Shown here piece after piece: positions 1 through 64,000 of a DNA stretch of 64,000 nt; position 1 is the first letter of the stretch; each line of letters begins with the position of its first letter. A model generated the notes under the pieces. That model did no database searches, was not told the origin of the DNA, and worked only from the letters and a program-made list of their open reading frames with translations. The position numbers were made by a program, and so were the translations under genes. This DNA is from Geitlerinema sp. PCC 7407 (lineage in GTDB: Bacteria > Cyanobacteriota > Cyanobacteriia > PCC-7407). Location of the stretch: contig NC_019703.1 of assembly GCF_000317045.1 (NCBI RefSeq), forward strand, positions 4,596,934 through 4,660,933. Reading direction: 5' to 3'.

Positions 1-1
1 A

Positions 2-391
2 ACGGTCCTAGAAATCACGGAAGAGCAGCTCCAGCAGCTGTTGCAGGTGCGCCGCCAGTCCCTGTCGCTGAACGTGCGGGTGGGCCGCGAAGAGGATACG
101 GAGCTCGTAGATCTACTGGAGGACAACAATTCGCGATCGCCCGAAGCCCAGATGAGCGAGCGCATGATGCGCCAGGAAATCGCTGAGGTGCTCAGCGAGG
201 TCCTCACGGAGCGCGAAAAAGAGATTGTGTGCCTGCGCTACGGCATTGAGACCGGCGAAACCCATACGCTGGAGGAGGTCGGCAACATTTTCAATTTGTC
301 CCGAGAGCGGGTCCGCCAGATCCAGACTCGAGCGATGCGCAAACTGCGGCGGCCTCAGGTCGCCCGACGCTTGCAGGGCTGGCTGAAATAG
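2..391 (+). CDS. RNA polymerase sigma-70 factor, 3' end (partial)
   Basis: The reading frame is open from the left edge, so only the last 129 codons of a sigma-70 gene are visible. The visible part covers region 3 and region 4. Region 4.1 contains LTEREKEIVCLRYGI and region 4.2 the helix-turn-helix TLEEVGNIFNLSRERVRQIQ, which in this family binds the -35 element. The absence of an ECF-type layout and the RpoD-like region 4 point to a group 1 or group 2 (RpoD-like) factor. Cyanobacteria carry several such paralogues, and region 4 alone does not say which one this is. No convincing intrinsic terminator follows. Confidence 0.93.
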   Translation, partial: TVLEITEEQLQQLLQVRRQSLSLNVRVGREEDTELVDLLEDNNSRSPEAQMSERMMRQEIAEVLSEVLTEREKEIVCLRYGIETGETHTLEEVGNIFNLSRERVRQIQTRAMRKLRRPQVARRLQGWLK

Positions 392-610
392 GAACGGCGC
401 TGCATCCTCGCTGATCGATGAAGTTTTTGGTCGGTTTTTGAGCGATCGCTGACATTCTGAGGTCGTGAACCTTAAGGCTTCCTAGAAAATCCTGAGATTT
501 TTGGGATTTCAAGGTAAAGACGGATGCAGAATTTTAGTGATTGTGCGTGTAGGATTGGGTGGGTATATGTCTGTGCAAGTTTAGTGACTGAAGGGAATTC
601 GAGGAGGGCA

Positions 611-1093
611 ATGTCTGCAAATTTTCTGATACGTCCGGCTGTCTCGACGGATACAGGGGCAATTTTCGGACTCATTCGGGACTTGGCAGACTACGAGCGC
701 CTGCTCCCAGAAATGGTGGGGACTGAGGCGGACTTGGAGCGCCACTTGTTTGGCGATCGCCCCTATGCCGAAGTGCTAGTGGCTGAAGTCCGTCACCAGC
801 TGGTGGGCTTCGCCCTCTTTTTTCCAACCTATTCCACGTTCCTGACTCGTCCCGGTTTGCATCTTGAGGACCTCTTTGTGCGCTCGGACTATCGCGGTCA
901 AGGGATAGGCAAAGCGCTGATCCAGGGGGTCGCCCAGGTGGCCCGCGATCGCGGTTATGGCCGCCTAGAGTGGAATGTTCTCGACTGGAACGCACCGGCC
1001 ATTGAGTTTTATCAGCGGATCGGGGCAACTTTGCTACCCGATTGGCGAATTTGTCGGGTCACTGATCCGGCTTTGAGTACTTTGGCCCCGTAA
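611..1093 (+). CDS. GNAT family N-acetyltransferase
   Basis: A 160-residue single-domain GNAT protein, expected to transfer acetyl from acetyl-CoA to an amine; the substrate cannot be told from sequence. The acetyl-CoA loop motif (RSDYRGQGIGKALI) and the downstream strand-helix typical of the fold (LEWNVLDWNAPAIEFYQRIGA) are clear. This most resembles the diamine/spermidine-acetyltransferase-like branch, which is inference. I chose the ATG at 611 because GAGGAGGG lies just upstream; the frame remains open further upstream but lacks a ribosome binding site and family similarity there. Confidence 0.9.
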   Translation: MSANFLIRPAVSTDTGAIFGLIRDLADYERLLPEMVGTEADLERHLFGDRPYAEVLVAEVRHQLVGFALFFPTYSTFLTRPGLHLEDLFVRSDYRGQGIGKALIQGVAQVARDRGYGRLEWNVLDWNAPAIEFYQRIGATLLPDWRICRVTDPALSTLAP

Positions 1094-1395
1094 AAAGGAG
1101 TAGCAGCCTTGCGGACAGTGGGTTGAAATTGATGGTCCGCTACTCAGTTATCGGATCTGCAAGTACGATGGATGTGCAAGAAGCTTTGTGATCTGAGTCA
1201 CTCATTATTCCTGATTTGGGCACAAGGGTCAGGGGTTTTAGTCACTCGCAAAGGACCCCAACATCACGCTTGTAGTGGATGGGCTATCACATCCTTGGGG
1301 GTGGAGAGTACGGCATAGTATCATCAACGTCCCCCGCTCGCTCGCCCTCACTTTCCGGCTTTCGTCCATTTGTTCCCCAGCCTCGGTTACTGCTG
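1094..1395 (+). other. Intergenic region, no gene seen
   Basis: About 300 bases between the acetyltransferase and a small secreted-protein gene. I find no RNA gene or strong terminator. A possible -10-like TAGTATCAT lies near 1316-1324 in front of the small gene, but no matching -35 is convincing. Confidence 0.4.
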
Positions 1396-1584
1396 ATGAA
1401 CGCCTCTCTAGCCTCGAGTTTTCAGTTTAGGCTTAATCCTCCAAAAACAGCGATCGCGCTGCTGATGAATGGCTTGATGGTTGTGATGGTTGTAGGCCTG
1501 TGGTTTCAGCCCGCGTGGGCGGAGGACTACACGCCCACCGTCGATGGCGGCCCAACCACAAGCGACAGCGGCGGCACGCGCTAG
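1396..1584 (+). CDS. Small secreted protein with signal peptide
   Basis: A 62-residue protein with no family I recognise. After an N-terminal stretch with lysine comes a hydrophobic core (AIALLMNGLMVVMVVGLWF) ending in a typical signal-peptidase I site, PAWA|EDY. Cleavage would leave about 27 residues rich in Thr, Asp, Gly and Ser (DYTPTVDGGPTTSDSGGTR). I chose ATG 1396 because it gives a complete signal peptide; the frame is open further upstream. A short inverted repeat CGCTAG-AGGC-CTAGCG overlaps the stop codon (1579-1594). It may be a real small exported peptide, but conservation is unknown. Confidence 0.5.
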   Translation: MNASLASSFQFRLNPPKTAIALLMNGLMVVMVVGLWFQPAWAEDYTPTVDGGPTTSDSGGTR

Positions 1585-1702
1585 AGGCCTAGCGGGCTTT
1601 GTGTGAACAAAGGTCTTTCGCCCCTTGCTCCCCTCAGCACTTCGGTAGACCATGGAAGCGGCGCAAGCCTGAGTCTGCCGACACGATTTTTAGGGGGAGA
1701 CC

Positions 1703-1909
1703 ATGACAATCTGGGTAAATGAGCAGATTGATCCGATCGGAATTTTGTATTCCTGCATTGCCAGCAAGAGCGAGGCTCACGCGAAGGAATGCCACAAGTC
1801 CTTTGAGCAGAATCTGACGCCCCAGCAAAAAGCCGAAGGCTGGGTGGCGCGGATGCGCACGGTCGAAACCTGGGACGAGGTGCCCGTGAATGCGCTGAAG
1901 CTGGACTAG
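1703..1909 (+). CDS. Small conserved-type hypothetical protein
   Basis: A 68-residue soluble protein beginning MTIWVNEQIDPIGILYSCIA, preceded by GGGGGAGACC as ribosome binding site. It has no signal peptide or membrane segment, two cysteines (one in YSCIAS, one in KECHKS), and a charged helical middle (EAHAKECHKSFEQNLTPQQKAEGW). It has the look of the short cyanobacterium-specific proteins annotated as hypothetical. It runs convergent with the K+ channel gene 12 bases away. No function can be assigned. Confidence 0.65.
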   Translation: MTIWVNEQIDPIGILYSCIASKSEAHAKECHKSFEQNLTPQQKAEGWVARMRTVETWDEVPVNALKLD

Positions 1910-1921
1910 GGGCGATCGCCC

Positions 1922-3052
1922 TTAGCTCGAACTCGAACGAGGCAGGCGCAGTTTTTTTCCCTGCCTCGGGCTGAGGATTTGGTTGAGGCTGCGGAGCTGC
2001 TCAGCGGTGCCCAGGCAAATGATGACATCGCGCGGCAATAGCTGGGTGTCTGCGGTCGGCCCCACGGTGAGGGCGCCCTCAGAGCGCCGAATGGCCAGCA
2101 CCAGGGCGCCGGACTGCGATCGCAGGCGCGCGTCCCGCAGGGAGAGACCAACCAAGGGGCAGGTCTCCGGATCGATCAAGAATTCTTCTAGGTAGTAGGC
2201 GCGATCGCCTCCCGTCAGCGTCCCGTCCAAAAAGTCCATCACTTCGGGCCGGATCGCCGCCGCTGCCATGCGTTTTCCGCCCGTGATGTAGGGCGAGATC
2301 ACCACATCAGCCCCGCCTCGCCGCATTTTCTTCACGGCTTCCTCGGTGCTGGCGCGGGCGATCGCGCGAATTTTGGGATTGAGGGTCTTGGCAGAGAGCA
2401 CCGTGTACAGATTCTCGGCGTCGGACGGCAGCGCCGCCACGATGCACGCAGCCCGGTCGATCCCGACCCGCAACAGGGTTTCATCCAGCGTCGCGTCTCC
2501 CTGGAGCGCCGGATATCCCAGGTCTTGGGCTGTTTGCAGCAGCGCCCCATCGAGGTCTACCACCACAAAGGTGATTCCCTCGACCGCGAACTCTAGAGCT
2601 ACCTGCCGGCCGGTCCGACCGAACCCGCAAATAATGTAGTGATTGGCTAGGGTGTCCATCAGCCGCCGTCGCTGTTGCAGTCGAATTCTTTCCTGAAAGT
2701 AGCCCTGGATCAGAGCCTCTGTAAATCGGTTGACGATGTAGCCGATGCTAATCACGCCCAGCAAAATAAGCGTCATCGTAAACAATCGACCGCGATCGCC
2801 CAGAGGATGGATCTCGCCGTAGCCCACCGTCGCCAGGGTGATCATGGTCATGTAGGCAGCGTCGGTCCAGGGCCAGCCCTCTACCAGCCAATACCACAGC
2901 GTCCCGGCCACAAACACGCCCACCAAGGCCACCACACCGCCAATGAGTTCTGCTTGGAGTCGCCTATAGCGCTGCTCAATAGCCGAAGGAGACGAAAAAG
3001 ACGGCTCTGCGTTCACACAGATCTCGCAGAAGATAAAAGTGAGTGCTGCCAT
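1922..3052 (-). CDS. Potassium channel with RCK (TrkA-N/TrkA-C) domains
   Basis: A 376-residue two-transmembrane potassium channel subunit. The N-terminal part has one TM helix, a pore helix and the selectivity filter TVGYGE, then a second TM helix (about residues 28-115). The cytoplasmic half begins with a Rossmann RCK-N domain (YIICGFGRTGRQVALEF) and ends with a TrkA-C domain (about residues 285-365). The layout is that of ligand-gated MthK-like channels, which work as tetramers with an octameric gating ring. The filter ends in Glu rather than the usual Asp. I kept the ATG at 3052; the first ~20 residues are not typical of the family, so a shorter form is possible. Confidence 0.92.
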   Translation of the reverse strand: MAALTFIFCEICVNAEPSFSSPSAIEQRYRRLQAELIGGVVALVGVFVAGTLWYWLVEGWPWTDAAYMTMITLATVGYGEIHPLGDRGRLFTMTLILLGVISIGYIVNRFTEALIQGYFQERIRLQQRRRLMDTLANHYIICGFGRTGRQVALEFAVEGITFVVVDLDGALLQTAQDLGYPALQGDATLDETLLRVGIDRAACIVAALPSDAENLYTVLSAKTLNPKIRAIARASTEEAVKKMRRGGADVVISPYITGGKRMAAAAIRPEVMDFLDGTLTGGDRAYYLEEFLIDPETCPLVGLSLRDARLRSQSGALVLAIRRSEGALTVGPTADTQLLPRDVIICLGTAEQLRSLNQILSPRQGKKLRLPRSSSS

Positions 3053-3131
3053 CGACCAAGCACGAGCTTCAGCAGGCAGTGACCTTAATGTAGCGGCTCA
3101 ACCAATGCCAGAGAGTCGCCGCACCGAGATT

Positions 3132-3162
3132 CAAAAAAGGCCCTTGAGATCATCAAGGGCCT
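3132..3162 (-). terminator. Intrinsic terminator of the TPR gene
   Basis: A perfect 10-bp stem AGGCCCTTGA/TCAAGGGCCT with loop of five bases (3138-3162). On the minus strand it is followed by a run of six T (3133-3138). It lies just after the stop of the minus-strand TPR gene. Confidence 0.85.
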
Positions 3163-3188
3163 GGAAGATTCGGGCAAAGCCGCTGGGC

Positions 3189-4268
3189 TTAATTCAGGCC
3201 GTCTAGGGCACTTTCGGCTTTCTGCAAGCCTTCTGCGTCGTTGGCCTGACGGAACAGATCCCGCGCCCGGTTAAAGGCTTCTTTGGCTTCTTGGGGGCGA
3301 TCGCGGCCTTTGAGGGCGACGCCGAGCTGGTAGTAGGCCGTGGGATTGTTGGGGGTAATTTCCAGCAGCCGTCGGTAGGCGACGATCGCCCGGAGGTAGT
3401 CTTCTTGGTTGATGTACACCTCGCCGATCGCGGCTTGGGCCTCGGCCAAGTTTGGCTGCAGGGCCACGGCGCGCCGCAGCGAGTTGAGGGCCGCTTCATT
3501 TTGGCCCTGGGCCTGGAGGACTTTACCCACTTGCAGATGCACCTCGGCATTGCGGGGCTCTAGCTCAGCGGCGCGCTCAAGAGAGGCGATGCCCGCTTGG
3601 GTATTGCCCATCAGAAGCTGGGTGACGCCAAGCTTGAGGTGGACGTTGCCGCTATTGGGGGCGATCGCCAAGGCCTGCTGGAACGAGCGCAGCGCATCCT
3701 GGGGACGATCCTGCTGCAAATAGATCGAGCCAATGGACTCGTAGGCCTGCCAGTTTTTGGCGTCGAGGCTGGTGACCTGGCGATAGGCCTGAAGGGCGCC
3801 TGCGGGATCTCCTTGGCGATAGAGGACCGTTCCTAGGCCGAGGTGGGCATTAATGTTTTTGGGATCGAGCTGGGCAGATCGCCGATAGGCGTCGCTGGCT
3901 CCGCGATAGTCTTCCTGGTTGGCCAGGGCAAACCCGAGGGCGTAGTAGAAATCGGCGTTTTTGTTGTCGAGGGCGATCGCCCGCCGATAGGCCTCTGCCG
4001 AAGCAGCATAGTTGCCCTGACGCGCCTGCACATAGCCAATCCCAGAGAAGATGCGGGGATTGTCCTGGGACAGGGTGGCGGCGCGCTCGTAGGCGGCCAG
4101 CGCTCCTGTCAGGTCCCCGGATTGGACTAATTCTCGTCCTTGCTTGAGGAGATCGCGCAGCTCCTGATCAGAGCTAGCTTGCGCCACGAGGGCGGCTGGT
4201 TGGGGGGCTGCCACCACGGGCGCACCGGTCACAGCCAAAACACCGAGGGGGAGAAGATATTTATACAC
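3189..4268 (-). CDS. Secreted tetratricopeptide repeat protein
   Basis: A 359-residue protein starting at a GTG. Residues 1-20 form a signal peptide (LLPLGVLAVTGAPVVA) with cleavage near VVAAPQ. The rest is an almost unbroken array of about eight or nine 34-residue TPR units (for example AYRRAIALDNKNADFYYALGF), from about residue 35 to 350. TPR solenoids bind other proteins; the export signal places this one in the periplasm or thylakoid lumen. No enzymatic domain is present. It has its own intrinsic terminator and no obvious partner next to it. Confidence 0.9.
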   Translation of the reverse strand: MYKYLLPLGVLAVTGAPVVAAPQPAALVAQASSDQELRDLLKQGRELVQSGDLTGALAAYERAATLSQDNPRIFSGIGYVQARQGNYAASAEAYRRAIALDNKNADFYYALGFALANQEDYRGASDAYRRSAQLDPKNINAHLGLGTVLYRQGDPAGALQAYRQVTSLDAKNWQAYESIGSIYLQQDRPQDALRSFQQALAIAPNSGNVHLKLGVTQLLMGNTQAGIASLERAAELEPRNAEVHLQVGKVLQAQGQNEAALNSLRRAVALQPNLAEAQAAIGEVYINQEDYLRAIVAYRRLLEITPNNPTAYYQLGVALKGRDRPQEAKEAFNRARDLFRQANDAEGLQKAESALDGLN

Positions 4269-4591
4269 GGAGATGGTTGTAAGAGAGCGAACGGCTTTCA
4301 GGCGACTCCGAGGGTTTTTAACCCATGCGATCGCCTAGACGCAAATCCGGACATTTTTACTGGAAGGAACCTCACCCCACTGCCGTCTGTTGACGACTCG
4401 ACTTCCAGGCGATCGCGCAATGTTTTGTCACAAACCTGAAAGCTAATCGAAAATTTTAGCAACAACTGCTGGGATTCCAAACCGGGAGCTTCCCAGGCTC
4501 TAGCGTGCCTAGAGCCCCAAACCGGCCAAAACTGGCCAAAATGCCGAGTTTTGCCCTTCTAAGGGCGATCGCGCTTCCGCTGGGCCGTGCT
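4269..4591. other. Intergenic region with one inverted repeat
   Basis: Between the starts/ends of two minus-strand genes. It holds two HIP1-like sites and a perfect 8-bp inverted repeat GGCTCTAG-CGTGC-CTAGAGCC at 4496-4516, 76 bases after the stop of the PEBP lipoprotein gene. There is no T tract, so termination is uncertain. I see no gene here. Confidence 0.45.
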
Positions 4592-5182
4592 CTAGCGCTG
4601 GCGCGTGTAGCGCCCCATCAAGTCTGCTTGGCCCAAGACCTTGCCCTGCATCGCTTTGAGCACTTCGCCTTTGAGCGCTGCTGGCGGCAAATTGAGGGGC
4701 GAACCGAGAGCATAGAGCTTGAAGAAATAGCGGTGCGTGCCCCGAGGCGGGCACGGCCCCCCGTAGCCGACTTTGCCAAAGTCATTCTTGCCCTGGAGCG
4801 CACCATTGGCCAAGCGGCTGTCGGGCGTCACCCCTTCGGGCAGCGATCGCGTCTCGGGGGGCAGGTTGTACACCAGCCAGTGCACAAAGGTCCCTCCAGG
4901 GGCATCGGGATCTTCAACCACCAGCGCCAAGCTCCCGGTGCCTTCGGGCGGCGCTTCCCAAGTCAGGGCAGGCGATCGGTTGTCGCCATCGCAGGTGTAG
5001 CGCGACGGGATTTCGCTGCCCGCTGCAAAAGCAGTACTTTCGAGGTTCATTGGGGTTGCCTCCCCCACAATATCGGTTGCAATATCGGTTGAAGTCAGGC
5101 CGCTACAGGCCACCAATCCCGCTAGGCCGAGCACGCTGACCCAGCGCGCAAACTGCCCCTTGAGTCCCATCCTGCTTCTCAA
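4592..5182 (-). CDS. YbhB/YbcL (Raf kinase inhibitor-like, PEBP) lipoprotein
   Basis: A protein of about 192-196 residues. The N-terminus is a lipoprotein signal with lipobox LVAC at about residues 23-26, so it is expected to be lipid-anchored. The mature part is a phosphatidylethanolamine-binding-protein fold of the bacterial YbhB/YbcL type: DPDAPGGTFVHWLVYNLP forms the ligand pocket, and GKVGYGGPCPPRGTHRYFF is the family signature. The role of the bacterial family is not settled. An alternative start lies at 5170 (MGLKGQ). Confidence 0.9.
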   Translation of the reverse strand: MRSRMGLKGQFARWVSVLGLAGLVACSGLTSTDIATDIVGEATPMNLESTAFAAGSEIPSRYTCDGDNRSPALTWEAPPEGTGSLALVVEDPDAPGGTFVHWLVYNLPPETRSLPEGVTPDSRLANGALQGKNDFGKVGYGGPCPPRGTHRYFFKLYALGSPLNLPPAALKGEVLKAMQGKVLGQADLMGRYTRQR

Positions 5183-5284
5183 ACGCTTCTGCTTTTATTG
5201 GAGCAAGGCGCGGGCAGGAGTGCCGTTAAATTATGCAGATTTATTTTTTCAGGGATTCAGGGGCGATCGCCCACCCCGTGGCCC

Positions 5285-6688
5285 CTAGTCCGGCAGGCCC
5301 ATCACGCTGCGGTAGCGGGCCTCAATGGCCTGGACCGTCTTGGATTGGCGCTGGGGAATCCAGCTCGACAGCTCGAACAGGCGCTGGCGCAGGTGAGCAA
5401 CATCGGTCGTGGTGATCTGGCCGTCGGCGATCACGGGGCGGCCGCGCACCCAGCTATGGCTGATCGCATTGGTTGGGCGGCCCAGGATCAGCAGCCCAAT
5501 GGGGTCCGTGCGGGGCAGCAGCGACAGGCTGGTGAGGTCGTAGAGCACGAGATCGGCGTCTTTGCCCACCGTGAGGGAGCCAAAGCGATCGCCCGAGGCG
5601 AGGCCCTTGGCGCCGCCCAGGGAGGCCATTTCGACTGCCTGACGGGGCGTGATCCACTGGCGATAGTCAAAGTCAGTGATGTTGTGCAAAATCGAGCCGA
5701 TTTTGATCGCCTCTAGCAGATCCTGAGCGTCATTGCTGGCGGACCCGTCGCAGCCAAAGGCCACGTTCACCCCGCGCTGTCGATAGGTCAGCAGGGGCGC
5801 AATCCCGCTGCCCAGGCGCAGGTTGCTGAGGGGATTGTGCACCACGGTGGACTGGGTGGCCGCGAGGATGTCGATTTCGGCGTCCTCCAGCCACACGCAG
5901 TGAGCCAGGGAGGTCTGGGGGCCTAGATAGCCGATTTCTTTGAGATGCTGCACGGCGCTACAGCCGTATTTTTCTTGGGCGAGGAGCTTTTGGGCTTTGG
6001 TTTCCAGGAGGTGGGAGTGGCGGCACAGCTGGTAGCGATCGCTCAGTTCCACACAGCCCTCAAAGAGGCGATCGGAGCACAGCTGAATCCCTGTGGGCGC
6101 TGTCATGATGCTCACGCCCGCGTCGGGTTCATGGAACCGCTGGGCTATTTGCTCCAGGATTTCTAGGGTCTCGCGGGTCGATCGCAGACAGCGGCCAATG
6201 TCGCTGGGGCTGCTGCCCGCAGGCATACCAGCACCCGCCACTTGGTCTTGGATCAGGGGGCCGACGAAGGCGCGAATACCGACTTCTTGATAGGCTTGGG
6301 CCACCGCCGCCACGCTCTCGATTTCTTTGCCAGGGATCGGCACCACGTGATCGACGACGCAGGTGCCCCCAGAGAGCAGCGTTTCGACGGCGGTTCCCAG
6401 AGCGCTCAGGTACATATGCTCGGGATCGAGGGGCGCGAATTCGTAGAGTTCGGCGATCCACAGCTCCAGCGGCACCGAGGGGATGATGCCGCGCTGCCAC
6501 ATTTCGGAGGAGTGGGTGTGGGCGTTGACAAAGCCCGGCAGCAGCAGCTTGTGAGTGCCGTCGATGAGGGTGCCCTGGGGGTCGAGGTGCGGGGCGATCG
6601 CGCCAATGCGGCCCGCGGTGATATGAACATCAACGGTTTCATACCCTGTCTCAACCGGAATAAGCGCGTTCTGAATCGTAAAGTTCAC
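5285..6688 (-). CDS. Amidohydrolase of the TrzA/MtaD (cytosine-deaminase-like) family
   Basis: A metal-dependent hydrolase of about 467 residues, related to S-adenosylhomocysteine/methylthioadenosine deaminases and guanine/chlorohydrolases. Visible metal ligands are the HxH pair in FVNAHTHSSEMW, a histidine in the CRHSHLLET segment, a histidine in SLAHCVWLED and the aspartate in FGCDGSASND. The C-terminal KDADLVLYD segment is the usual composite-domain end. The substrate is probably an aminated ring compound but is not determined. I prefer the GTG at 6688 (VNFTIQNALI), since upstream residues do not resemble the family; the open frame extends to 6892. Confidence 0.9.
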   Translation of the reverse strand: MNFTIQNALIPVETGYETVDVHITAGRIGAIAPHLDPQGTLIDGTHKLLLPGFVNAHTHSSEMWQRGIIPSVPLELWIAELYEFAPLDPEHMYLSALGTAVETLLSGGTCVVDHVVPIPGKEIESVAAVAQAYQEVGIRAFVGPLIQDQVAGAGMPAGSSPSDIGRCLRSTRETLEILEQIAQRFHEPDAGVSIMTAPTGIQLCSDRLFEGCVELSDRYQLCRHSHLLETKAQKLLAQEKYGCSAVQHLKEIGYLGPQTSLAHCVWLEDAEIDILAATQSTVVHNPLSNLRLGSGIAPLLTYRQRGVNVAFGCDGSASNDAQDLLEAIKIGSILHNITDFDYRQWITPRQAVEMASLGGAKGLASGDRFGSLTVGKDADLVLYDLTSLSLLPRTDPIGLLILGRPTNAISHSWVRGRPVIADGQITTTDVAHLRQRLFELSSWIPQRQSKTVQAIEARYRSVMGLPD

Positions 6689-6851
6689 GGCCCTGACCTT
6701 TTTCCCAGGAGAAGTCCAAAACAAATGCAGGTGGGGCAGCCCGGGGAGATGCCCACAGCGATCGCCCAATTTTGGCACAGTCGGCCCCAGGGCGCATCCT
6801 GCCGAGACTTGATATGGTGAACAAGCTGTGGATTTGGTGCGATCGCCCGCT

Positions 6852-8501
6852 ATGCTGCCCGTCAAGCCCAAGGAAACCGTCTCGATGGTCACCCGCGATG
6901 GGGTGCGCCTGGATGCCGATCTCTATCGCCCCGAGGGGGAAGGGCCGTTTCCGGTGCTGCTGATGCGCCAGCCCTACGGACGGGCGATCGCCTCCACCGT
7001 GGTGTACGCCCATCCCGAATGGTACGCTGCCCACGGCTATCTGGTTGTGATCCAAGACGTCCGGGGGCGGGGCACCTCCGAGGGGACCTTTCGCCTGTTT
7101 GCCGATGAGATTGCCGACGGCGAAGACACGGTGCGCTGGGCGGCGGCGCTTCCCGGCAGCTCGGGGCGGGTGGGCATGTATGGCTTTTCCTATCAGGGCA
7201 TGACGCAGCTGTACGCGGCGATCGCCCGTCCGCCGGAGCTCCAGGCCCTGTGTCCCGCCATGATCGGCTACGACCTCCACCGCGACTGGGCTTATGAGGG
7301 GGGCGCTTTTTGCCTGCAAATGAATCTGGGCTGGGCCTTGCAGCTAGCCACTGAAACAGCGCGGCGGCGCGGGGATGAGGCGGCGTACCACGCCCTCTTG
7401 GCGGCGTCTCGCCAGCTTCCCCTGGGCGGGCCGGTCCCCGCCAATCCCCAGATCCTGCGGGATCTGGCGCCGGACTCCTTTTATCATGACTGGCTGGCTC
7501 ACCCAGACCCGCAGGCCGAGTACTGGCGATCGCTCTCCCCCCAGGGCCAAATGGACGCCGTCGATCTGCCGATGCTGCACATTGGCGGCTGGTTTGACAC
7601 CTATTTGCGGGGCACGCTGCGCTTTTATCGCGATCGCGCTGAGCATAGCCAGAAATCCCAGGCGCTGCTGGTGGGGCCCTGGGGGCACCTGCCCTGGGGT
7701 CGGCGGGTGGGCGATCGCGACTACGGCCCCGCCGCCGAGAGCCCGGTCGATCGCTGGCAAATCGCCTGGTTCGATCGCTGGCTGAAGGATCAGCCCGAGG
7801 CCTGGGGCGATCGCCCGCCGGTCACGCTGTTTGAGATGGGGCGCAATCAGTGGCGATCGCTGCCAAGCTGGCCCACCGCCCATCCCCAGCGCTTTTTCTT
7901 GACCAGTCACGGAGAAGCGGGCATCCGCACCGATGATGGACGCCTAACGCCCCAGCCGCCGTCTCAGGCAGGGCGCGATCGCTGGGTCCACGATCCGTGG
8001 CGGCCCGTCCCCGCCGCTGGGGGCCACGCCAGCTTTCCCGCTGGCCCCGTCGAGCGCGGCGCGGTGGACTGCCGCAGCGATGTGCTGACCTACAGCAGCG
8101 CGCCGCTCGACGTCGAGCTTTGCCTAGCGGGCGATCTGAGGCTTGAAGTCTTTTGTCAGGCCGATGTGCCCAGCTTTGACCTGTGCGCGGTCCTCTCCGA
8201 AGTGCTGCCCGACGGGCGCGTCTACGCCTTTAGCCAGGGCTATCGGCGCATCGATACCCCCCAGGCTCAGCCGATCGCCCTTGCGCTCCAGCCCACCTGC
8301 CAGACGATCGCGCCGGGCAGCGCCCTGCGCCTGAGCCTGAGCGCCGCCTGCTTTCCGGCCTTCCCGGTCAATCCGGGGACCGGCGATCGCGCCCACAGCG
8401 CCCGCACACTGACCGCCCAAATTGTCACCCTGCGCCTCGATCACGGCGGCGATCGCCCGTCTCAGCTGATTCTCAACCGGCTTGATTCGCCGTCGCCTTA
8501 G
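6852..8501 (+). CDS. CocE/NonD family hydrolase (X-Pro dipeptidyl-peptidase S15 type)
   Basis: About 549 residues. The N-terminal alpha/beta hydrolase domain has the nucleophile elbow GMYGFSYQGMTQ with Ser, and DVRGRGTSEG typical of CocE-like enzymes. The catalytic Asp is in HIGGWFDTYLRG, and the His in LLVGPWGHLPWG. The C-terminal third is the jelly-roll X-Pro-peptidase C-terminal domain. Family members hydrolyse esters or acyl-proline bonds; the substrate is unknown. GTG 6828 is an alternative start. The stop overlaps the stop of the convergent glycosyltransferase by four bases. It is divergent from the amidohydrolase. Confidence 0.9.
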   Translation: MLPVKPKETVSMVTRDGVRLDADLYRPEGEGPFPVLLMRQPYGRAIASTVVYAHPEWYAAHGYLVVIQDVRGRGTSEGTFRLFADEIADGEDTVRWAAALPGSSGRVGMYGFSYQGMTQLYAAIARPPELQALCPAMIGYDLHRDWAYEGGAFCLQMNLGWALQLATETARRRGDEAAYHALLAASRQLPLGGPVPANPQILRDLAPDSFYHDWLAHPDPQAEYWRSLSPQGQMDAVDLPMLHIGGWFDTYLRGTLRFYRDRAEHSQKSQALLVGPWGHLPWGRRVGDRDYGPAAESPVDRWQIAWFDRWLKDQPEAWGDRPPVTLFEMGRNQWRSLPSWPTAHPQRFFLTSHGEAGIRTDDGRLTPQPPSQAGRDRWVHDPWRPVPAAGGHASFPAGPVERGAVDCRSDVLTYSSAPLDVELCLAGDLRLEVFCQADVPSFDLCAVLSEVLPDGRVYAFSQGYRRIDTPQAQPIALALQPTCQTIAPGSALRLSLSAACFPAFPVNPGTGDRAHSARTLTAQIVTLRLDHGGDRPSQLILNRLDSPSP

Positions 8502-9772
8502 TGGGTCACGCCCGTCGAAGGCGCGATCGCGGGCGGCGTCACCACCGTCCCCGCCACCATCGTCTTGAACAGCGCCTCATACTGATTGAGTGACTGCTCG
8601 AAAGCGTAGCGCTCCAGGGCAAACCGCCGTCCCTGCTGGCCCAGTGCCTCCGCCGTTCGAGGATTTTTGTACAGGTCCATCACCGCATTCGCCAGCGCTC
8701 CCGGATCCTCCGGCGGCACCACCAGACCACCTCCGCTTTCGCGCACCGCTCGAGCCGCCGTTCCGTCCGCCGGCACCGACGCCAAAATCGGGCGACCGCT
8801 CGCCAGCAGAACCTGCGTCTTCGACGGCATATTAAACGAAATCACATTGTGCTTCTGCACAATCAAGCCCACATCCGCCGCCGCCAGCATCTCCGGCAGC
8901 CGCTCTCGCGGCTGGAAGGGCAGCAGCAAAACATTCGTGACGCCGCAGGCCTGGCAGTAGTCGCGGAGTTTTTGCAGCGCCTGGGCCTCTCCCGCAATCA
9001 CAAACACAATCTCTGGGCAGTGCCCCAAGCGAGACGCCGTCTCGATCACCGTCTCCAGCCCCTGGGTCAAGGCAATGTTGCCAGAGTAGAGAACCACAAA
9101 CTTATTCTGGAGGCCGTGCTCCGCGCGAAACGCATTCTCCTTGGGCATCGGGCGAATGAAATTCACATTCACCCAGTTGGGAATGCAGACAATTTTGTCG
9201 GGAGAAACGCCCTTGCCTACCAGGTTTTCCGTGAAGCCGTCTGTGATCACGCTAATTACGTCTGCCGTGCGGTAGGCGAAGCGCTCTAGGGCCTCAAACA
9301 CGCGGATCATGGCCTTATTTTTTAGCAGGCCCACGTGCACCGCCGCCTCCGGCAAGATATCCTGCAAGTTCAGGACCACCGGACACCGATAAAGCCAGCC
9401 CAGCAAGGCCGCTGGCACGCTCACCGGCAGCGGCGGCACCGTCAGCAAGATCACGTCTGGCCGCCAGCTCCCCAGCGCCCGAAAAAAGCTCGTCACCACA
9501 AAGCTGGCATCTAGCAGGATGCGATCGAGCAGGCCGGGTTTGGGCTTGACCCACACATAGCTCCGGTCGATCCGCACACCGTTTTTGTATTCTGTTGCGT
9601 AGAGCTTGCCGCGGTATGTGGGATAAATTCGACGCTCTGGGTAGTTGGGCATACCCGTAATCACCCGGACCTGATGCCCTCGGGCCGCAAGGCCTTCGGC
9701 GAGCTCCGTCATCAATGGCGCAATGCCAATGGGTTCGGGATGATAGTTATAGGAATAAATCAGAACACGCAT
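8498..9772 (-). CDS. WcaI-like glycosyltransferase (GT4)
   Basis: A 424-residue GT-B glycosyltransferase. The start MRVLIYSYNYHPEPIGIAP is the hallmark of WcaI-type enzymes (colanic acid and related exopolysaccharide synthesis). The C-terminal Rossmann half carries the GT4 donor-site segment VVLYSGNIALTQGLETVIE and ADVGLIVQKHNVISFNMPSK. It should act at the cytoplasmic face of the membrane, adding a sugar to a lipid-linked polysaccharide precursor. About 1.5 kb further upstream on the same strand is a sugar-phosphate transferase that could start the same polymer. The intervening genes are not all polysaccharide genes, so a common pathway is inference. Confidence 0.9.
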   Translation of the reverse strand: MRVLIYSYNYHPEPIGIAPLMTELAEGLAARGHQVRVITGMPNYPERRIYPTYRGKLYATEYKNGVRIDRSYVWVKPKPGLLDRILLDASFVVTSFFRALGSWRPDVILLTVPPLPVSVPAALLGWLYRCPVVLNLQDILPEAAVHVGLLKNKAMIRVFEALERFAYRTADVISVITDGFTENLVGKGVSPDKIVCIPNWVNVNFIRPMPKENAFRAEHGLQNKFVVLYSGNIALTQGLETVIETASRLGHCPEIVFVIAGEAQALQKLRDYCQACGVTNVLLLPFQPRERLPEMLAAADVGLIVQKHNVISFNMPSKTQVLLASGRPILASVPADGTAARAVRESGGGLVVPPEDPGALANAVMDLYKNPRTAEALGQQGRRFALERYAFEQSLNQYEALFKTMVAGTVVTPPAIAPSTGVTH

Positions 9773-10048
9773 AGGTTTGGCGGCTATTCACGGTAGGACG
9801 CTCGCGATGACGTCCTCTGGGCTGGTTCCGGCAAGAGCGAGGCAGGGAACGGTAGGATGCCGATTACACTTTACATACAGATAGGTTTCCCCAGGAAACG
9901 CTACAGATTAGCGTTTGGGAAATCTTCATGGGGGCTGATGCCTGAACGAAGTTTCAGTGAGACTGGCAAAGGTCAGGAATGGATCTCAATTCTTTAAAGG
10001 CGTTCTACGAATCCTTTAAAGTTTGGTCAGCGTTTGACGAAGCTGGAC
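9773..10048 (-). other. Intergenic region with two perfect hairpins
   Basis: Two perfect inverted repeats lie between the acylphosphatase stop and the glycosyltransferase start: AAACGCTA-CAGAT-TAGCGTTT (9897-9917) and CTTTAAAGG-N12-CCTTTAAAG (9992-10021). Neither has a T tract on the minus strand. The second is 28 bases after the acylphosphatase stop and may end its transcript; the first would sit in the glycosyltransferase leader. Confidence 0.5.
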
Positions 10049-10345
10049 TTAGCGCCGAATTTCAAACCCTTCGATGCCTTTGGGGACTTCATAGGTGAAG
10101 GTTACATCGGATACTCGAGCAGCAGGGGGGCCATTGTGACACCAGCGAATGAGGGCTTTGACGGCCTCTGGGTTTCCTTCAAAAAGGGCTTCTACCCGGC
10201 GATCGCGGCAGTTACGGACCCAGCCCTGGACTCCGAGGCGGCTCGCTTGATCGAGCACGGCAAAGCGGTATCCAACTCCCTGCACAATGCCTGAAATGAA
10301 GACGTGAGCACAAACGATCTCGGCCTGAGAGGCTGACTCAGTCAT
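10049..10345 (-). CDS. Acylphosphatase
   Basis: A 98-residue acylphosphatase, which hydrolyses carboxyl-phosphate bonds such as in acetyl phosphate or carbamoyl phosphate. The signature GIVQGVGYRF holds the phosphate-binding Arg, and GWVRNCRDRRVEALFEG holds the catalytic Asn. The C-terminus ends in the typical FEIRR strand. The start at 10345 (MTESAS) fits the ~90-residue family size; the open frame upstream is longer but not family-like. Confidence 0.9.
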   Translation of the reverse strand: MTESASQAEIVCAHVFISGIVQGVGYRFAVLDQASRLGVQGWVRNCRDRRVEALFEGNPEAVKALIRWCHNGPPAARVSDVTFTYEVPKGIEGFEIRR

Positions 10346-10650
10346 GCAAGCGGGTGGTAGACAGTTACAGCCATCATACTCTGGGGAGAATTTGGGGCCG
10401 CGAAAAATCTGCTTTTGGTTGGATGGCGGAAAGTGGATTTCGAGGTGCGTTTCAGGAATCGCGCAGAGTCTATCTTGCCTTGAGATAGGCAATAAGACGG
10501 CTGAGACGCGATCGCCCATTTACACTTTCTTTAAACTTGGCCCTAGCGCTGAGAACTCAAGCTGGCTCCTGTCGGGGATCAAGCTTTTAAAATTGGGCAT
10601 CATTGGCGCTAGGCGGGCGATCGCCCATGGCCGGACCCATTGGCGTCCAG
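10346..10650. other. Intergenic region, no gene seen
   Basis: Holds HIP1 sites, one of them the centre of a 12-bp palindrome GGGCGATCGCCC near 10616-10627, close after the stop of the anti-sigma kinase. No open frame here shows protein-like composition, and I see no RNA gene. Confidence 0.4.
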
Positions 10651-11115
10651 CTAGGAGTAGGGTGCAGGCGCCGTGACCAGGTACTTGCGCAGAAGTAGGC
10701 AGTTGCCTTGGGGCTCCACAGGGGAGTAGCTCAGCTCATCGCTCAAGCGGTGCAAAAACAGCAGGCCCCGTCCTGATTCTTGTTCGAGGGGGTCGAGCAG
10801 CGGCTGTTGCTGTAGCAGGTCTGCCAGTTTCCCAGGCAAGTCGAAGGGTAGCCCCTGATCCCAAATGCGAATCTCGATCGCCTGTGTGTAGAGATGCACT
10901 TCTAGGAGAATGGGCGTTGTTGTTGGTAGGTGCTGGTGGGCATGGCGGGCCGCATTGGTGAAGCCTTCAGCCACCATGACCTGGTATTGCCACCAGGTTT
11001 CTTGGGTGAGATCGGGATGGTTGAACTGCTCTAGCCACGCCAAAACCGTCTCCAGCGCCTTGAGATCGCTGGTCACTTGCAGAGACGATTGTCGAATCAG
11101 AAAGTCTGACTGCAT
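10651..11115 (-). CDS. RsbW-like serine kinase / anti-sigma regulatory factor
   Basis: A 154-residue GHKL ATPase of the HATPase_c_2 type. The N box is in VAEGFTNAARHAHQHLP, the G1 box in IRIWDQGLPFD, and the G2 box in ESGRGLLFLHRLSDEL. These proteins bind a target (often a sigma factor) and phosphorylate a STAS-domain antagonist on serine. The next gene upstream on the same strand carries a STAS domain, 128 bases away, so that protein is the obvious candidate partner. What the switch controls is not visible. Confidence 0.88.
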   Translation of the reverse strand: MQSDFLIRQSSLQVTSDLKALETVLAWLEQFNHPDLTQETWWQYQVMVAEGFTNAARHAHQHLPTTTPILLEVHLYTQAIEIRIWDQGLPFDLPGKLADLLQQQPLLDPLEQESGRGLLFLHRLSDELSYSPVEPQGNCLLLRKYLVTAPAPYS

Positions 11116-11243
11116 AAGTCAACAAAATTTTGAAAAGCTCACACCCCGATCGCGACCGAGGATCTGGCAACTGCAGCACTTTCAAGAAGTCTGCACCATC
11201 CCCGCCAGGGGTCGGTCGATAGAGCTAGAGTTCCCATTTGGGA

Positions 11244-12236
11244 CTAAACAGCACCACTGCGGCGATTGAACACGATGGCAATGGTTTTGAGAATGAGCTT
11301 GATGTCGTACAAAAGGCTCCAGTTTTGCTGATAGCGCAGGTCTAGCCGAATCACGTCTTCGAAGTCCCGAATCTGCGATCGCCCATTGACCTGCCACTCC
11401 CCGGTCATGCCCGGCTTAACATCGAGGCGCTGCCACTCCGGCACCTCATAGCGCTCCACCTCATCGGGGGTCGGCGGACGCGTGCCCACCAGGCTCATCT
11501 CTCCGCGCAGCACATTCCAAAACTGGGGCAGCTCATCAAGGCTTGTGCGCCGCAAAAAGCGACCCACCTTGGTGACGCGAGGGTCATTGGCATTCTTGAA
11601 CAGCGGCCCCGCTAGCTCGTTGCGCACCTGGGCTTTGCGGGCCTCTGCATCGGTGCACATCGAGCGAAACTTCCAGATGCGAAAGCGCTTGCCCATCCAG
11701 CCGCAGCGCACCTGGCCAAAGAAGATCGGGCCAGGGCTGTCGAGCTTGATCGCGATCGCGATCGGCACTAGCAAGATCGCCGTGATGCCCAGACCTGTCA
11801 GCGCTCCCACAATGTCGATCAGCCGCTTGAGCCAGGAGCGCACCGAGGGATGGGTGGGGTAGATTTCTGCTTCGCGGGGGGTGGGGCTCGGGGTTGCCTG
11901 ATGGGGCTCGGCCTCGAAGGTCAGCAGCGCATCTAGGCCCGTCATGGCAAAGACAGCCATCACGGGCGATCGCACGCCTCGCAAGGTCAAGCCGCCGCCG
12001 TGCCGCTGAATCGTTTTGAGGTTACTCACCAGCGCCCCGATGCCGCTGCTGTCAATAAAGGTTGTTTGGTGAAAATCTAAAATCACCTGGGTGGGAAACG
12101 GAGACTGAGCATAAAGGTCTTGAAAGGCTTGCTTGAACGGCACCGCTTCCACCACACTCATGCGCGGCGGCATTTGCATGATGAGACGCTCTTGCTGGTT
12201 GGTAACCGGAAACTGAACCTCTGGCGTCTGGCTCAT
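11244..12236 (-). CDS. STAS domain fused to polyprenyl-phosphate sugar transferase
   Basis: 330 residues, two domains. Residues ~10-108 are a STAS (anti-sigma antagonist) domain with the phosphorylatable loop IDSSGIGALV (Ser63/Ser64). A short linker rich in Pro and Thr follows. Residues ~130-330 are a bacterial sugar transferase (WbaP/WcaJ catalytic family): a TM segment (~145-163), FRIWKFRSM (~185-193), and DELPQFWNVLRGEMSLVGTRP (~234-253). It should load the first sugar-phosphate onto undecaprenyl phosphate at the membrane. The fusion suggests that initiation is governed by the RsbW-like kinase next door; that is inference. The ATG at 12236 starts the STAS fold properly; the frame is open to 12404. 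Confidence 0.9.
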   Translation of the reverse strand: MSQTPEVQFPVTNQQERLIMQMPPRMSVVEAVPFKQAFQDLYAQSPFPTQVILDFHQTTFIDSSGIGALVSNLKTIQRHGGGLTLRGVRSPVMAVFAMTGLDALLTFEAEPHQATPSPTPREAEIYPTHPSVRSWLKRLIDIVGALTGLGITAILLVPIAIAIKLDSPGPIFFGQVRCGWMGKRFRIWKFRSMCTDAEARKAQVRNELAGPLFKNANDPRVTKVGRFLRRTSLDELPQFWNVLRGEMSLVGTRPPTPDEVERYEVPEWQRLDVKPGMTGEWQVNGRSQIRDFEDVIRLDLRYQQNWSLLYDIKLILKTIAIVFNRRSGAV

Positions 12237-12363
12237 ATTACAGAGAACCTTGCATGTATACAGCTGAGGGCCTACAAAATCGCCGCTCGGAGCAGGCATT
12301 GACCGGGCCGTATCGTTAGTTTGCCCGAAGCCAAGCCTCTCTCGCCACTGCTGGCAACGTGGC

Positions 12364-12402
12364 GCAGCCAGGGCTGTTTTTGGCTGCCAAAGCCCTGGCT
12401 GC
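12364..12402 (-). terminator. Long hairpin after the SPOR-like gene
   Basis: A perfect 12-bp stem GCAGCCAGGGCT/AGCCCTGGCTGC with a 15-base loop that itself contains TTGG-CTG-CCAA. It starts 31 bases after the stop of the minus-strand SPOR-like gene. No T tract follows on the minus strand, so it may be a weak terminator or an RNA-stability element. Confidence 0.5.
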
Positions 12403-12433
12403 AACGGTGGCCAATCGGGAGCAAGGCAGCGGG

Positions 12434-12823
12434 CTATCGCAGCTCGCGGGCGTAGACGACCCGGGCATCTAGGCCCCGCAGACGCAGCAGTTCGGCGAGA
12501 TCCTCAGCGTCGCTCCGGCGCTCAAAGGCGCCTGCATTCACGTAGGTGCCCATTTTCGCGCTCGTCCGAAAGGCGTCGGGGACGCACCGGCGCACCGCAG
12601 CGAGGGTGGCGGCTTCTTGGCGGGCAGCAGGCACAATCACAACGTAGCGATGGTTTGCGGGACGGCCTAGGACGATGACGCTGCCTTCTTGGGCAGTGTT
12701 GTAAGCGCCTTGGGTCTGGGTCTGGGGGCAAACAAGGGGCGAATCGGCCTGGGCCAGAGTGCTGCTGGGCCACACCAGCCCAAGGGCGATCGCGGAAATC
12801 GGAAACCAAGCTGTCCAGGGCAT
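12434..12823 (-). CDS. Secreted protein with SPOR-like C-terminus
   Basis: A 129-residue exported protein. The start at 12823 gives a signal peptide ([19 protein letters not shown]) cleaved near TLA|QAD. The mature part ends in a SPOR-like unit: [32 protein letters not shown], which resembles the strand-helix-strand of peptidoglycan-binding SPOR domains. An earlier segment ([31 protein letters not shown]) has a similar pattern. Two cysteines could form a disulfide. It would sit in the periplasm. It is divergent from trpD. Confidence 0.8.
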
Positions 12824-13004
12824 AGTGACGAGGACCTTTTTTTGGCGGAAGACGAGAAACGTCACTTTCACCATACCGTTTGGCCTTGGTGGCAAACGCG
12901 GCGATCGCCTTAAGTTCTTCGGAAGGTCTACTGCTGGCAAATCTGGCCTTTCAAGCCGAAAATACTGTTTGGTATCGCGTCGTTTTTCCCTTGCGTTGAA
13001 ACCC

Positions 13005-14054
13005 ATGTCTTCCGCAGCGCCCTCTCTCCACTGGCCCGACCTGCTCCAGCAGCTGCTCGCTCAGCAGTCTCTCACCCAAGCCCAAGCCGCCGACCTGATG
13101 CAGGGGTGGCTGAGCGAAGCGATCCCGCCGGTGCTGTCGGGCGGGATCTTGGCCGCGCTCCAGGCCAAGGGCGTCTCGGCGGATGAGCTGGCGGGGATGG
13201 CGCGGGTGCTCCAGGCCCAGTCGGTCCAGACCGACCTCAAGGGCGATCGCACGCTGCCCTTGGTGGACACCTGCGGCACCGGTGGCGACGGCGCTTCGAC
13301 CTTTAATATTTCAACGGCTGTGGCCTTTGTGGTGGCCGCCGCTGGCATTCCGGTCGCCAAGCACGGCAACCGCTCGGCCTCCGGCAAAGTCGGTTCCGCC
13401 GACGTTCTCGAGGCCCTAGGCATTCACCTGAGTGCCCCCATCGAGAAAATTCACGGTGCCCTGGAGGCCGTTGGCATCACCTTTTTGTTCGCTCCGGGCT
13501 GGCACCCAGCCATGAAGGCCGTCGCGCCCCTGCGCAAAACCCTGGGCGTTCGCACGGTGTTTAACCTGCTGGGACCGCTGGTCAATCCCCTGCGTCCCAC
13601 CGGTCAGGTGATCGGCGTGCCCGACTCAGCCCTGGTGGGCACCATGGCCGAAGCGCTGGGCCAGCTGGGGGTGCAGCGGGCGATCGTCCTCCACGGGCGC
13701 GAGCGCCTCGATGAGGCGGGTCTAGCAGACCTGACGGACTTGGCGGTCCTGGCGGACGGTCGGGTCGAGACGCAGGTCCTCGATCCCCAGGCGCTGGGGC
13801 TGGCCCACGCGCCGACGGAGAGTCTGCGGGGAGGTGATGTGACCGAGAATGCCGAGATTTTGCGGGCGGTCCTCCAGGGCAAGGGCACGCAGGCGCAGCA
13901 AGACGTCGTGGCCCTAAACGCGTCCTTGGCCCTCCAGGTGGGGGGAGCGGTGCCCATGCTTGATCACGGCACGGGAATTGAGAAAGCGCGCGCGGTTTTG
14001 GCGAGCGGGGCCGCCTGGCAAAAGGCTGAGCAGCTGGTGGATTTCTTGGGCTAG
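13005..14054 (+). CDS. trpD: Anthranilate phosphoribosyltransferase
   Basis: A 349-residue enzyme of tryptophan synthesis that joins anthranilate and phosphoribosyl pyrophosphate. The PRPP loop [17 protein letters not shown], the segment [21 protein letters not shown] and [14 protein letters not shown] are all intact. The length is normal for the family. The start ATG 13005 ([10 protein letters not shown]) was chosen since the upstream extension is not conserved in type. The gene stands apart from other trp genes, as is common in cyanobacteria. Its TAG overlaps the stop of the convergent lipoprotein gene within CTAG. Confidence 0.97.
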
Positions 14055-15031
14055 GGCGTGGGGGACGGGGACGCTGTGGGCGCAGGGGACGGCGCCGAGG
14101 CGCGGTTTTGAAACTCCACGCTGCTTTCTTTGATGGTGACGTCGTATTGGCCAAAGAAATCCTGCCCCAGCAGGCCAATGTCGAGCTTTGGACCGGCGAT
14201 CGCCACAGGTAGGTTTTCGACTTTGGCCTCCCTCACTTCGAGGGTTTTCAGCGTTCCTACCGGTAGCTCGATGCCTTTAGCATTGGCTGTGTTCACCTGC
14301 ACGCGGCGGTTGGGATCCTCGGGGCGGACGTTGAGGGCAGCGGCCATGGGCTGGGTGATCAGGGTCATGCTGGCGCCGGTGTCGACGATCATTTCGTAGG
14401 TCGAGCCGCCGTTGAAGCTGACGTCAATCACGGGGGTGCCGGCAATGCGGCGCTTGATGGGAACGGCGATCGCCCCTTGGGCGGCCCCGGCCACCGGCGA
14501 CTCGCTGGGCGCACCGGAGCTCAGGCGCACTGGGGGCTTGAGATTGGCCGTTTGCTGCACTTTTTCGCGGGCGATCGCCACATTTCGCTGATATTCGGCG
14601 ATCTTGGCCTGGGCCTGGCTGCGGTTGGGGCTGCCCGCCGGAATCGCCTGGAGCAGGGCGATCGCCTCCTGCCAGCGGCTCGCCACCAGCTCCCAATCCG
14701 CCGAGGACTGGGCCGACGACGCAATGCTGGCCGCGCTAAACGCAATATCCATTGCATCTTGAAACAAAGCCGCCGGGTCGCGGGGCGGCGCGCTGGGCGT
14801 CGGGGGCGCAGCGGACGGCGAGGGCGAAGGGGTGATCGGCGCTGGGGTGGATGTCGAGGCTGCCAGCTCTTGGGCCGCCTCTCGGCGATCGGCCGCCAGC
14901 TCGGTCACGATCTCGACCAGCGCGCAGCCGCTCGTTCCCAGCACCAGCAGAGCCAGCCCCACCCCCCGACCGGTGAACTGCAGCACGCGCCAGAGGCCCT
15001 GATTGGCCGCCCTGGGATCGCCCTTCATCAT
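14051..15031 (-). CDS. Retropepsin-like aspartic protease lipoprotein
   Basis: 326 residues. The N-terminus has a hydrophobic signal ending in the lipobox-like LGTSGC, so a lipid anchor is likely. A Pro/Ser/Ala-rich linker (residues ~60-90) follows, then a helical region (~90-165). The C-terminal ~120 residues are a clan AA retropepsin-type domain with the active-site motif [12 protein letters not shown] and a LGQDFF segment near the end. One such domain must dimerise to form a full active site. Substrate unknown. It lies 33 bases downstream of a paralogue on the same strand. Confidence 0.87.
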
Positions 15032-15064
15032 CGCTTTGCCCCCCGACTGTCTTGTTTTTGCTCC

Positions 15065-15670
15065 CTAGCGAGCCTGAAATTCAATCCTATCTTGGCGAAT
15101 TGTGAGGTCGTAGCCGCCAAAGAAGTCTTGGCCCAGCAGCCCCGTATCCAAGACAGGACCGGCGATCGCCACCGGCACATCCGCCACCTGGACTCCCCCC
15201 ACCGCGATGGAGCTCACCACGCCCACCGGAATCTCCAACCCCACTTGGCTCGCCGTATCCACCCGAGCCACACCCACCGGCTTCACCTGAAGCTGGCTCG
15301 CCATACGCGGCGTGATCACCGTATTACTAGCGCCCGTATCCAGCATCATTTCAAAGGTATGGCGACCGTTGAAGGTCACGTCGATCACAGGAATCCCTGA
15401 CTCGCGGCGCTTGATCGGCACCTGGAATGCATTGATCTGCATAGCCCGGGGTAGCGGTGCCCCCGTATTCGTGCACAGATAGCCCAAGTCCAGCACCTGG
15501 CCGTTGGCCTGCACCATGTAGCACTCATCTGAGGACGGCTGGGCGATCGCCCCCGTCGGCAGCCCCGCCGCCAGCATCACCGCCATCCCCAGTCCCGGCC
15601 ACCGCCACCGCCACAACCCGTCCAGCAGCGATCGCCCAACGTTTCCACCGCACGATATCCAGCCTTCCAT
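15065..15670 (-). CDS. Retropepsin-like aspartic protease, exported paralogue
   Basis: 201 residues (or slightly fewer with a later start). A hydrophobic signal segment ends near GAIAQPSS, suggesting export. The C-terminal domain is close to that of the next gene: PIKRRESGIPVIDVTFNG, then the active-site MLDTGASNTVIT, then [21 protein letters not shown]. The two genes look like a tandem duplication in which the downstream copy gained a lipobox and a long linker. A CYMVQANG segment with a conserved-type cysteine precedes the protease domain. Confidence 0.85.
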   Translation of the reverse strand: MEGWISCGGNVGRSLLDGLWRWRWPGLGMAVMLAAGLPTGAIAQPSSDECYMVQANGQVLDLGYLCTNTGAPLPRAMQINAFQVPIKRRESGIPVIDVTFNGRHTFEMMLDTGASNTVITPRMASQLQVKPVGVARVDTASQVGLEIPVGVVSSIAVGGVQVADVPVAIAGPVLDTGLLGQDFFGGYDLTIRQDRIEFQAR

Positions 15671-15921
15671 CGCGATTGCTCAGTAAACAACAGCTGTGGG
15701 CCATACCAAGGTCAACAGAAGTGCGATCGCCCCGTCTATAACCGCGAAGGATCGATCTTCCTAGCCCCCATTGTGGCGAAATCCTTAGGCCAATGACCAA
15801 CGGTTTATCCCCCAGCAATGCCCCGGCTTTTTACACTTTTCGAGATTTTCTGACTTCTGCATCTTGACGAAATCTGTCATGCCATAATGGCCTTCGTGCC
15901 AATCTGTGTGCGAAGGTCGCC

Positions 15922-17082
15922 ATGTCCCTATTTGATGCCCAACCCGCCATCCTCGTTCTCGCGGACGGAACCGTGTTTCACGGCAAATCCTTTGGAGCCT
16001 CCGGGACCACCATCGGAGAAGTCGTCTTCAACACCGGCATGACAGGCTACCAAGAAGTCCTCACCGACCCCAGCTACTGCGGCCAGATTGTCACCTTCAC
16101 CTACCCCGAACTGGGCAACACCGGCATCAACCCCGAGGACGAAGAGTCCAGCGGCCCCCAGATTCGCGGCGTGATTGCGCGCAACATCACCACTCGTCCC
16201 AGCAACTGGCGCGCGACCCAGTCCCTCCCCAACTATCTCAAGCAGCACAACGTCGTTGCCATCTACGACATCGACACCCGCGCCCTCACCCGCAAAATTC
16301 GCTCCACCGGGGCCATCAACGGCGGCATTTCCACCACTATCTTGGACCCCAACGAGCTGCTGCGCCAGGTCCAAGCCGCTCCCAGCATGGCCGGTCTCAA
16401 TCTGGTGCGCGAAGTCACCACCAGCAACACTTACGAATGGGTCGAGGCAACCCCCAGCGAGTGGGAATTTAGCCCCACAGCCGGCGCCAGTGACGAGGCA
16501 CCCTTCAATGTCGTGGCGCTGGATTTTGGTCTCAAGCGCAATATTCTGCGACGCCTGGCGAGCTACGGCTGCCGGATCACCGTCGTTCCCGCCGACACGT
16601 CCGCCGAGAAGATCCTGGCCCACAATCCCGACGGCATTTTCCTGTCCAACGGGCCTGGGGACCCCGCCGCGGTCACCGAAGGCATCGCCACCGCCCGAGA
16701 ACTCCTCAAAGCAGCCAAACCGATGTTTGGGATCTGCATGGGCCACCAAATTTTGGGCCTGTCCCTTGGGGCTGACACCTTCAAGCTCAAGTTTGGTCAC
16801 CGGGGGCTCAACCAGCCGGCGGGTCTCGAGCAGCGCCAGGTGGAGATCACCAGCCAAAACCATGGCTTCGCGATTACCGAGGAGTCTCTGGGCGCGGACG
16901 TCGAGATCACCCACCTGAACCTGAACGATCGCACGGTTGCCGGCCTGCGTCACAAAGAGCTGCCGCTATTTTCGGTGCAGTACCATCCGGAGGCCAGCCC
17001 TGGTCCCCACGATGCAGATTATCTGTTTGAGCAGTTTGTCGAGGCGATGCGGGCTGCGCGCCAAAGGTCGGCGGCTTCCTGA
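15922..17082 (+). CDS. carA: Carbamoyl-phosphate synthase small subunit
   Basis: 386 residues, the glutaminase subunit that supplies ammonia to CarB for arginine and pyrimidine synthesis. The N-terminal CarA domain ([15 protein letters not shown]) and the class I glutaminase domain are complete. The catalytic Cys is in [16 protein letters not shown], and the His/Glu pair is in [14 protein letters not shown]. carB is not in the window, as is usual in cyanobacteria. Confidence 0.97.
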
Positions 17083-17218
17083 GGCGCCCCAGGACTGACG
17101 GCCAGGACGCACCAAGTCCACCAGAGAGCAGGTTGCGATTCTGGGCGTCCTGGCATATACTGAAGCCTCGAATTGCGGAATATCAAGCTAGGAGGGTCCT
17201 ATTCCTGAGCCACTGACC

Positions 17219-17569
17219 TTGACCGTGAGTTTGAGAGGGACTCGCGAAGTTAAGGATAACTACCAGCTATTTCGCCTTACGGGTCTGCTAGACGCCTTTT
17301 CGGAGCCGACCTTCCGTAAGGTGATGACCAAATTACTCGAAGAAGGTCCCAAAAATATCATCCTGGACCTCTCCCAGATCGACTTCGTGGACAGCTCAGG
17401 CCTTGGTGCTTTGGTGCAGCTCGCAAAGAAAGCCCAGGGAAGTGAAGGAACGCTGCAAATCGTCACAAATCCCCGAGTGACCCAGACGGTCAAGCTTGTT
17501 CGCCTAGAGCAGTTTCTTTCGCTCCAGCCCTCGGTAGACACCGCCATTGGCAACACCAAATCTGCTTAG
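17219..17569 (+). CDS. STAS domain anti-sigma factor antagonist
   Basis: A single-domain STAS protein of ~116 residues (122 if started at 17201). The phosphorylation loop is DFVDSSGLGALVQ. Such proteins are the unphosphorylated binders of RsbW-like kinases; a kinase of that type lies 6 kb away. The start is uncertain. The only good ribosome binding site, AGGAGGG (17190-17196), sits five bases before an in-frame ATT at 17201, while TTG 17219 and GTG 17225 are too far from it. A clear intrinsic terminator follows the gene. Confidence 0.9.
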   Translation: MTVSLRGTREVKDNYQLFRLTGLLDAFSEPTFRKVMTKLLEEGPKNIILDLSQIDFVDSSGLGALVQLAKKAQGSEGTLQIVTNPRVTQTVKLVRLEQFLSLQPSVDTAIGNTKSA

Positions 17570-17593
17570 TTGCCGCTATGAATTTCAGTACTG

Positions 17594-17630
17594 AAAAAGC
17601 TATCCGATAGGCCTTGTCGGATAGCTTTTG
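17594..17630 (+). terminator. Intrinsic terminator of the STAS gene
   Basis: Stem AAAAGCTATCCGA/TCGGATAGCTTTT with a nine-base loop, 25 bases after the stop codon. The T-rich end of the right arm serves as the T tract, and the A-rich left arm could make it work in both directions. Confidence 0.8.
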
Positions 17631-17876
17631 GTTTGCAGAGTCTCGGTAGTCGCCTAAGGTTGATCAGGCTGTTCTAGCAAAACTGTTTAAAATAGCCTCT
17701 AGACGCTTTGGGTCTTTTCCTTCAGTCTTTTTCTTTCCCGGTGGCGCAGTCCGGTGGATCACGCTGCTGTGTATGAGTTGCCTGTCGGGGTTGCTAGAGC
17801 TCTGGGCTGAAACAGGGTCCCTTGGGTTTCTGTCTTTGCTCGCCTCTCTTCGATCGCGCGTTGGTGCCTTCCTTTG
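17631..17876 (+). other. Intergenic region, no gene seen
   Basis: About 245 bases, pyrimidine-rich in the middle, between the STAS terminator and the Mini-RNase III gene. I see no RNA gene or clear promoter boxes. Confidence 0.35.
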
Positions 17877-18380
17877 GTGAATACGTTGGATACGCCGTCA
17901 CAGCCGTTACCGGAACGACCTGAGTTGGAGATTGCGCTGCCTTGGGCGGCTTTGGGGAGACCCTGTGACCAGTCTCAAGCCCTCACCTCGGCTGAGATTC
18001 GTCGGCTCTCTCCGGTGGCTCTGGCTTATTTGGGTGACGCGGTTTATGAATTGTTTGTGCGGACTCGCTACTTGATGCCGCCTCGACGGATTCAGACGTA
18101 TCACCATGAGGTGGTGGATCAAGTGCGGGCGGAGCGCCAGGCGGAGTATTTGCAGTCTTTGGAGCCCTATTTCACGCCGGAGGAGCTCGACATCCTCAAG
18201 CGGGGGCGCAATGCGGTGCCGTCGGGACGCACGAAGCGGGTGAGCCCGGAAATCTATCAACAAGCTTCTAGTCTAGAAACGCTGATGGGCTATCTCTATC
18301 TCACGGATCCGGCTCGGTTGTTTCAGTTGCTTAGCTATTTGCCGTTCGAAGCGAAGTCGAGTCTGACGGCCCACTCTTAA
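17877..18380 (+). CDS. mrnC: Mini-ribonuclease III
   Basis: A 167-residue RNase III catalytic domain without the double-stranded-RNA-binding domain, the Mini-III type that trims the ends of 23S rRNA precursor. The active-site region LAYLGDAVYELFVRTRYL and the second acidic site in SSLETLMGYLYL are present. The basic segment RGRNAVPSGRTKR is typical of the family. It starts at GTG 17877 (or TTG 17874). Next downstream is an rRNA methyltransferase gene of the RlmB type, so the two may act in the same ribosome-maturation step. Confidence 0.93.
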   Translation: MNTLDTPSQPLPERPELEIALPWAALGRPCDQSQALTSAEIRRLSPVALAYLGDAVYELFVRTRYLMPPRRIQTYHHEVVDQVRAERQAEYLQSLEPYFTPEELDILKRGRNAVPSGRTKRVSPEIYQQASSLETLMGYLYLTDPARLFQLLSYLPFEAKSSLTAHS

Positions 18381-18527
18381 TAACGTTGTTTTTTAAACGG
18401 TTTTGACTCAGCGCCCAACCGCGATCGCGGATGTGACGAGGCGCGCTGGGTCTAGGGGCGATCGCTTTTATCGCCTGTTTAGACCGTCGGTTTTGCCAAT
18501 CTAGTTCTACCCAACATCTCTTCTGCC

Positions 18528-19757
18528 ATGACTGATCATCCTCGCAAAGACAATTCTTCTAAGGGCAAATTCAATCGCTCCTCCGGTGGAGGCGGCAAGC
18601 CGAAGTTCAAGCGCTCCTTTGAGGGCGGATCGGCGGAGGGCGGCAAGCCGAAGCTGCGTCGCGGATCGGCGGAAGGTGGGAAGCCTCGCCTGGATCGCGG
18701 CGATCGCCCTGAGCGCGCCGATCGCTCGGATCGACCAGAGCGCCGCAGTGATGACGCTCCCAAGCGGCGGTCCTTTGAGGGGGGCAAGCCCCGCATGGAT
18801 CGCGATCGCCCGCCTCGCTTCAAGGGTGAGCGGAGCGATCGCGGTGAGCGCTACGACCGGGGCGATCGCGCGGGCCGTCCTCCCCGGGGCGATCGCAATG
18901 AACACCCAAGCGCTGAAGCGCCCCTGGGCAACGCCAGCACGTCAGAAGACTCTGACCTGGTCTACGGGCGTCACCCCATTCTTGCCATCCTCGAAAGTCA
19001 GCGGCCCCTGAACCGAATCTGGGTCAGCACCCGTCTGCGCTACGATCCCCGCTTTCACTCCCTGCTCAACCAAGCCAAACTGAACGGCACCGTCATCGAC
19101 GAAGTCGACAGCCGCCGCCTCGACCAGATCACCCGAGGCGCCAACCACCAAGGCGTCGCGGCCCAGGTCGCCCACTACGAATATTTGGAGATGGGCGATC
19201 TGATCGAGCAGGCCAAAGCCGCCGCCGACAATCCAGTGATTGTGATCGCCGATGGAATCACAGATCCCCATAACCTGGGCGCTATCATTCGCACAGCCGA
19301 ATCCATTGGAGCCCAGGGCCTCGTGATCCCCCAGCGGCGAGCGGTGGGTGTGACGTCCACGGTCATGAAGGTTGCTGCCGGAGCTTTAGAATCTTTTCCA
19401 GTGGCAAGGGTTGTCAACCTCAGCCGAGCCTTGGAAGAATTAAAGGCAGCAGGTTTCTGGATTTATGGCACATCCTCCGAAGCCAGTCAGCCCGTTCACA
19501 CGGTTCAATTCAGCGGCCCGATCGCGCTGGTGATTGGGGCAGAAGGGGAAGGATTGAACTTGCTGACTCAGCGCTGCTGTGATGTTTTGGTTTCCATTCC
19601 TTTGCAAGGAAAAACCCCGAGCCTCAATGCTTCAGTTGCTGCTGGTATGGCCCTGTACGAAATCTATCGACAGCGGTGGATCACAACTTTGAACCTCAGT
19701 AGCATGAAGAAAGATGGCGTTGAAAAAAGAATTGCAACGGAGTATAACAAGGTTTGA
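18528..19757 (+). CDS. rlmB: 23S rRNA 2'-O-ribose methyltransferase, RlmB/TrmH type, with long basic tail
   Basis: 409 residues. The C-terminal ~260 residues are a SPOUT methyltransferase: the substrate-binding domain starts at [15 protein letters not shown], and the knot carries [27 protein letters not shown] and [17 protein letters not shown]. Family members use SAM to methylate a ribose in 23S rRNA (G2251 in E. coli). Residues 1 to ~135 are a low-complexity extension rich in Arg, Asp, Gly, Lys and Pro, expected to be disordered and RNA-binding. In the DNA it is packed with HIP1 sites, each read as G-D-R or R-D-R. Confidence 0.93.
18697..18900 (+). repeat. HIP1 cluster inside the rlmB 5' region
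   Basis: Five exact GCGATCGC octamers plus several GATCG near-copies within about 200 bases, in the region coding for the basic tail. This is denser than elsewhere in the window. Confidence 0.7.
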
Positions 19758-19849
19758 GGAAGGCTGATAAGCAGCGTACAGACGCTTGCAGTATCGTGTG
19801 GGACGCTTGGTAAATCGTTGGCATCGTTGGCGAAGAATTGGCGGATACC

Positions 19850-20131
19850 ATGAAAGAATTCTTAATTAGCTTGCTTCATACCTTTGGGCTAGCTTGGTGG
19901 GTCGAGCTGAAAACCGACACTCCTCATTGCACCTACTACTTCGGTCCCTTCCTAACCTCGAATGAAGCTCAAAGGGCGAAGAGTGGCTACATTGAAGACT
20001 TGGAGCAAGAAGGCGCTCAGGGCATCGCGGTTTCTATTCGACGCTGCAAGCCTCCTGTGCTGACAATCGCTGATGACCTGGGGGAAGCTGAGCGCCGGGG
20101 AGGCGTTCCGGTTTTCAGCAGCCAACTCTAG
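19850..20131 (+). CDS. DUF1816 domain protein
   Basis: A 93-residue protein starting MKEFLISLLHTFGLAWWVEL. It matches the cyanobacterial DUF1816 pattern: an aromatic N-terminal helix, a CTYYFGPF motif, and EAQRAKSGYIEDLEQEGA. The domain is short and found almost only in cyanobacteria; its function is not established, though relatives occur near phycobilisome linker-like proteins. TTG 19838 is an alternative start. Confidence 0.8.
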   Translation: MKEFLISLLHTFGLAWWVELKTDTPHCTYYFGPFLTSNEAQRAKSGYIEDLEQEGAQGIAVSIRRCKPPVLTIADDLGEAERRGGVPVFSSQL

Positions 20132-20207
20132 GCACTGAAAATTGCTTCCTCGGCGGTTTTTGACAGCCTTGGGTTCCTGATTTCAAAGATTCCTGATGCT
20201 TGCGAGG

Positions 20208-20243
20208 AGCGATCGCCCTTTGATCCAACAAAAGGCGATCGCT
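20208..20243. terminator. HIP1-based hairpin between convergent genes
   Basis: AGCGATCGCCCTTTG pairs with CAAAAGGCGATCGCT with one mismatch; both arms contain HIP1. It lies between the DUF1816 stop (20131) and the convergent hydrolase stop (20287). TTCTTCGTGTTT follows on the plus strand, so termination is plausible but the T run is broken. Confidence 0.55.
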
Positions 20244-20286
20244 TCTTCGTGTTTGTGGGGACTGCTGTGGGCAGGCTGCGCCTGGG

Positions 20287-21123
20287 TTAGGCGATCGCCT
20301 TGACCACGTGAGGGTGGCGATCGAGCCAGTGATCAATGTCCTGAAGCACCCGATCGGGGATCTCCCAGGGGAACAGGTGCGCCACATCCTCATAGAGTTG
20401 CCAGGTGCTGTGGGGCAGGTGCTGGGCGGTCTCGTAGCTGGCCTCTGGAGTGATGTGGCGATCGCACGACCCCGCCATGATCAGGGCCGGACACTGAATT
20501 TGCGATAGATCAGACAGGCGATTGTAGCGCTGACGCAGGGCAGCGGTGAGGGCCTGCTGGGCACTGCGAGAGGTCTGCAAAAAGGCGGGGGTACCTTCGC
20601 GGGCCAGATATTCGTAGGCGGTGGGCGTGTGGCGCTGGAGCAAGTAGCGATAGAGCGATCGCTGGCCAAAGGTCTGGATATGCCACTGCGCTCCGGGCTG
20701 AGCCAGGTTGATCAAAGACGCCAGCCCCGTATAAACATTGTCCTGCCAGGTGATGGGCGGATGGTTGCCCCGAGGGCGGGCCGCCGTCGCCACCAAAATC
20801 AGGCCGCTTACTCGCTGGGGCAGGCGCAGGGCCAGCTCCAGCGCCAAAATGCCGCCCAAGGACCAGCCCAGCACCAGGCAGCGCTGAATGTTTTGGGCAT
20901 CGAGCAAGGCTTCGAGATCGGCGAGGTGATCGGCCATTTGAAAAGGGGTCTCGACGCGGCTTTTGCCGTAGCCGCGCAGATCCGGCGCGATCGTGCAAAA
21001 GCGCCGGGACAAATGGCCCGTGAAAACCGACAAACTCGCGCCCGACCCAGGATGGCCGTGGAGACACAGCACCGGAAAACCCGATCCCGCACTGCCGTGA
21101 TGTAAGGCGATCGCCGCTGTCAT
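20287..21123 (-). CDS. Alpha/beta-fold hydrolase
   Basis: 278 residues. The oxyanion loop is VLCLHGHPGSGAS, and the nucleophile elbow is VLGWSLGGILALELAL. The catalytic Asp is in MAGSCDRHITPEAS, and the His in YEDVAHLFPWEIP. These place it among the lipase/esterase/haloperoxidase-like hydrolases. The substrate is not predictable. The start MTAAIALHHG at 21123 fits the fold; the frame continues upstream into the neighbouring divergent gene region. Confidence 0.9.
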   Translation of the reverse strand: MTAAIALHHGSAGSGFPVLCLHGHPGSGASLSVFTGHLSRRFCTIAPDLRGYGKSRVETPFQMADHLADLEALLDAQNIQRCLVLGWSLGGILALELALRLPQRVSGLILVATAARPRGNHPPITWQDNVYTGLASLINLAQPGAQWHIQTFGQRSLYRYLLQRHTPTAYEYLAREGTPAFLQTSRSAQQALTAALRQRYNRLSDLSQIQCPALIMAGSCDRHITPEASYETAQHLPHSTWQLYEDVAHLFPWEIPDRVLQDIDHWLDRHPHVVKAIA

Positions 21124-21298
21124 GGGTTTCCTCCCTCTCCCGAAAAACGCTGGTGCCAATGCCGCTCCCAGCCCGTGTACCGAAATGTCTGGCATTGTTG
21201 CGGCTTGTGTTGCAGTCTGTGACGGACTTTGGGCGATCGCCCAAAAGCCCTGCCAAAGTGGCACTCTAGGAACAACCCTTCGTGTTCCCCCGAATGCC

Positions 21299-21532
21299 AT
21301 GACTTCCATTTTCGCTGCCCTGACGGCATTGATCACTGGACTGACGACTGGGACACCTCGCCCCACCGAAGTAGCACCGCCTCCCCAGCCCGAGACCGCT
21401 CCCCTCAAGCGGCCCACACCAACCAAGTTGCTGCGCCGGCTGGAGGCGCGCGCCCGCCGCGACTATCCCGGCCACCCCGAGGCGTGGTATCGCCAGCGAG
21501 CGATGCAGATTTTGGACCGCTACCGCGACTAG
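21299..21532 (+). CDS. Small hypothetical protein with basic C-terminal helix
   Basis: 77 residues. A hydrophobic N-terminus (MTSIFAALTALITGLTTG) could be a membrane anchor or signal. A proline-rich linker follows, then a basic C-terminal domain (KLLRRLEARARRDYPGHPEAWYRQRAMQILDRYRD) that looks like a structured helical unit. No known family. ATG 21299 was chosen because upstream codons overlap the divergent hydrolase start. Confidence 0.5.
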   Translation: MTSIFAALTALITGLTTGTPRPTEVAPPPQPETAPLKRPTPTKLLRRLEARARRDYPGHPEAWYRQRAMQILDRYRD

Positions 21533-21709
21533 AGATTGGGACTGAAAAGTGCGATCGCCGCGTAGCGCCCCCCAAAGCGGGACGGAGCCCCCAGCACCGG
21601 ACCCTCCCTTTCTCGTGGGCGAAAATCTGGGCCAAACAGCGGCAAAGACGTCCACAGAATATACTGAAACTTTAGACTTTTAGACTGTGAGTCGAAGCGA
21701 GGTCATTGC

Positions 21710-23161
21710 ATGGCATCCATCCGCGAGTTGCATCAACAACTCCTGAAAAAAGATCGCTCTGCTAAAGAAATCACCCAAGAAGCTTTAGATAGAATTCAGG
21801 CGCTAGAGCCAAAGCTGCGCAGCTTTTTACACATCACCGCAGAGCAGGCGATCGCCCAAGCAGAGCAGGTGGATGCCAAGATTGCCGCGGGTGAAGACAT
21901 TGGCCCCTTGGCCGGCATTCCCATCGGCATCAAGGACAACCTCTGCACCCAAGGCGTCCCCACGACCTGCGGCTCCCGGATTCTCGAAGGCTTTGTGCCA
22001 GCCTACGAATCCACGGTCACGCGCAAGCTGGCCGAGGCAGGGGCGGTGATGGTTGGCAAGACCAACATGGACGAGTTTGCCATGGGCAGCTCGACCGAGA
22101 CCTCGGGCTACCAAGTCACCGCCAACCCCTGGGATCTCGAGCGCGTGCCGGGGGGCTCCTCGGGCGGATCTGCGGCGGCGGTGGCGGCGGATGAATGCGT
22201 CGTGGCCCTGGGCTCAGACACCGGCGGCTCGATTCGTCAGCCCGCGTCCTTCTGCGGCGTGGTGGGCCTCAAGCCGACCTACGGTCTGGTGTCTCGGTTT
22301 GGCCTGGTGGCCTACGCCTCGTCCCTAGACCAGATTGGCCCCTTCGGCCGCTCTGTGGAAGATACGGCGATCCTGCTGAATGCGATCGCTGGCTACGACG
22401 CCAAAGACTCCACCAGCCTCAACCTCGATATTCCCGACTATACCCAGTTTCTCAAGCCAGACCTCAAGGGTCTGCGGGTCGGCATCATCACCGAGACCTT
22501 CGGGGAGGGTCTCGACAGCGTGGTGGATGATGCAGTGCGCAAGGCGATCGCCCAGCTAGAAGCCCTCGGCGCCGAAGTCAAAGAGATCTCCTGCCCCCGC
22601 TTCCGCTACGGCCTGCCCACCTACTACATCATCGCGCCCTCCGAAGCCTCGGCGAACCTCGCGCGCTACGACGGCGTCAAGTACGGCTTCCGCAGCGAAG
22701 ACCCCGACAACCTGATGGCCATGTACACCCAGACTCGAGCCCAAGGCTTTGGTCCCGAGGTGAAGCGCCGGATCATGATCGGCACCTATGCCCTGTCGGC
22801 GGGCTACTACGACGCCTACTACCTCAAGGCCCAAAAAGTCCGCACGCTGATCAAGCAGGACTTTGAGGCCGCCTTTGGCCAAGTGGATGTGCTGGTGTGC
22901 CCCACTGCGCCCACCACCGCCTTCAAGGCCGGTGAGAAAACCTCCGATCCCCTGAGCATGTACCTGTCGGACCTGATGACCATCCCGGTCAACCTCGCGG
23001 GTCTGCCCGGTCTGAGCCTCCCCTGCGGCTTCGATGGCCAAGGCATGCCCATCGGCTTGCAGCTCATCGGTAATGTGCTCCGAGAAGATCAGCTTTTCCA
23101 TGTCGCCTACGCCTACGAGCAAGCCACGGACTGGCACAACCATTGCCCCAAGATTGCCTAG
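21710..23161 (+). CDS. gatA: Glutamyl-tRNA(Gln) amidotransferase subunit A
   Basis: 483 residues, normal length. GatA is the amidase subunit that frees ammonia from glutamine so GatB can convert Glu-tRNA(Gln) to Gln-tRNA(Gln). The Ser-cisSer-Lys triad is visible: Lys in [14 protein letters not shown], and the serines in [32 protein letters not shown] stem-loop follows the stop at 23180. Confidence 0.97.
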
Positions 23162-23179
23162 GGATCTGGTTTGATCAGG

Positions 23180-23209
23180 GGGGCGCTGACTTCAGCGCCC
23201 CTTAGTCTG
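23180..23209 (+). terminator. Probable terminator of gatA
   Basis: GGGGCGCTG-ACTT-CAGCGCCCC, a perfect 9-bp GC-rich stem 18 bases after the gatA stop, followed by TTAGTCTGTG. The T content after the stem is low. Confidence 0.6.
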
Positions 23210-23237
23210 TGCTGCTTCTTCTCGATTGACTCTATCT

Positions 23238-24131
23238 ATGACGCTCGCTGTCCTGGTCCCAGCCTTTAAACTTGGGCTGTTTCTCGCCACGATTGTTCTG
23301 ATTGCCTACATCGCTGCCTGCGTTTTTTTGTTGCTCCGCCAAAATCGATTTATTTTCATGCCGTCGCCCTTTGTGGACCGGACGCCAGAGGATCTAGGCC
23401 TGAGTTACGAAGAAGTTTGGATTCCCGTTCCCAAGACGTTTAATACGCAAAAACTGCACGGCTGGTGGATTCCGGTTGCGAATCCCAAGGGCGTTGTGCT
23501 GCATCTGCACGGCAATGGCTTCAACATCGGGGCCAATCTGGATCAAACCAGGCGATTTCACAAGCTGGGCTACTCGGTTTTGCTGGCTGACTATCGGGGC
23601 TATGGGCGCAGTCAAGGCCCCTTCCCCAATGAAAAGCGGGTCTACGAAGACGCTGAGGCGATCTGGCAATATCTGGTCCAGATGCTGGGCGCGTCGCCTG
23701 CTGAGATTGTTTTGTACGGCCATTCCCTGGGCGGGGCGATCGCCATTGACCTGGCCGCCAAGCACCCCGAAGCGGCGGGCCTGATCGTCCAAAGCTCTTT
23801 TACGAGAATGCAGTCGGTGGTGGAGCGGGTCTGGCATCTGTGGATGTTTCCGGTGTCGCTGCTGCTGACTCAGCATTTCAAGTCCATTGAGAAGGTGCGA
23901 TCGCTGCAAATGCCGGTCCTGTTTACCCACGGCACCCTAGATCAGGTGGTGCCGCCGGAGATGAGTCCGGCGCTCTACGCAGCGGCCCCCCACCCCAAAG
24001 AGCTGCTGATGGTGGAAGGCGCGGACCACAATAATGTGGGTGAGGTCGGTGGCGAAACCTATTTGCAGGTGCTGCAGCGATTTTTGGCCAGTACTCGACC
24101 TGCGGTAATGTCCAGTTCGGCGCTGCGTTAG
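23238..24131 (+). CDS. Membrane-anchored alpha/beta hydrolase (BEM46/YfhR type)
   Basis: 297 residues. An N-terminal TM helix (LGLFLATIVLIAYIAACVFLLL) anchors the protein. The hydrolase domain has VLHLHGNGFNIGANL, ADYRGYGRSQGPFP, nucleophile elbow LYGHSLGGAIAIDLA, catalytic Asp in THGTLDQVVPPEMS and His in EGADHNNVGEVGG. This arrangement is that of the BEM46/ABHD13-like serine hydrolases. The natural substrate is unknown. TTG 23226 is an alternative start. Confidence 0.9.
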   Translation: MTLAVLVPAFKLGLFLATIVLIAYIAACVFLLLRQNRFIFMPSPFVDRTPEDLGLSYEEVWIPVPKTFNTQKLHGWWIPVANPKGVVLHLHGNGFNIGANLDQTRRFHKLGYSVLLADYRGYGRSQGPFPNEKRVYEDAEAIWQYLVQMLGASPAEIVLYGHSLGGAIAIDLAAKHPEAAGLIVQSSFTRMQSVVERVWHLWMFPVSLLLTQHFKSIEKVRSLQMPVLFTHGTLDQVVPPEMSPALYAAAPHPKELLMVEGADHNNVGEVGGETYLQVLQRFLASTRPAVMSSSALR

Positions 24132-24167
24132 CGCAGCGATTTTTGGTGTTTCTGGGTTCCTCTGCCG

Positions 24168-25595
24168 ATGGCTGTGGACTATGACCTGGTAATTGTGGGC
24201 AGTACGCCCACGGCGATCGCGGCGGCACGGGCGGCTTTGCGATCCCAGGGACGCGTGGCCCTGGTCAGTCAGCGATCGCCCGAGGAGGGCTTGGGCCCAG
24301 AGACTCCCTTGTTGCCCAGCCTGAGCGCCCTAGGAGCGATCGCCCAGCAGCAGCCCCTGGCTCACTGGCTGGGGCTAGCCGACTCGGCCAGGGCGGAGCT
24401 CCAGTGGCCAGCGGCCCTGGCCTGGCACCACGCCCTCGGAGACACCCTGGCTCCTGACCCAGCCGTCTTAGCGGCGCAGGGCCTCGAAGTGATTTTGGGT
24501 CAGGGGGCGTTTCGGCGCGAGCCCAGCTTGGGGTTTAATCTAGCCGATCGCTGTCTGCGATCGCGCGCCTACCTGATCGCCACCGGCTCCCACACCGGGC
24601 GTCCCGCCATCGAGGGCCTCGACGCTGTGCCCTACTGGACCCCCGAGACGCTAGCAACGCAGCCCCCGGAGGTCTTGCCGGAGCGCCTGCTGATCCTGGG
24701 GGGTCAGGGCTTGGCAGTGGCCTGGGCCGAGGCCTTCGCTCGCTTTGGGGTAGCCGTCACCTTGATCACGCGCCAACCGAGACTGCTGCCCCAGGCCGAA
24801 CCCGAAGCGGTGGCGCTGATCCAAGCTCAGCTCGAGGCGGACGGCGTGCGCATTTTGACCGGATCCCCGATCACCCAGGCGCGGATGCTGGACCAGGAGG
24901 TGTGGGTCCAGGCGGGCAATGATGCGCTGGCGGGCGATCGCCTGCTCGTGGTGGCGGCCCCGCAGCCGAACCTGACAGGACTCAACCTCGAAGCGGTGAG
25001 GGTCCGCGCCACGCCACGCGGCCTCAGCGTCAAGCCGTGGCTGCAAACGGCCCATCCCCGGATTTACGCCTGCGGTGCGGTGCTGGGCGGCGATCCGGCT
25101 CCCTACATTGGCCATCACGAAGCGGCGATCGCCGTCGAAAATGCCCTCTGGGGACGTCGCCGGGTGCCGCACTATCAAGCAATTCCCCAGTGGGTGCCCA
25201 CCCAAAATCCCCTGATCAGCCTGGGCCTCACCGAAGCCCAAGCCAGCCAGCAGTACCACGAAGACGCCTGGGTCCTGCGCTGCCCCTACAAGGCTCTGCC
25301 CCAAGCCCATCTGCACCATCAGGTGAATGGTTTTGCCAAGCTGATCGTTCGTCCCAGCGGCCAGATTTTGGGTGCGCACATCCTCGGCCCCGCCGCGCCC
25401 GAGCTGATGAGCGCGATCGCCCTCCTCCAAGAGTCGTCCCAGGGGATGCCTGCCCTTGAGAGGCTGATTCCCATTGCTCCCAGCTACAGTGAAGTGTGGA
25501 CGCAGCTCGGCCAGCAGTGGCGCGATCGCCGTCATCAGCGCTGGGGGCCGTGGCTTGAGGCTCTCGCGGCCTGGCGCCGCGCCCGTGCCCGCTAG
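24168..25595 (+). CDS. Disulfide-reductase-fold flavoprotein without the redox disulfide
   Basis: 475 residues with the fold of lipoamide dehydrogenase/mercuric reductase: FAD domain (VIVGSTPTAIAAARAA, and IYACGAVLGGDPAPYIGHHEA), NAD domain (LLILGGQGLAVAWAEAFARFGVAVTLITR) and C-terminal dimer domain. The position of the CxxxxC redox pair reads VSQRSPEEGLGPETPLLPS, without cysteine. The C-terminal His-Glu motif (HPTLSE in active enzymes) reads APSYSE, so the catalytic His is missing too. The first glycine motif is also weak. It cannot act as a dithiol reductase by the standard route; a direct NAD(P)H oxidase or quinone reductase role is possible. Confidence 0.85.
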   Translation: MAVDYDLVIVGSTPTAIAAARAALRSQGRVALVSQRSPEEGLGPETPLLPSLSALGAIAQQQPLAHWLGLADSARAELQWPAALAWHHALGDTLAPDPAVLAAQGLEVILGQGAFRREPSLGFNLADRCLRSRAYLIATGSHTGRPAIEGLDAVPYWTPETLATQPPEVLPERLLILGGQGLAVAWAEAFARFGVAVTLITRQPRLLPQAEPEAVALIQAQLEADGVRILTGSPITQARMLDQEVWVQAGNDALAGDRLLVVAAPQPNLTGLNLEAVRVRATPRGLSVKPWLQTAHPRIYACGAVLGGDPAPYIGHHEAAIAVENALWGRRRVPHYQAIPQWVPTQNPLISLGLTEAQASQQYHEDAWVLRCPYKALPQAHLHHQVNGFAKLIVRPSGQILGAHILGPAAPELMSAIALLQESSQGMPALERLIPIAPSYSEVWTQLGQQWRDRRHQRWGPWLEALAAWRRARAR

Positions 25596-25637
25596 CCGCC
25601 CTTTTTCGCCAATGAACCCGCCGAGTTGAACCCACCG

Positions 25638-26090
25638 ATGAAACTTAAAGTCCACCCCTTGCATCCCCAGGCGATCTTGCCGAGCTACGCCCACCCCGAC
25701 GACTCGGGCCTCGATCTGTGCGCGATCGCCTCCGCCACGATCGCCCCGGGCGAAAGCCGCCTCATCCCCACCGGCCTCAGCATCGAGCTACCGCCCAACA
25801 CCGAAGCCCAGATCCGGCCCCGCAGCGGTCTCGCCCTGCGCCACCAGATCACCGTCCTCAACACCCCCGGCACCATCGACGAAGGCTATCGCGGCGAAAT
25901 CGCCATCATTTTGATTAATCATGGCCGCCACCCCTTCACCGTGGAGCCCGGCATGAAGATTGCCCAAATGGTCATCGCCCCCGTACTGCGAGTGGCCGTC
26001 GAAGCCATTGGGACCGCCGACGCCCTGACGAGCACCGCTCGCGGCCAGGGCGGCTTCGGCTCCACGGGTTATCGAGTGGGCGATCGCTAG
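25638..26090 (+). CDS. dut: dUTP diphosphatase
   Basis: 150 residues, trimeric dUTPase type. It hydrolyses dUTP to dUMP and keeps uracil out of DNA. Motif 1 ([10 protein letters not shown]), motif 2 (PRSGLALRH), motif 3 ([14 protein letters not shown]) and motif 5 ([10 protein letters not shown]) are all present. The ATG at 25638 starts the domain properly. It is convergent with dcd, the stops overlapping in CTAG; dcd makes the dUTP that this enzyme uses. Confidence 0.96.
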
Positions 26091-26686
26091 ACTCGGGGCA
26101 GCGTCACCCGCTCCCGCTGATCTTGGTACTTGCCCTGGCGCTTCTCGTAGCTGACCGCGCACGGCTCCCCTTCCAAAAACAGCAGCTGCACCACGCCCTC
26201 ATTGGCATAGATTCGGCAGTCAGCGCTCGATGAGTTCGAAAATTCGAGGGTCAGGTGTCCTCGCCACCCCGCCTCCGCGGGCGTCAGGTTGGCAATGATG
26301 CCCGAGCGGGCGTAGGTACTCTTGCCGATGCAAATCACCGACACATTTTCGGGCACCGACAGCCGCTCCAGCGCCACCCCCAAGCCATAGGAGTGGGCCG
26401 GCAAAATAAAAAAGTCCCCAGCCGCATCTTGGTGCAGCTTCGCAGGCTCTAGGTTGTCAGAGTTAAAGTTTTTGGGATCGACCACCGTCCCTGGGATGTG
26501 GCGGAAGATGCGAAACTCTGCCGGCGAGAGGCGAATGTCGTAGCCGTAGGACGACAAGCCATAGCTAATCACCGGGCGCAGGGGTCCCCCAGCCTCAGCG
26601 GTCACTTCTCGCACCAACGTCGGCAAAAACGGCTCAATCATGCCGTTTTCGGCCATCGCCGTAATCCAGGTATCGTTTTTGATCAT
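26087..26686 (-). CDS. dcd: dCTP deaminase
   Basis: 199 residues (start at 26686, MIKNDTWI). It deaminates dCTP to dUTP, the substrate of the convergent dut product. The central segment [30 protein letters not shown] contains the catalytic Arg and Glu region of the family. It has the length of the monofunctional enzyme rather than a fused dut domain. Confidence 0.94.
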
Positions 26687-26761
26687 GGCTCCCACTCAAC
26701 CCTCAGGAGAGCGATCCTAGCACTCTCCGGATCGCTTTAGGGTGTCCCTGCCAGAGCCCCC

Positions 26762-27298
26762 TCAGGGCCGGTGGCTGCGGCGCAGCTCGGTGATCTGATC
26801 GGCCAGATCGAGCAGCGATGGGGGCATGTCTGGGCCGGTGAGAATGACATCGACGTGGTTGGGGCGGGTGCGCAAAAATTCCAGCACTTCTGCCTCAGGA
26901 ATCAGGCCGAGGTGAATGGCAAGGCTGAGCTCGTCGAGGACAATCAGGGAATAGCGGCCCTCCGCGACCACGGTGCGGGTGTGCTGCCAGAGCTCTTGGA
27001 GCGATCGCGCTTCGCTCTCCTCGATTTGGGGCGTGTCGATGCAGCGGGGCAGATTGCAGCGGATCCACTCCAGGTTTTCGCCGAGGCGCACAGGGTGCTC
27101 ATGCCCTTGATGGATGCCGCCCTTGAGAAACTGCACCACCAGCACAGGAGTCCCTTGGCCCGCGATGCGGAGGGCCTGGGCCATCACATTGGTGAAAAAG
27201 CTGCGGTGGGGGCTGGTGAAAACCTGAATCAGCCCCTCTAGCACGTAGGGCCGAGAGACAGCGGGATTGAGAGACGGGGCTTCTAGCTGCGAAACCAT
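26762..27298 (-). CDS. CobO/CobA-like corrinoid adenosyltransferase homologue lacking Walker A
   Basis: 178 residues from ATG 27298. The overall match is to CobO/BtuR adenosyltransferases: ALRIAGQGTPVLVVQFLKGG, the Walker B-like YSLIVLDELSLAIHLGL and VILTGPDMPPSLLDLADQITEL. In the family the sequence before ALRxxG is a P-loop (GNGKGKT/S). Here residues 28-36 read TSPHRSFFT, with no GxGK[ST]. ATP binding by the normal loop is therefore lost or altered. It may be a divergent paralogue with another role. An earlier GTG start at 27325 is possible. Confidence 0.8.
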   Translation of the reverse strand: MVSQLEAPSLNPAVSRPYVLEGLIQVFTSPHRSFFTNVMAQALRIAGQGTPVLVVQFLKGGIHQGHEHPVRLGENLEWIRCNLPRCIDTPQIEESEARSLQELWQHTRTVVAEGRYSLIVLDELSLAIHLGLIPEAEVLEFLRTRPNHVDVILTGPDMPPSLLDLADQITELRRSHRP

Positions 27299-27547
27299 AG
27301 GGCCTGGGGAAAGTGCGGTGGTCACGATGGCGGTCCCGTCCAGAGCGAACCCCATCGGTCTCGACATCGATAGACAAAATATAGTGTATCTCTCGCAAAA
27401 ATTCCCCGCCAAACGCTAGATATCTATTCACCTTCGGTTCAAACTTTGCTGCCCATTTCCCCACGTCCCCTGACAATCCCCTAGCGCTGACGGGTTTGCT
27501 TCCCCGAGTCCTGCTGTATTCTGGGAGGGATTCTTGAGGCATTTCCC

Positions 27548-28273
27548 ATGGCTTGGCAGCGTCCCGATGGTCGCCAACCCGATGAACTGCGCCCGGTGCA
27601 CTTCATCCGCAACTTTACTCGCTTCGCGCCGGGGTCGGTGCTGACCAAGTGCGGGGATACCCAGGTTTTGTGTACGGTGACGGTGCAGCCCGGGGTGCCG
27701 AGGTTTTTGGAGGGCAGCGGCCAGGGCTGGCTGACCGCGGAGTATCGGATGCTGCCAGGGGCGACGCCCCAGCGCCAGTCGCGGGAGTTTCTCAAGCTGT
27801 CGGGCCGGACCCAGGAAATTCAGCGGCTGATCGGCCGGAGTCTGCGGGCAACGCTGGATATGCAGGCCCTCGGGGAGTACACGATCACGGTGGATGCGGA
27901 CGTGCTGCAGGCGGATGCGGGCACGCGGACGGCGTCGATCACCGGGGGGTTCGTGGCGCTGCAAGACGCGATCGCCCACCTGATGGAGCGAGGAGATTTG
28001 GCGCGATCGCCCATTTGCCGGCAAGTTGCGGCGGTCTCGGTAGGCCTGCTAAAAGGCGAGGCCTTCTTGGACCTAAACTATCCCGAGGACGTGGCAGCGG
28101 ACACCGACTGCAACGTGGTGATGACCGACGAGCTCCAGATCATCGAGATTCAGGGGACCGCCGAAGAAGGCAGCTTCAGCCGCGCCCAGCTTAACCAAAT
28201 CCTCGATTGCGCCGAAAAGGGCATTCGAGAGCTGCTGGAAGCCCAGCGCCAAGCCCTAGAAAGTCGCGCCTGA
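27548..28273 (+). CDS. rph: Ribonuclease PH
   Basis: 241 residues. A phosphate-dependent 3'-to-5' exonuclease that trims tRNA precursors. The start ([17 protein letters not shown]), the phosphate-site region GRSLRATLD and the conserved [17 protein letters not shown] and [20 protein letters not shown] segments are complete. Length matches the hexameric enzyme. Confidence 0.96.
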
Positions 28274-28639
28274 AAAGCCAATCAAACCGGTTTATTAACT
28301 GAAGTTAATCAACTTATTTGAAGGCAACGGATTTTGGCGTTTCGCTTTGTAATTTGAGTTTAAAAATTATTGCAAAGCCGTGAGCGGGCGATCGCTTTTT
28401 TGACAATCAGATCCCTTGCTGGGTAACGCTTTGGAGGGTTCGCTGATTAAATCGAGGCAGCGATCGCGCCTCGATTTTTTTGTGGGCCATTTCGCCATCT
28501 TTGAGACAATCAAAAGGGCCGAACGCCACAACCCTTCGCGCCTCTAGTGATCCACTGGGATTCTTTCATTTTTGGGGAGAACCCGTCACCCTTTTCCGCT
28601 TCACCGGACGCTAGCCCTCAGCAGAATGGAGAAATCTCT
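28274..28639 (+). other. Intergenic region upstream of chlB
   Basis: Holds a 16-bp palindrome ATTAACT-GA-AGTTAAT (28294-28309), an A/T-rich middle, and an intrinsic terminator (28449-28481). The true chlB promoter must therefore lie in the last 160 bases. GGAGAAATCTCT precedes the chlB ATG. Confidence 0.5.
28449..28481 (+). terminator. Intrinsic terminator with HIP1 in its loop
   Basis: Perfect stem AAATCGAGGC/GCCTCGATTT, nine-base loop AGCGATCGC containing HIP1, then a run of seven T. It lies 175 bases after the rph stop and before chlB. Confidence 0.85.
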
Positions 28640-30166
28640 ATGAAATTGGCCTACTGGATGTATGCAGGCCCCGCGCACATTGGCACCCTTCGCATCGCCA
28701 GTTCTTTTAAGAACGTCCATGCCATTATGCATGCCCCTCTGGGGGACGATTACTTTAATGTCATGCGATCGATGCTGGAGCGGGAGCGCAACTTTACCCC
28801 CGTGACCACCAGCGTGGTCGATCGCAACGTCCTCGCCCGCGGCTCCCAAGAAAAAGTCGTTGACAATATCGTGCGCAAGGACGGCGAAGAGCACCCCGAC
28901 TTGATTGTGCTGACGCCGACCTGCACCTCCAGCATCTTGCAAGAAGACCTGCAAAACTTTGTGGAGCGGGCTCAGCTCGACTCGAAGGGCGATGTCCTGC
29001 TGGCCGATGTCAACCACTACCGCTACAACGAACTCCAGGCCGCCGATCGCACCCTCGGCCAGATTGTGCGCTTCTACCTGGACAAGGCCGCCAAAAAAGG
29101 CGAACTGCCCAGCGGCAAAACGGAGCAGCCCTCCGTCAACATCATTGGCCTTACCACCCTCGGCTTCCACAACAATCACGACTGCACCGAGCTGAAGCGA
29201 CTGATGGCCGACCTGGGCATTACGGTGAACGCCGTCTTGCCCGAAGGCGCATCGGTCCAGGATCTCAAGAACCTGCCGCGAGCCTGGTTTAACCTGATCC
29301 CCTATCGAGAACTGGGGCTCTCGACCGCCCAGTATCTCCAAGAACACTTTGGGACGCCCTACGTGGACGTGACGCCCATGGGCGTTGTGGAGACGGCCCG
29401 CTGCCTGCGCCAGATCCAGGCGGTGCTCAACGAGCAGGGGGCAGCGGTCAACTACGAAGCGTACATCGAGGAGCAAACCCTCCACGTCTCCCAGGCCGCC
29501 TGGTTTTCGCGCTCCATCGACTGCCAAAACCTGACGGGCAAGAAGGCAGTGGTCTTTGGGGACAACACCCACGCGGCTGCCATCACCAAGGTGCTGGCGC
29601 GGGAGATGGGGATTCAGGTGGTCATGGCGGGTACCTACTGCAAATACGATGCAGACTGGTTCCGCGAACAGGTCGGCCCCTACTGCGATGAGGTGCTGAT
29701 CAGCGAGGACAATGCGGAAATCGCCAATGCGATCGCCCGCCTAGAGCCCGCCGCCATCTTCGGCACCCAGATGGAGCGCCACGTCGGCAAGCGCCTGGAT
29801 ATTCCCTGCGGAGTCATTTCGGCCCCCATTCATATTCAGAATTTCCCCATTGGCTACAAGCCCTTTGTCGGCTACGAAGGCACCAATCAGCTGGTGGACT
29901 TGATTTACAACTCCTTCACCCTGGGTATGGAGGACCACCTACTGGAAATCTTTGGCGGTCACGACACCAAGGACGTGATCACCAAAGAAATGGCGCCCGA
30001 TTCTGATCTGAACTGGACCAAAGATGGTCTGGCTGAACTGAACAAAATTCCTGGGTTTGTACGCGGCAAAGTCAAGCGCAATACTGAACGGTTTGCGCGC
30101 GATCGCGGCCTGAGCGATATCAACGCTGAGGTGCTCTACGCTGCCAAAGAGGCAGTGGGTGCATAA
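28640..30166 (+). CDS. chlB: Light-independent protochlorophyllide reductase subunit B
   Basis: 508 residues, the ChlB half of the catalytic NB-protein of dark-operative protochlorophyllide reductase, which reduces ring D of protochlorophyllide using electrons from ChlL. The start [20 protein letters not shown] and [11 protein letters not shown] (Asp36, the unusual aspartate ligand to the [4Fe-4S] cluster in this family) are seen; [13 protein letters not shown] holds a Cys ligand. The C-terminal PCP-red-like region ([36 protein letters not shown]) is complete. chlL and chlN are not in the window. Confidence 0.97.
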
Positions 30167-30180
30167 AACCAGTTGGCGCG

Positions 30181-30202
30181 AGAAGGGGCGATCGCCCCTT
30201 CT
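30181..30202. repeat. 22-bp perfect palindrome centred on HIP1
   Basis: AGAAGGGGCGATCGCCCCTTCT, 14 bases after the chlB stop. It contains HIP1 in its centre. Without a loop it is more likely a protein or DNA-structure site than a simple terminator. Confidence 0.7.
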
Positions 30203-30220
30203 GCGTCTAAATCATGTTTG

Positions 30221-30247
30221 GAGCAGCGCCTTGCTGCTCTTTTTTTT
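30221..30247 (+). terminator. Intrinsic terminator of chlB
   Basis: GAGCAGC-GCCTT-GCTGCTC stem-loop followed by eight T in a row, 54 bases after the chlB stop. Confidence 0.9.
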
Positions 30248-30374
30248 AATCTTTTTGCCCCTTTTTGGCGCGGGCGTTCATTTTGGTGGTGCGAGGGGGA
30301 GCTAAGCTAACCGATTTGCCGGAAAGACTGGGTTTGATGAAAAGATTGGGGGCCGACCTAGGCAAGGTTTGGCC

Positions 30375-30794
30375 CTATTCGCCACCCCAAGCCGATTCCC
30401 AGTCTGGGCATTTCTCCTCTTCGGCGCCGTAGGGATGCATGGCGCACACAAAAGCAACGCCATTGTAGGAGTGGCCGTGATAGTTGCAGCAGCCTGCGCA
30501 GGCGGCATGCTCATTCAAGATGGGCTCGACGGTTTGAGCAAAGGGTTGGGCTGTCTCCTCGACAGAATGTTCAAACAGCGTCAGCGCGTCCGCAATGGTT
30601 TCAAAGAAATCATCTAGCTGCTGATCGAGATCCGGAAAAAGCTGGTGTTGAACTTGTTCAGCAAATTCTTCAACGCCTGTGAAGAAGGCATCGGTTTTGT
30701 CGACCAAGTCTTGGGAAATTTCGAGCACGCGCTGCTCAGCATCCGTGGCGATCGCCTCCCAGGCCTTCCAAAATTCCGTTGACCAGTCTTCCAT
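30375..30794 (-). CDS. Helical protein with Cys/His-rich C-terminus
   Basis: 139 residues, function unknown. Residues 1-95 are acidic amphipathic helices (many Glu, Asp, Phe) likely to pack as a bundle. The end has a striking cluster: HAACAGCCNYHGHSYNG, then VCAMHPYG, then EEKCPDWE. That gives five Cys and four His within ~45 residues, suggesting a metal site or an Fe-S/zinc knuckle. The aspartate/tryptophan ending CPDWES is also unusual. It does not match a family I can name; such a tail appears in small cyanobacterial proteins annotated as hypothetical. Confidence 0.75.
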   Translation of the reverse strand: MEDWSTEFWKAWEAIATDAEQRVLEISQDLVDKTDAFFTGVEEFAEQVQHQLFPDLDQQLDDFFETIADALTLFEHSVEETAQPFAQTVEPILNEHAACAGCCNYHGHSYNGVAFVCAMHPYGAEEEKCPDWESAWGGE

Positions 30795-30866
30795 ATTGTC
30801 TGTACTCCAGGCCGTTACGCTCTCTTTTTAGACCCTCTGACCCGCACCTTTACCCGAGAGTTTCGG

Positions 30867-31250
30867 TTAGTCCCGGCGCAGCCGTCTCAGCTCGTCTTGC
30901 AGCGACTGGACCTGCTGACGCAGCCGCTCGACATCATCTACGGGCGGCGCTCCGGCCGGTTGGGACGATGCGTTCGGTTCTTCATCATCCACAATCTCGA
31001 TGCGGCGAGGCTCCCGGGGCTGATCAGGCACCGGCTCTGCCCCAGGCGTTTGGGCCTGCTGCACCAAGTCATCCACCATGCGCCGCGCCTCTTCGGTGGT
31101 CATTTCACCGCGAGCCACCAGTTCATCTGCCAATTTCTGAGCTTGAGCCCGCAGCTCTGTCAGCTTTGTTCCTGCTTTTTCACCCGCGTAGGAAGCAAGG
31201 CCTACCCCCAGATAGACCGCTTTCTGAAACAGATCGCTAAAGCCGCTCAT
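30867..31250 (-). CDS. Phasin-like coiled-coil protein
   Basis: 127 residues from MSGFSDLFQKAVYLGVG. The N-terminal half is helical with an alanine/leucine pattern (KLTELRAQAQKLADELVARGEMTTEEARRMVDDL) like PhaF/phasin-type polyhydroxyalkanoate-associated proteins. A Pro-rich acidic linker follows, and the C-terminus ends in a short coiled coil (VERLRQQVQSLQDELRRLRRD). The phasin link is structural resemblance, not proof. It lies ~140 bases downstream of the SRP RNA gene on the same strand. Confidence 0.75.
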   Translation of the reverse strand: MSGFSDLFQKAVYLGVGLASYAGEKAGTKLTELRAQAQKLADELVARGEMTTEEARRMVDDLVQQAQTPGAEPVPDQPREPRRIEIVDDEEPNASSQPAGAPPVDDVERLRQQVQSLQDELRRLRRD

Positions 31251-31390
31251 GTGCCGATCCCTCAAGCTAGAAAGGTTGAAGTGATTTCTGCTTTCAGGAT
31301 ACGAAGAAAGGGAGGCGACTGCCCACCGCGAGCATGGCGCAATTTACGGGGAATTTTGGGCGGTCTTCCGCCCTTTCGGGGTAAAAATGC

Positions 31391-31483
31391 AAAAGACCCG
31401 GAGACCACGCCTGTTACAAGCATCCCGTATTGCTGCTACCTTCCGGTCCTGACAAGATTTGGGCGTTGTAACCGCATGGGTCC
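31391..31483 (-). ncRNA. ffs: Signal recognition particle RNA, small bacterial type
   Basis: On the minus strand the segment GTCAGGACCGGAAGGTAGCAGC is the SRP RNA apical domain that binds Ffh: the GGAA tetraloop region and the AGCAG/AGGTCAGGACC internal loop are recognisable. The RNA starts GGACCC and ends GGGTC, which pair to close the helix, and GGTTACAACGCC pairs in part with GGCGTGG near the other end. TTTTGCATTTTTA follows as terminator. Length ~93 bases, the short form without an Alu domain. The exact ends are estimated. Confidence 0.9.
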
Positions 31484-31570
31484 GAGTCAACTTTAGGATA
31501 ACACTATTTGGCGATCGCCCGCAGCTCCAGAGAAACTTTGGCGGGGCGATCGCCTCGGGTTCACAAATCC

Positions 31571-32818
31571 CTAACGCTTGGGCCGCTGCACAATCGTTTC
31601 GAGGACTCGCTTTTTGCCCTTCGGATCGATGCCCACTAGGCGCACATACTCGCTCGGGTGGTCAGCAATGCAGCTTTCAAGAGCGGCGATCGCCTCCTCA
31701 GGGCGCGCCGTATCCAGCGTGGCGCAGCAGTTCCACGAATTGGTCCGGAAGCGGCGCTCATCCACCACCTCGATACCCACCCGGTGGCCATTGCGCACCA
31801 GTTGGCGCACCTGCTCCGCCACCTCAGAGGTCAAGGGCGAGCTTGAGGCACTACTGCCACCGGAGGAAGGCGGTCTAGACACCGGCACCGAAGGCGCTGC
31901 GGCAGGCGCGGACGGCGCGGACGGAGAGTGCGAATCCATCAGCACCCGGTTATACTCCTCCGCCAGTCGCGACGTGCGCACCCGCTCCTGCTCCTGCACC
32001 ATCAGGTAGCCAAACTCCAGCAGGCGCTCCAGCGTGAAGCGCGGCTTCTGGAACGTGGGGGCTCCTTCCTTGCTGTTGAGCAGGCGGAAAGACACCTGCT
32101 CCACGCCCACCTCCTGAATAAAGCGGCGCACCTGCTCGTCATAAAAGCGCGATCGCAGCGCCCCAAAGAAATCGATCGACTGCGCCGGAAACGTATCTAC
32201 CAAGCGCTCAAAATCTTGGCGGGACAGGCCATCATCCGAAAAAATCCCGCTCACAATGCCGACGCGATCCTCATAGTCCGGATCCCAGTAAAACTTCTCC
32301 ATCCGGCCATCGCGGATCAGCGGCGCATACAGCGTCGAGAAATCATTCCCCGTCACCAAAATCGGCACCCGCGGCAGCGGCTTCTCATCGTAGCTGCCCG
32401 GCAGCTGCACATTCGTCGGATTATCCGCAATATTCATCAGCGTCGCATTCACGAGCTGAGTATTCACCGTATACTGCGTCCCGCCGTCAAAACGGCCCGC
32501 CCCCGCATCCAAATCATTAATCATCAAAACGCACATCCGGCCGCGCGTCCGGATATACTCCCCCGCCTCCCGGTAGCGCAGCCGGATCAGACGCGCCGGA
32601 TCGCCCGCATCCGGGCTCTCCAGTTCCCCCGCCGACATATGCACCGGCTCAATTCCCATCCGCTCAAACACCAGCTCACACTGGAAAGACTTTCCCTCCC
32701 CCTTGCGGCCGTGGATTCCCAAAATGAGCGGAACCTTGACCCCCGGCAAGTCTAGAAAATTCTTCGTAATATGCACCGCGACCTTATCCAGGAATCGCGG
32801 CGAAACATAAAAACTCAT
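31571..32818 (-). CDS. rca: Rubisco activase with RbcS-like (SSUL) tail
   Basis: 415 residues. Residues 1-~295 are an AAA+ ATPase of the Rubisco activase family: Walker A HGRKGEGKS (Lys43, Ser44), Walker B VLMINDLD (Asp102, Asp104). A Ser/Pro/Ala linker follows, and the last ~90 residues (EVAEQVRQLVRNGHRVGIEVVDERRF to the end) are a Rubisco small-subunit-like domain. In cyanobacteria this tail recruits the protein to Rubisco and to carboxysomes. The gene lies downstream of rbcS, separated by an intrinsic terminator, so its expression probably depends on read-through or its own promoter. Confidence 0.95.
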   Translation of the reverse strand: MSFYVSPRFLDKVAVHITKNFLDLPGVKVPLILGIHGRKGEGKSFQCELVFERMGIEPVHMSAGELESPDAGDPARLIRLRYREAGEYIRTRGRMCVLMINDLDAGAGRFDGGTQYTVNTQLVNATLMNIADNPTNVQLPGSYDEKPLPRVPILVTGNDFSTLYAPLIRDGRMEKFYWDPDYEDRVGIVSGIFSDDGLSRQDFERLVDTFPAQSIDFFGALRSRFYDEQVRRFIQEVGVEQVSFRLLNSKEGAPTFQKPRFTLERLLEFGYLMVQEQERVRTSRLAEEYNRVLMDSHSPSAPSAPAAAPSVPVSRPPSSGGSSASSSPLTSEVAEQVRQLVRNGHRVGIEVVDERRFRTNSWNCCATLDTARPEEAIAALESCIADHPSEYVRLVGIDPKGKKRVLETIVQRPKR

Positions 32819-32841
32819 CGCCTTTCACCCTCCATCTATGC

Positions 32842-32869
32842 AAAAAGGGGGGCAGAAACCCTACCCCCC
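32842..32869 (-). terminator. Intrinsic terminator between rbcS and rca
   Basis: Minus strand GGGGGGTAG-GGTTT-CTGCCCCCC (nine paired bases, one G-U), then five T. It lies 60 bases after the rbcS stop and 24 bases before the rca start. Confidence 0.85.
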
Positions 32870-32928
32870 AATCTTTGAGATACCTTGTTATATCTGCGTT
32901 CTAGCCTCTAAAGGCACAAGCCACCGAC

Positions 32929-33270
32929 TTAGTAGCGGTAGCCGCCGCTGTTGGGCTTGTGAACGATGAAGCTGAGCGTTTGGCACTGCTTGATGTTGTC
33001 GAAGCCGATCACGCGGATGTAGCAGTTGGGGTACTCAGAACGGCACTGTTGCACTTCGTTCAGGACCTCTTGAACGCTGTTGGCGCTGAACAGAGGCAGC
33101 TTCCACATCGTCCAGTACACTTCGGTGGGGTTAGAGGTTTCGTTGAACTCAACCGCCGCGAAGTAGCCCTGATCCAAGATGTACTGGACCTGACGAGCGA
33201 TCTGCGCATCCGACAGAGGGGGCAGATAGGAAAGGGTTTCGAAGCGACGCTCTTTCTTTAGTGTTTGCAT
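32929..33270 (-). CDS. rbcS: Ribulose bisphosphate carboxylase small subunit
   Basis: 113 residues, normal for cyanobacterial Form [25 protein letters not shown] is the typical start, and [42 protein letters not shown] the core. Four copies cap each end of the L8S8 complex. The gene is third in the rbcL-rbcX-rbcS set. Confidence 0.98.
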
Positions 33271-33302
33271 GACTTCCTTTGATTTTGTTGCGCAAGCTAG
33301 AT

Positions 33303-33716
33303 TTAATCGGGTTCAGAACCGGGCTGAGCCTCAGGTTCTGGGGAGTCAGGCAGGGTCATTTGCGTAATGCGCTCCAGGTACTGGCGGCGGTACTCGACGT
33401 TGGCTTGCTGGATACCGCTTTGCACCATTTCTGGCAAAAACTCGGCAATTTCTTCAGCCAAATGCTGTCGCACCGTCATGACGCGAAACGCCAGTTCCTG
33501 GTTTGCTTGCAGCAATTCTTGCAGATAGGCTTCACCATCTTGGAGCTTGCCAGTCGAGGAGAAACTACTAAGCCAGTGGCCGCGGGGGGGATCGGTCTCA
33601 TTGAGCTGATTAACGATGACCCGCACAGCTTGGTACGTCAGATAGCTGATCGTGACCTTGGCCGTTTGCTTCGCAAGACTTTTGAGATCCATAAGCTGGT
33701 TTACCGTGACCCCCAT
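33303..33716 (-). CDS. rbcX: Rubisco assembly chaperone RbcX
   Basis: 137 residues. RbcX is a helical homodimer that clamps the C-terminal tail of RbcL during holoenzyme assembly. The N-terminal helix region [28 protein letters not shown] and the motif [35 protein letters not shown] are characteristic. The C-terminal ~20 residues are acidic and variable. It sits between rbcL and rbcS, the usual cyanobacterial order. Confidence 0.96.
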
Positions 33717-33833
33717 CCCAACCGTTGATTTGGATAGGGCTGAGTGCTTAGGGGCTAGCGCCAGCGACCGCTGAGGCGCTCATGGCCGGGGCCGGGCGCT
33801 GCCCTCTAAACACTACTAGCCGATAGCCGGAGA

Positions 33834-35264
33834 TCAGACGGTATCAACAGTCTCGAACTCGAACTTGATTTCCTTCCAAACTTCGCAAGCAACGGCGAGT
33901 TCAGGAGACCACTTAGCTGCTTCGCGGATGATGTCGCCGCCTTCGCGGGTGAGGTCACGACCTTCGTTACGAGCTTGGACGCAAGCTTCCAGAGCAACGC
34001 GGTTTGCGGTTGCGCCAGGAGCGTTGCCCCAGGGGTGACCGAGGGTACCACCACCGAACTGGAGGACGGAGTCGTCGCCGAAGATTTCCACCAGAGCGGG
34101 CATGTGCCACACGTGGATACCACCGGAAGCCACTGCCATCACGCCAGGCATAGCAGCCCAGTCTTGGGTGAAGTAGATACCGCGAGACTTGTCTTCTTCG
34201 ACGTAGTTTTCGCGCAGCAGGTCAACGAAGCCCATGGTGATGGCTTTGTCGCCTTCGAGCTTACCCACGACGGTACCGGTATGGATGTGGTCACCACCGG
34301 ACATCCGCAAGCACTTGGCAAGGGTCCGGAAGTGCATACCGTGGTTCTTTTGACGGTCGATCACGGCGTGCATTGCACGGTGGATGTGCAGCAGCAGGCC
34401 GTTGTCGCGGCACCACTTGGAGAGGGTGGTGTTGGCGGTGAAGCCTGCAGTGAGGAAGTCATGCATGATGATGGGCATGCCGAGCTCTTTGGCGAACTCA
34501 GCGCGCTTGAGCATTTCTTCGCAGGTGGGGGCGGTCACGTTGAGGTAGTGACCCTTGACTTCGCCGGTTTCAGCTTGGGCTTTGTGGATGGCTTCTGCAA
34601 CGAACAGGAAGCGATCGCGCCAGCGCTGGAAGGGCTGGGAGTTGATGTTCTCGTCGTCCTTGGTGAAGTCGAGACCACCGCGCAAGCACTCATACACAGC
34701 GCGGCCGTAGTTCTTAGCAGACAGACCGAGCTTGGGCTTGATGGTGCAGCCGAGGAGAGGACGACCGTACTTGTTGATCTTGTCGCGCTCAACTTGGATG
34801 CCGTGGGGAGGACCTTGGAAGGTCTTCAGGTAGGCAACGGGGATGCGAAGGTCTTCGAGACGCAGGGCCTTGAGGGCCTTGAAGCCGAAGACGTTACCCA
34901 CGATGGAGGTCAGCAGGTTGGTGACGGAGCCTTCTTCGAACAGGTCGAGGGGGTAGGCGATGTAGCAAATGTACTGGTTGTCTTCGCCCCGCACAGGCTC
35001 GATGTCGTAGCAACGGCCTTTGTAGCGATCGAGGTCCGTTAGCAGGTCGGTCCACACCGTGGTCCAGGTACCGGTGGAGGACTCAGCTGCTACTGCTGCA
35101 CCAGCTTCCTCGGGAGGAACGCCGGGCTGGGGGGTCACTCGGAAAGCCGCCAGGATGTCGGTATCCTTGGGCGTGTAATCCGGAGTGTAGTAGGTCAGCT
35201 TATAGTCTTTAACTCCGGCCTGGTACCCAGTTTTCGCCTGAGTCTTTGTTTGGGCGTAAGACAT
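33834..35264 (-). CDS. rbcL: Ribulose bisphosphate carboxylase large subunit, Form IB
   Basis: 476 residues. The active-site regions are intact: GCTIKPKLG (Lys of the CO2-activating region nearby), [17 protein letters not shown] (carbamylated Lys, Asp, Glu), the loop 6 segment VGKLEGD and [10 protein letters not shown]. The Form IB N-terminus ([15 protein letters not shown]) and C-terminus (FEFETVDTV) match beta-cyanobacteria and plants. The RbcX-binding EIKFEFE motif is present near the C-terminus. AGGAAGGG precedes the start. Long AT-rich upstream region carries candidate regulatory sites. Confidence 0.99.
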
Positions 35265-35344
35265 AAATTTCCCTTCCTAAGGAATCACTTAACCTTGACT
35301 AGTTTCGCCTATTCAGACCTCCCCAAAATCTTTTCGACGAGGAC

Positions 35345-35357
35345 CTGAACAGTTCAG
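35345..35357. promoter_or_regulatory. 13-bp palindrome in the rbcL upstream region
   Basis: CTGAAC-A-GTTCAG, perfect, 81 bases before the rbcL ATG, probably in the leader. Candidate operator or RNA stem; no regulator is named by it. Confidence 0.45.
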
Positions 35358-35486
35358 ATGAAGATAGCTTTGCTTGGTTAGCTAAGGATTTCTCGCGGCT
35401 AACGCTTTTTAAGCAATGGGATTGGGATTCGCCAAATTTTTCTTCTTGTACCCAACCGGGCACTTCCAAGAATATATCAGGAATTC

Positions 35487-35533
35487 TATAAGTTATATTT
35501 CGAATCTTCTTTATGTTTTTATAAGTTTTATTT
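35487..35533. promoter_or_regulatory. Paired 14-bp direct repeats upstream of rbcL
   Basis: TATAAGTTATATTT at 35487-35500 and TATAAGTTTTATTT at 35520-35533 differ at one base and start 33 bases apart, about three helical turns. The second also contains ATAAG-N5-TTTAT, similar in shape to LysR-type RbcR/CbbR sites. They lie 220-270 bases from the rbcL start and may overlap its promoter. Confidence 0.5.
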
Positions 35534-35682
35534 ATAGAGCCTTGTTTCTTGATTGCATTGTGCTTTTGGGTGGGAGATCTGGGGGCTGGGATCACTCAAG
35601 TCGTAGGGCGATCGCGAACCCAAGGAACGCACAACTGATGCCCGCTGTCAATGTTTTAAACGAGTTTTTGAGACGTTAGGAA

Positions 35683-35733
35683 GCGCAAGATCTCATTCAA
35701 GAATCTCAATTCTTTTGAGATTAGTGCTTGCGC
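35683..35733. repeat. Nested inverted repeat in the rbcL upstream region
   Basis: Outer arms GCGCAAG (35683-35689) and CTTGCGC (35727-35733) enclose an inner hairpin AATCTCAA-TTCTT-TTGAGATT (35702-35722). Either a cruciform site or part of a small RNA. Confidence 0.6.
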
Positions 35734-36314
35734 GATGCTAAATAATTGCAACTTTTTCTTGGTTTTTTTCGAGATTGGTCAATGTTGCTGTATGGGGTTC
35801 TTGGAATGTTCAAAAAACTCATCAAATGCGTTTTCTAGCAACTTTTTATTGACGCTGGGATTGAGGAGGAGAATCTGCGCTGTAAACGCTATTTATGGGT
35901 GATTTGGTTGTGTTTTTGGAGAATTGGGGGGCAGGATTTACCCAAGGTTGGGGCGATCGCTAATCCTACCAGAGGATGGGGACAAGGTTGAGCGATCGGG
36001 CACAGGATTTGCGGGCATTGCCCCTGGGCGGCGACGGTAGCGGACCGGGAAGAAGGCGGGAAGGAACTCAGGCAGCGGTTTTTGCATCCAGTCGTTGACG
36101 CCACTGCCGACTCGCGGGAAAACTAGGGCAGACCTGCTAGAGTCGGAGGCACCTGGGGCTTGGTGGGGCCAAAAATGCCCAAGCTGGCCTGGGGTAGCTG
36201 TCTGTTTCCTGGGGAGTTTCTGACCAAAGAGTCAGGGCACCGCTAGGGGCGATCGCGGGGTCGAATCGAACGATTGAGATTGAGTCTTGTCTTGGAGTGG
36301 AAGGGAGGAAAACG

Positions 36315-37418
36315 GTGGCTAAGGTTTTTCGCTACGCACGGGCTCTGATGGGGGCGGCCCTTCTTGGTTTGGGTGGATGGGGATTGGCGCTGGGGGAGAT
36401 TGGGCCTCAGGCTGCGATCGCCCAGACCCCCGAACCGGAGGCGGTGGACTATCCTCCCGAGGCGCCGCCGCCCGGAGTTGAGCCTCTGCCGCCGGAGCGC
36501 CGCCGGATGGAGCAGCCCCAAACGGGGGACTATCGCATCAGTGCGCTGCTGCGTGCCTTCAATGGCAACCTCTGGATTGGGTCTTGGGAAGGGGTGGCGC
36601 GCATTGACCCCAATACTGGTCGCACGATTGCCCGCATTAGCCTGCCCAATACGATCATTGGGGCGATCGCCCAAGACAAGGTGGGCCGGATCTGGGTCGG
36701 CACCTACGAGGGCCTGATGCGGGTCGACCCGCGAACCAACGAAATCACCGCCCAGAACTTCTTTTTGCCGTCCAATCGGATTTTGTCGCTTCAGCTAGAC
36801 CAGCGGGGCTACCTGTGGGTCGGCACCGATCGCGGCATCGCCCTGATCAGCCCAGACCAGGGTCTCCTGATGACCACGCTGCGCAAGCTGCCAGGCGTCA
36901 GCGCCAACGCCCTCAGCCTCGATCGCGACGGCCAGCTGTGGGTCGGCACCCTCGAAGGACTGGTCCAGGTCAACAGCGCCAGCGGCTTCGCGATGAAGCG
37001 GATCGCAGAGGTCCCCGGCACCACGGTGCAAACCCTGGCCCTGGGGCCTCGGGGATCCCTGTGGGCCGGCACCCCCGAAGGACTGCTCGAAATTGACTCC
37101 CGCAACGGCCGCATTCTCCGCTCGGTCACCCAGCTGCGCGGCCGCAACGTCAAGTCCATCGCCTTCGATCGAGTCGGCAGCATCTGGGTCGGCACCGACG
37201 GGGGACTGCTGCGGGTCAATCCCTATAACGGCGCGATCGTCGGTGAGGTGTCCAATTTGCCCTCGCGGGAAATTCTGTCAATTTCTCCAGATACGGGCAA
37301 CAAAGTCTGGGTCGGCACCCGCGAGGGGCTCGCCTGGATCAGTACCTCCCAAGACATTGGCCGCGCTAGGCCCTTGGCGGCCTTCAGTCGCGAGGCTGAC
37401 TCATCGATGATGGAATAG
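36315..37418 (+). CDS. Exported seven-bladed propeller protein (Reg_prop type)
   Basis: 367 residues from GTG 36315 with GGGAGG upstream. An N-terminal hydrophobic segment (ALMGAALLGLGGWGLALGE) and cleavage near AIAQTP indicate export. After a proline-rich linker come seven copies of a ~42-residue blade ending in W-[VIA]-G-[ST]-x-x-G (WIGSWEG, WVGTYEG, WVGTDRG, WVGTLEG, WAGTPEG, WVGTDGG, WVGTREG). This is the two-component-regulator propeller repeat, but here without a kinase or TM domain. It is probably a soluble or lumenal binding protein. An alternative start lies at 36297. Confidence 0.88.
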   Translation: MAKVFRYARALMGAALLGLGGWGLALGEIGPQAAIAQTPEPEAVDYPPEAPPPGVEPLPPERRRMEQPQTGDYRISALLRAFNGNLWIGSWEGVARIDPNTGRTIARISLPNTIIGAIAQDKVGRIWVGTYEGLMRVDPRTNEITAQNFFLPSNRILSLQLDQRGYLWVGTDRGIALISPDQGLLMTTLRKLPGVSANALSLDRDGQLWVGTLEGLVQVNSASGFAMKRIAEVPGTTVQTLALGPRGSLWAGTPEGLLEIDSRNGRILRSVTQLRGRNVKSIAFDRVGSIWVGTDGGLLRVNPYNGAIVGEVSNLPSREILSISPDTGNKVWVGTREGLAWISTSQDIGRARPLAAFSREADSSMME

Positions 37419-37438
37419 CCCCTAGGCTCCACCGCAGC

Positions 37439-38029
37439 TCAAAAAGACGAGCCGGGCTGCTGCAAAAACGCGGTCTCCGCAGGCGTAGAGTCGCGGCCCA
37501 AAATGGCGTTGCGGTGGGGAAAGCGGCCAAACTGCTGAATGACGACGTGGTGGCGCTGGGCGTAGTCGATGGCCATCGCGCTGTCGGGATGGTCCGCGAT
37601 CTGGGCAAACAGGGCGATCGAGCGTTCCTGGTCCGCGAGGTCTTCGCTGTGCTCGAAGGGCAAATACACAAACCAGCGCTGCACCGGCAGCAGCAGGCGA
37701 TCAAAGCCCTGCTCCACCGCGTGCTGGGCCACAGCCCGGGCGTGGGCATCGGTGGCAAACATTTGGGGCGTCCCGCGAAACAGATTGCGGGGAAACTGAT
37801 CGAGCAAAATCAGCAGCGCCAGGCAGGTCTGGGGGATCGCCTGCCAGTCGTTGAGGCGGCCCTCAGCGGCCTGCTGATAGTCGGCCAAAAACTGTTCGCG
37901 AATGGCCTCATCAAAGGCTGGATCCTTGATGAACCAGTATTTTTTGGGCTGACCATAGTCTGGATCGTTGGGCCGACCAAACCAAAAGTCCAAGATGGCT
38001 TCAGCGCGGGGGAGCGTCATGGGCAACAT
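37439..38029 (-). CDS. DUF924 family protein
   Basis: 196 residues, full length for the family. The start AEAILDFWFG and the core DQFPRNLFRGTPQMFATDAHARAVAQHAVEQG, FVYLPFEHSEDLADQE and FGRFPHRNAILGR are typical. The family is a helical, TPR-like fold of unknown function found across bacteria and plants. It ends 20 bases after the stop of the convergent propeller gene. Confidence 0.9.
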   Translation of the reverse strand: MLPMTLPRAEAILDFWFGRPNDPDYGQPKKYWFIKDPAFDEAIREQFLADYQQAAEGRLNDWQAIPQTCLALLILLDQFPRNLFRGTPQMFATDAHARAVAQHAVEQGFDRLLLPVQRWFVYLPFEHSEDLADQERSIALFAQIADHPDSAMAIDYAQRHHVVIQQFGRFPHRNAILGRDSTPAETAFLQQPGSSF

Positions 38030-38050
38030 GGGGCTCTAGGCCCCGAGAAG

Positions 38051-38569
38051 CTACATTTCCGTCAGATATTGCTGATATCCAACTTCTTCCAGTTTGGCTT
38101 GTTTTGCTAAAACGGCGTCATTGAGCGATCGCCGGTAGGCCTGGACTTTGACCAGTAGGTCGGGTCGGTCTGCCGCCAAGATTTGCACCGCCAGGAGTCC
38201 CGCGTTGGTGGCGTTGCCGATGGCCACCGTCGCCACCGGAATGCCCGCCGGCATCTGGACAATGGAGTAGAGGGAATCTATCCCTTGGAGTTGGCGGCTC
38301 GATACGGGCACGCCGACCACGGGCAAAGGGGTCAGGGCCGCTACCATTCCTGGCAGATGCGCAGCCCCCCCAGCACCCGCGATAATGACCTTGAGACCCC
38401 GTTCATGGGCCGTTTTGGCGTACTCCACCATGCGCTCGGGGGTGCGGTGGGCGGAGACAATCTCCACCTCACAGGGAACCTCAAATTCTTTGCAGACGGC
38501 GATCGCAGCCTGCATGGTGGGCAAGTCGGAGTCACTGCCCATGATGATGCCAATCAGCGGTTGAGCCAT
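38051..38569 (-). CDS. purE: N5-carboxyaminoimidazole ribonucleotide mutase
   Basis: 172 residues. Class I PurE moves the carboxyl group of N5-CAIR to C4 in purine synthesis. [23 protein letters not shown] (catalytic His) and [16 protein letters not shown] are intact. ATG 38569 (MAQPLIGI) starts the fold. Divergent from nagA over 92 bases. Confidence 0.96.
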
Positions 38570-38661
38570 AGGATTGCTTTTTATTAGATCACGCTCAAAA
38601 TCAAACGCAAATTTGCATACACTAGTCTTGCTTTGGACGGGACGACCCCGACGCGACGCGC

Positions 38662-39942
38662 ATGCCCCAATCATCTTCCCAGACAAACCGTGTGACGCCT
38701 AACTCTGTCAAGACCACCGCGCCCACGTACCTCGTCACCAATGCCCGCGTACCGGGATATGAAGGATTTCACCAAATTTGGATCGATCCCAGCGGGATGA
38801 TCCAGACCATCCAGCCCATGAACCAGGCCCTGAAGCGCCTGCCGCCAGACTCCCTCAAGATTCTGGATATTGCAGGGGACTGGGTGTCCCTCGGCGGCGT
38901 CGACGGGCAGATCAATGGCGCGCTGGGATTGGCTTTTCCGGATGTCACGGAGCGCGATTTTGATCGGCTTTCTGAGATTTGCCAGTTTCTGTGGCAGCAG
39001 GGTCTTGATGGCTTTTTGCCGACGATTGTGACGACGTCAGGGGAAAAAATTCGCCGGTCTCTCGATGCGATCGCTGCTTTTCGCGATCGCCCCCAGCCCA
39101 GCCGCAGCGCCCGGATTCTGGGCGTCCACCTCGAAGGGCCGTTTCTGCATCCCGCCAAGCGGGGAGCCCATCCCCAGGAGCACCTGCAGCCCCTCACCCT
39201 CGACACTGTCCAAGCAGTCCTCGGTCCCCACAGCTCTCTGGTGCGCGTGATGACCCTCGCCCCCGAGCTGGACCCCACCCACACCGTCATTCCCTACCTG
39301 CGCGCCCAGGGCATCGTCGTCAGCCTCGGCCACTCCCAAGCTACCGCCCAGGAAGCCAACGCCGCCTTTGAGCAAGGCGCGTCCATGGTGACCCACGCCT
39401 TCAACGCCATGCCCAGCCTGCACCACCGAGAACCGGGCCTGCTGGGCGCAGCGCTGCTGCGATCGGGCATTCACTGCGGCCTGATCGCCGATGGTCAGCA
39501 CATCACGCCCGCCATGGTCGACCTCTTGGTCCGCCTCAGTCGCGGCAACCTCAGCGGTCAGTCCATCGAAGACGGCCTGTTCCTAGTTAGCGATGCCCTC
39601 GCTCCCCTGGGGCTCCCCGACGGCACCTATCCCTGGGACAGCCGCCAAATCACCGTTACCCACGGGACCGCTCGCCTCGACGACGGCACCCTCGCTGGCA
39701 CCACCTTGCCCCTCCTGGAAGGGGTGAAAAACCTGGTGCGCTGGGGAGTCTGCTCCCCGGGGGAGGCGATCGCCCTAGCCACCACCGCGCCGCGCCGCGC
39801 CCTGCGCCCCGCCAGCACCCCCTCGGGCAAAGGCAGCCGCGCCTACAACCCCTATCTCGACAAATCCGCCAGCCTGCTGCGCTGGAAACTCGACAGCACC
39901 ACCCAGGAGCTCACCTGGCAGCGTCTGCTGCCGCGCCCCTAA
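38662..39942 (+). CDS. nagA: N-acetylglucosamine-6-phosphate deacetylase
   Basis: 426 residues. The metal-dependent amidohydrolase removes acetyl from GlcNAc-6-phosphate, feeding amino sugar recycling. [27 protein letters not shown] (metal Glu), [31 protein letters not shown] (metal His) and [13 protein letters not shown] (catalytic Asp) are present. The N-terminal ~25 residues are variable. nagB was not found here. Confidence 0.94.
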
Positions 39943-40042
39943 ATCCCCGACCGCGCCGCGCCCTTGCCCCCCCGACCCTCCTCGGGGCATAGTATTTAGC
40001 GTTCATGATGCTTTTTTTGGCCCATCCACCACAAACCCCGAT

Positions 40043-40732
40043 ATGAACGCAACCGACGACAAAACCGTTGTCCGCGAATACTTTAATGCCGTTGGCTTCG
40101 ATCGCTGGCGGCGGATCTACGGCCAAACCGACGACATCAACAAAGTCCAGCTCGACATTCGCACCGGCCACCAGGAAACCGTTGACACGCTGCTAGGCTG
40201 GCTCAAAGCCGACGGCGGTCTGGAAGGGCTCACCGTTTGCGATGCGGGCTGCGGCGTTGGCAGTCTCAGCATTCCCCTAGGCGCGGCGGGTGCCAAGGTC
40301 TACGCCACCGACATTTCCGAGAAAATGGTGGGCGAAGCCAAAGAGCGCGCTCAGGCAGAGCTGGGCGCTTCTAACAGCATCACCTTCGAGGTGAAGGACC
40401 TCGAGAACCTCAGCGGCAAGTACCACACGGTCGTGTGCCTGGACGTGATCATTCACTATCCCCAGGAGCAAGCGGCGCAAATGATTGCCCACCTGAGCTC
40501 TCTGGCTGAGTCGCGCTTGGTGGTCAGCTTTGCGCCCAAGAACCTCTTTTACAGCGCCCTCAAGCAGATCGGGAATCTATTCCGAGGCCCCAGCAAGGCC
40601 ACTCGCGCCTACCTGCACAGCGAAGCGGAAGTGGTCAAAACCCTCAAAAGCCTGGGCTGGGAAGTGAAGCGACGCAACCAAGTCAGCACTCGCTTTTACT
40701 TCTCTTGTATGCTGGAGGCAACTCGCGCCTAG
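40043..40732 (+). CDS. chlM: Magnesium protoporphyrin IX methyltransferase
   Basis: 229 residues. ChlM methylates the propionate of Mg-protoporphyrin IX with SAM, the step before the cyclase in chlorophyll synthesis. SAM motif I is VCDAGCGVGSLSIPLG, and VREYFNAVGFDRWRRIYG is the family N-terminus. EVKDLENLSGKYHTVVCLDVIIHYP and FAPKNLFYSALKQIG follow. Complete length. Confidence 0.96.
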   Translation: MNATDDKTVVREYFNAVGFDRWRRIYGQTDDINKVQLDIRTGHQETVDTLLGWLKADGGLEGLTVCDAGCGVGSLSIPLGAAGAKVYATDISEKMVGEAKERAQAELGASNSITFEVKDLENLSGKYHTVVCLDVIIHYPQEQAAQMIAHLSSLAESRLVVSFAPKNLFYSALKQIGNLFRGPSKATRAYLHSEAEVVKTLKSLGWEVKRRNQVSTRFYFSCMLEATRA

Positions 40733-40775
40733 CGATAAAATCGTTGCAATCTTTACCCCAGCAATCACAGAGACG

Positions 40776-41288
40776 ATGAGCCGCCGCAAGACGATCGTCA
40801 CGACAGGACTTCTCGTGGGAGGGGGCTTGAGCCTTTTGTTTGGGCTGATGGCCCTAATTTGGTATGTGACCCTACCCCTCGAGAAGGGGGGCAAACCGAT
40901 TACGCGAACAGACAGTGCTCTGATCGGGGCGCGGGTGTCTCTGCCGTTTTGGCTTCTGGGCATCCCGAGTACGGGGGCGGGGGCGTGGCTGCTCTACACC
41001 CAGCGCCGCCAGCAGGTCCAGGCTCAGCGCGATCGCTTACAGGCGGCTTTCCAAACCCTGTTGGCCAGCCAAGGGGGAAAAATCAGCGTGCGGGGCCTGG
41101 CCCAAGAAGCCCGGTGCTCAGCCTTTTGGGCCAATGACTTTTTGGTGAGTAAAGCCCAGGAACTCAATGGTCAGCGGCTGCCAGTCGCTAAGCCTGAAGC
41201 AGCTTCCGACGCGCCTTCAGCCGATCCAGCCTCTCCGACAGCCTCTCCCAACGACAGTCCGTCCTACCTTTTTCCAAATAGCCAGTAG
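40776..41288 (+). CDS. Membrane protein with small cytoplasmic helical domain
   Basis: 170 residues, no named family. Two TM helices (~8-30 and ~52-72) are followed by a helical domain (RDRLQAAFQTLLASQGGKISVRGLAQEARCSAFWANDFLVSKAQEL) resembling a winged-helix unit, and a Ser/Pro/Ala-rich tail. The next gene, 12 bases downstream, is a clear paralogue with the same TM pair and helical domain. Together they look like a duplicated pair in one transcript. Confidence 0.78.
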   Translation: MSRRKTIVTTGLLVGGGLSLLFGLMALIWYVTLPLEKGGKPITRTDSALIGARVSLPFWLLGIPSTGAGAWLLYTQRRQQVQAQRDRLQAAFQTLLASQGGKISVRGLAQEARCSAFWANDFLVSKAQELNGQRLPVAKPEAASDAPSADPASPTASPNDSPSYLFPNSQ

Positions 41289-41300
41289 GCAGGAGGCCCC

Positions 41301-41981
41301 GTGAGATTTCTTCGCAAAACTGCGGCGGGGTTTTTGTTGACGTTTGGATTTTTGCTGCTGCTGGTGCCAGCGGTGGTTTTGCCCGATCGCGAGGCGACCC
41401 AAGACGACCGAGATGGGGCTTGGGGCTGTTTGGCCATGGGGATTCCGGTGACGGCGTGGGGCGGCTGGATCGTGTGGGGCCTCTACAGCGACCGTCGCAA
41501 GGCCAGACTGAAGCAGGTTCAGGATGCGTTTTATCGGCTGGTGCGCCAGCACCATGGCCGGGTAACGGTGCTGAACTTTGCCATGGAGGCGGAGCTGCCG
41601 GGGGAAGAGGCTAAGGCTTTTTTGGATGCGCGATCGCGCGAATTTGGCGTCACCTTTGATGTGATGGAGGACGGGGGAATTGTCTATCAGTTTCCCGTGA
41701 TTGGGCTGGAGGAGCCCCCGGTGATGGCCGCAGCCGAGCCCGCAGCCGTGCTGGCTGGGGGCGATCGCGTGGATGTGGTGCTGCTGGACTTCCCGCCTAA
41801 CCAAAAAATTCCCTTGATCAAGGTGTTGCGCGAGATGACGGGCCTGAGCCTCGCAGCGACCAAGGACATGACCGATCAAGTCCCTAGCGTGATCGGCAGC
41901 AATGTGGAGCAGGCAGTGGCCCGCCAGTGGCAGCAGCGCCTGAGCGCCGTGGGAGCGACAGTGCAGCTGCGATCGCGCTAG
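41301..41981 (+). CDS. Membrane protein with C-terminal bL12-like domain
   Basis: 226 residues from GTG 41301, preceded by AGGAGG. Two TM helices (~8-25, ~40-60), then the same helical domain as the previous gene (VQDAFYRLVRQHHGRVTVLNFAMEAELPGEEAKAFLD). The last ~75 residues match the ribosomal bL12 (L7/L12) C-terminal domain: VDVVLLDFPPNQKIPLIKVLREMTGLSLAATKDM, ending in QQRLSAVGATVQLRSR, where bL12 has KKLEEAGAKVELK. No ribosomal N-terminal domain is present. Its partner is unknown. It follows its paralogue within 12 bases. Confidence 0.85.
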   Translation: MRFLRKTAAGFLLTFGFLLLLVPAVVLPDREATQDDRDGAWGCLAMGIPVTAWGGWIVWGLYSDRRKARLKQVQDAFYRLVRQHHGRVTVLNFAMEAELPGEEAKAFLDARSREFGVTFDVMEDGGIVYQFPVIGLEEPPVMAAAEPAAVLAGGDRVDVVLLDFPPNQKIPLIKVLREMTGLSLAATKDMTDQVPSVIGSNVEQAVARQWQQRLSAVGATVQLRSR

Positions 41982-42063
41982 CTGCGGCGCAGGGGGCGAT
42001 CGCCGTCCCCCGGAGCTGGAGCGGGTTTTGATATTCTGACAAAGGCCTATCTCCTCAAAATCT

Positions 42064-42861
42064 ATGGCGGTCACCGTTCGACAATTGATGCAGCGTAAAC
42101 AGCAGTCCCAGCCCATCGTGGCGGCGACGGCCTGGGACTACGCGTTTGCCAATCTGATGGACGAGTCCGGGGTGGATTTGGTGCTGGTGGGGGATTCTCT
42201 GGCCATGGTGGCGCTGGGCTACTCGACGACGCTGCCCATCACGCTGGAGGAGATGCTGCACCACGCCAAGGCGGTGCGCCGGGGGGTCAAACAGGCGCTG
42301 GTGGTGTGTGATTTGCCGTTTCTGAGCTACCAGGAGAGCTTGTCCCAGGCGATCCACTCGGCGGGTCGAGTCCTCAAGGAGTCGGGCGCGGAGGCGGTGA
42401 AGGTGGAGGGCGGCTATCCGGCGATCGCCGAGACGGTCGCTCGACTGGTCCAGGTGGGCATTCCAGTGCTGGGGCACGTGGGGCTGACGCCGCAGTCCGT
42501 GCACCAGCTGGGCTACCGCCAGCAGGGCAAGACCGACGATGGGGGCGAAAAGGTTTTGCAGGAGGCGATCGCCCTGGAGCAGGCAGGGGCCTTTGCGGTG
42601 GTGCTAGAGCACATTCCAGCCGAGCTGGGCCGCCGAATTACCGAAACCCTCAGCATTCCGACCATTGGCATCGGTGCCGGTCCCCACTGCGATGGCCAGG
42701 TGCTGGTGACGGCGGATTTGCTGGGGCTAAGCGATCGCCAGCCGCCCTTTGCCCGGGTATACGCCAACCTGCGCCAAACCATTACTCAGGCGATCGCTCA
42801 GTACGCCCAGGAGGTACGGACTCGCCAGTTTCCCCCAGAGAGGGCGGACTCGGGGCGCTGA
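42064..42861 (+). CDS. panB: 3-methyl-2-oxobutanoate hydroxymethyltransferase
   Basis: 265 residues. PanB forms ketopantoate for coenzyme A synthesis. [52 protein letters not shown] and [15 protein letters not shown] are the standard metal- and substrate-site segments. Its last ~80 bases overlap the 3' end of the convergent HTH gene. Confidence 0.96.
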
Positions 42862-43210
42862 GGGAGCCTTGCTGGGCGGCCAAAGCGGCGATCGCCCCTT
42901 CCAGGGCCGCCAGCTGCGCCCGCATGTGGCCCACGTCCTGGGTCAGCTGGCTGACCTGCGCTTCGAGGGTTTTGAGGCTGGCATCGGAGCGCGGGATTTC
43001 CCAAACCGACAGGTTGAGGGCTGAGAGAATTTTTTGCACGGTGGCAAAGCTGGGGTCGTAGTCCGGGTCATTGAGGATGCGGCTGATCTGCTGGGTATAG
43101 CCAAAATCGCTGCCTCCGTGCACCTCGGCGATCCGGGCTGAGACCTTGCGCACGCTGAGCTGCTGAGCGTGCATCAGCGTTCGAATCAGTTCCACTACAC
43201 CCTCTTGCAT
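42782..43210 (-). CDS. Helix-turn-helix (XRE-like) protein with coiled coil
   Basis: 142 residues from [17 protein letters not shown]. Residues ~5-75 are an XRE-type HTH domain ([47 protein letters not shown]). A coiled coil follows ([36 protein letters not shown]), then a low-complexity tail. The gene may regulate its own upstream DUF2808/T2SF neighbours, which lie on the same strand. The 3' 80 bases overlap panB. Confidence 0.85.
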
Positions 43211-43295
43211 CCTGCCCGATCCTTGTAAGCCCTCACGGTTTGCGCGTTTCCCACTGTGACACACTCTCGGCCCGATGCTGAGCCCGGTCGGTCGC

Positions 43296-44207
43296 CTAGG
43301 TGCCCAGCAGACCGATCAGCGTGCGCAAAAGCTGCACAGCGGCGATCGCCACGAGCAAGCCCAGGACGACCATATTTCCCAAACGCAAATAGATCTGGAG
43401 CTGGCGCGATCGCTGCTCGGCCTGTTCGCGCACGTACTGACGAATGTGTTCCAGGGCCGGAGCCAGATCTCCCGTTTCTTCGCCGCTGATCAGGATCTGG
43501 CGCGCAACAGCAGGCAGGGCGATCGCCTGACTCAGGGGCAAACCCAGCTGCACCTGGCTCTGGGCGAGCCGCCAGGGTCGGCGCAGGGCGGGCGGCGTGT
43601 AGCGGCTGAGCAGATCGAGGGAAGCCACCACCGATAGGCCCGCTTGCAGCGGGATCGCCAAGGCCGCCAGCTGCTCCACCGTTTCTCGATCCGTAGGCCC
43701 GCGCGGGTGCCACGAGACCTGCCCCGTCGCCATCCCCCACACCAGCAGCGACCCCGCCAGCGCCAAGAACCACAGGTCCAGCCGCACCGCCGCTGACAGG
43801 CCTCCGATGGCCAAGGCGATCGCCCCCAGCAGCGACAGCCACATCAGCCCAAGGGAGCGCCCCATCTCCCGCTGACGGCGGCGCTGGCGGCGCTCCTGCT
43901 CCGCATCCGCCGCCAGCACTGGGAAAAATTCGGGGAGGGTGCCGCTGGCCTCAGCCGCCGCCAGCAGGGCGAGCGCCCACGGCGTCCAGTAGCGGCGGGT
44001 GCGCGGATGGCCCGCCATCGCGTCGGTCAAGTCTTGGCCCTGCCGGAGGCGCGCCGCCACCTCTCGGCAATAGGTTTGCCAGTCGCGCTTTCCCTTGGCG
44101 CTGGACATCGCCAACGCCTGAGCCAGGGTGCACCCCGAAGCAAGCAGCGACCCCATCTGTTCCAAACTGGCAATGACACCAGGGCGATCGCCCACTAAGA
44201 TTTGCAC
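43296..44207 (-). CDS. Type II secretion system F-like protein (PilC/GspF family)
   Basis: 303 residues, shorter than PilC (~400). It shows the two T2SF halves: MGSLLASGCTLAQALAMSS ... AAEASGTLPEFF, and LAALAIPLQAGLSVVASLDLLSRY ... ISGEETGDLAPALEHI. A TM segment follows each half (~120-145 and ~275-295), plus one more in the middle. GspF/PilC is the inner-membrane platform that engages the assembly ATPase. No pilus ATPase or pilin gene is near, so this is an orphan platform protein. It starts three bases after the DUF2808 gene. Confidence 0.85.
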   Translation of the reverse strand: MQILVGDRPGVIASLEQMGSLLASGCTLAQALAMSSAKGKRDWQTYCREVAARLRQGQDLTDAMAGHPRTRRYWTPWALALLAAAEASGTLPEFFPVLAADAEQERRQRRRQREMGRSLGLMWLSLLGAIALAIGGLSAAVRLDLWFLALAGSLLVWGMATGQVSWHPRGPTDRETVEQLAALAIPLQAGLSVVASLDLLSRYTPPALRRPWRLAQSQVQLGLPLSQAIALPAVARQILISGEETGDLAPALEHIRQYVREQAEQRSRQLQIYLRLGNMVVLGLLVAIAAVQLLRTLIGLLGT

Positions 44208-44210
44208 GCT

Positions 44211-44795
44211 CTAGTACCAGGGATATCCCCGCCAAAGATACAGGTCGCTGCCCCCATAGAAGTGTAGCCGTCCATAGCCGAGAAATTGGCTCTGGGGATT
44301 GTCCCCCGCCGGGACCGCCGTCACGCCAAACAGATACACGCCGTCATAGCGGGGGTTTCGCACCGGCCGCAGCCCCAGGGTCACCGTCCGTCCAGGCTCC
44401 ACCGGCGGGTCAAAGGTCACCGTCACCCGGCGTTGGGAAAGATCCTGGGTCACCTCGCCCACCGCAATCAGGCGCTGGCGATCGCCCCCCTCATAGGCAA
44501 AGGTTTCTCCCAGGCGATAGCGCAGCGTATCTACTCCCTCCCGCTGCTCCAGCATCAGCTGGCCGAGGGGCTCATCGGCGTTTTCGGGCACCGCCACCGT
44601 GAAATAGTAGGTTGCGCTCCAGGCGCTGGCCTCGTTGCGGGTGGTCGTGGCGCTCACCAAGCTCGGGGGCTGCACAAAGTGAACCTTGCCGTCGCGCAGC
44701 CGCACCGCCAGCGCCCCCGGAACCACCGTGCTCCCCAGCCCCAAACCCAGGGCGATCGCCCAGCTCCACCGTTGTTGTTTGTTGGGTCGCAGCAT
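44211..44795 (-). CDS. DUF2808 domain exported protein
   Basis: 194 residues from MLRPNKQQRWSWAIALGLGLG. Signal peptide ends near GALAVRL. The mature domain (VHFVQPPSLVSATTT, RNEASAWSATYYFTVAVPENADEPL, FDPPVEPGRTVTLGLRPVRNPRYDGVYLFGVTA) is the DUF2808 pattern, a family found almost only in cyanobacteria, of unknown function and predicted beta-rich. It is the first gene of a likely operon with the T2SF-like protein and the HTH gene. Confidence 0.88.
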   Translation of the reverse strand: MLRPNKQQRWSWAIALGLGLGSTVVPGALAVRLRDGKVHFVQPPSLVSATTTRNEASAWSATYYFTVAVPENADEPLGQLMLEQREGVDTLRYRLGETFAYEGGDRQRLIAVGEVTQDLSQRRVTVTFDPPVEPGRTVTLGLRPVRNPRYDGVYLFGVTAVPAGDNPQSQFLGYGRLHFYGGSDLYLWRGYPWY

Positions 44796-45248
44796 CGGAA
44801 TTTCGCCTCCTTCGAGCATCCGGCTATTCGCGTTGAGTAGATGCCTTTCTTCTGAGAATCATTGCAATTTTTCTAGATATTTATTCATGCATTGCAACTC
44901 AAAGATCGCGCTTCTTTACACAAGCCTTCGAGCAGTCTAATGTCCTGTCCCAAGAAATGAACTTCTATTAAATGAACCCCGCCCTGAGAAGGCAAAGTGA
45001 TAGTCTGAAAACGAACCGCAGATTTGCACTATTCCCTTCAATTTCCGAGCATTTTTTCGCTCACTTCTATTTTAAGCGGTTCAGTTTCTGAGAGATTCTA
45101 GGCCGATTTGAGCTTTCATCTTCAAGGGCTTGAGCTGCACGATTTGACTGAAATCCAGCAGTTCTAAAACGCCCCGAAGCTCCTAGGCAGCAGTGAGTAA
45201 TCACTCTCTTAGCGGTCTCTCGCCACTCACCTCACTGGGCAATGTCCA
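44796..45248. other. Divergent intergenic region with a Fur-like site
   Basis: AT-richer than its surroundings. TGAGAATCATTGCAA (44853-44867) matches the Fur 7-1-7 box at about 11 of 14 positions and lies ~60 bases before the DUF2808 start. Otherwise I see no gene or known RNA. Confidence 0.4.
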
Positions 45249-45761
45249 ATGGCTACTGTGCGATTTGACCTCCACCGCCCGAACTGGCAAACCCTGATTT
45301 TGTTCACCCTTGGTTTTTGGCTGAGCGGTAGTTTGCTGGTGGACCTGCTGATCATGCCGGGGCTGTACTGGTCGGGCATGATGACCGAGCCCGGATTTGC
45401 GATCGCGGGTAACTTGATTTTCGGCATTTTTAACCGCATTGAGCTGCTGTGCGCTGCTGTGGTGCTGACGGGGTTGTTGACCCTGCTCCAAGACATGAGC
45501 CACCTCAGCCGCCGGTATCTGCGCTGGGCGATCGCCCTGGGCGTCGCGCTGCTGATCGTGCCGCTGATGTACACCTACGCGCTGACGCCGACCATGTCGG
45601 CCATGGGCCTCCAGCTCAACCTGTTTGAGACCTTTAGCGCCCCCGCCGCCATGAACAGCATGCACCAGAGCTACTGGCTACTGGAAATCTGCAAGCTGAC
45701 CGGCATCGGCCTTTTGCTCAATGGCTGCTTCCAGCGCTTTGGCGACAGCTCCCTGGTCTAG
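45249..45761 (+). CDS. Four-TM membrane protein (DUF4149-like)
   Basis: 170 residues with four TM helices (~17-38, ~54-82, ~92-112, ~145-160). Conserved-looking features are LVDLLIMPGLYWSGMM after helix 1 and a polar loop rich in Met and Asn (TMSAMGLQLNLFETFSAPAAMNSMHQSYW) before helix 4. The layout resembles the DUF4149/TMEM205 type. The role is unknown. The start ATG is at 45249. Confidence 0.75.
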   Translation: MATVRFDLHRPNWQTLILFTLGFWLSGSLLVDLLIMPGLYWSGMMTEPGFAIAGNLIFGIFNRIELLCAAVVLTGLLTLLQDMSHLSRRYLRWAIALGVALLIVPLMYTYALTPTMSAMGLQLNLFETFSAPAAMNSMHQSYWLLEICKLTGIGLLLNGCFQRFGDSSLV

Positions 45762-45815
45762 ACCCTAGGCACGCTCGCGGTTCTCCAAGTTTCGTGTTTG
45801 TTTGAGTGCTTGTTA

Positions 45816-46133
45816 CTAATTTCGGGGCCCTTGGGACATCGTTTCTGATGCATCAGGGGCTTCTTTTTGTGGCCATAGCAGGCGCAGGGCCATGATCGCA
45901 AAGCCAGCGGCCGCGATCGCCTTCACCACCCGAGTCGGCAGCAGGTATCCGGTCCCGCCGCCCACCAGCACCCCCAGGAAGCTGGCCACCAGCAGCGCCG
46001 CCGCCGCCCCAAAGAACACGGCCTTCGGAGACTTCGTGCTCCCGCCCAGGGCGATCGCCGCCAGCTGGCTTTTGTCTCCCAGCTCAGAAATAAAGACCGT
46101 CGCAAAGCTCAGTCCCAGCAGTTGCCAGTCCAT
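45816..46133 (-). CDS. TMEM165/GDT1 family cation transporter, half-size subunit
   Basis: 105 residues from ATG 46133, which has CCGGAG nine bases upstream. One GDT1 repeat (UPF0016): the signature ELGDKSQLAAIALG, then three TM helices. Full-length GDT1 proteins have two such repeats in one chain and export Mn2+ or Ca2+ in exchange for H+. The gene upstream on the same strand encodes the other repeat, so the two should form a heterodimer. Confidence 0.9.
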   Translation of the reverse strand: MDWQLLGLSFATVFISELGDKSQLAAIALGGSTKSPKAVFFGAAAALLVASFLGVLVGGGTGYLLPTRVVKAIAAAGFAIMALRLLWPQKEAPDASETMSQGPRN

Positions 46134-46164
46134 AGCAAAATTCTCCGGAGTCAGCGCAATCAAT

Positions 46165-46599
46165 CTAGGCAGCGGTCACAATATCGAACACCAGCCACAC
46201 CGCCAACGACAGCAGGATGCAGCCCGCCGCCGTTTCTAGGGCGCGCGGCGACACGCGGGAGGCCAGCCAGCGCCCCAGCAGCACCCCCGCCAAGCTGGTA
46301 GAAATCAGCGCCAGAGACGCCCCCGCAAACACAATCCAGGGAGCCTGGGACTCGGCGCTCATCAGCAGGGTTGTGAGCTGGGTTTTGTCGCCAATCTCCG
46401 CCAAGAAAATGGTGACGAAGGTGGAGCCAAACACCTGCAAACTCTGCCGCATCTGGGATGAATCAGTCGATTTGGCGCTATCTTGGGGCGCTGCTGGCGC
46501 GATCGCCTCTTCAGGAGCAAGGGTCACTGCTGCGTTAGGCGCCGACCAGGATTCAGCGGCCAGGGATTCGGACGGGCGTGCAGAGGAAGTCACAGGCAA
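46165..46599 (-). CDS. TMEM165/GDT1 family cation transporter, partner subunit
   Basis: 144 residues. The N-terminal ~50 residues are a charged, Ala/Ser-rich cytoplasmic extension. The GDT1 repeat follows: STFVTIFLAEIGDKTQLTTLLMSA with the EIGDKTQ signature, then two or three TM helices. It stops ~30 bases before the start of the second subunit. In cyanobacteria related full-length proteins (Mnx) export Mn2+ into the thylakoid lumen or out of the cell; a Mn2+ role here is inference. Confidence 0.9.
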   Translation of the reverse strand: MPVTSSARPSESLAAESWSAPNAAVTLAPEEAIAPAAPQDSAKSTDSSQMRQSLQVFGSTFVTIFLAEIGDKTQLTTLLMSAESQAPWIVFAGASLALISTSLAGVLLGRWLASRVSPRALETAAGCILLSLAVWLVFDIVTAA

Positions 46600-46725
46600 T
46601 GGTTGGCTAAAAGCTTTTCATTTTCATTTCATTATTAATGGCCGGATAGGGGAATGACAAGGGGAGATTTCCCAGACGGGGCGATCGCCGATGGTTTCTC
46701 TCTGGGGCTCTGGAACAGCAGCGCG

Positions 46726-47076
46726 TCAAAGACCAATTTCGCGGTCAAAGCGAAGCATTTCGAGGCTGCGATCGCCGTAGACTCCTTCGATCTGCTGGCG
46801 GCAGCAGTCAATGGCAAAGTCGTTGACCTCGTCGGCTTCGATGCCGTACATATCCTGGAAAATGTCGGGCTGCACGCGGCAAAAGCGGGGCCGATCGTCA
46901 TAAATCTGGCACTGCCGCGTATTGTGGTCAAAGTTGATGCACCAGCCATCTTCCCCCACCATGCTGAGGTACAGCATTAGCTCCTCTGAGGAGAGATATT
47001 CGCCGAGGTCCGGTCGATCAGCGGGGTCAAGATGGCAACAAGCCCCACATTGTTTGACGCATTGCCAAGTTGCCAT
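46726..47076 (-). CDS. YkgJ family cysteine-cluster protein
   Basis: 116 residues. CVKQCGACC at the N-terminus, GWCINFDHNTRQCQIYDDRPRFCRV in the middle, and DCCRQQ near the end make up the eight-cysteine set of the family, which binds zinc or an Fe-S cluster. The exact role is not known. It ends 127 bases before the start of the GDT1 genes on the same strand. Confidence 0.9.
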   Translation of the reverse strand: MATWQCVKQCGACCHLDPADRPDLGEYLSSEELMLYLSMVGEDGWCINFDHNTRQCQIYDDRPRFCRVQPDIFQDMYGIEADEVNDFAIDCCRQQIEGVYGDRSLEMLRFDREIGL

Positions 47077-47560
47077 GGTGGTTGATTGTGTCCTGGATAT
47101 TGCAAAGGTGGCCGAGAAACCGCGATCGCGCTGGGCCAGGACAGCTCTGCAACAGGCTGGGGACGCTGGCGGCGATCGCCTCGCTACCCTATCGCAATTT
47201 TGCGTCCGCAGACAGGGGCAACTCCCCGAACCTTCGGGGATTCGGCGATGCCAAAAGGCCGTAGAATTCGGGGATAGAAAGGGCGATCGCCCGGGAGTTT
47301 TTTGCCGAAAAGTTGCTCAATGTTTGCGGCAATGGGCAAATCCAAAGGCCGAAAAAAGGGCCAGAGAAGTGACCAAAAACATGCGCTCAGCCGCAGAATT
47401 TGAAGAATCTTTGCGAAAGAGCGCAGCTCGTTTACATTAGTTTTTAGCGTTTTGTAAATTTCCTTAAAAAAATTCCGCGATCGCCCGGTATGATCAAGCA
47501 CGGGCAGCTGAATATCTTGCGTTTTAATTGTGACTTTGTTTGATTGACTTGGGAGGAGAC
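47077..47560 (+). other. Intergenic region upstream of psb30
   Basis: Holds three HIP1 sites and a small hairpin CCCCGAACCTTCGGGG (47224-47239). A candidate psb30 promoter is TTTACA (47431-47436), 16 bases, TGTAAA (47453-47458). A long plus-strand open frame crossing the YkgJ gene and this region is not protein-like. Confidence 0.4.
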
Positions 47561-47692
47561 ATGGACTTTCTGACTAGCTTTGCTGGTGGCGTCAATTGGG
47601 AAGCCTTGATTCAAGTTTCGTTGGTCGGTCTCATCATGATCTCTGGGCCGGTCGTGATCTTCTTGCTGGCGGCTCGCGGCGGCAACCTCTAA
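47561..47692 (+). CDS. psb30: Photosystem II protein Psb30 (Ycf12)
   Basis: A 43-residue one-TM protein: it starts MDFLTSFAGGVNWEALIQV and ends in LLAARGGNL. The ending ARGGNL and the central hydrophobic helix with ISGPVVIFLL are the hallmark of Psb30/Ycf12, a peripheral subunit of the photosystem II core next to cytochrome b559. GGGAGGAGA sits eight bases upstream as a strong ribosome binding site. It is followed by an intrinsic terminator at 47849. Confidence 0.93.
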   Translation: MDFLTSFAGGVNWEALIQVSLVGLIMISGPVVIFLLAARGGNL

Positions 47693-47848
47693 GGGCCGTC
47701 ATCCCTTCTAGACTGGCCTGAGGGTTTGAAACGAAACCGTCGAGCCTTGTTGCCAGTTGTACCGTCACCAACCAGACACCAAAACCCGCTCTCTACTTCG
47801 CTATAAGAGGGAGTTGGTGAACTTGCTGAAATTCCAGAATTGCAACGA

Positions 47849-47873
47849 AACCCGGCATCTGTCGGGTTTTTTT
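47849..47873 (+). terminator. Intrinsic terminator after psb30
   Basis: AACCCG-GCATCTGT-CGGGTT followed by a run of T, 157 bases after the psb30 stop and 18 bases before the convergent cyclase stop. Confidence 0.75.
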
Positions 47874-47890
47874 GTGGGAATGAGGCGGCG

Positions 47891-50491
47891 CTATTTCTGG
47901 GTCATGGTGTGGACGCCGTCCCAGGAGGCCGGGGGCGGCGACAGGAGGTAGGCGTGGGCGCGCTCGAGGTGAATGGCGGCAGCGCGATCGTCAGGCCGTC
48001 GCTGCAAAACCTGCTCAAATTGCGCGATCGCCGCCTGGAAGTCTCGGTTTTGGTAGGCGGAGCGGCCCGCATTGTAGAGCGCCAGCAGTTCGTGAAACGG
48101 GCTGTCGAGGGGCTGCTGGCGATCGCCGATCAGTTCGTAGATGCTCACCGCCTCTTGCTTGCCCTTGACGCGGATTTTGTCGAGTTCGCGCACCCAAATG
48201 CGATCGCGGCACAGGCGATAGGTAAACTCGCTCAAAATAATGTCGCAGCCGTACTCCTTCGTGACGCTTTCGAGGCGCGAGCTCAGGTTCACCCCGTCCC
48301 CGATCACCGTGTAGTCCATACGTTTTTGGGAGCCGATGTTGCCCGAAACCACCTCCCCCGAGCTAATGCCGATCCCGATGCGAATTTGGGGCTGATCGAG
48401 CCGTCCCCGATTAAATTCCTCAAGACGTCGCCGCATGTCTAGGGCCGCCAGCACGCTCATCAGCGCGTGGTTTTCCAACGGCAGCGGCGCCCCAAAGACC
48501 GCCATCAAGGCATCCCCGATGAACTTGTCGAGGGTGCCCTCGTGGTTGAACACCGCCTCCACCATGGTCTCGAAATACTGGTTGAGCAGGGACACCACCT
48601 TGTCCGCTTCCAGGTTCTCCGTCAGGGTGGTGTAGCCGCGAATATCCGAGAACAGGATGGTCACATCCCGCCGCTCTCCGACCATCAGGGCGTCGTCCCC
48701 GAGGGCCATGACCCGCTCGGCGACTCCCGGCGTCATGTAGCGGTACATCGTGGTTTTCATGCGCTTTTCTTGGCTGATGTCCTCGAGGACGATCAGGCCG
48801 CCTCGCACCCCGCCATCGGGGTCCGTCAGGGGATTCACCGTTAAGTTGATGCTGCGCTCGATTTCCCGCACTTCGTCCTGGGGCAGGGTCGGCGGCATGG
48901 TGTAGCCGTGGATTTCGTAGGGTTTATCGAGGGGCGGCAGGTTCCAGCTCAAGAAGCGATCGGGATGGGCGCGATCGCGTATCGCCAAGATCACCATTCC
49001 CTCGTCCTGCTCAGCCCCGGGCGATCGCCCGTTGTCTTCCTGGGGCGGTTCCTCCAGCGTGTAGAGCCCCACCGTCAGCCCCTGCTCCGGCACATAGTGC
49101 CGCGCGCCGCAGGTCAGGCTGTCCATCAGGCGCATTTGCAGATTCTCGATGGGCACCACCTCCCACACGAGGCGGCCCACCAGCTGGCGCTCCCAGAGAT
49201 GTTCTGCCGAGCGGGAGCCCTGGCGCACCGGACAGCCCAGCAGCTCCAGCGCCGCCCCGTTGATCGTGACAATGCGCCCCTGCAAGTCGGTGGAGATCAC
49301 CGCATCCGAGAGGCTCTGCAAAATGTCTTTTTGGTACTGCTTCTCCTGCAAGACGCTCTCGAAAAGCTGGGCATTTTCCAGGGCGATGCCCGCCTGGATA
49401 TTGAAAGCCCGCATAAACTCCTCATCGGAGCTGGTGAAGCTGCCCTGCTGCTTGTTAATGAGCTGGGTGACGCCGATCAGGTCGCCTTCCGAGTTAAACA
49501 CCGGCATGCACAGCAGGCTGCGGGTTTTGTAGCCGGTGCGGCGATCGGTGGTCGGGTCAAAGCGGGGATCTTCGTAGGCGTTTGGAATATTCAAAGTTTG
49601 GCCCGTGGAGGCCACATAGCCCGCAATGCCGCGATCGGCGGGAATGCGGATCTCGATGGATTCCTGGCCGTCGGCTTTGGCGACCTTGGACCACAGTTCG
49701 TGGCGATCGCGATCGAGCAGAAACAGGGTGCTGCGGTCCGCCTGCATCAGCAGGCGCGCCTCATTCATCACCGCCCGCAGCGTCCTTTCCAGATCAAGGC
49801 TCTGGGCCAGGCAGGACGTCGCCTTCAGCAGCGCCGCTACCCCTTTTTGGTTGCGCGCCGCGATGTAGAACGTGTTGCAGCTCTCCAGAATGATGCCGAT
49901 TGACAGGGCAAATTCCCGAAAAAGCTGCTCATCCTGGGCGTCAAAGGGCAAATCCGTCAGCTTGTTGAGCAGCTGCACCACGGCCACCACCTGGCCCTGC
50001 TTGCTAAAGATCGGCATGCAGAGAATATTGCGGGTGCGGTAGCCGGTCTGGCGATCGACCTCTGGGTTAAACAGCGGGTGGGCGTAGGCGTCGGGGATGT
50101 TGAGCCCCTCGCCGCTGGTCGCCACGTGGCCCGCAATGCCCGCATCAATGGGGATCCGGATTTCGAGGGGTTTCTCGCCTTCCCCTTGGGCCAGCTTGGC
50201 CCAGAGCTGCTCCTTCTCGTGATCGGCCAAGAAAATGGTGGTGCGATCAGCTTGGAGAATCTGGCCAATTTTCAGCGTGAAGGCCTCTAGAATCTCCTCG
50301 AGCATGACTTCTAGGGCTTCGTTGTTGATCAGATCGATCGCCCGCAGAAAATGCTCAAACTCGCGGGTAATCTGCTCTAGCAACGCCACGAACTGCGCCA
50401 CGGGCAAGTCTCGGACCCGATCCGTCAGATTGCCTTGGCGGTTGGCCAGGGACAGCGTGGCCAGCATGTTACCCGAGAAAGAGGAGGTCAT
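47891..50491 (-). CDS. GAF-GAF-PAS adenylate/guanylate cyclase with TPR-like tail
   Basis: About 866 residues. Two GAF domains (~60-215 and ~225-385) each carry the NKFDE-type nucleotide-binding signature (LLNKLTDLPFDAQDEQ; LINKQQGSFTSSDEE). A PAS domain follows (LQSLSDAVISTDLQGRIVTINGAALELLG), then a class III cyclase domain: ILFSDIRGYTTLTE (metal Asp), KFIGDALMAVFGAPL (second metal Asp), VIGDGVNLSSRLES. The C-terminal ~60 residues look TPR-like. The layout is that of cyanobacterial CyaB1/CyaB2 cAMP synthases, where cAMP binding to GAF activates the enzyme. The start MTSSFSG was chosen; a TTG at 50509 is possible. Confidence 0.9.
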   Translation of the reverse strand: MTSSFSGNMLATLSLANRQGNLTDRVRDLPVAQFVALLEQITREFEHFLRAIDLINNEALEVMLEEILEAFTLKIGQILQADRTTIFLADHEKEQLWAKLAQGEGEKPLEIRIPIDAGIAGHVATSGEGLNIPDAYAHPLFNPEVDRQTGYRTRNILCMPIFSKQGQVVAVVQLLNKLTDLPFDAQDEQLFREFALSIGIILESCNTFYIAARNQKGVAALLKATSCLAQSLDLERTLRAVMNEARLLMQADRSTLFLLDRDRHELWSKVAKADGQESIEIRIPADRGIAGYVASTGQTLNIPNAYEDPRFDPTTDRRTGYKTRSLLCMPVFNSEGDLIGVTQLINKQQGSFTSSDEEFMRAFNIQAGIALENAQLFESVLQEKQYQKDILQSLSDAVISTDLQGRIVTINGAALELLGCPVRQGSRSAEHLWERQLVGRLVWEVVPIENLQMRLMDSLTCGARHYVPEQGLTVGLYTLEEPPQEDNGRSPGAEQDEGMVILAIRDRAHPDRFLSWNLPPLDKPYEIHGYTMPPTLPQDEVREIERSINLTVNPLTDPDGGVRGGLIVLEDISQEKRMKTTMYRYMTPGVAERVMALGDDALMVGERRDVTILFSDIRGYTTLTENLEADKVVSLLNQYFETMVEAVFNHEGTLDKFIGDALMAVFGAPLPLENHALMSVLAALDMRRRLEEFNRGRLDQPQIRIGIGISSGEVVSGNIGSQKRMDYTVIGDGVNLSSRLESVTKEYGCDIILSEFTYRLCRDRIWVRELDKIRVKGKQEAVSIYELIGDRQQPLDSPFHELLALYNAGRSAYQNRDFQAAIAQFEQVLQRRPDDRAAAIHLERAHAYLLSPPPASWDGVHTMTQK

Positions 50492-50813
50492 GGAGATAGG
50501 AAAACCCAAGAGCCAACGAAAACCGCAAGCAACCGTGGCGATCGCGCTCTGAGGAACGCTAGGGTGAGGTCAACCGGCATCTCCCTTCGTCGACGGGAAA
50601 TACCCCTGCGATCGCCCACACTCGCCATTCGAGCCAAGATCTACCAGAGCCAATCACTATCAGCAGGGGAAGAATGCGTCGGGTTGCGAACCTTGGTAAA
50701 CCAAGATTTCGCCCTGATTAAAATCTGTCAATTCTGGTAAACCTTCCCTTGCTATTAAATACCATACTCGTTTGGGAAGCCGCGCTGCTGACTACCGTTA
50801 CGCCCCCAGGACC
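50492..50813 (+). other. Intergenic region, no gene seen
   Basis: Divergent region between the cyclase and the zinc-ribbon gene. It contains one small hairpin CTTGG-TAAA-CCAAG (50692-50705) and an AT-rich TATTAAATACCAT stretch that may be the promoter of the zinc-ribbon gene. Confidence 0.35.
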
Positions 50814-51167
50814 ATGCACTGTCCCCGCTGCCATCAGTCCGTTAGCCGTCAGGCCATTCACTGTCCCCACTGCGGCCTCACCCTCAAGGCCCACGGTCAT
50901 CCCGGCATCACGCTCCACCGAGCCACCGACGCCGCCTCGCTGTGCGCCACCTGCACCTACGACGCCGACGACACCTGCAACTTTCCCCAGCGGCCCCACG
51001 CTCAAACCTGCACGCTCTATCACGACGTTGCTGAGCCCCTCGTCCAGGACGTCCTGCCCCCCGCTCCCCTCGGCGTCAGGCTCCAGCGCTGGCTGCGCCG
51101 CTATGGCATCTGGGCCATTGTGATGGCGATCGCCTTGATTAGCGTCGCGATCGCCTTGCTGCCCTAG
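50814..51167 (+). CDS. Zinc-ribbon membrane protein
   Basis: 117 residues from MHCPRCHQSV. Two CxxC pairs (CPRC, CPHC) form an N-terminal zinc ribbon. A second set of cysteines (CATCTYDADDTC ... CTLYH) may form another metal site. The C-terminus is one TM helix (IWAIVMAIALISVAIALLP), so the ribbon would face the cytoplasm as a tail-anchored protein. Function unknown. It is convergent with nblS two bases apart. Confidence 0.8.
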   Translation: MHCPRCHQSVSRQAIHCPHCGLTLKAHGHPGITLHRATDAASLCATCTYDADDTCNFPQRPHAQTCTLYHDVAEPLVQDVLPPAPLGVRLQRWLRRYGIWAIVMAIALISVAIALLP

Positions 51168-51169
51168 CC

Positions 51170-53185
51170 TCAGCGGTTCGCCGGCAGCGAATCATTCACC
51201 GCCGTCTCGATCGTGTCTACATCCGCCTGGATCCGGCCCTCTTCCACCGCCGACGGCAGATCGCAGGCCGGGGCGCGATCGAGCAGCAGGCTGTCGTCGT
51301 AGGCCGACAGATCAAACCAGAATGTCGTCCCCACGCCCACCTCGCTGACCAGGTGCATCAGGGTGTGGTGCTTCTCCATGATGTTGCGCACGATCGACAG
51401 GCCCAGGCCCGTTCCTTCCAGGGTGTGGACGCGGTTCTCCACCCGGAAAAAGCGGTCAAAAATCGCCGTCTGGTCTTCCAGATCGATGCCAATGCCCGTA
51501 TCGGACACCTCGATGCGCACATGGCCCAAATTGAGGTGATCCGGCCGCACCTGCATGTCCAGCCAGTAGGCGCGGATCGCCACCTTGCCCCCCGACTTCG
51601 TAAACTTCAGCGCGTTGCCCACCAGATTGGCAAACACCTGCAACAGCAGGTCATAGTTGCCATAGACCGCTGGCAGATTCGGCTCAATCTCTTGCAGCAG
51701 CTCGATCCCCTTGTCGCGGGCGTTGAGCTGGTAGGTGCGCAGGGTCTGCTCGATGGGCTGACTGATGTCCACCGGCTCGAAGTGATAGCGCTTCGCCGAC
51801 TCCAGGCGCGACAGGTCGAGGACATCGTTCACCAGGCGGGTTAGGCGATCGGTTTCGCGGTTGGCCGTCTCCAGAAACTCGCAGCGCTCCTCCTCGGTCA
51901 GGTCATCGCCAAACTCGTGGAGCGTCTCGATAAAGGACTTGATGTTAAACAGCGGCGTGCGCAGCTCGTGGGAGACGTTGCTGATAAACTGGCTCTTCGC
52001 CTCGTTGAGCTCGACCTCGCGGGTGATGTCCTGAATGGTCATCGCCACGCTTTTGACGTTTTCGCGGTACTGGTCGAGGACCGTGGTCAGCAGCACCCGC
52101 ACCGTGCGGCTGGTGGGCTCCGTCAGGGTCACCCGAAACTCAGCCCCTTCGCGATCGCCCTGGGCCAGCTGATACAAGGGCCGGGTCAGCTCTGCCTTGA
52201 GGGCCTGGGGCAAGTGGTAGAGGACATTTTCGCCGGCGATCGCCTGGGCATCCCAGCCAAACATGCGGCTGGCATTGGGGTTGACCAAAATCACGCGCAG
52301 ATTGGGGTCCAGCAGCACTGCTCCATCAGCGATCGTCGAGACCAGAGTTTCCAGCTTCGCCTTCTCCGCCGTCAGCTCCTCGATGTTTTGCTCCTCGTAG
52401 CGCTCTAGGCGCTCCGCCATCTCATTGAAGCTGTAGATCAGCTCCCCCAGCTCGCCCCCCAGGGGCAAATCGACTCGCTGCTTGAAATTGCCCGCCGCGA
52501 TATTTTTTACGCCGACCAGGAGCTCTTTGATCGGCTTAGTGATCGTCAGGGCGTTAAACACCGCGCCCAAAATCACCATCACCCAAATCGAGACAAACAC
52601 CGCAATGGTCACATCTCGCGTCAAGTGGGACGACGTGACCACCGTCGGATTGGGGTTGATGCCCAAGGCCACCACGCCCAAATATTTCCCCTCGTGGATC
52701 AGCGGCACAAACACATCCGCCACCTCGCCATCGGGCGTCAGGTGCTGGCGGACCAGGGGCTCTTCCCACTTGGTGGTGTAGTTTTCTGGCAGCTGGATGC
52801 GGCGCTGGATCGTCAGGGAGTTTTGGACCTCAGATTCCGAAAACGGAATCCCCAAAAAGATTTCGCCATCTTGATCGGCATAGAGCATGTAGCGAATGCT
52901 CGTGGTGCTGCTGTAGAAGCGATGGGAAAATCGCGCTACCTCGGTGAGCTGGTCATCCGCCACCAGCGGAGCCACGTTCGCGGCCAGCAGCAGCCCCAAG
53001 TCGCGGCCAAAGCGGGTATCGCTCAGGCGCGCGTCCTGCTGGATGGTGTTGACGGCCCAAAACGTCAAGCCACTCATGATGAGGGAAACCACCAGGGTGG
53101 CAGCCGCCATGAGCTTGGTCTGAAGGGTAAACTCTGACCACCAGCGGGCAATGATGTCTTTGAGGGTCTTAAAGAGAGTCAGCAA
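51170..53185 (-). CDS. nblS: Two-component sensor histidine kinase NblS (Hik33-type)
   Basis: 671 residues. TM1 (~25-46), periplasmic sensor domain (~47-190), TM2 (~190-213), HAMP (~214-266, ITKPIKELLVGVKNIAAGNF), PAS (~275-390), and kinase core: phosphorylated His406 in ISNVSHELRTPL, N box NLVGNALKFTKSGG, DTGIGI, and GTGLGLSIV. This domain order and the sequence identity of the linker match NblS/Hik33 (DspA), the conserved cyanobacterial kinase for high light, nutrient and redox stress, which pairs with the RpaB/SrrA regulators. These are not in the window. Confidence 0.93.
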   Translation of the reverse strand: MLTLFKTLKDIIARWWSEFTLQTKLMAAATLVVSLIMSGLTFWAVNTIQQDARLSDTRFGRDLGLLLAANVAPLVADDQLTEVARFSHRFYSSTTSIRYMLYADQDGEIFLGIPFSESEVQNSLTIQRRIQLPENYTTKWEEPLVRQHLTPDGEVADVFVPLIHEGKYLGVVALGINPNPTVVTSSHLTRDVTIAVFVSIWVMVILGAVFNALTITKPIKELLVGVKNIAAGNFKQRVDLPLGGELGELIYSFNEMAERLERYEEQNIEELTAEKAKLETLVSTIADGAVLLDPNLRVILVNPNASRMFGWDAQAIAGENVLYHLPQALKAELTRPLYQLAQGDREGAEFRVTLTEPTSRTVRVLLTTVLDQYRENVKSVAMTIQDITREVELNEAKSQFISNVSHELRTPLFNIKSFIETLHEFGDDLTEEERCEFLETANRETDRLTRLVNDVLDLSRLESAKRYHFEPVDISQPIEQTLRTYQLNARDKGIELLQEIEPNLPAVYGNYDLLLQVFANLVGNALKFTKSGGKVAIRAYWLDMQVRPDHLNLGHVRIEVSDTGIGIDLEDQTAIFDRFFRVENRVHTLEGTGLGLSIVRNIMEKHHTLMHLVSEVGVGTTFWFDLSAYDDSLLLDRAPACDLPSAVEEGRIQADVDTIETAVNDSLPANR

Positions 53186-53387
53186 AGCAAACCTACGACC
53201 TACGCAAAAACAAACGAGGGATTAAAATCCGGTGTCGCTTGGGTTTTACATTCCCCTTATTGTGGCACGTTGGCCACGGGGCACCCAAGATTCGGGGTGT
53301 CTCCGGGCGATCGCCCTGGTCAAATCGTCGCCAACCAAGCAGTCTGAAGAAATGGCACCATAAGGGATCGGTACTGGAAAAATTGAC

Positions 53388-54149
53388 ATGGGCGAACCAA
53401 TTGTTTTGTTGTCCAAGCGAGAGCTGGAAAAAATGCGGGCGGCGGGCAGTCTCGCGGCGGAGCTGCTCGATCACCTCGCGCCAATGATCCAACCCGGCGT
53501 GACGACGCTCGAAATCAACGACGAGGCGGAGCGCTGGACCAAGGCTCACGGCGCGGTCAGTGCGCCGCTGGGCTACCACGGCTTTCCCAAGTCAATTTGC
53601 ACCAGCATCAACGAGGTGGTGTGCCACGGCATCCCTAGCAAGCAGCAGGTCTTGCAGGACGGTGACATCATCAACGTGGACGTGACGCCGATCCTCGATG
53701 GCTACTACGGCGACGCGTCCCGGACATTCTTTGTGGGGACCCCCTCCCCCGTCGCCAAAAAGCTGGTGGACGTGACCGAGGAGTGCCTGCGCCGGGGCAT
53801 CGAGGCGGTCAAGCCGGACGCTCGGATCGGCGATATTGGGGCGGCGATCCAGGAGTATGCCGAGGCAGAAGGCTTCTCGGTGGTCCGGGATTTCGTGGGT
53901 CACGGCATCAACCGCATTTTTCATACGGAGCCGCAGGTGCCCCACTACGGGACGCGGGGCAAGGGGCGCCGCCTGAGACCGGGCATGGTCTTTACGATCG
54001 AGCCGATGATCAATGAAGGCACCTGGGAAGTCGAGGTGCTGGAGGACGAGTGGACGGCGGTCACCCTCGATCGCAAGCTGTCGGCTCAGTTTGAGCACAC
54101 CATCGCGGTGACGGAGGACGGCTACGAGATTTTGACGCTGCGGCGCTAG
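53388..54149 (+). CDS. map: Methionine aminopeptidase, type I
   Basis: 253 residues. Removes the initiator Met from new proteins. The metal ligands can be seen: Asp in NVDVTPILDGYYGDASRTF (both Asp), His in GHGINRIFHTEPQVPHYG, Glu in FTIEPMIN, Glu in FEHTIAVTEDG. VCHGIPS is the substrate-pocket His. No N-terminal zinc finger, as in most bacterial forms. Confidence 0.96.
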   Translation: MGEPIVLLSKRELEKMRAAGSLAAELLDHLAPMIQPGVTTLEINDEAERWTKAHGAVSAPLGYHGFPKSICTSINEVVCHGIPSKQQVLQDGDIINVDVTPILDGYYGDASRTFFVGTPSPVAKKLVDVTEECLRRGIEAVKPDARIGDIGAAIQEYAEAEGFSVVRDFVGHGINRIFHTEPQVPHYGTRGKGRRLRPGMVFTIEPMINEGTWEVEVLEDEWTAVTLDRKLSAQFEHTIAVTEDGYEILTLRR

Positions 54150-54214
54150 GGAGCGGGCGATCGCCGTCTGAAAGTCCCGGGGCGATCGCAGACACACTCT
54201 CTCAAAATGCCGAC

Positions 54215-54220
54215 TATAAT
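54215..54220 (+). promoter_or_regulatory. -10 box of ssrA
   Basis: A consensus TATAAT 10 bases upstream of the mature tmRNA 5' end. No good -35 at the matching distance (ACACAC), so it may be activator-dependent or of extended type. Confidence 0.6.
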
Positions 54221-54230
54221 AGGGGTACGC

Positions 54231-54620
54231 GGGGCCGTAACGGTTTCGACGTGTTGGTGAAATCCGTATTGTGATACAGGCCGAGAGTGAGTCTTCTCTC
54301 GCAAATACCGGGCTCAAAAAAAAGTAACTGCGAACAACATCGTTCCTTTCGCTCGTGTTAAGGCAGCAGCTGTTGCCTAACAAAAACCTCTAACAGGTTC
54401 GAGCATCTGGCGTTTGACTCCGTTAAGGACGACAGATTTAACCCCAACGGATGCTCCCGCTAGCGGCCTCTAGTCTGCTAGTTGGCTAAGACTTTACTAG
54501 GGAATCCTGTCGCCAGGGATAATTGGCGGTTCCCGCCTCGAGGGTCAGAGAGGCTAAGCCTGTGAAGGAGCGAGAGGTCAATAGCCATCGCGGACACGGG
54601 TTCGACTCCCGTCGGCTCCA
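54231..54620 (+). ncRNA. ssrA: Transfer-messenger RNA
   Basis: A one-piece tmRNA of ~390 bases. The 5' end GGGGCCGTAACGGTTTCGAC and the 3' end with TTCGACTCCCGTCGGCTCCA (T-loop, acceptor arm and encoded CCA) form the alanine tRNA-like domain, with the G-U pair near the acceptor top. The tag frame GCG AAC AAC ... TAA (54330-54380) encodes ANNIVPFARVKAAAVA, a cyanobacterial tag ending in the non-polar residues recognised by ClpXP-type proteases. Pseudoknot-like segments follow the tag. Confidence 0.97.
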
Positions 54621-54870
54621 TTGGTCCTTGAAATTCAAGATGTTCTGGTTTGTGGGGTGCGCCATCGGCGGCCCCTTATTTTTTTGCGATTTTTGCCCCT
54701 TGCTCGATTTTGTGTGCAAGAAGCCTTTCTATTTCTCCGGACCGCAGGACTTCAACAAAGTTATTGGTTGGTAGAGGAATGCGATCTTGTCCTCACAGCC
54801 TTTCACTTCCACCAAAACAGGCTTGCGCTTGTACTTCCGGTTCCTTTGGCGACTAAAGCAGGGTTAGGGC

Positions 54871-55524
54871 ATGAACACAATGACCATTGATGAATTGCTA
54901 AAGCGCTACGTCATGGGCGAGCGGGATTTTAGCCGTTTGGACTTGCACGCAGCCTACCTGAGCAAAGTCGACCTGGTCGATGCAAACTTGCAGGGGGTGG
55001 ATCTGGCGGGGGCCAACCTGGTGGGAGCCAATCTGCGCGGGGCCAACCTGCGCGGGGCCAACTTGAGCCGCGTCGATCTGAGCATGGCCAACCTGGGTCA
55101 GGCAAATCTGGCGGAGGCCGTGCTGACCAATGCCACCCTGAGCGGCGCCGATTTTAGCGATGCAGACCTCAATGGCGCGGTCTTGGACGGAGCGTTGCTC
55201 AAGCTGGCGAATCTGAATAACGCGAATCTGTGCAATGCGCGGCTGCGCAAGGCGGACCTCCACGGCGCTAATCTCTACAACGCCAACCTGCGGCGCAGCT
55301 GGCTAACGCACACGGACCTGATCGGGGCAATTCTCAGCGGGGCTGACCTCAGCGGCGCTGACTTTAGTGGGGCGGTGCTGGTGCGCGCAAATCTCTACCG
55401 CACGACCCTGAGCGCAACGGACTTCACAGGGGCAAATCTGATGGGCGCCAACTTGCAAGGGGTTGATTTGCAAGGGGTTGATTTGCGGCGGGCCGTGATG
55501 CCGGACGGCACCATTCACCTCTAG
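54871..55524 (+). CDS. Pentapeptide repeat protein
   Basis: 217 residues. After an N-terminal helix (MTIDELLKRYVMGERDFSRLDLHAAYLS) nearly all of the protein is A(D/N)LXX repeats, for example ANLRGANLRGANLSRVDL, which fold into a right-handed quadrilateral beta-helix. Cyanobacteria have many of these; functions are mostly unknown. No signal peptide, so it is probably cytoplasmic. A low-GC stretch separates it from the tmRNA. Confidence 0.92.
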   Translation: MNTMTIDELLKRYVMGERDFSRLDLHAAYLSKVDLVDANLQGVDLAGANLVGANLRGANLRGANLSRVDLSMANLGQANLAEAVLTNATLSGADFSDADLNGAVLDGALLKLANLNNANLCNARLRKADLHGANLYNANLRRSWLTHTDLIGAILSGADLSGADFSGAVLVRANLYRTTLSATDFTGANLMGANLQGVDLQGVDLRRAVMPDGTIHL

Positions 55525-55542
55525 TACGCTCGAGACGAGCAA

Positions 55543-55567
55543 CAAAAAATCGCCCACAGGGGGCGAT
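55543..55567 (-). terminator. Intrinsic terminator of the DUF362 gene
   Basis: Minus strand ATCGCCC-CCTGT-GGGCGAT followed by six T, 95 bases after the DUF362 stop. The stem overlaps a HIP1 site. Confidence 0.75.
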
Positions 55568-55662
55568 CGCAAAACTATTCGGAGGGTGAGGTCACGGTAG
55601 CGCGGGCGATCGCCCTTGTGCTGTGTCGACTTTGACAATCTGACCCCGCGCTGGCATTTGCC

Positions 55663-56631
55663 CTAGGAGCGGTTGGCGTAGGCCCGCAGGGGCTCCTTGA
55701 GCCAGCGAATGTAGAGGTGCTTGAAGCTGGACTTCATAACCCGGGGCAGCCCAAAGTCGATGGGAATCAAGCGGCTGGGCAGGCGCCAGTCTGGGAGCTG
55801 CAGCTCGGCGGGAGTTTGCAGGGGGAAGGTGAGATCTGCTGGATCGGGGCACAGACCCAAGCGCTGGGAGGCGGCAATGGTGGGCACGCTCTGGGGGTCG
55901 ACGCTGAGAATGTCGACCATGGCGCGATCGAGGGCGAAGACATTTTGGGAGGCGGCCAGGACGCTGATCTGACGAGGCTCACCGCCGCTGGGTCCGTTGC
56001 CTTCGTGGCCCAGGATGCCGTCGGCGATCGTGAGGTCCGGGGCGATCGCCCGGGCGGTTTCCACCAGCATTTCACCAAAGCGATCGCGGTCTTTACCGGC
56101 TTCCATGTGCCACCAGGCTTTCATTTTGCCGGGAACGCAGCCAAATAGGTTTTTGACGCCAAGGGTCAGGGTCAGCTGGGCGTGGGACTTGACCTTGGGC
56201 AAGTTGATCACCACGTCGGCTTCCATGGCTTCTTTGCACAGCCGCAGGTGATTGAAGGACTCGTTGACGACTTCGTAGCGCTTGCCGTGAAACTCCACGA
56301 CGGGCAGGTTGAGGGATTCGAGCAGGGGCTTGTAGCCGTTGGCTTCGGCGACGCCCCGAGCGCTGCCAAAGGCGGGACTGTCGCCCAGGAAGGGCTCCCC
56401 GCCGGCCTCACGGACCATTTGGGCAACGCAGGCCACCACTTCGGGGCGGGTGACACATTCCTTGGTGGGGCGGGCGCCGGTGAGCAGGTTGGGCTTGAGC
56501 AGCACGCGATCGCCCGGTTTGACAATGGCTCCCATGCCGCCCAGGGGCGCTAGCAGGGCTTCGAGGGACGCGCGGAGAGCATCGGGCTCGTAGGACTCGG
56601 CACGAAGGAGGCTGACAGGAATGGCGGTCAT
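55663..56631 (-). CDS. DUF362 domain protein
   Basis: 322 residues from ATG 56631. The segments VLLKPNLLTGARPTKECVTRPEVVACVAQMV, FLGDSPAFGSARGVAEANGY, INLPKVKSHAQLTLTLGVKNLFGCVPGK and ISVLAASQNVFALDRAMVDIL are the DUF362 core. Members are often linked to Fe-S proteins, but the ferredoxin-like cysteine motifs found in some relatives are absent here. No function is assigned. The open frame runs further upstream to 57177 opposite the SLH gene, but that part is not family-like. Confidence 0.9.
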   Translation of the reverse strand: MTAIPVSLLRAESYEPDALRASLEALLAPLGGMGAIVKPGDRVLLKPNLLTGARPTKECVTRPEVVACVAQMVREAGGEPFLGDSPAFGSARGVAEANGYKPLLESLNLPVVEFHGKRYEVVNESFNHLRLCKEAMEADVVINLPKVKSHAQLTLTLGVKNLFGCVPGKMKAWWHMEAGKDRDRFGEMLVETARAIAPDLTIADGILGHEGNGPSGGEPRQISVLAASQNVFALDRAMVDILSVDPQSVPTIAASQRLGLCPDPADLTFPLQTPAELQLPDWRLPSRLIPIDFGLPRVMKSSFKHLYIRWLKEPLRAYANRS

Positions 56632-56839
56632 ACAGTCGTTTTGGCGAGTTTTTTCCCATTGTAGGCAGGTTGTAGGCAGGCGATCGCAGCGCGGGAGGCC
56701 TAGCGTGGGTTTTGGGGTTCTCAGGCCCAGGGAAGAGGCCCGGGAGCCTTTATCTTTCTGTAGATTGATTTTGGATTTGGGGCGATCGCCCTCTCGAAAG
56801 GTACGGTAATCTGAAGACCAAAGGTACGAGGCGATCGCG

Positions 56840-58087
56840 ATGACCAACGCTTCTCCAGATCCGCAATCCCGTCGGAAGCCCCCCGTAGACTTCGATGAAC
56901 TGATTGCCATCATCGTGGCGTTTGGCGTGTTGGGCGCGATTTTGGCCTGGGGCTTGACCCGCAGCAGCGACTTCAATTGGCTTTCGCTTGGGGAGGGAGC
57001 CGTCTCTACAGAATCCCCGAGCCCCTCGGCCGAACTGGCTCCGGCTCCAGAGGCAGGCGCTGAAGCTGATGACTCATCTGCTGCCCTGCCTGCTGAGGGC
57101 GAAGCCATCGAGGCAAATCCCTCTCCGGCGTCCCGCCTCCAGCGGTCGGCGGACCCAAAAACGCCTGGAGTGACCACAGAACAGCCGGTTCAGCGATCGC
57201 AGGGACATCCAGAGCTGACAGCGCTGCTGGTGCCGCTGCTGCGCGGTGAGCGATCGCCCCAGAGCGCCCCCGCCCCCAGTCCTGCCCAGCCCTCGCCTGA
57301 GACCAGCGCCGTTGCCCCGGCTCCGGTGCCAGCCCCGACTCCTCCCAGCCCGGCAGCCTCGCCTTCGCCCAGCATCGCCACTGCTCCCGCGACCATCGGG
57401 TCTAACAATTTTTCGGATGTGAGCCGGACCTACTGGGCCGTTCCCTTCATCGCGGCTCTGGAGCAGCGCGACATTGTCAGCGGCTTCCCAGACGGGTCTT
57501 TTCGGCCCAACCAGCCGGTCACGCGGGCTGAGTTTGCGGCGCAGCTGCAAAAGGCTTTTGCGAGCGATCGCCAGGCCACCCCGATCAACTACGGAGATGT
57601 GCCCCAGGACTTTTGGGGCGTGAGCGCCATCGACAGCGCCACCCGCATGGGCTTCATGAAAGGCTATCCCGGCAATGTTTTCCGGCCGGAGTCGCCCGTT
57701 TCTCGGGCGGAGGTGCTCGTGGCGCTGATGACCGGTCTGGGACTGCCCCTGCCCCAGACGGCGGGAGATACCTTGGAAATCTATCAGGACGCGGCTAGCA
57801 TCCCCAACTACGCAACCCTCAAGGTCGCGGGCGCAACGCAGTCCGATCTGGTGGTCAGCTATCCAAACCCAAGCCTCTTGAATCCGCGTGAACCCGCCAC
57901 TCGCGCCGATGTGGCGGCCATGATCTACCAGGGGCTGGTGGCAACCCGCCAGGCGGAGGAGCTGCCGTCGCAGTACCGGGTGGAGCGATCGCCTTCGGCA
58001 GCGTCTCCTAGCCCTTCCCCTGCGGCAACAACTTCTCCTAGCCCTTCGCCTGCGGCAACAACCTCTCCTAGCCCTTCGCCTCGCTAG
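56840..58087 (+). CDS. SLH domain protein with membrane anchor
   Basis: 415 residues. One TM helix (~residues 17-40), a long Pro/Ala/Ser/Glu linker (~45-180), then two or three SLH units: NFSDVSRTYWAVPFIAALEQRDIVSGFPDGSFRPNQPVTRAEFAAQL, YGDVPQDFWGVSAIDSATRMGFMKGYPGNVFRPESPVSRAEVLVAL and a weaker third. SLH domains bind secondary cell-wall polymers or peptidoglycan. The C-terminus ends in tandem SPSPSPAATT repeats. The start ATG 56840 follows a HIP1 site. The 3' 20 bases overlap the convergent thioesterase gene. Confidence 0.9.
   Translation: MTNASPDPQSRRKPPVDFDELIAIIVAFGVLGAILAWGLTRSSDFNWLSLGEGAVSTESPSPSAELAPAPEAGAEADDSSAALPAEGEAIEANPSPASRLQRSADPKTPGVTTEQPVQRSQGHPELTALLVPLLRGERSPQSAPAPSPAQPSPETSAVAPAPVPAPTPPSPAASPSPSIATAPATIGSNNFSDVSRTYWAVPFIAALEQRDIVSGFPDGSFRPNQPVTRAEFAAQLQKAFASDRQATPINYGDVPQDFWGVSAIDSATRMGFMKGYPGNVFRPESPVSRAEVLVALMTGLGLPLPQTAGDTLEIYQDAASIPNYATLKVAGATQSDLVVSYPNPSLLNPREPATRADVAAMIYQGLVATRQAEELPSQYRVERSPSAASPSPSPAATTSPSPSPAATTSPSPSPR
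58004..58087 (+). repeat. 30-bp tandem repeat at the 3' end of the SLH gene
   Basis: Two full units and one partial unit of TCTCCTAGCCCTTCGCCTGCGGCAACAACY-type sequence (58004-58033, 58034-58063, 58064-58087). Each full unit codes for SPSPSPAATT. Because the period is a multiple of three, unit number can change without frameshift. Confidence 0.85.
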
Positions 58088-58502
58088 CGTGGGCGTGGCA
58101 CAGCTGCTCAAACAGCTGCAAAAACACGTCGGGAATCGGTCGGGGGCGCGCAGTCTGGGCGTCGACCCACACCCACAGCGCTTCCGCTGTGACCAGCAGA
58201 TCGGGCTGGCCGAGGCGCCGGATTTCGTAGCAGCGGGTGCTGCGAGAGCGGCCCATATCCTGAATCCAGGTGGTCACCTCCAGGGTGTCGCCGGCTAGGG
58301 CGGGCCGCAGGTACTCCAGGGCGATGCGCCGCATGACAAAAAAGCCGCCGTATTCGCGGTAGCGCTCCAGGGTAAAGCCGTGATGCTCGAGATGGGCGAT
58401 CGCGGCGTGCTCTAGATAGTGCTGGTACACCGCATTGTTGACGTGGCCAAGGGTATCGAGCTCGTAGTGACGAACCCGCAGCTGAGTAGAAAAAGGTTGC
58501 AT
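58068..58502 (-). CDS. Acyl-CoA thioesterase, hotdog fold
   Basis: 144 residues. RHYELDTLGHVNNAVYQHYLEHAAIAHLEHHGF is the 4-hydroxybenzoyl-CoA thioesterase/acyl-ACP thioesterase-like hotdog signature with a catalytic Asp, and VTTWIQDMGRSRSTRCYEI is the second half. A DHNA-CoA thioesterase role in phylloquinone synthesis is possible, but a general acyl-CoA thioesterase is equally likely. Its last residues (ASEAKG) are encoded antisense to the SLH tandem repeat. Confidence 0.9.
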   Translation of the reverse strand: MQPFSTQLRVRHYELDTLGHVNNAVYQHYLEHAAIAHLEHHGFTLERYREYGGFFVMRRIALEYLRPALAGDTLEVTTWIQDMGRSRSTRCYEIRRLGQPDLLVTAEALWVWVDAQTARPRPIPDVFLQLFEQLCHAHASEAKG

Positions 58503-58553
58503 GGCTTTATTTTGCCCCAGCTGCGGACCCCACGGGCGATCGCCCGTTTTTCC

Positions 58554-60023
58554 CTAGTGCCCCAGAGAGTTGAGAGACGGCGGGGCGATCGCCTCCGAGT
58601 CAGGACGGCGCACGAGCCCCCGCAGGACGTGCCGCAGCACCGGCCCCATCACTCGGGGATGAAACAAATCCGTTGGCGGAGCCCACATGTGCAGCACCGA
58701 AAACAGGCGCAGCGTAATTTCAGGATTGCCCACGGCGGCGCTCCACACCTCATCGAGATAGCGCTGGGACCAGCGGGTGATGGGGCTGACCTGAGCGCCT
58801 TGGGTGGTGGCCCAGCGGGAGTCTTCCCCGGTTGCCAGCATCCAGGGCACGGCGATCTCCTGGGCGAGCTGCCGTCGAAAGCGATCGCCCAGGCGGTCCC
58901 AGCGACCGGTGCGCTGAGCCTCCGCGAAGCAGCGCTGCAGCAGCACGGCATCGAGGGCCGCTACGCTCATGCCCTGACCATAGATAGGATTGAAGGCGCA
59001 CGCCGAATCCCCCGTCACGAGCAGCCCCTGAGGAAACGCTTTGAGGGATTCGTAGTGGCGGCGGAGATTTTCCATTCGCCGATAGCTGGTGATCGGGGTG
59101 ACCCGCTCCCCTTGGCGCATCAGATCGTAGAGAACCGGCGATCGCAGGCTGCGAGCAAACTCCAGCAGTCGACCTTCCTCGGTCGGCGGATAGTCTTTGC
59201 CGGTCCCGGTCAGCGTGACCAGCCAGCGCTGGCCCGACGCACCGGGCTCGCCCTCGATCTGCATTGCACAGCCGCCTCGACGCTGGTGGGGCGGCACCGC
59301 CATGATCAAGAATCCCGGATGGGCCACCTGAAACGCTGGCGGCGTCTGGTACTGGCAGCTGGCGTAGCCGATGAAGGGGGTCACGCGGGTCTCGGCGGGC
59401 GGCTGATAGCCTAGCTGCTCTAGCCAGTGGGGCACCAGGGAGCGGCGGCCACTGGCATCCACGACCCAATCTGCCGCGCAAAAGCGCTCTTTGTCGCTGC
59501 CTTCCGCGATCGCGGTCCATGGCCCCGAGGGCACCGTTTTCTGAAAGCGCAGGCGCACGCCGCTCACCCGCGATCGCGTTTCGTCCAGGCACAGCTCCTC
59601 GACCTGGCACTCATCCACAATGTGAACGTTGCTCCACTGCTGGAGCTGCTGGCGCACCAGCCATTCCAGCATCGGCCGCGTACAGCTGTAGCTCTTGATC
59701 TCAGACGGACGCCCCGGCAGCCAGCCAGAAGGCCCCAACACGGCCAGATCCTGGGTACAAAACAGGGGCGCAATGTTTTGCTGGGCGATCGCCGCTTCTA
59801 GGTCTGGGAACAGGCGCTCGAGAATATCTCGCCCGCGATTGAGCAGGAGGTGGAGCTGACTAGACTGGGGAACGCCAGGACGAGCCTTGGGGCTCTCGGG
59901 CAGGGAATCGCGCTCGATCACCGTCACGCGATCGCAAAAGTCCGCCAGCACCCGGGCCGTGAGCAGACCCGCCATACTGCCGCCGATGACCAGTGCATGC
60001 TTGGAAGAATGGGTTTGGTTCAT
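58554..60023 (-). CDS. FAD-dependent monooxygenase
   Basis: 489 residues from MNQTHSSKHALVIGGSMAGLL, with AAAGGAG eight bases upstream. A PHBH/squalene-epoxidase type flavoprotein: Rossmann GGSMAGL, the motif VVDASGRRSLVPHWLE (DG-like motif region), and LLVTGDSACAFNPIYGQGMSVAALDA, the GD motif that binds the FAD ribityl and pyrophosphate. No substrate is suggested by the neighbours. A membrane-facing C-terminal helix may be present. Confidence 0.88.
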   Translation of the reverse strand: MNQTHSSKHALVIGGSMAGLLTARVLADFCDRVTVIERDSLPESPKARPGVPQSSQLHLLLNRGRDILERLFPDLEAAIAQQNIAPLFCTQDLAVLGPSGWLPGRPSEIKSYSCTRPMLEWLVRQQLQQWSNVHIVDECQVEELCLDETRSRVSGVRLRFQKTVPSGPWTAIAEGSDKERFCAADWVVDASGRRSLVPHWLEQLGYQPPAETRVTPFIGYASCQYQTPPAFQVAHPGFLIMAVPPHQRRGGCAMQIEGEPGASGQRWLVTLTGTGKDYPPTEEGRLLEFARSLRSPVLYDLMRQGERVTPITSYRRMENLRRHYESLKAFPQGLLVTGDSACAFNPIYGQGMSVAALDAVLLQRCFAEAQRTGRWDRLGDRFRRQLAQEIAVPWMLATGEDSRWATTQGAQVSPITRWSQRYLDEVWSAAVGNPEITLRLFSVLHMWAPPTDLFHPRVMGPVLRHVLRGLVRRPDSEAIAPPSLNSLGH

Positions 60024-60049
60024 CTCAGATCTCCTTTGGGGGCTCAGAT

Positions 60050-60889
60050 TCAATCTGGAGATTGCTTTCGGATTGCCTCAGCATAGCCATTCCACCAAGC
60101 GCGCTGAGGCTGAAAAACTGACTTCACGGCCTGCCCGAAGGATCCCAGAGTATTCAGGCGCTTAGCAATCTGGCGCTGGCGCCAAGCCCGCTCCAGCAAG
60201 GCCGTTTGGTAGTCCGTGAAGGTGCGATCGCCCGCGATCGGCTGCCCCAAACCGGTCAAGATTTCCTGACGTCGCGCGAGGTGCTCGGCCAGGACTGGCG
60301 GCGCATCAGCGCCGGACACGCTAAACCACAGCTGCCGGGAGACCTGGAGAGCGGCGATCGCCGGACTCGGCGGCTGGGACGTGGTGATCAGGCACCAGCC
60401 CTCTGCCAGATAGCTGGTCACCTCGCTCACCAAGGGCGAGGGCTGGCCCCGGCGAGGGACCCCTTGCACCAGCCGCGCAAAGCATTGGTGCTCGGGATGA
60501 TAAAACAGCCGCATCGCTTGGGGCTCGGTCGGCCCCACCTCCGGAATCAAGCGCCAGTCTTGGCCACGCTGAAACCCCAGCTCTTCTAGGTGGGCTGTTG
60601 CTTGGGTCCAGGCGGTCGTCTCTAGACGCGACCAGTCTGCTAACTGCGCAGGCTCCCACTGCCCCCCCGCAGGCCGATCAAACAGGGCCAAGCGCCAAGC
60701 AATCAGCGCCCCCCAAAAGCCCAGCACCAAGCCAGCCACCGTCAGCACCAGGATCTGAGCCCCGATTCCCTGGGGAGCGATCTGGCGCCCCAGCCAAACA
60801 ATCCCGTAAATGCCAACGGCGATCGCCCCCAAAATCACCGGACTGGAGGCGATCGCCTGCCCCACTCTTCGCAAAACTTTGTCTCCCAT
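60050..60889 (-). CDS. Membrane protein of unknown function
   Basis: 279 residues from MGDKVLRRVGQAIAS. Two TM helices (~14-34 and ~44-66), then a soluble domain of ~200 residues. It contains FQRGQDWRLIPEVGPTEPQAMRLFYHPEHQCFARLVQGV and a helical end (TALLERAWRQRQIAKRLNTLGSFGQAVKSVF). No known family. It ends 27 bases before the start of the monooxygenase on the same strand, so the two may share a transcript. It is divergent from the next unknown membrane protein across ~70 bases. Confidence 0.75.
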   Translation of the reverse strand: MGDKVLRRVGQAIASSPVILGAIAVGIYGIVWLGRQIAPQGIGAQILVLTVAGLVLGFWGALIAWRLALFDRPAGGQWEPAQLADWSRLETTAWTQATAHLEELGFQRGQDWRLIPEVGPTEPQAMRLFYHPEHQCFARLVQGVPRRGQPSPLVSEVTSYLAEGWCLITTSQPPSPAIAALQVSRQLWFSVSGADAPPVLAEHLARRQEILTGLGQPIAGDRTFTDYQTALLERAWRQRQIAKRLNTLGSFGQAVKSVFQPQRAWWNGYAEAIRKQSPD

Positions 60890-60962
60890 AGCGTTTGTTT
60901 TGTCGAGCCACCGCAGTCGCTCGGGCACGATCAGGCCAGAGCCTCTCGGGAAACTTTCGACC

Positions 60963-61820
60963 ATGCGGATTCTCAAGCACACCGATCAGGAACTGATCCT
61001 GAAGCAGGCGCCGCACTGGGGCTGCCGCGGGTGTCTGTGGCTGATTGTAGGGCTGATAGGACTCCCTGCAACAGTCGGTCTGGGCGTGATGCTGCTGATG
61101 GCGATCGCCGAAGGCCCCACTCAGGTGCGCTGCGATCGCACGCCCCAGATTAGCTGCACTGTAGAGCGCCAAAGCTGGCTGCCTGTCATGCGCCGCAGCG
61201 TCAAGGTCCCTGGCCCCTTGCGGGCCGAAGTCAGGGAACGAAAAGAAATCGAGTACTTTGACAGCGGTACCGGCACCTCTGCCTACGAGTACGACATTTC
61301 CTATGAGCTCGTCTTGGTTTCTCAAACAGGCGAAACCTGGGTCAAGACAGTCACCCAGCCCGAGCAGGCAGCTTGGCTGCGGGCCAGCGCCAATGCCATC
61401 AACGGGTTCAGCCGCCAGACAGCGCGGCAGTCCCTGACAGAAACTTGGGCCGCCGATCGGACTGCGCCCATGGCGATCGCGCTGTTTTGGGTTCTTTTAG
61501 GCGGCTTATTGTTGGGGCTCCCTTTGGCAGGGCTACTGAGCGCACCGACCACCCTTTTGGTGCTCGACAAAGGGCGCGATCGCGGGCGTTTGATTCGCTA
61601 CCGCTGCGCCCTCCAAACCCAAAAACGCTTTGCCCTCAGCGCCATTGATCACCTCGCCATTCAGGAGAGTACGCTGGGTCGCGATCGCCGCCCTGTCTAC
61701 AAAGTCGCGCTCCGGCTGCACAATGGCACCACGCTGATGCTCACGCCCCAAGGGTCTCTCGATCGCGCGATCGCTGAGCAGACCCTTCAGCAGATCCAGC
61801 CGTTTCTGGAGCTGCGTTGA
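60963..61820 (+). CDS. Two-TM membrane protein of unknown function
   Basis: 285 residues from MRILKHTDQELILKQAPHWGC. TM1 (~24-48), a soluble region with paired cysteines (RCDRTPQISCTVERQ), TM2 (~178-202), then a C-terminal domain (TLLVLDKGRDRGRLIRYRCALQTQKRFALSAIDHLAIQES) that has the look of a bacterial PH-like or DUF-type beta domain. No catalytic motif. It runs convergent toward uvrA, six bases from its stop. Confidence 0.78.
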   Translation: MRILKHTDQELILKQAPHWGCRGCLWLIVGLIGLPATVGLGVMLLMAIAEGPTQVRCDRTPQISCTVERQSWLPVMRRSVKVPGPLRAEVRERKEIEYFDSGTGTSAYEYDISYELVLVSQTGETWVKTVTQPEQAAWLRASANAINGFSRQTARQSLTETWAADRTAPMAIALFWVLLGGLLLGLPLAGLLSAPTTLLVLDKGRDRGRLIRYRCALQTQKRFALSAIDHLAIQESTLGRDRRPVYKVALRLHNGTTLMLTPQGSLDRAIAEQTLQQIQPFLELR

Positions 61821-61826
61821 CCCAGA

Positions 61827-64000
61827 CTAGGAAGCCGCCTCCTCTAGCGCCTCCACAGGCTGGGGCGGGTGTTTTTTGAGCACCTGCTGGAGGTAGTGGC
61901 CCGTGTGGGAGCGCGGGTTGGCTGCCACCTCCTCCGGAGGCCCCTGGGCGATGATTTCGCCGCCGCGATCGCCCCCTTCTGGCCCCAGATCCACGATCCA
62001 GTCGGCGCAGCGAATCACATCCAGATTGTGCTCGATCATCAGCACCGAATTTCCCTTGTCCACCAAGCGCTGCACCACGTCCAGCAGCTTGTGCACGTCA
62101 TAAAACGACAGGCCCGTCGTCGGCTCATCAATCAGGTACAGCGTTTTGCCGGTGGCGCGGCGCGATAGCTCCGTGGCCAGCTTCACCCGCTGCGCCTCGC
62201 CCCCGGACAGGGTGGGGGCCGTTTGGCCGAGCTGCACATAGCCGAGGCCCACATCCACCAGAGTTTGGAGGCGGTTGGCCGCCTGGGGAATGTTCTTGAA
62301 CAGTTCCAGGGCTTCCTCCACCGTCATTTGCAGCACATCGGCGATGGACTTGCCCTTGTACTTCACCTGGAGGGTTTCCCGGTTGTAGCGCGCGCCCTTG
62401 CAAATCTCGCACTGCACATACACATCCGGCAGGAAATTCATTTCGATGACGTTCACCCCCTGGCCGCCGCAGGCCTCGCAGCGCCCGCCCTTGACATTGA
62501 AGGAAAACTGCCCCGGTTTGTAGCCCCGGGCTTTGGCCTCGACGGTCTCTGCAAACAGCGATCGGATCACGTCAAACACGCCCGTGTAGGTCGCGGGGTT
62601 CGATCGCGGCGTGCGGCCAATGGGCGACTGGTCGATCACGATGGCCTTGTCCAAGGCCTTGAGACCCTTCACATCGTCCAGCTCTTTGGGAAAAGGGGTC
62701 TTGTGGCCGAAGTGGTGCTGCAAAGAGGGGTACAGCAGCTCATTGATCAGCGTGGATTTGCCAGAGCCCGATACCCCCGTCACGCAGACAAATTTACCCA
62801 GGGGGATCTCCACGTCAATGTGGCGCAGATTGTTGCGGTGGGCGTTCTGGAGCAGGAGCGATCGCCCGTTGCCAGCCCGGCGCTCTCCTGGCGTGGCGAT
62901 CGCCCGTCGCCCCGACAGATAGGCTCCCGTCAGGGAGTCCGGCGCGTCCTTAAGGGCTTGCAAGTCCCCCTGGGCCACGATGCGGCCCCCGTGAATCCCC
63001 GCCCCTGGCCCAATGTCCACCAGGTGATCGGCGGCGCAGATGGTGTCTTCGTCGTGCTCCACCACGATCAGGGTGTTGCCCAGGTCCCGCAGCTTGATCA
63101 GAGTGCTCAGCAGGCGATCGTTATCGCGCTGGTGCAGACCAATGCTCGGCTCATCCAGCACATAGAGCACCCCCGTCAGGCCCGCGCCGATCTGGGTGGC
63201 CAGTCGGATTCGCTGGGCCTCGCCCCCAGAGAGCGTCATGGCCGTCCGGTCCAGGGTCAGATAGTCCAGGCCCACATCCAGCAAAAACTGGAGTCGCGCC
63301 TTGATTTCCCGCAGCACCAAGTCCCCGATCTGGGCCTGACGGGGCGTGAGGTTCAGGTGGTTGACCCGGGTCAGGCACTCGCGAATGGAGACGCTGGTCA
63401 GCTCGGTAATGCGGTACTGTCCCATGCGCACGGCCAGGGACTCCGGCCGCAGGCGCTGACCCTGACACACTTCGCAGGCCTGGTCTACCAGGTACTGCTC
63501 CAGCTTCTGCTTGTACATCTCCGAGGTGCTCTCGCTGTACTGGCGCTGGAGGATGGGAATCACGCCTTCGTAGCGGCGCTCGTAGCCCTTCTTTTCGCGG
63601 TAGCGGGAGTCGGTTTCGATCCAGATGGGCTCCTCGGTGCCGTGGAGGAGGGTGTGCTGCTGCTCGGGGGTGAGCTGGTTCCAGGGCGTCTGGATGTCGA
63701 AGCCCAGGGCCTGGCCGACGCTGTAGAGCAGCGAGAAATAGTAGGTGTTGTCTTTCTCGGACCAGGGGGCGATCGCCGCGTAGACCGGCAGCTTGGGGTC
63801 CGGCACGATCAGATCGGGCGAAAACCGCTTCAGAGAGCCCAGACCGTGGCAGTTGGGGCAGGCGCCGTAGGGCGAGTTAAAAGAAAAGAGCCGGGGCGAG
63901 AGCTCCTCCATCACTGCGCCGTGCTCCGGGCAGGCGAAGTTTTCCGAAAAGACCAGCTCCTTGGGTAGGGGGGCATAGGTGCCGCCCGCCTCGGCAGCCA
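61827..64000 (-). CDS. uvrA: Excinuclease ABC subunit A (partial, start beyond the window)
   Basis: The last ~724 residues are seen; the frame is open to the right edge. UvrA finds bulky lesions for nucleotide excision repair. Visible: the zinc-finger parts CPEHG and CPNCHGLGSL, the insertion domain, ABC signature LSGGEAQRIRLATQIGAGLTG with Walker B VLYVLDEPSIGLHQRD, the second Walker A GVSGSGKSTL, the C-terminal zinc finger CEACGGQGV...CEICKG, and LSGGEAQRVKLATELSRR with LIDEPTTGL. The N-terminal ATPase lobe is outside the window. Confidence 0.97.
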   Translation of the reverse strand, partial: AAEAGGTYAPLPKELVFSENFACPEHGAVMEELSPRLFSFNSPYGACPNCHGLGSLKRFSPDLIVPDPKLPVYAAIAPWSEKDNTYYFSLLYSVGQALGFDIQTPWNQLTPEQQHTLLHGTEEPIWIETDSRYREKKGYERRYEGVIPILQRQYSESTSEMYKQKLEQYLVDQACEVCQGQRLRPESLAVRMGQYRITELTSVSIRECLTRVNHLNLTPRQAQIGDLVLREIKARLQFLLDVGLDYLTLDRTAMTLSGGEAQRIRLATQIGAGLTGVLYVLDEPSIGLHQRDNDRLLSTLIKLRDLGNTLIVVEHDEDTICAADHLVDIGPGAGIHGGRIVAQGDLQALKDAPDSLTGAYLSGRRAIATPGERRAGNGRSLLLQNAHRNNLRHIDVEIPLGKFVCVTGVSGSGKSTLINELLYPSLQHHFGHKTPFPKELDDVKGLKALDKAIVIDQSPIGRTPRSNPATYTGVFDVIRSLFAETVEAKARGYKPGQFSFNVKGGRCEACGGQGVNVIEMNFLPDVYVQCEICKGARYNRETLQVKYKGKSIADVLQMTVEEALELFKNIPQAANRLQTLVDVGLGYVQLGQTAPTLSGGEAQRVKLATELSRRATGKTLYLIDEPTTGLSFYDVHKLLDVVQRLVDKGNSVLMIEHNLDVIRCADWIVDLGPEGGDRGGEIIAQGPPEEVAANPRSHTGHYLQQVLKKHPPQPVEALEEAAS

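Follow-up and report, generated by a model that had tools for sequence, protein, structure and literature searches.

A cyanobacterial clade of disulfide reductase-like proteins without the redox-active disulfide, often encoded behind cobD

The gene at 24168–25595 and its motifs

The window (the whole 64,000-nt stretch of DNA analysed here, from a host genome of 4.68 Mb in a single contig) contains, according to its ORF listing, an intact open reading frame of 475 residues at 24168–25595 on the forward strand. Pfam matches and a family alignment define the product as a protein that resembles the flavoprotein disulfide reductases (FDRs) and lacks their cysteine pair. Its upstream neighbour is an alpha/beta hydrolase (23226–24131, forward strand), with a terminator-like hairpin (24121–24138) between the two genes. 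Downstream are a dUTP diphosphatase (25626–26090, forward strand), a dCTP deaminase (26087–26695, reverse strand) and a P-loop NTPase, PRK07414 (26762–27412, reverse strand), that weakly resembles cob(I)yrinic acid a,c-diamide adenosyltransferase. The gene content of the genome is cyanobacterial, one example being a ChlB-like protein further downstream. The third-position GC of the gene is 0.78, similar to that of its neighbours.

The FDR superfamily domains are all present and in order. Pyr_redox_2 matches residues 5–311 and Pyr_redox_dim, the dimerisation domain, matches residues 340–446; the FAD, NAD and dimerisation domains score 103.7, 51.8 and 61.2 bits, respectively, each over its Pfam cut-off (103.7 bits being the Pyr_redox_2 match and 61.2 bits that of Pyr_redox_dim). 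Among solved structures, mercuric reductases are the best matches (4ywo, 2.9e-40). Against the MerA model (TIGR02053) and the lipoamide dehydrogenase model, the protein scores 188.6 and 174.6 bits, below the cut-offs of 454.45 and 408.8, respectively. Since proteins of this family match such oxidoreductase models though the dithiol is missing, they are likely to be wrongly annotated.

Membership in the SthA or LpdA-type families, which share the FDR fold, was rejected because the scores fall far under the curated cut-offs: 111 against 465 bits for SthA (Si-specific transhydrogenase, NF003585), and 98.9 against 479 bits for LpdA (NAD(P)H-quinone dehydrogenase, NF005883/PRK07845; Mtb Rv3303c, PDB 1xdi). 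LpdA has neither a working cysteine pair nor the His-Glu pair and keeps its nucleotide-binding motifs. SthA has an altered disulfide and requires its FAD and nicotinamide sites, which are degraded in the window protein.

Where FDRs have the redox-disulfide loop GGDCxxxxCVPSK, the aligned segment (residues 39–50; 24282–24317, forward strand, as for all motifs below) reads EEGLGPETPLLP and has neither the cysteine pair nor the lysine of PSK. This combination, a defining feature of group I FDRs (LPD, GR, MerA), is absent from the window protein and from all 80 Cys-less sequences described below. The degenerate FAD dinucleotide motif (residues 9–16, IVGSTPTA, 24192–24215) has G-S-T-P-T-A, and the ribose glutamate is replaced by serine. 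The NAD(P) motif of group I enzymes, GxGxxG with its glutamate, is also degenerate (residues 177–188, LGGQGLAVAWAE, 24696–24731), reading G-G-Q-G-L-A with alanine in place of the glutamate. At the position of the FAD "GD" motif (residues 300–308, YACGAVLGG, 25065–25091), the aspartate is replaced by alanine. The segment aligned to the HPxxxE motif of LPD and GR (residues 436–442, IAPSYSE, 25473–25493) lacks the histidine and retains Glu442; intact MerA-like relatives likewise lack the histidine. On our own choice of scored residues (for FAD: GxGxxG, ribose Glu, ATG and GD), the window protein keeps four of six FAD features, the ribose glutamate and the GD aspartate being lost, and two of four NAD features.

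An earlier note on this gene had reported a cysteine-free CxxxxC site in a protein of retained full length, and both observations hold, with the PSK lysine gone as well. It had also described the FAD and NAD folds and dimer domain as kept, and the His-Glu motif as lost. The folds and the dimer domain are indeed present, but the FAD and NAD motif residues are degenerate, and of the His-Glu motif (APSYSE) only the histidine is missing.

A structure predicted from a five-row alignment was of low confidence (mean pLDDT 62.7, and below 50 over much of the FAD domain), and a Foldseek search with this model returned LPD, MerA and SthA at TM-scores of 0.41–0.47 and an rmsd near 16. The model and the search give the superfamily level only and add nothing to the sequence result.

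Descent and conservation of the Cys-less family

A homologue search of 59 genomes of the class, host genome included, yielded best matches of 29–41% identity that are of two sorts, with or without the GGDCxxxxCVPSK loop. A profile of the Cys-less sort was then run against 388 genomes, and 80 regions were retrieved. The loci come from the best-scoring matches of both searches and are not a random sample. The resulting motif table comprises 80 Cys-less rows, including the window protein (79 distinct genes, as L035 is identical to L119), 13 intact MerA-like rows (12 distinct, as L146 is identical to L019), one intermediate and four more distant paralogues. The Cys-less rows span 61 genera and 24 families. 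Within the 59-genome panel, a Cys-less member is present in 34 genomes and was not found in the other 25; these counts include twelve additional, more diverged members, two of which are broken over frames. In two contigs of family f11 (L174 of G058 and L184 of G044), the gene appears to be split over frames behind cobD, reflecting either lineage-specific decay or draft errors. No description of the clade was found in the literature, as judged by titles and the start of abstracts, with most subscription journals outside the scope.

Neither C....C nor C..C occurs anywhere in any of the 80 Cys-less rows, which excludes a misaligned active site. Among 11 members of greater divergence, C....C turns up by chance in the stop-to-stop frame of two, in neither case inside the disulfide loop. 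The central glycine of the FAD motif (G2) is serine or threonine in 77/80 rows, and all six FAD features are retained in 17/80, including 8 of the 13 rows from family f32. In the NAD(P) site, the central glycine is lost in 71 rows and retained in 9, and all four features survive in 5/80. Residues that are specific to the clade, or more strongly conserved there than in the intact clade, are Cys302, Cys390, Trp451, Glu223, Gln237 and Gln248. The two cysteines lie outside the classical site and are conserved in 73/80 (Cys302, within the former GD segment) and 69/80 rows (Cys390, alanine in the window protein). One clade member, L018/L118 of G020, has 13 cysteines elsewhere in its sequence, compared to two to seven in the other aligned rows of the clade.

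The nearest intact relatives are cyanobacterial MerA-like FDRs, probably the group of Slr1849 of Synechocystis, which is the studied member. They share with the Cys-less proteins the length, the domains, a C-terminal RR tail and YPTxxE in place of HPTxxE. However, in all 13 intact rows GGDCxxxxCVPSK, the two GxGxxG motifs, ATG and GD are preserved. In a tree of 60 rows, calculated without the disulfide and His-Glu columns and rooted on two long-branch paralogues, the Cys-less rows are monophyletic (43/43, support 100/100) and adjoin the intact MerA-like proteins. The changes inferred on this tree, in which a chance of the alignment puts a cysteine of two Cys-less rows into the C1 column, number one each for the second cysteine, the lysine and the central FAD glycine, compared to 10 for the ribose glutamate, 13 for the ATG glycine, 12 for the GD aspartate, 10 for the NAD glutamate and 5 for the NAD glycine. 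These counts indicate that the dithiol was lost first and once, and the cofactor contacts later and many times in parallel. The protein of G019 (L017/L086), which has His and Cys at the pair positions, so that only the second cysteine is left, and intact dinucleotide glycines, is a plausible intermediate between the intact and Cys-less forms, judging by its sequence; its sister placement is weak (87/39).

The histidine has a different history. Its position is tyrosine in 13/13 intact MerA-like rows (IHxYPTxxE), indicating that its absence predates the loss of the disulfide. Thus, the two separate catalytic losses proposed in the earlier note are not borne out, since the histidine does not represent a second independent event. 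The tests suggested there favour the note on other points. The nearest homologues (35–40% identity) also lack the disulfide, while the intact ones (29–33%) fall outside the clade; the active site is correctly aligned; and the changes are common to one cyanobacterial clade.

Pairwise dN/dS values are 0.114–0.233 for 13 Cys-less pairs and 0.040–0.154 for four intact pairs, some pairs being saturated (dS >2). They cover pairs of the family and not the window gene itself, as this gene has no close relative. Purifying selection acts on the family, and decay of the family is disfavoured.

Genomic neighbourhood and cobD

A cobD gene immediately precedes the Cys-less gene, in the same orientation, in 56/83 evaluable loci, corresponding to 46/66 genera and 17/26 families; the remaining 27 loci lack this adjacency. 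Of 86 Cys-less loci scanned, three were too short, evaluable loci being those that extend 1.3 kb or more upstream of the gene. Adjacency was defined as an inter-frame gap of −600 to 1500 bases on the same strand, and the broken copy L174 was counted. Since the loci were drawn from the best-scoring matches, a conserved gene order may be favoured in these counts. Most gaps range from an overlap to about 350 bases. One example of these neighbours scores 323.9 bits against TIGR01140 (cut-off 290.55). Among seven intact or intermediate loci looked at, cobD is upstream in none of the five that were evaluable, a further difference between the MerA-like FDRs and the Cys-less family.

In the window genome, cobD is located elsewhere, at 3618736, and the slot that it holds in most relatives is occupied by the alpha/beta hydrolase. 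The downstream genes are shared with other loci: dCTP deaminase recurs in 17 loci and the PRK07414 P-loop NTPase in 12, and the window has both. The CobA/CobO-like NTPase is beside dcd in the window, a cluster that recurs in 11 other loci. Recurrent genes farther upstream are presumably HU and pilN/O/Q.

A CobD match (E≤1e-70) was found in 54/59 panel genomes, more than the 34 that carry the Cys-less gene, suggesting that the Cys-less protein is dispensable for some genomes with CobD. Conversely, G007 has the Cys-less gene and CobQ with no CobD match at this threshold, which could reflect a draft gap. No Rfam family matched in 10 loci, so no cobalamin riboswitch was detected there. As to a conserved cobD operon as a mark of the cobamide pathway, the observations are adjacency in 56/83 loci, its absence in the window genome and the lack of a riboswitch match in the 10 loci. 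No fusion to cobD was seen among the loci examined. In a CobD frame of 667 codons in G035 (L155:5014–7014), the CobD domain is preceded by about 310 codons; this frame was rejected as a fusion candidate, as the extra part is unmatched by FDR profiles.

Possible functions

The task of the family members is probably not disulfide reduction, considering that the cysteines were lost once and long ago, that selection persists and that cobD is often adjacent. We propose that they are FDR pseudoenzymes forming a clade of ancient origin within the cyanobacteria, and assign this reading a probability of roughly one half. A single ancestor near the MerA-like FDRs lost the disulfide, the adjacent lysine and the central glycine of the FAD site (to serine or threonine) once. 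Residues of the NAD(P) site and those contacting FAD then disappeared repeatedly, in one lineage after another, but purifying selection preserved the framework, and in most lineages the gene remained behind cobD. FDR-type disulfide and NAD(P)H chemistry would then be gone, leaving a folded dimer with a binding or scaffold role that could serve the CobD step, or something co-expressed with it. The tie to cobD is broken in the window genome. The CobD step supplies the aminopropanol arm of cobamides. Its reaction converts threonine phosphate to aminopropanol phosphate by decarboxylation (PMC7242693). This decarboxylation needs no electrons, so a non-redox partner fits better than a reductase. In its boldest form, where the whole clade serves CobD as a structural partner with little or no cofactor and the redox fold has been re-used as a non-redox accessory protein, the proposal is rather unlikely.

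Some members of the family may still bind FAD, which would weigh against the proposal: 17/80 rows keep the six features, and a serine or threonine at G2 does not preclude the cofactor. NADH peroxidase, which binds FAD, is a solved FDR relative with GSSHGG, i.e. serine at this position. The link to CobD is in turn weakened by the loci without an adjacent cobD, the window genome among them, by G007, by the many genomes with CobD in which no member was detected, and by the negative riboswitch and fusion results. We have therefore withdrawn the argument that loss of the central glycine means loss of FAD, as the substitution alone does not speak against the cofactor.

The family could instead consist of working flavoenzymes whose bound FAD hands electrons directly to a small acceptor, such as a quinone, a metal or corrinoid Co(II) before adenosylation, an alternative that we regard as possible but distinctly weaker. 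FDRs without a working cysteine pair are known, e.g. mycobacterial LpdA, and judging from the motifs direct electron transfer is possible above all for the 17 rows rich in FAD features, including those of f32. The serine or threonine shared with NADH peroxidase, the cobD gene upstream in most loci and the CobA/CobO-like NTPase downstream in 12, window included, would suit such an enzyme. However, the NAD(P) motif is degraded in most rows, FAD residues were lost repeatedly, also from the window protein, and the score against the LpdA-type model is far below its cut-off. The corrin reductase CobR offers a parallel, as it carries out a flavin-dependent step of cobamide synthesis (PMC7242693). It belongs to a different flavoprotein family.

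It is improbable that the protein regulates or stabilises an intact FDR paralogue as its partner in mixed dimers. The dimerisation domain is kept and holds several clade-conserved residues, and G012, G036, G371 and G377 contain both intact MerA-like and Cys-less copies; in the window genome, however, no intact relative is close, the other three FDRs being 31, 26 and 27% identical to the window protein. Least probable by far is a pseudogene decaying in the window genome. Its long end branch (0.88 changes per column) indicates fast evolution, and the broken f11 copies would fit, yet the frame is intact, the third-position GC matches the neighbours, the losses are common to 79 distinct genes and each pair tested is under purifying selection, the window gene itself being without a close relative. 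A decaying copy was thus rejected on clade support, spread and dN/dS.

The earlier note had likewise argued for a different activity rather than decay. The case against decay is sustained by the single shared origin, the members in 34/59 panel genomes and dN/dS far below 1. A new activity is supported only partly, as the many independent losses of cofactor-site residues make a non-catalytic role no less likely. The core of the note was right; the erosion of the cofactor sites and the connection with cobD had escaped it.

The pseudoenzyme family proposed here represents a graded natural series, from intact proteins through a one-cysteine intermediate to members with barely recognisable nucleotide sites, suited to studying how catalysis is lost step by step while purifying selection continues. 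Through its link to cobD, a so far unknown factor of cobamide synthesis in cyanobacteria can be tested for directly.
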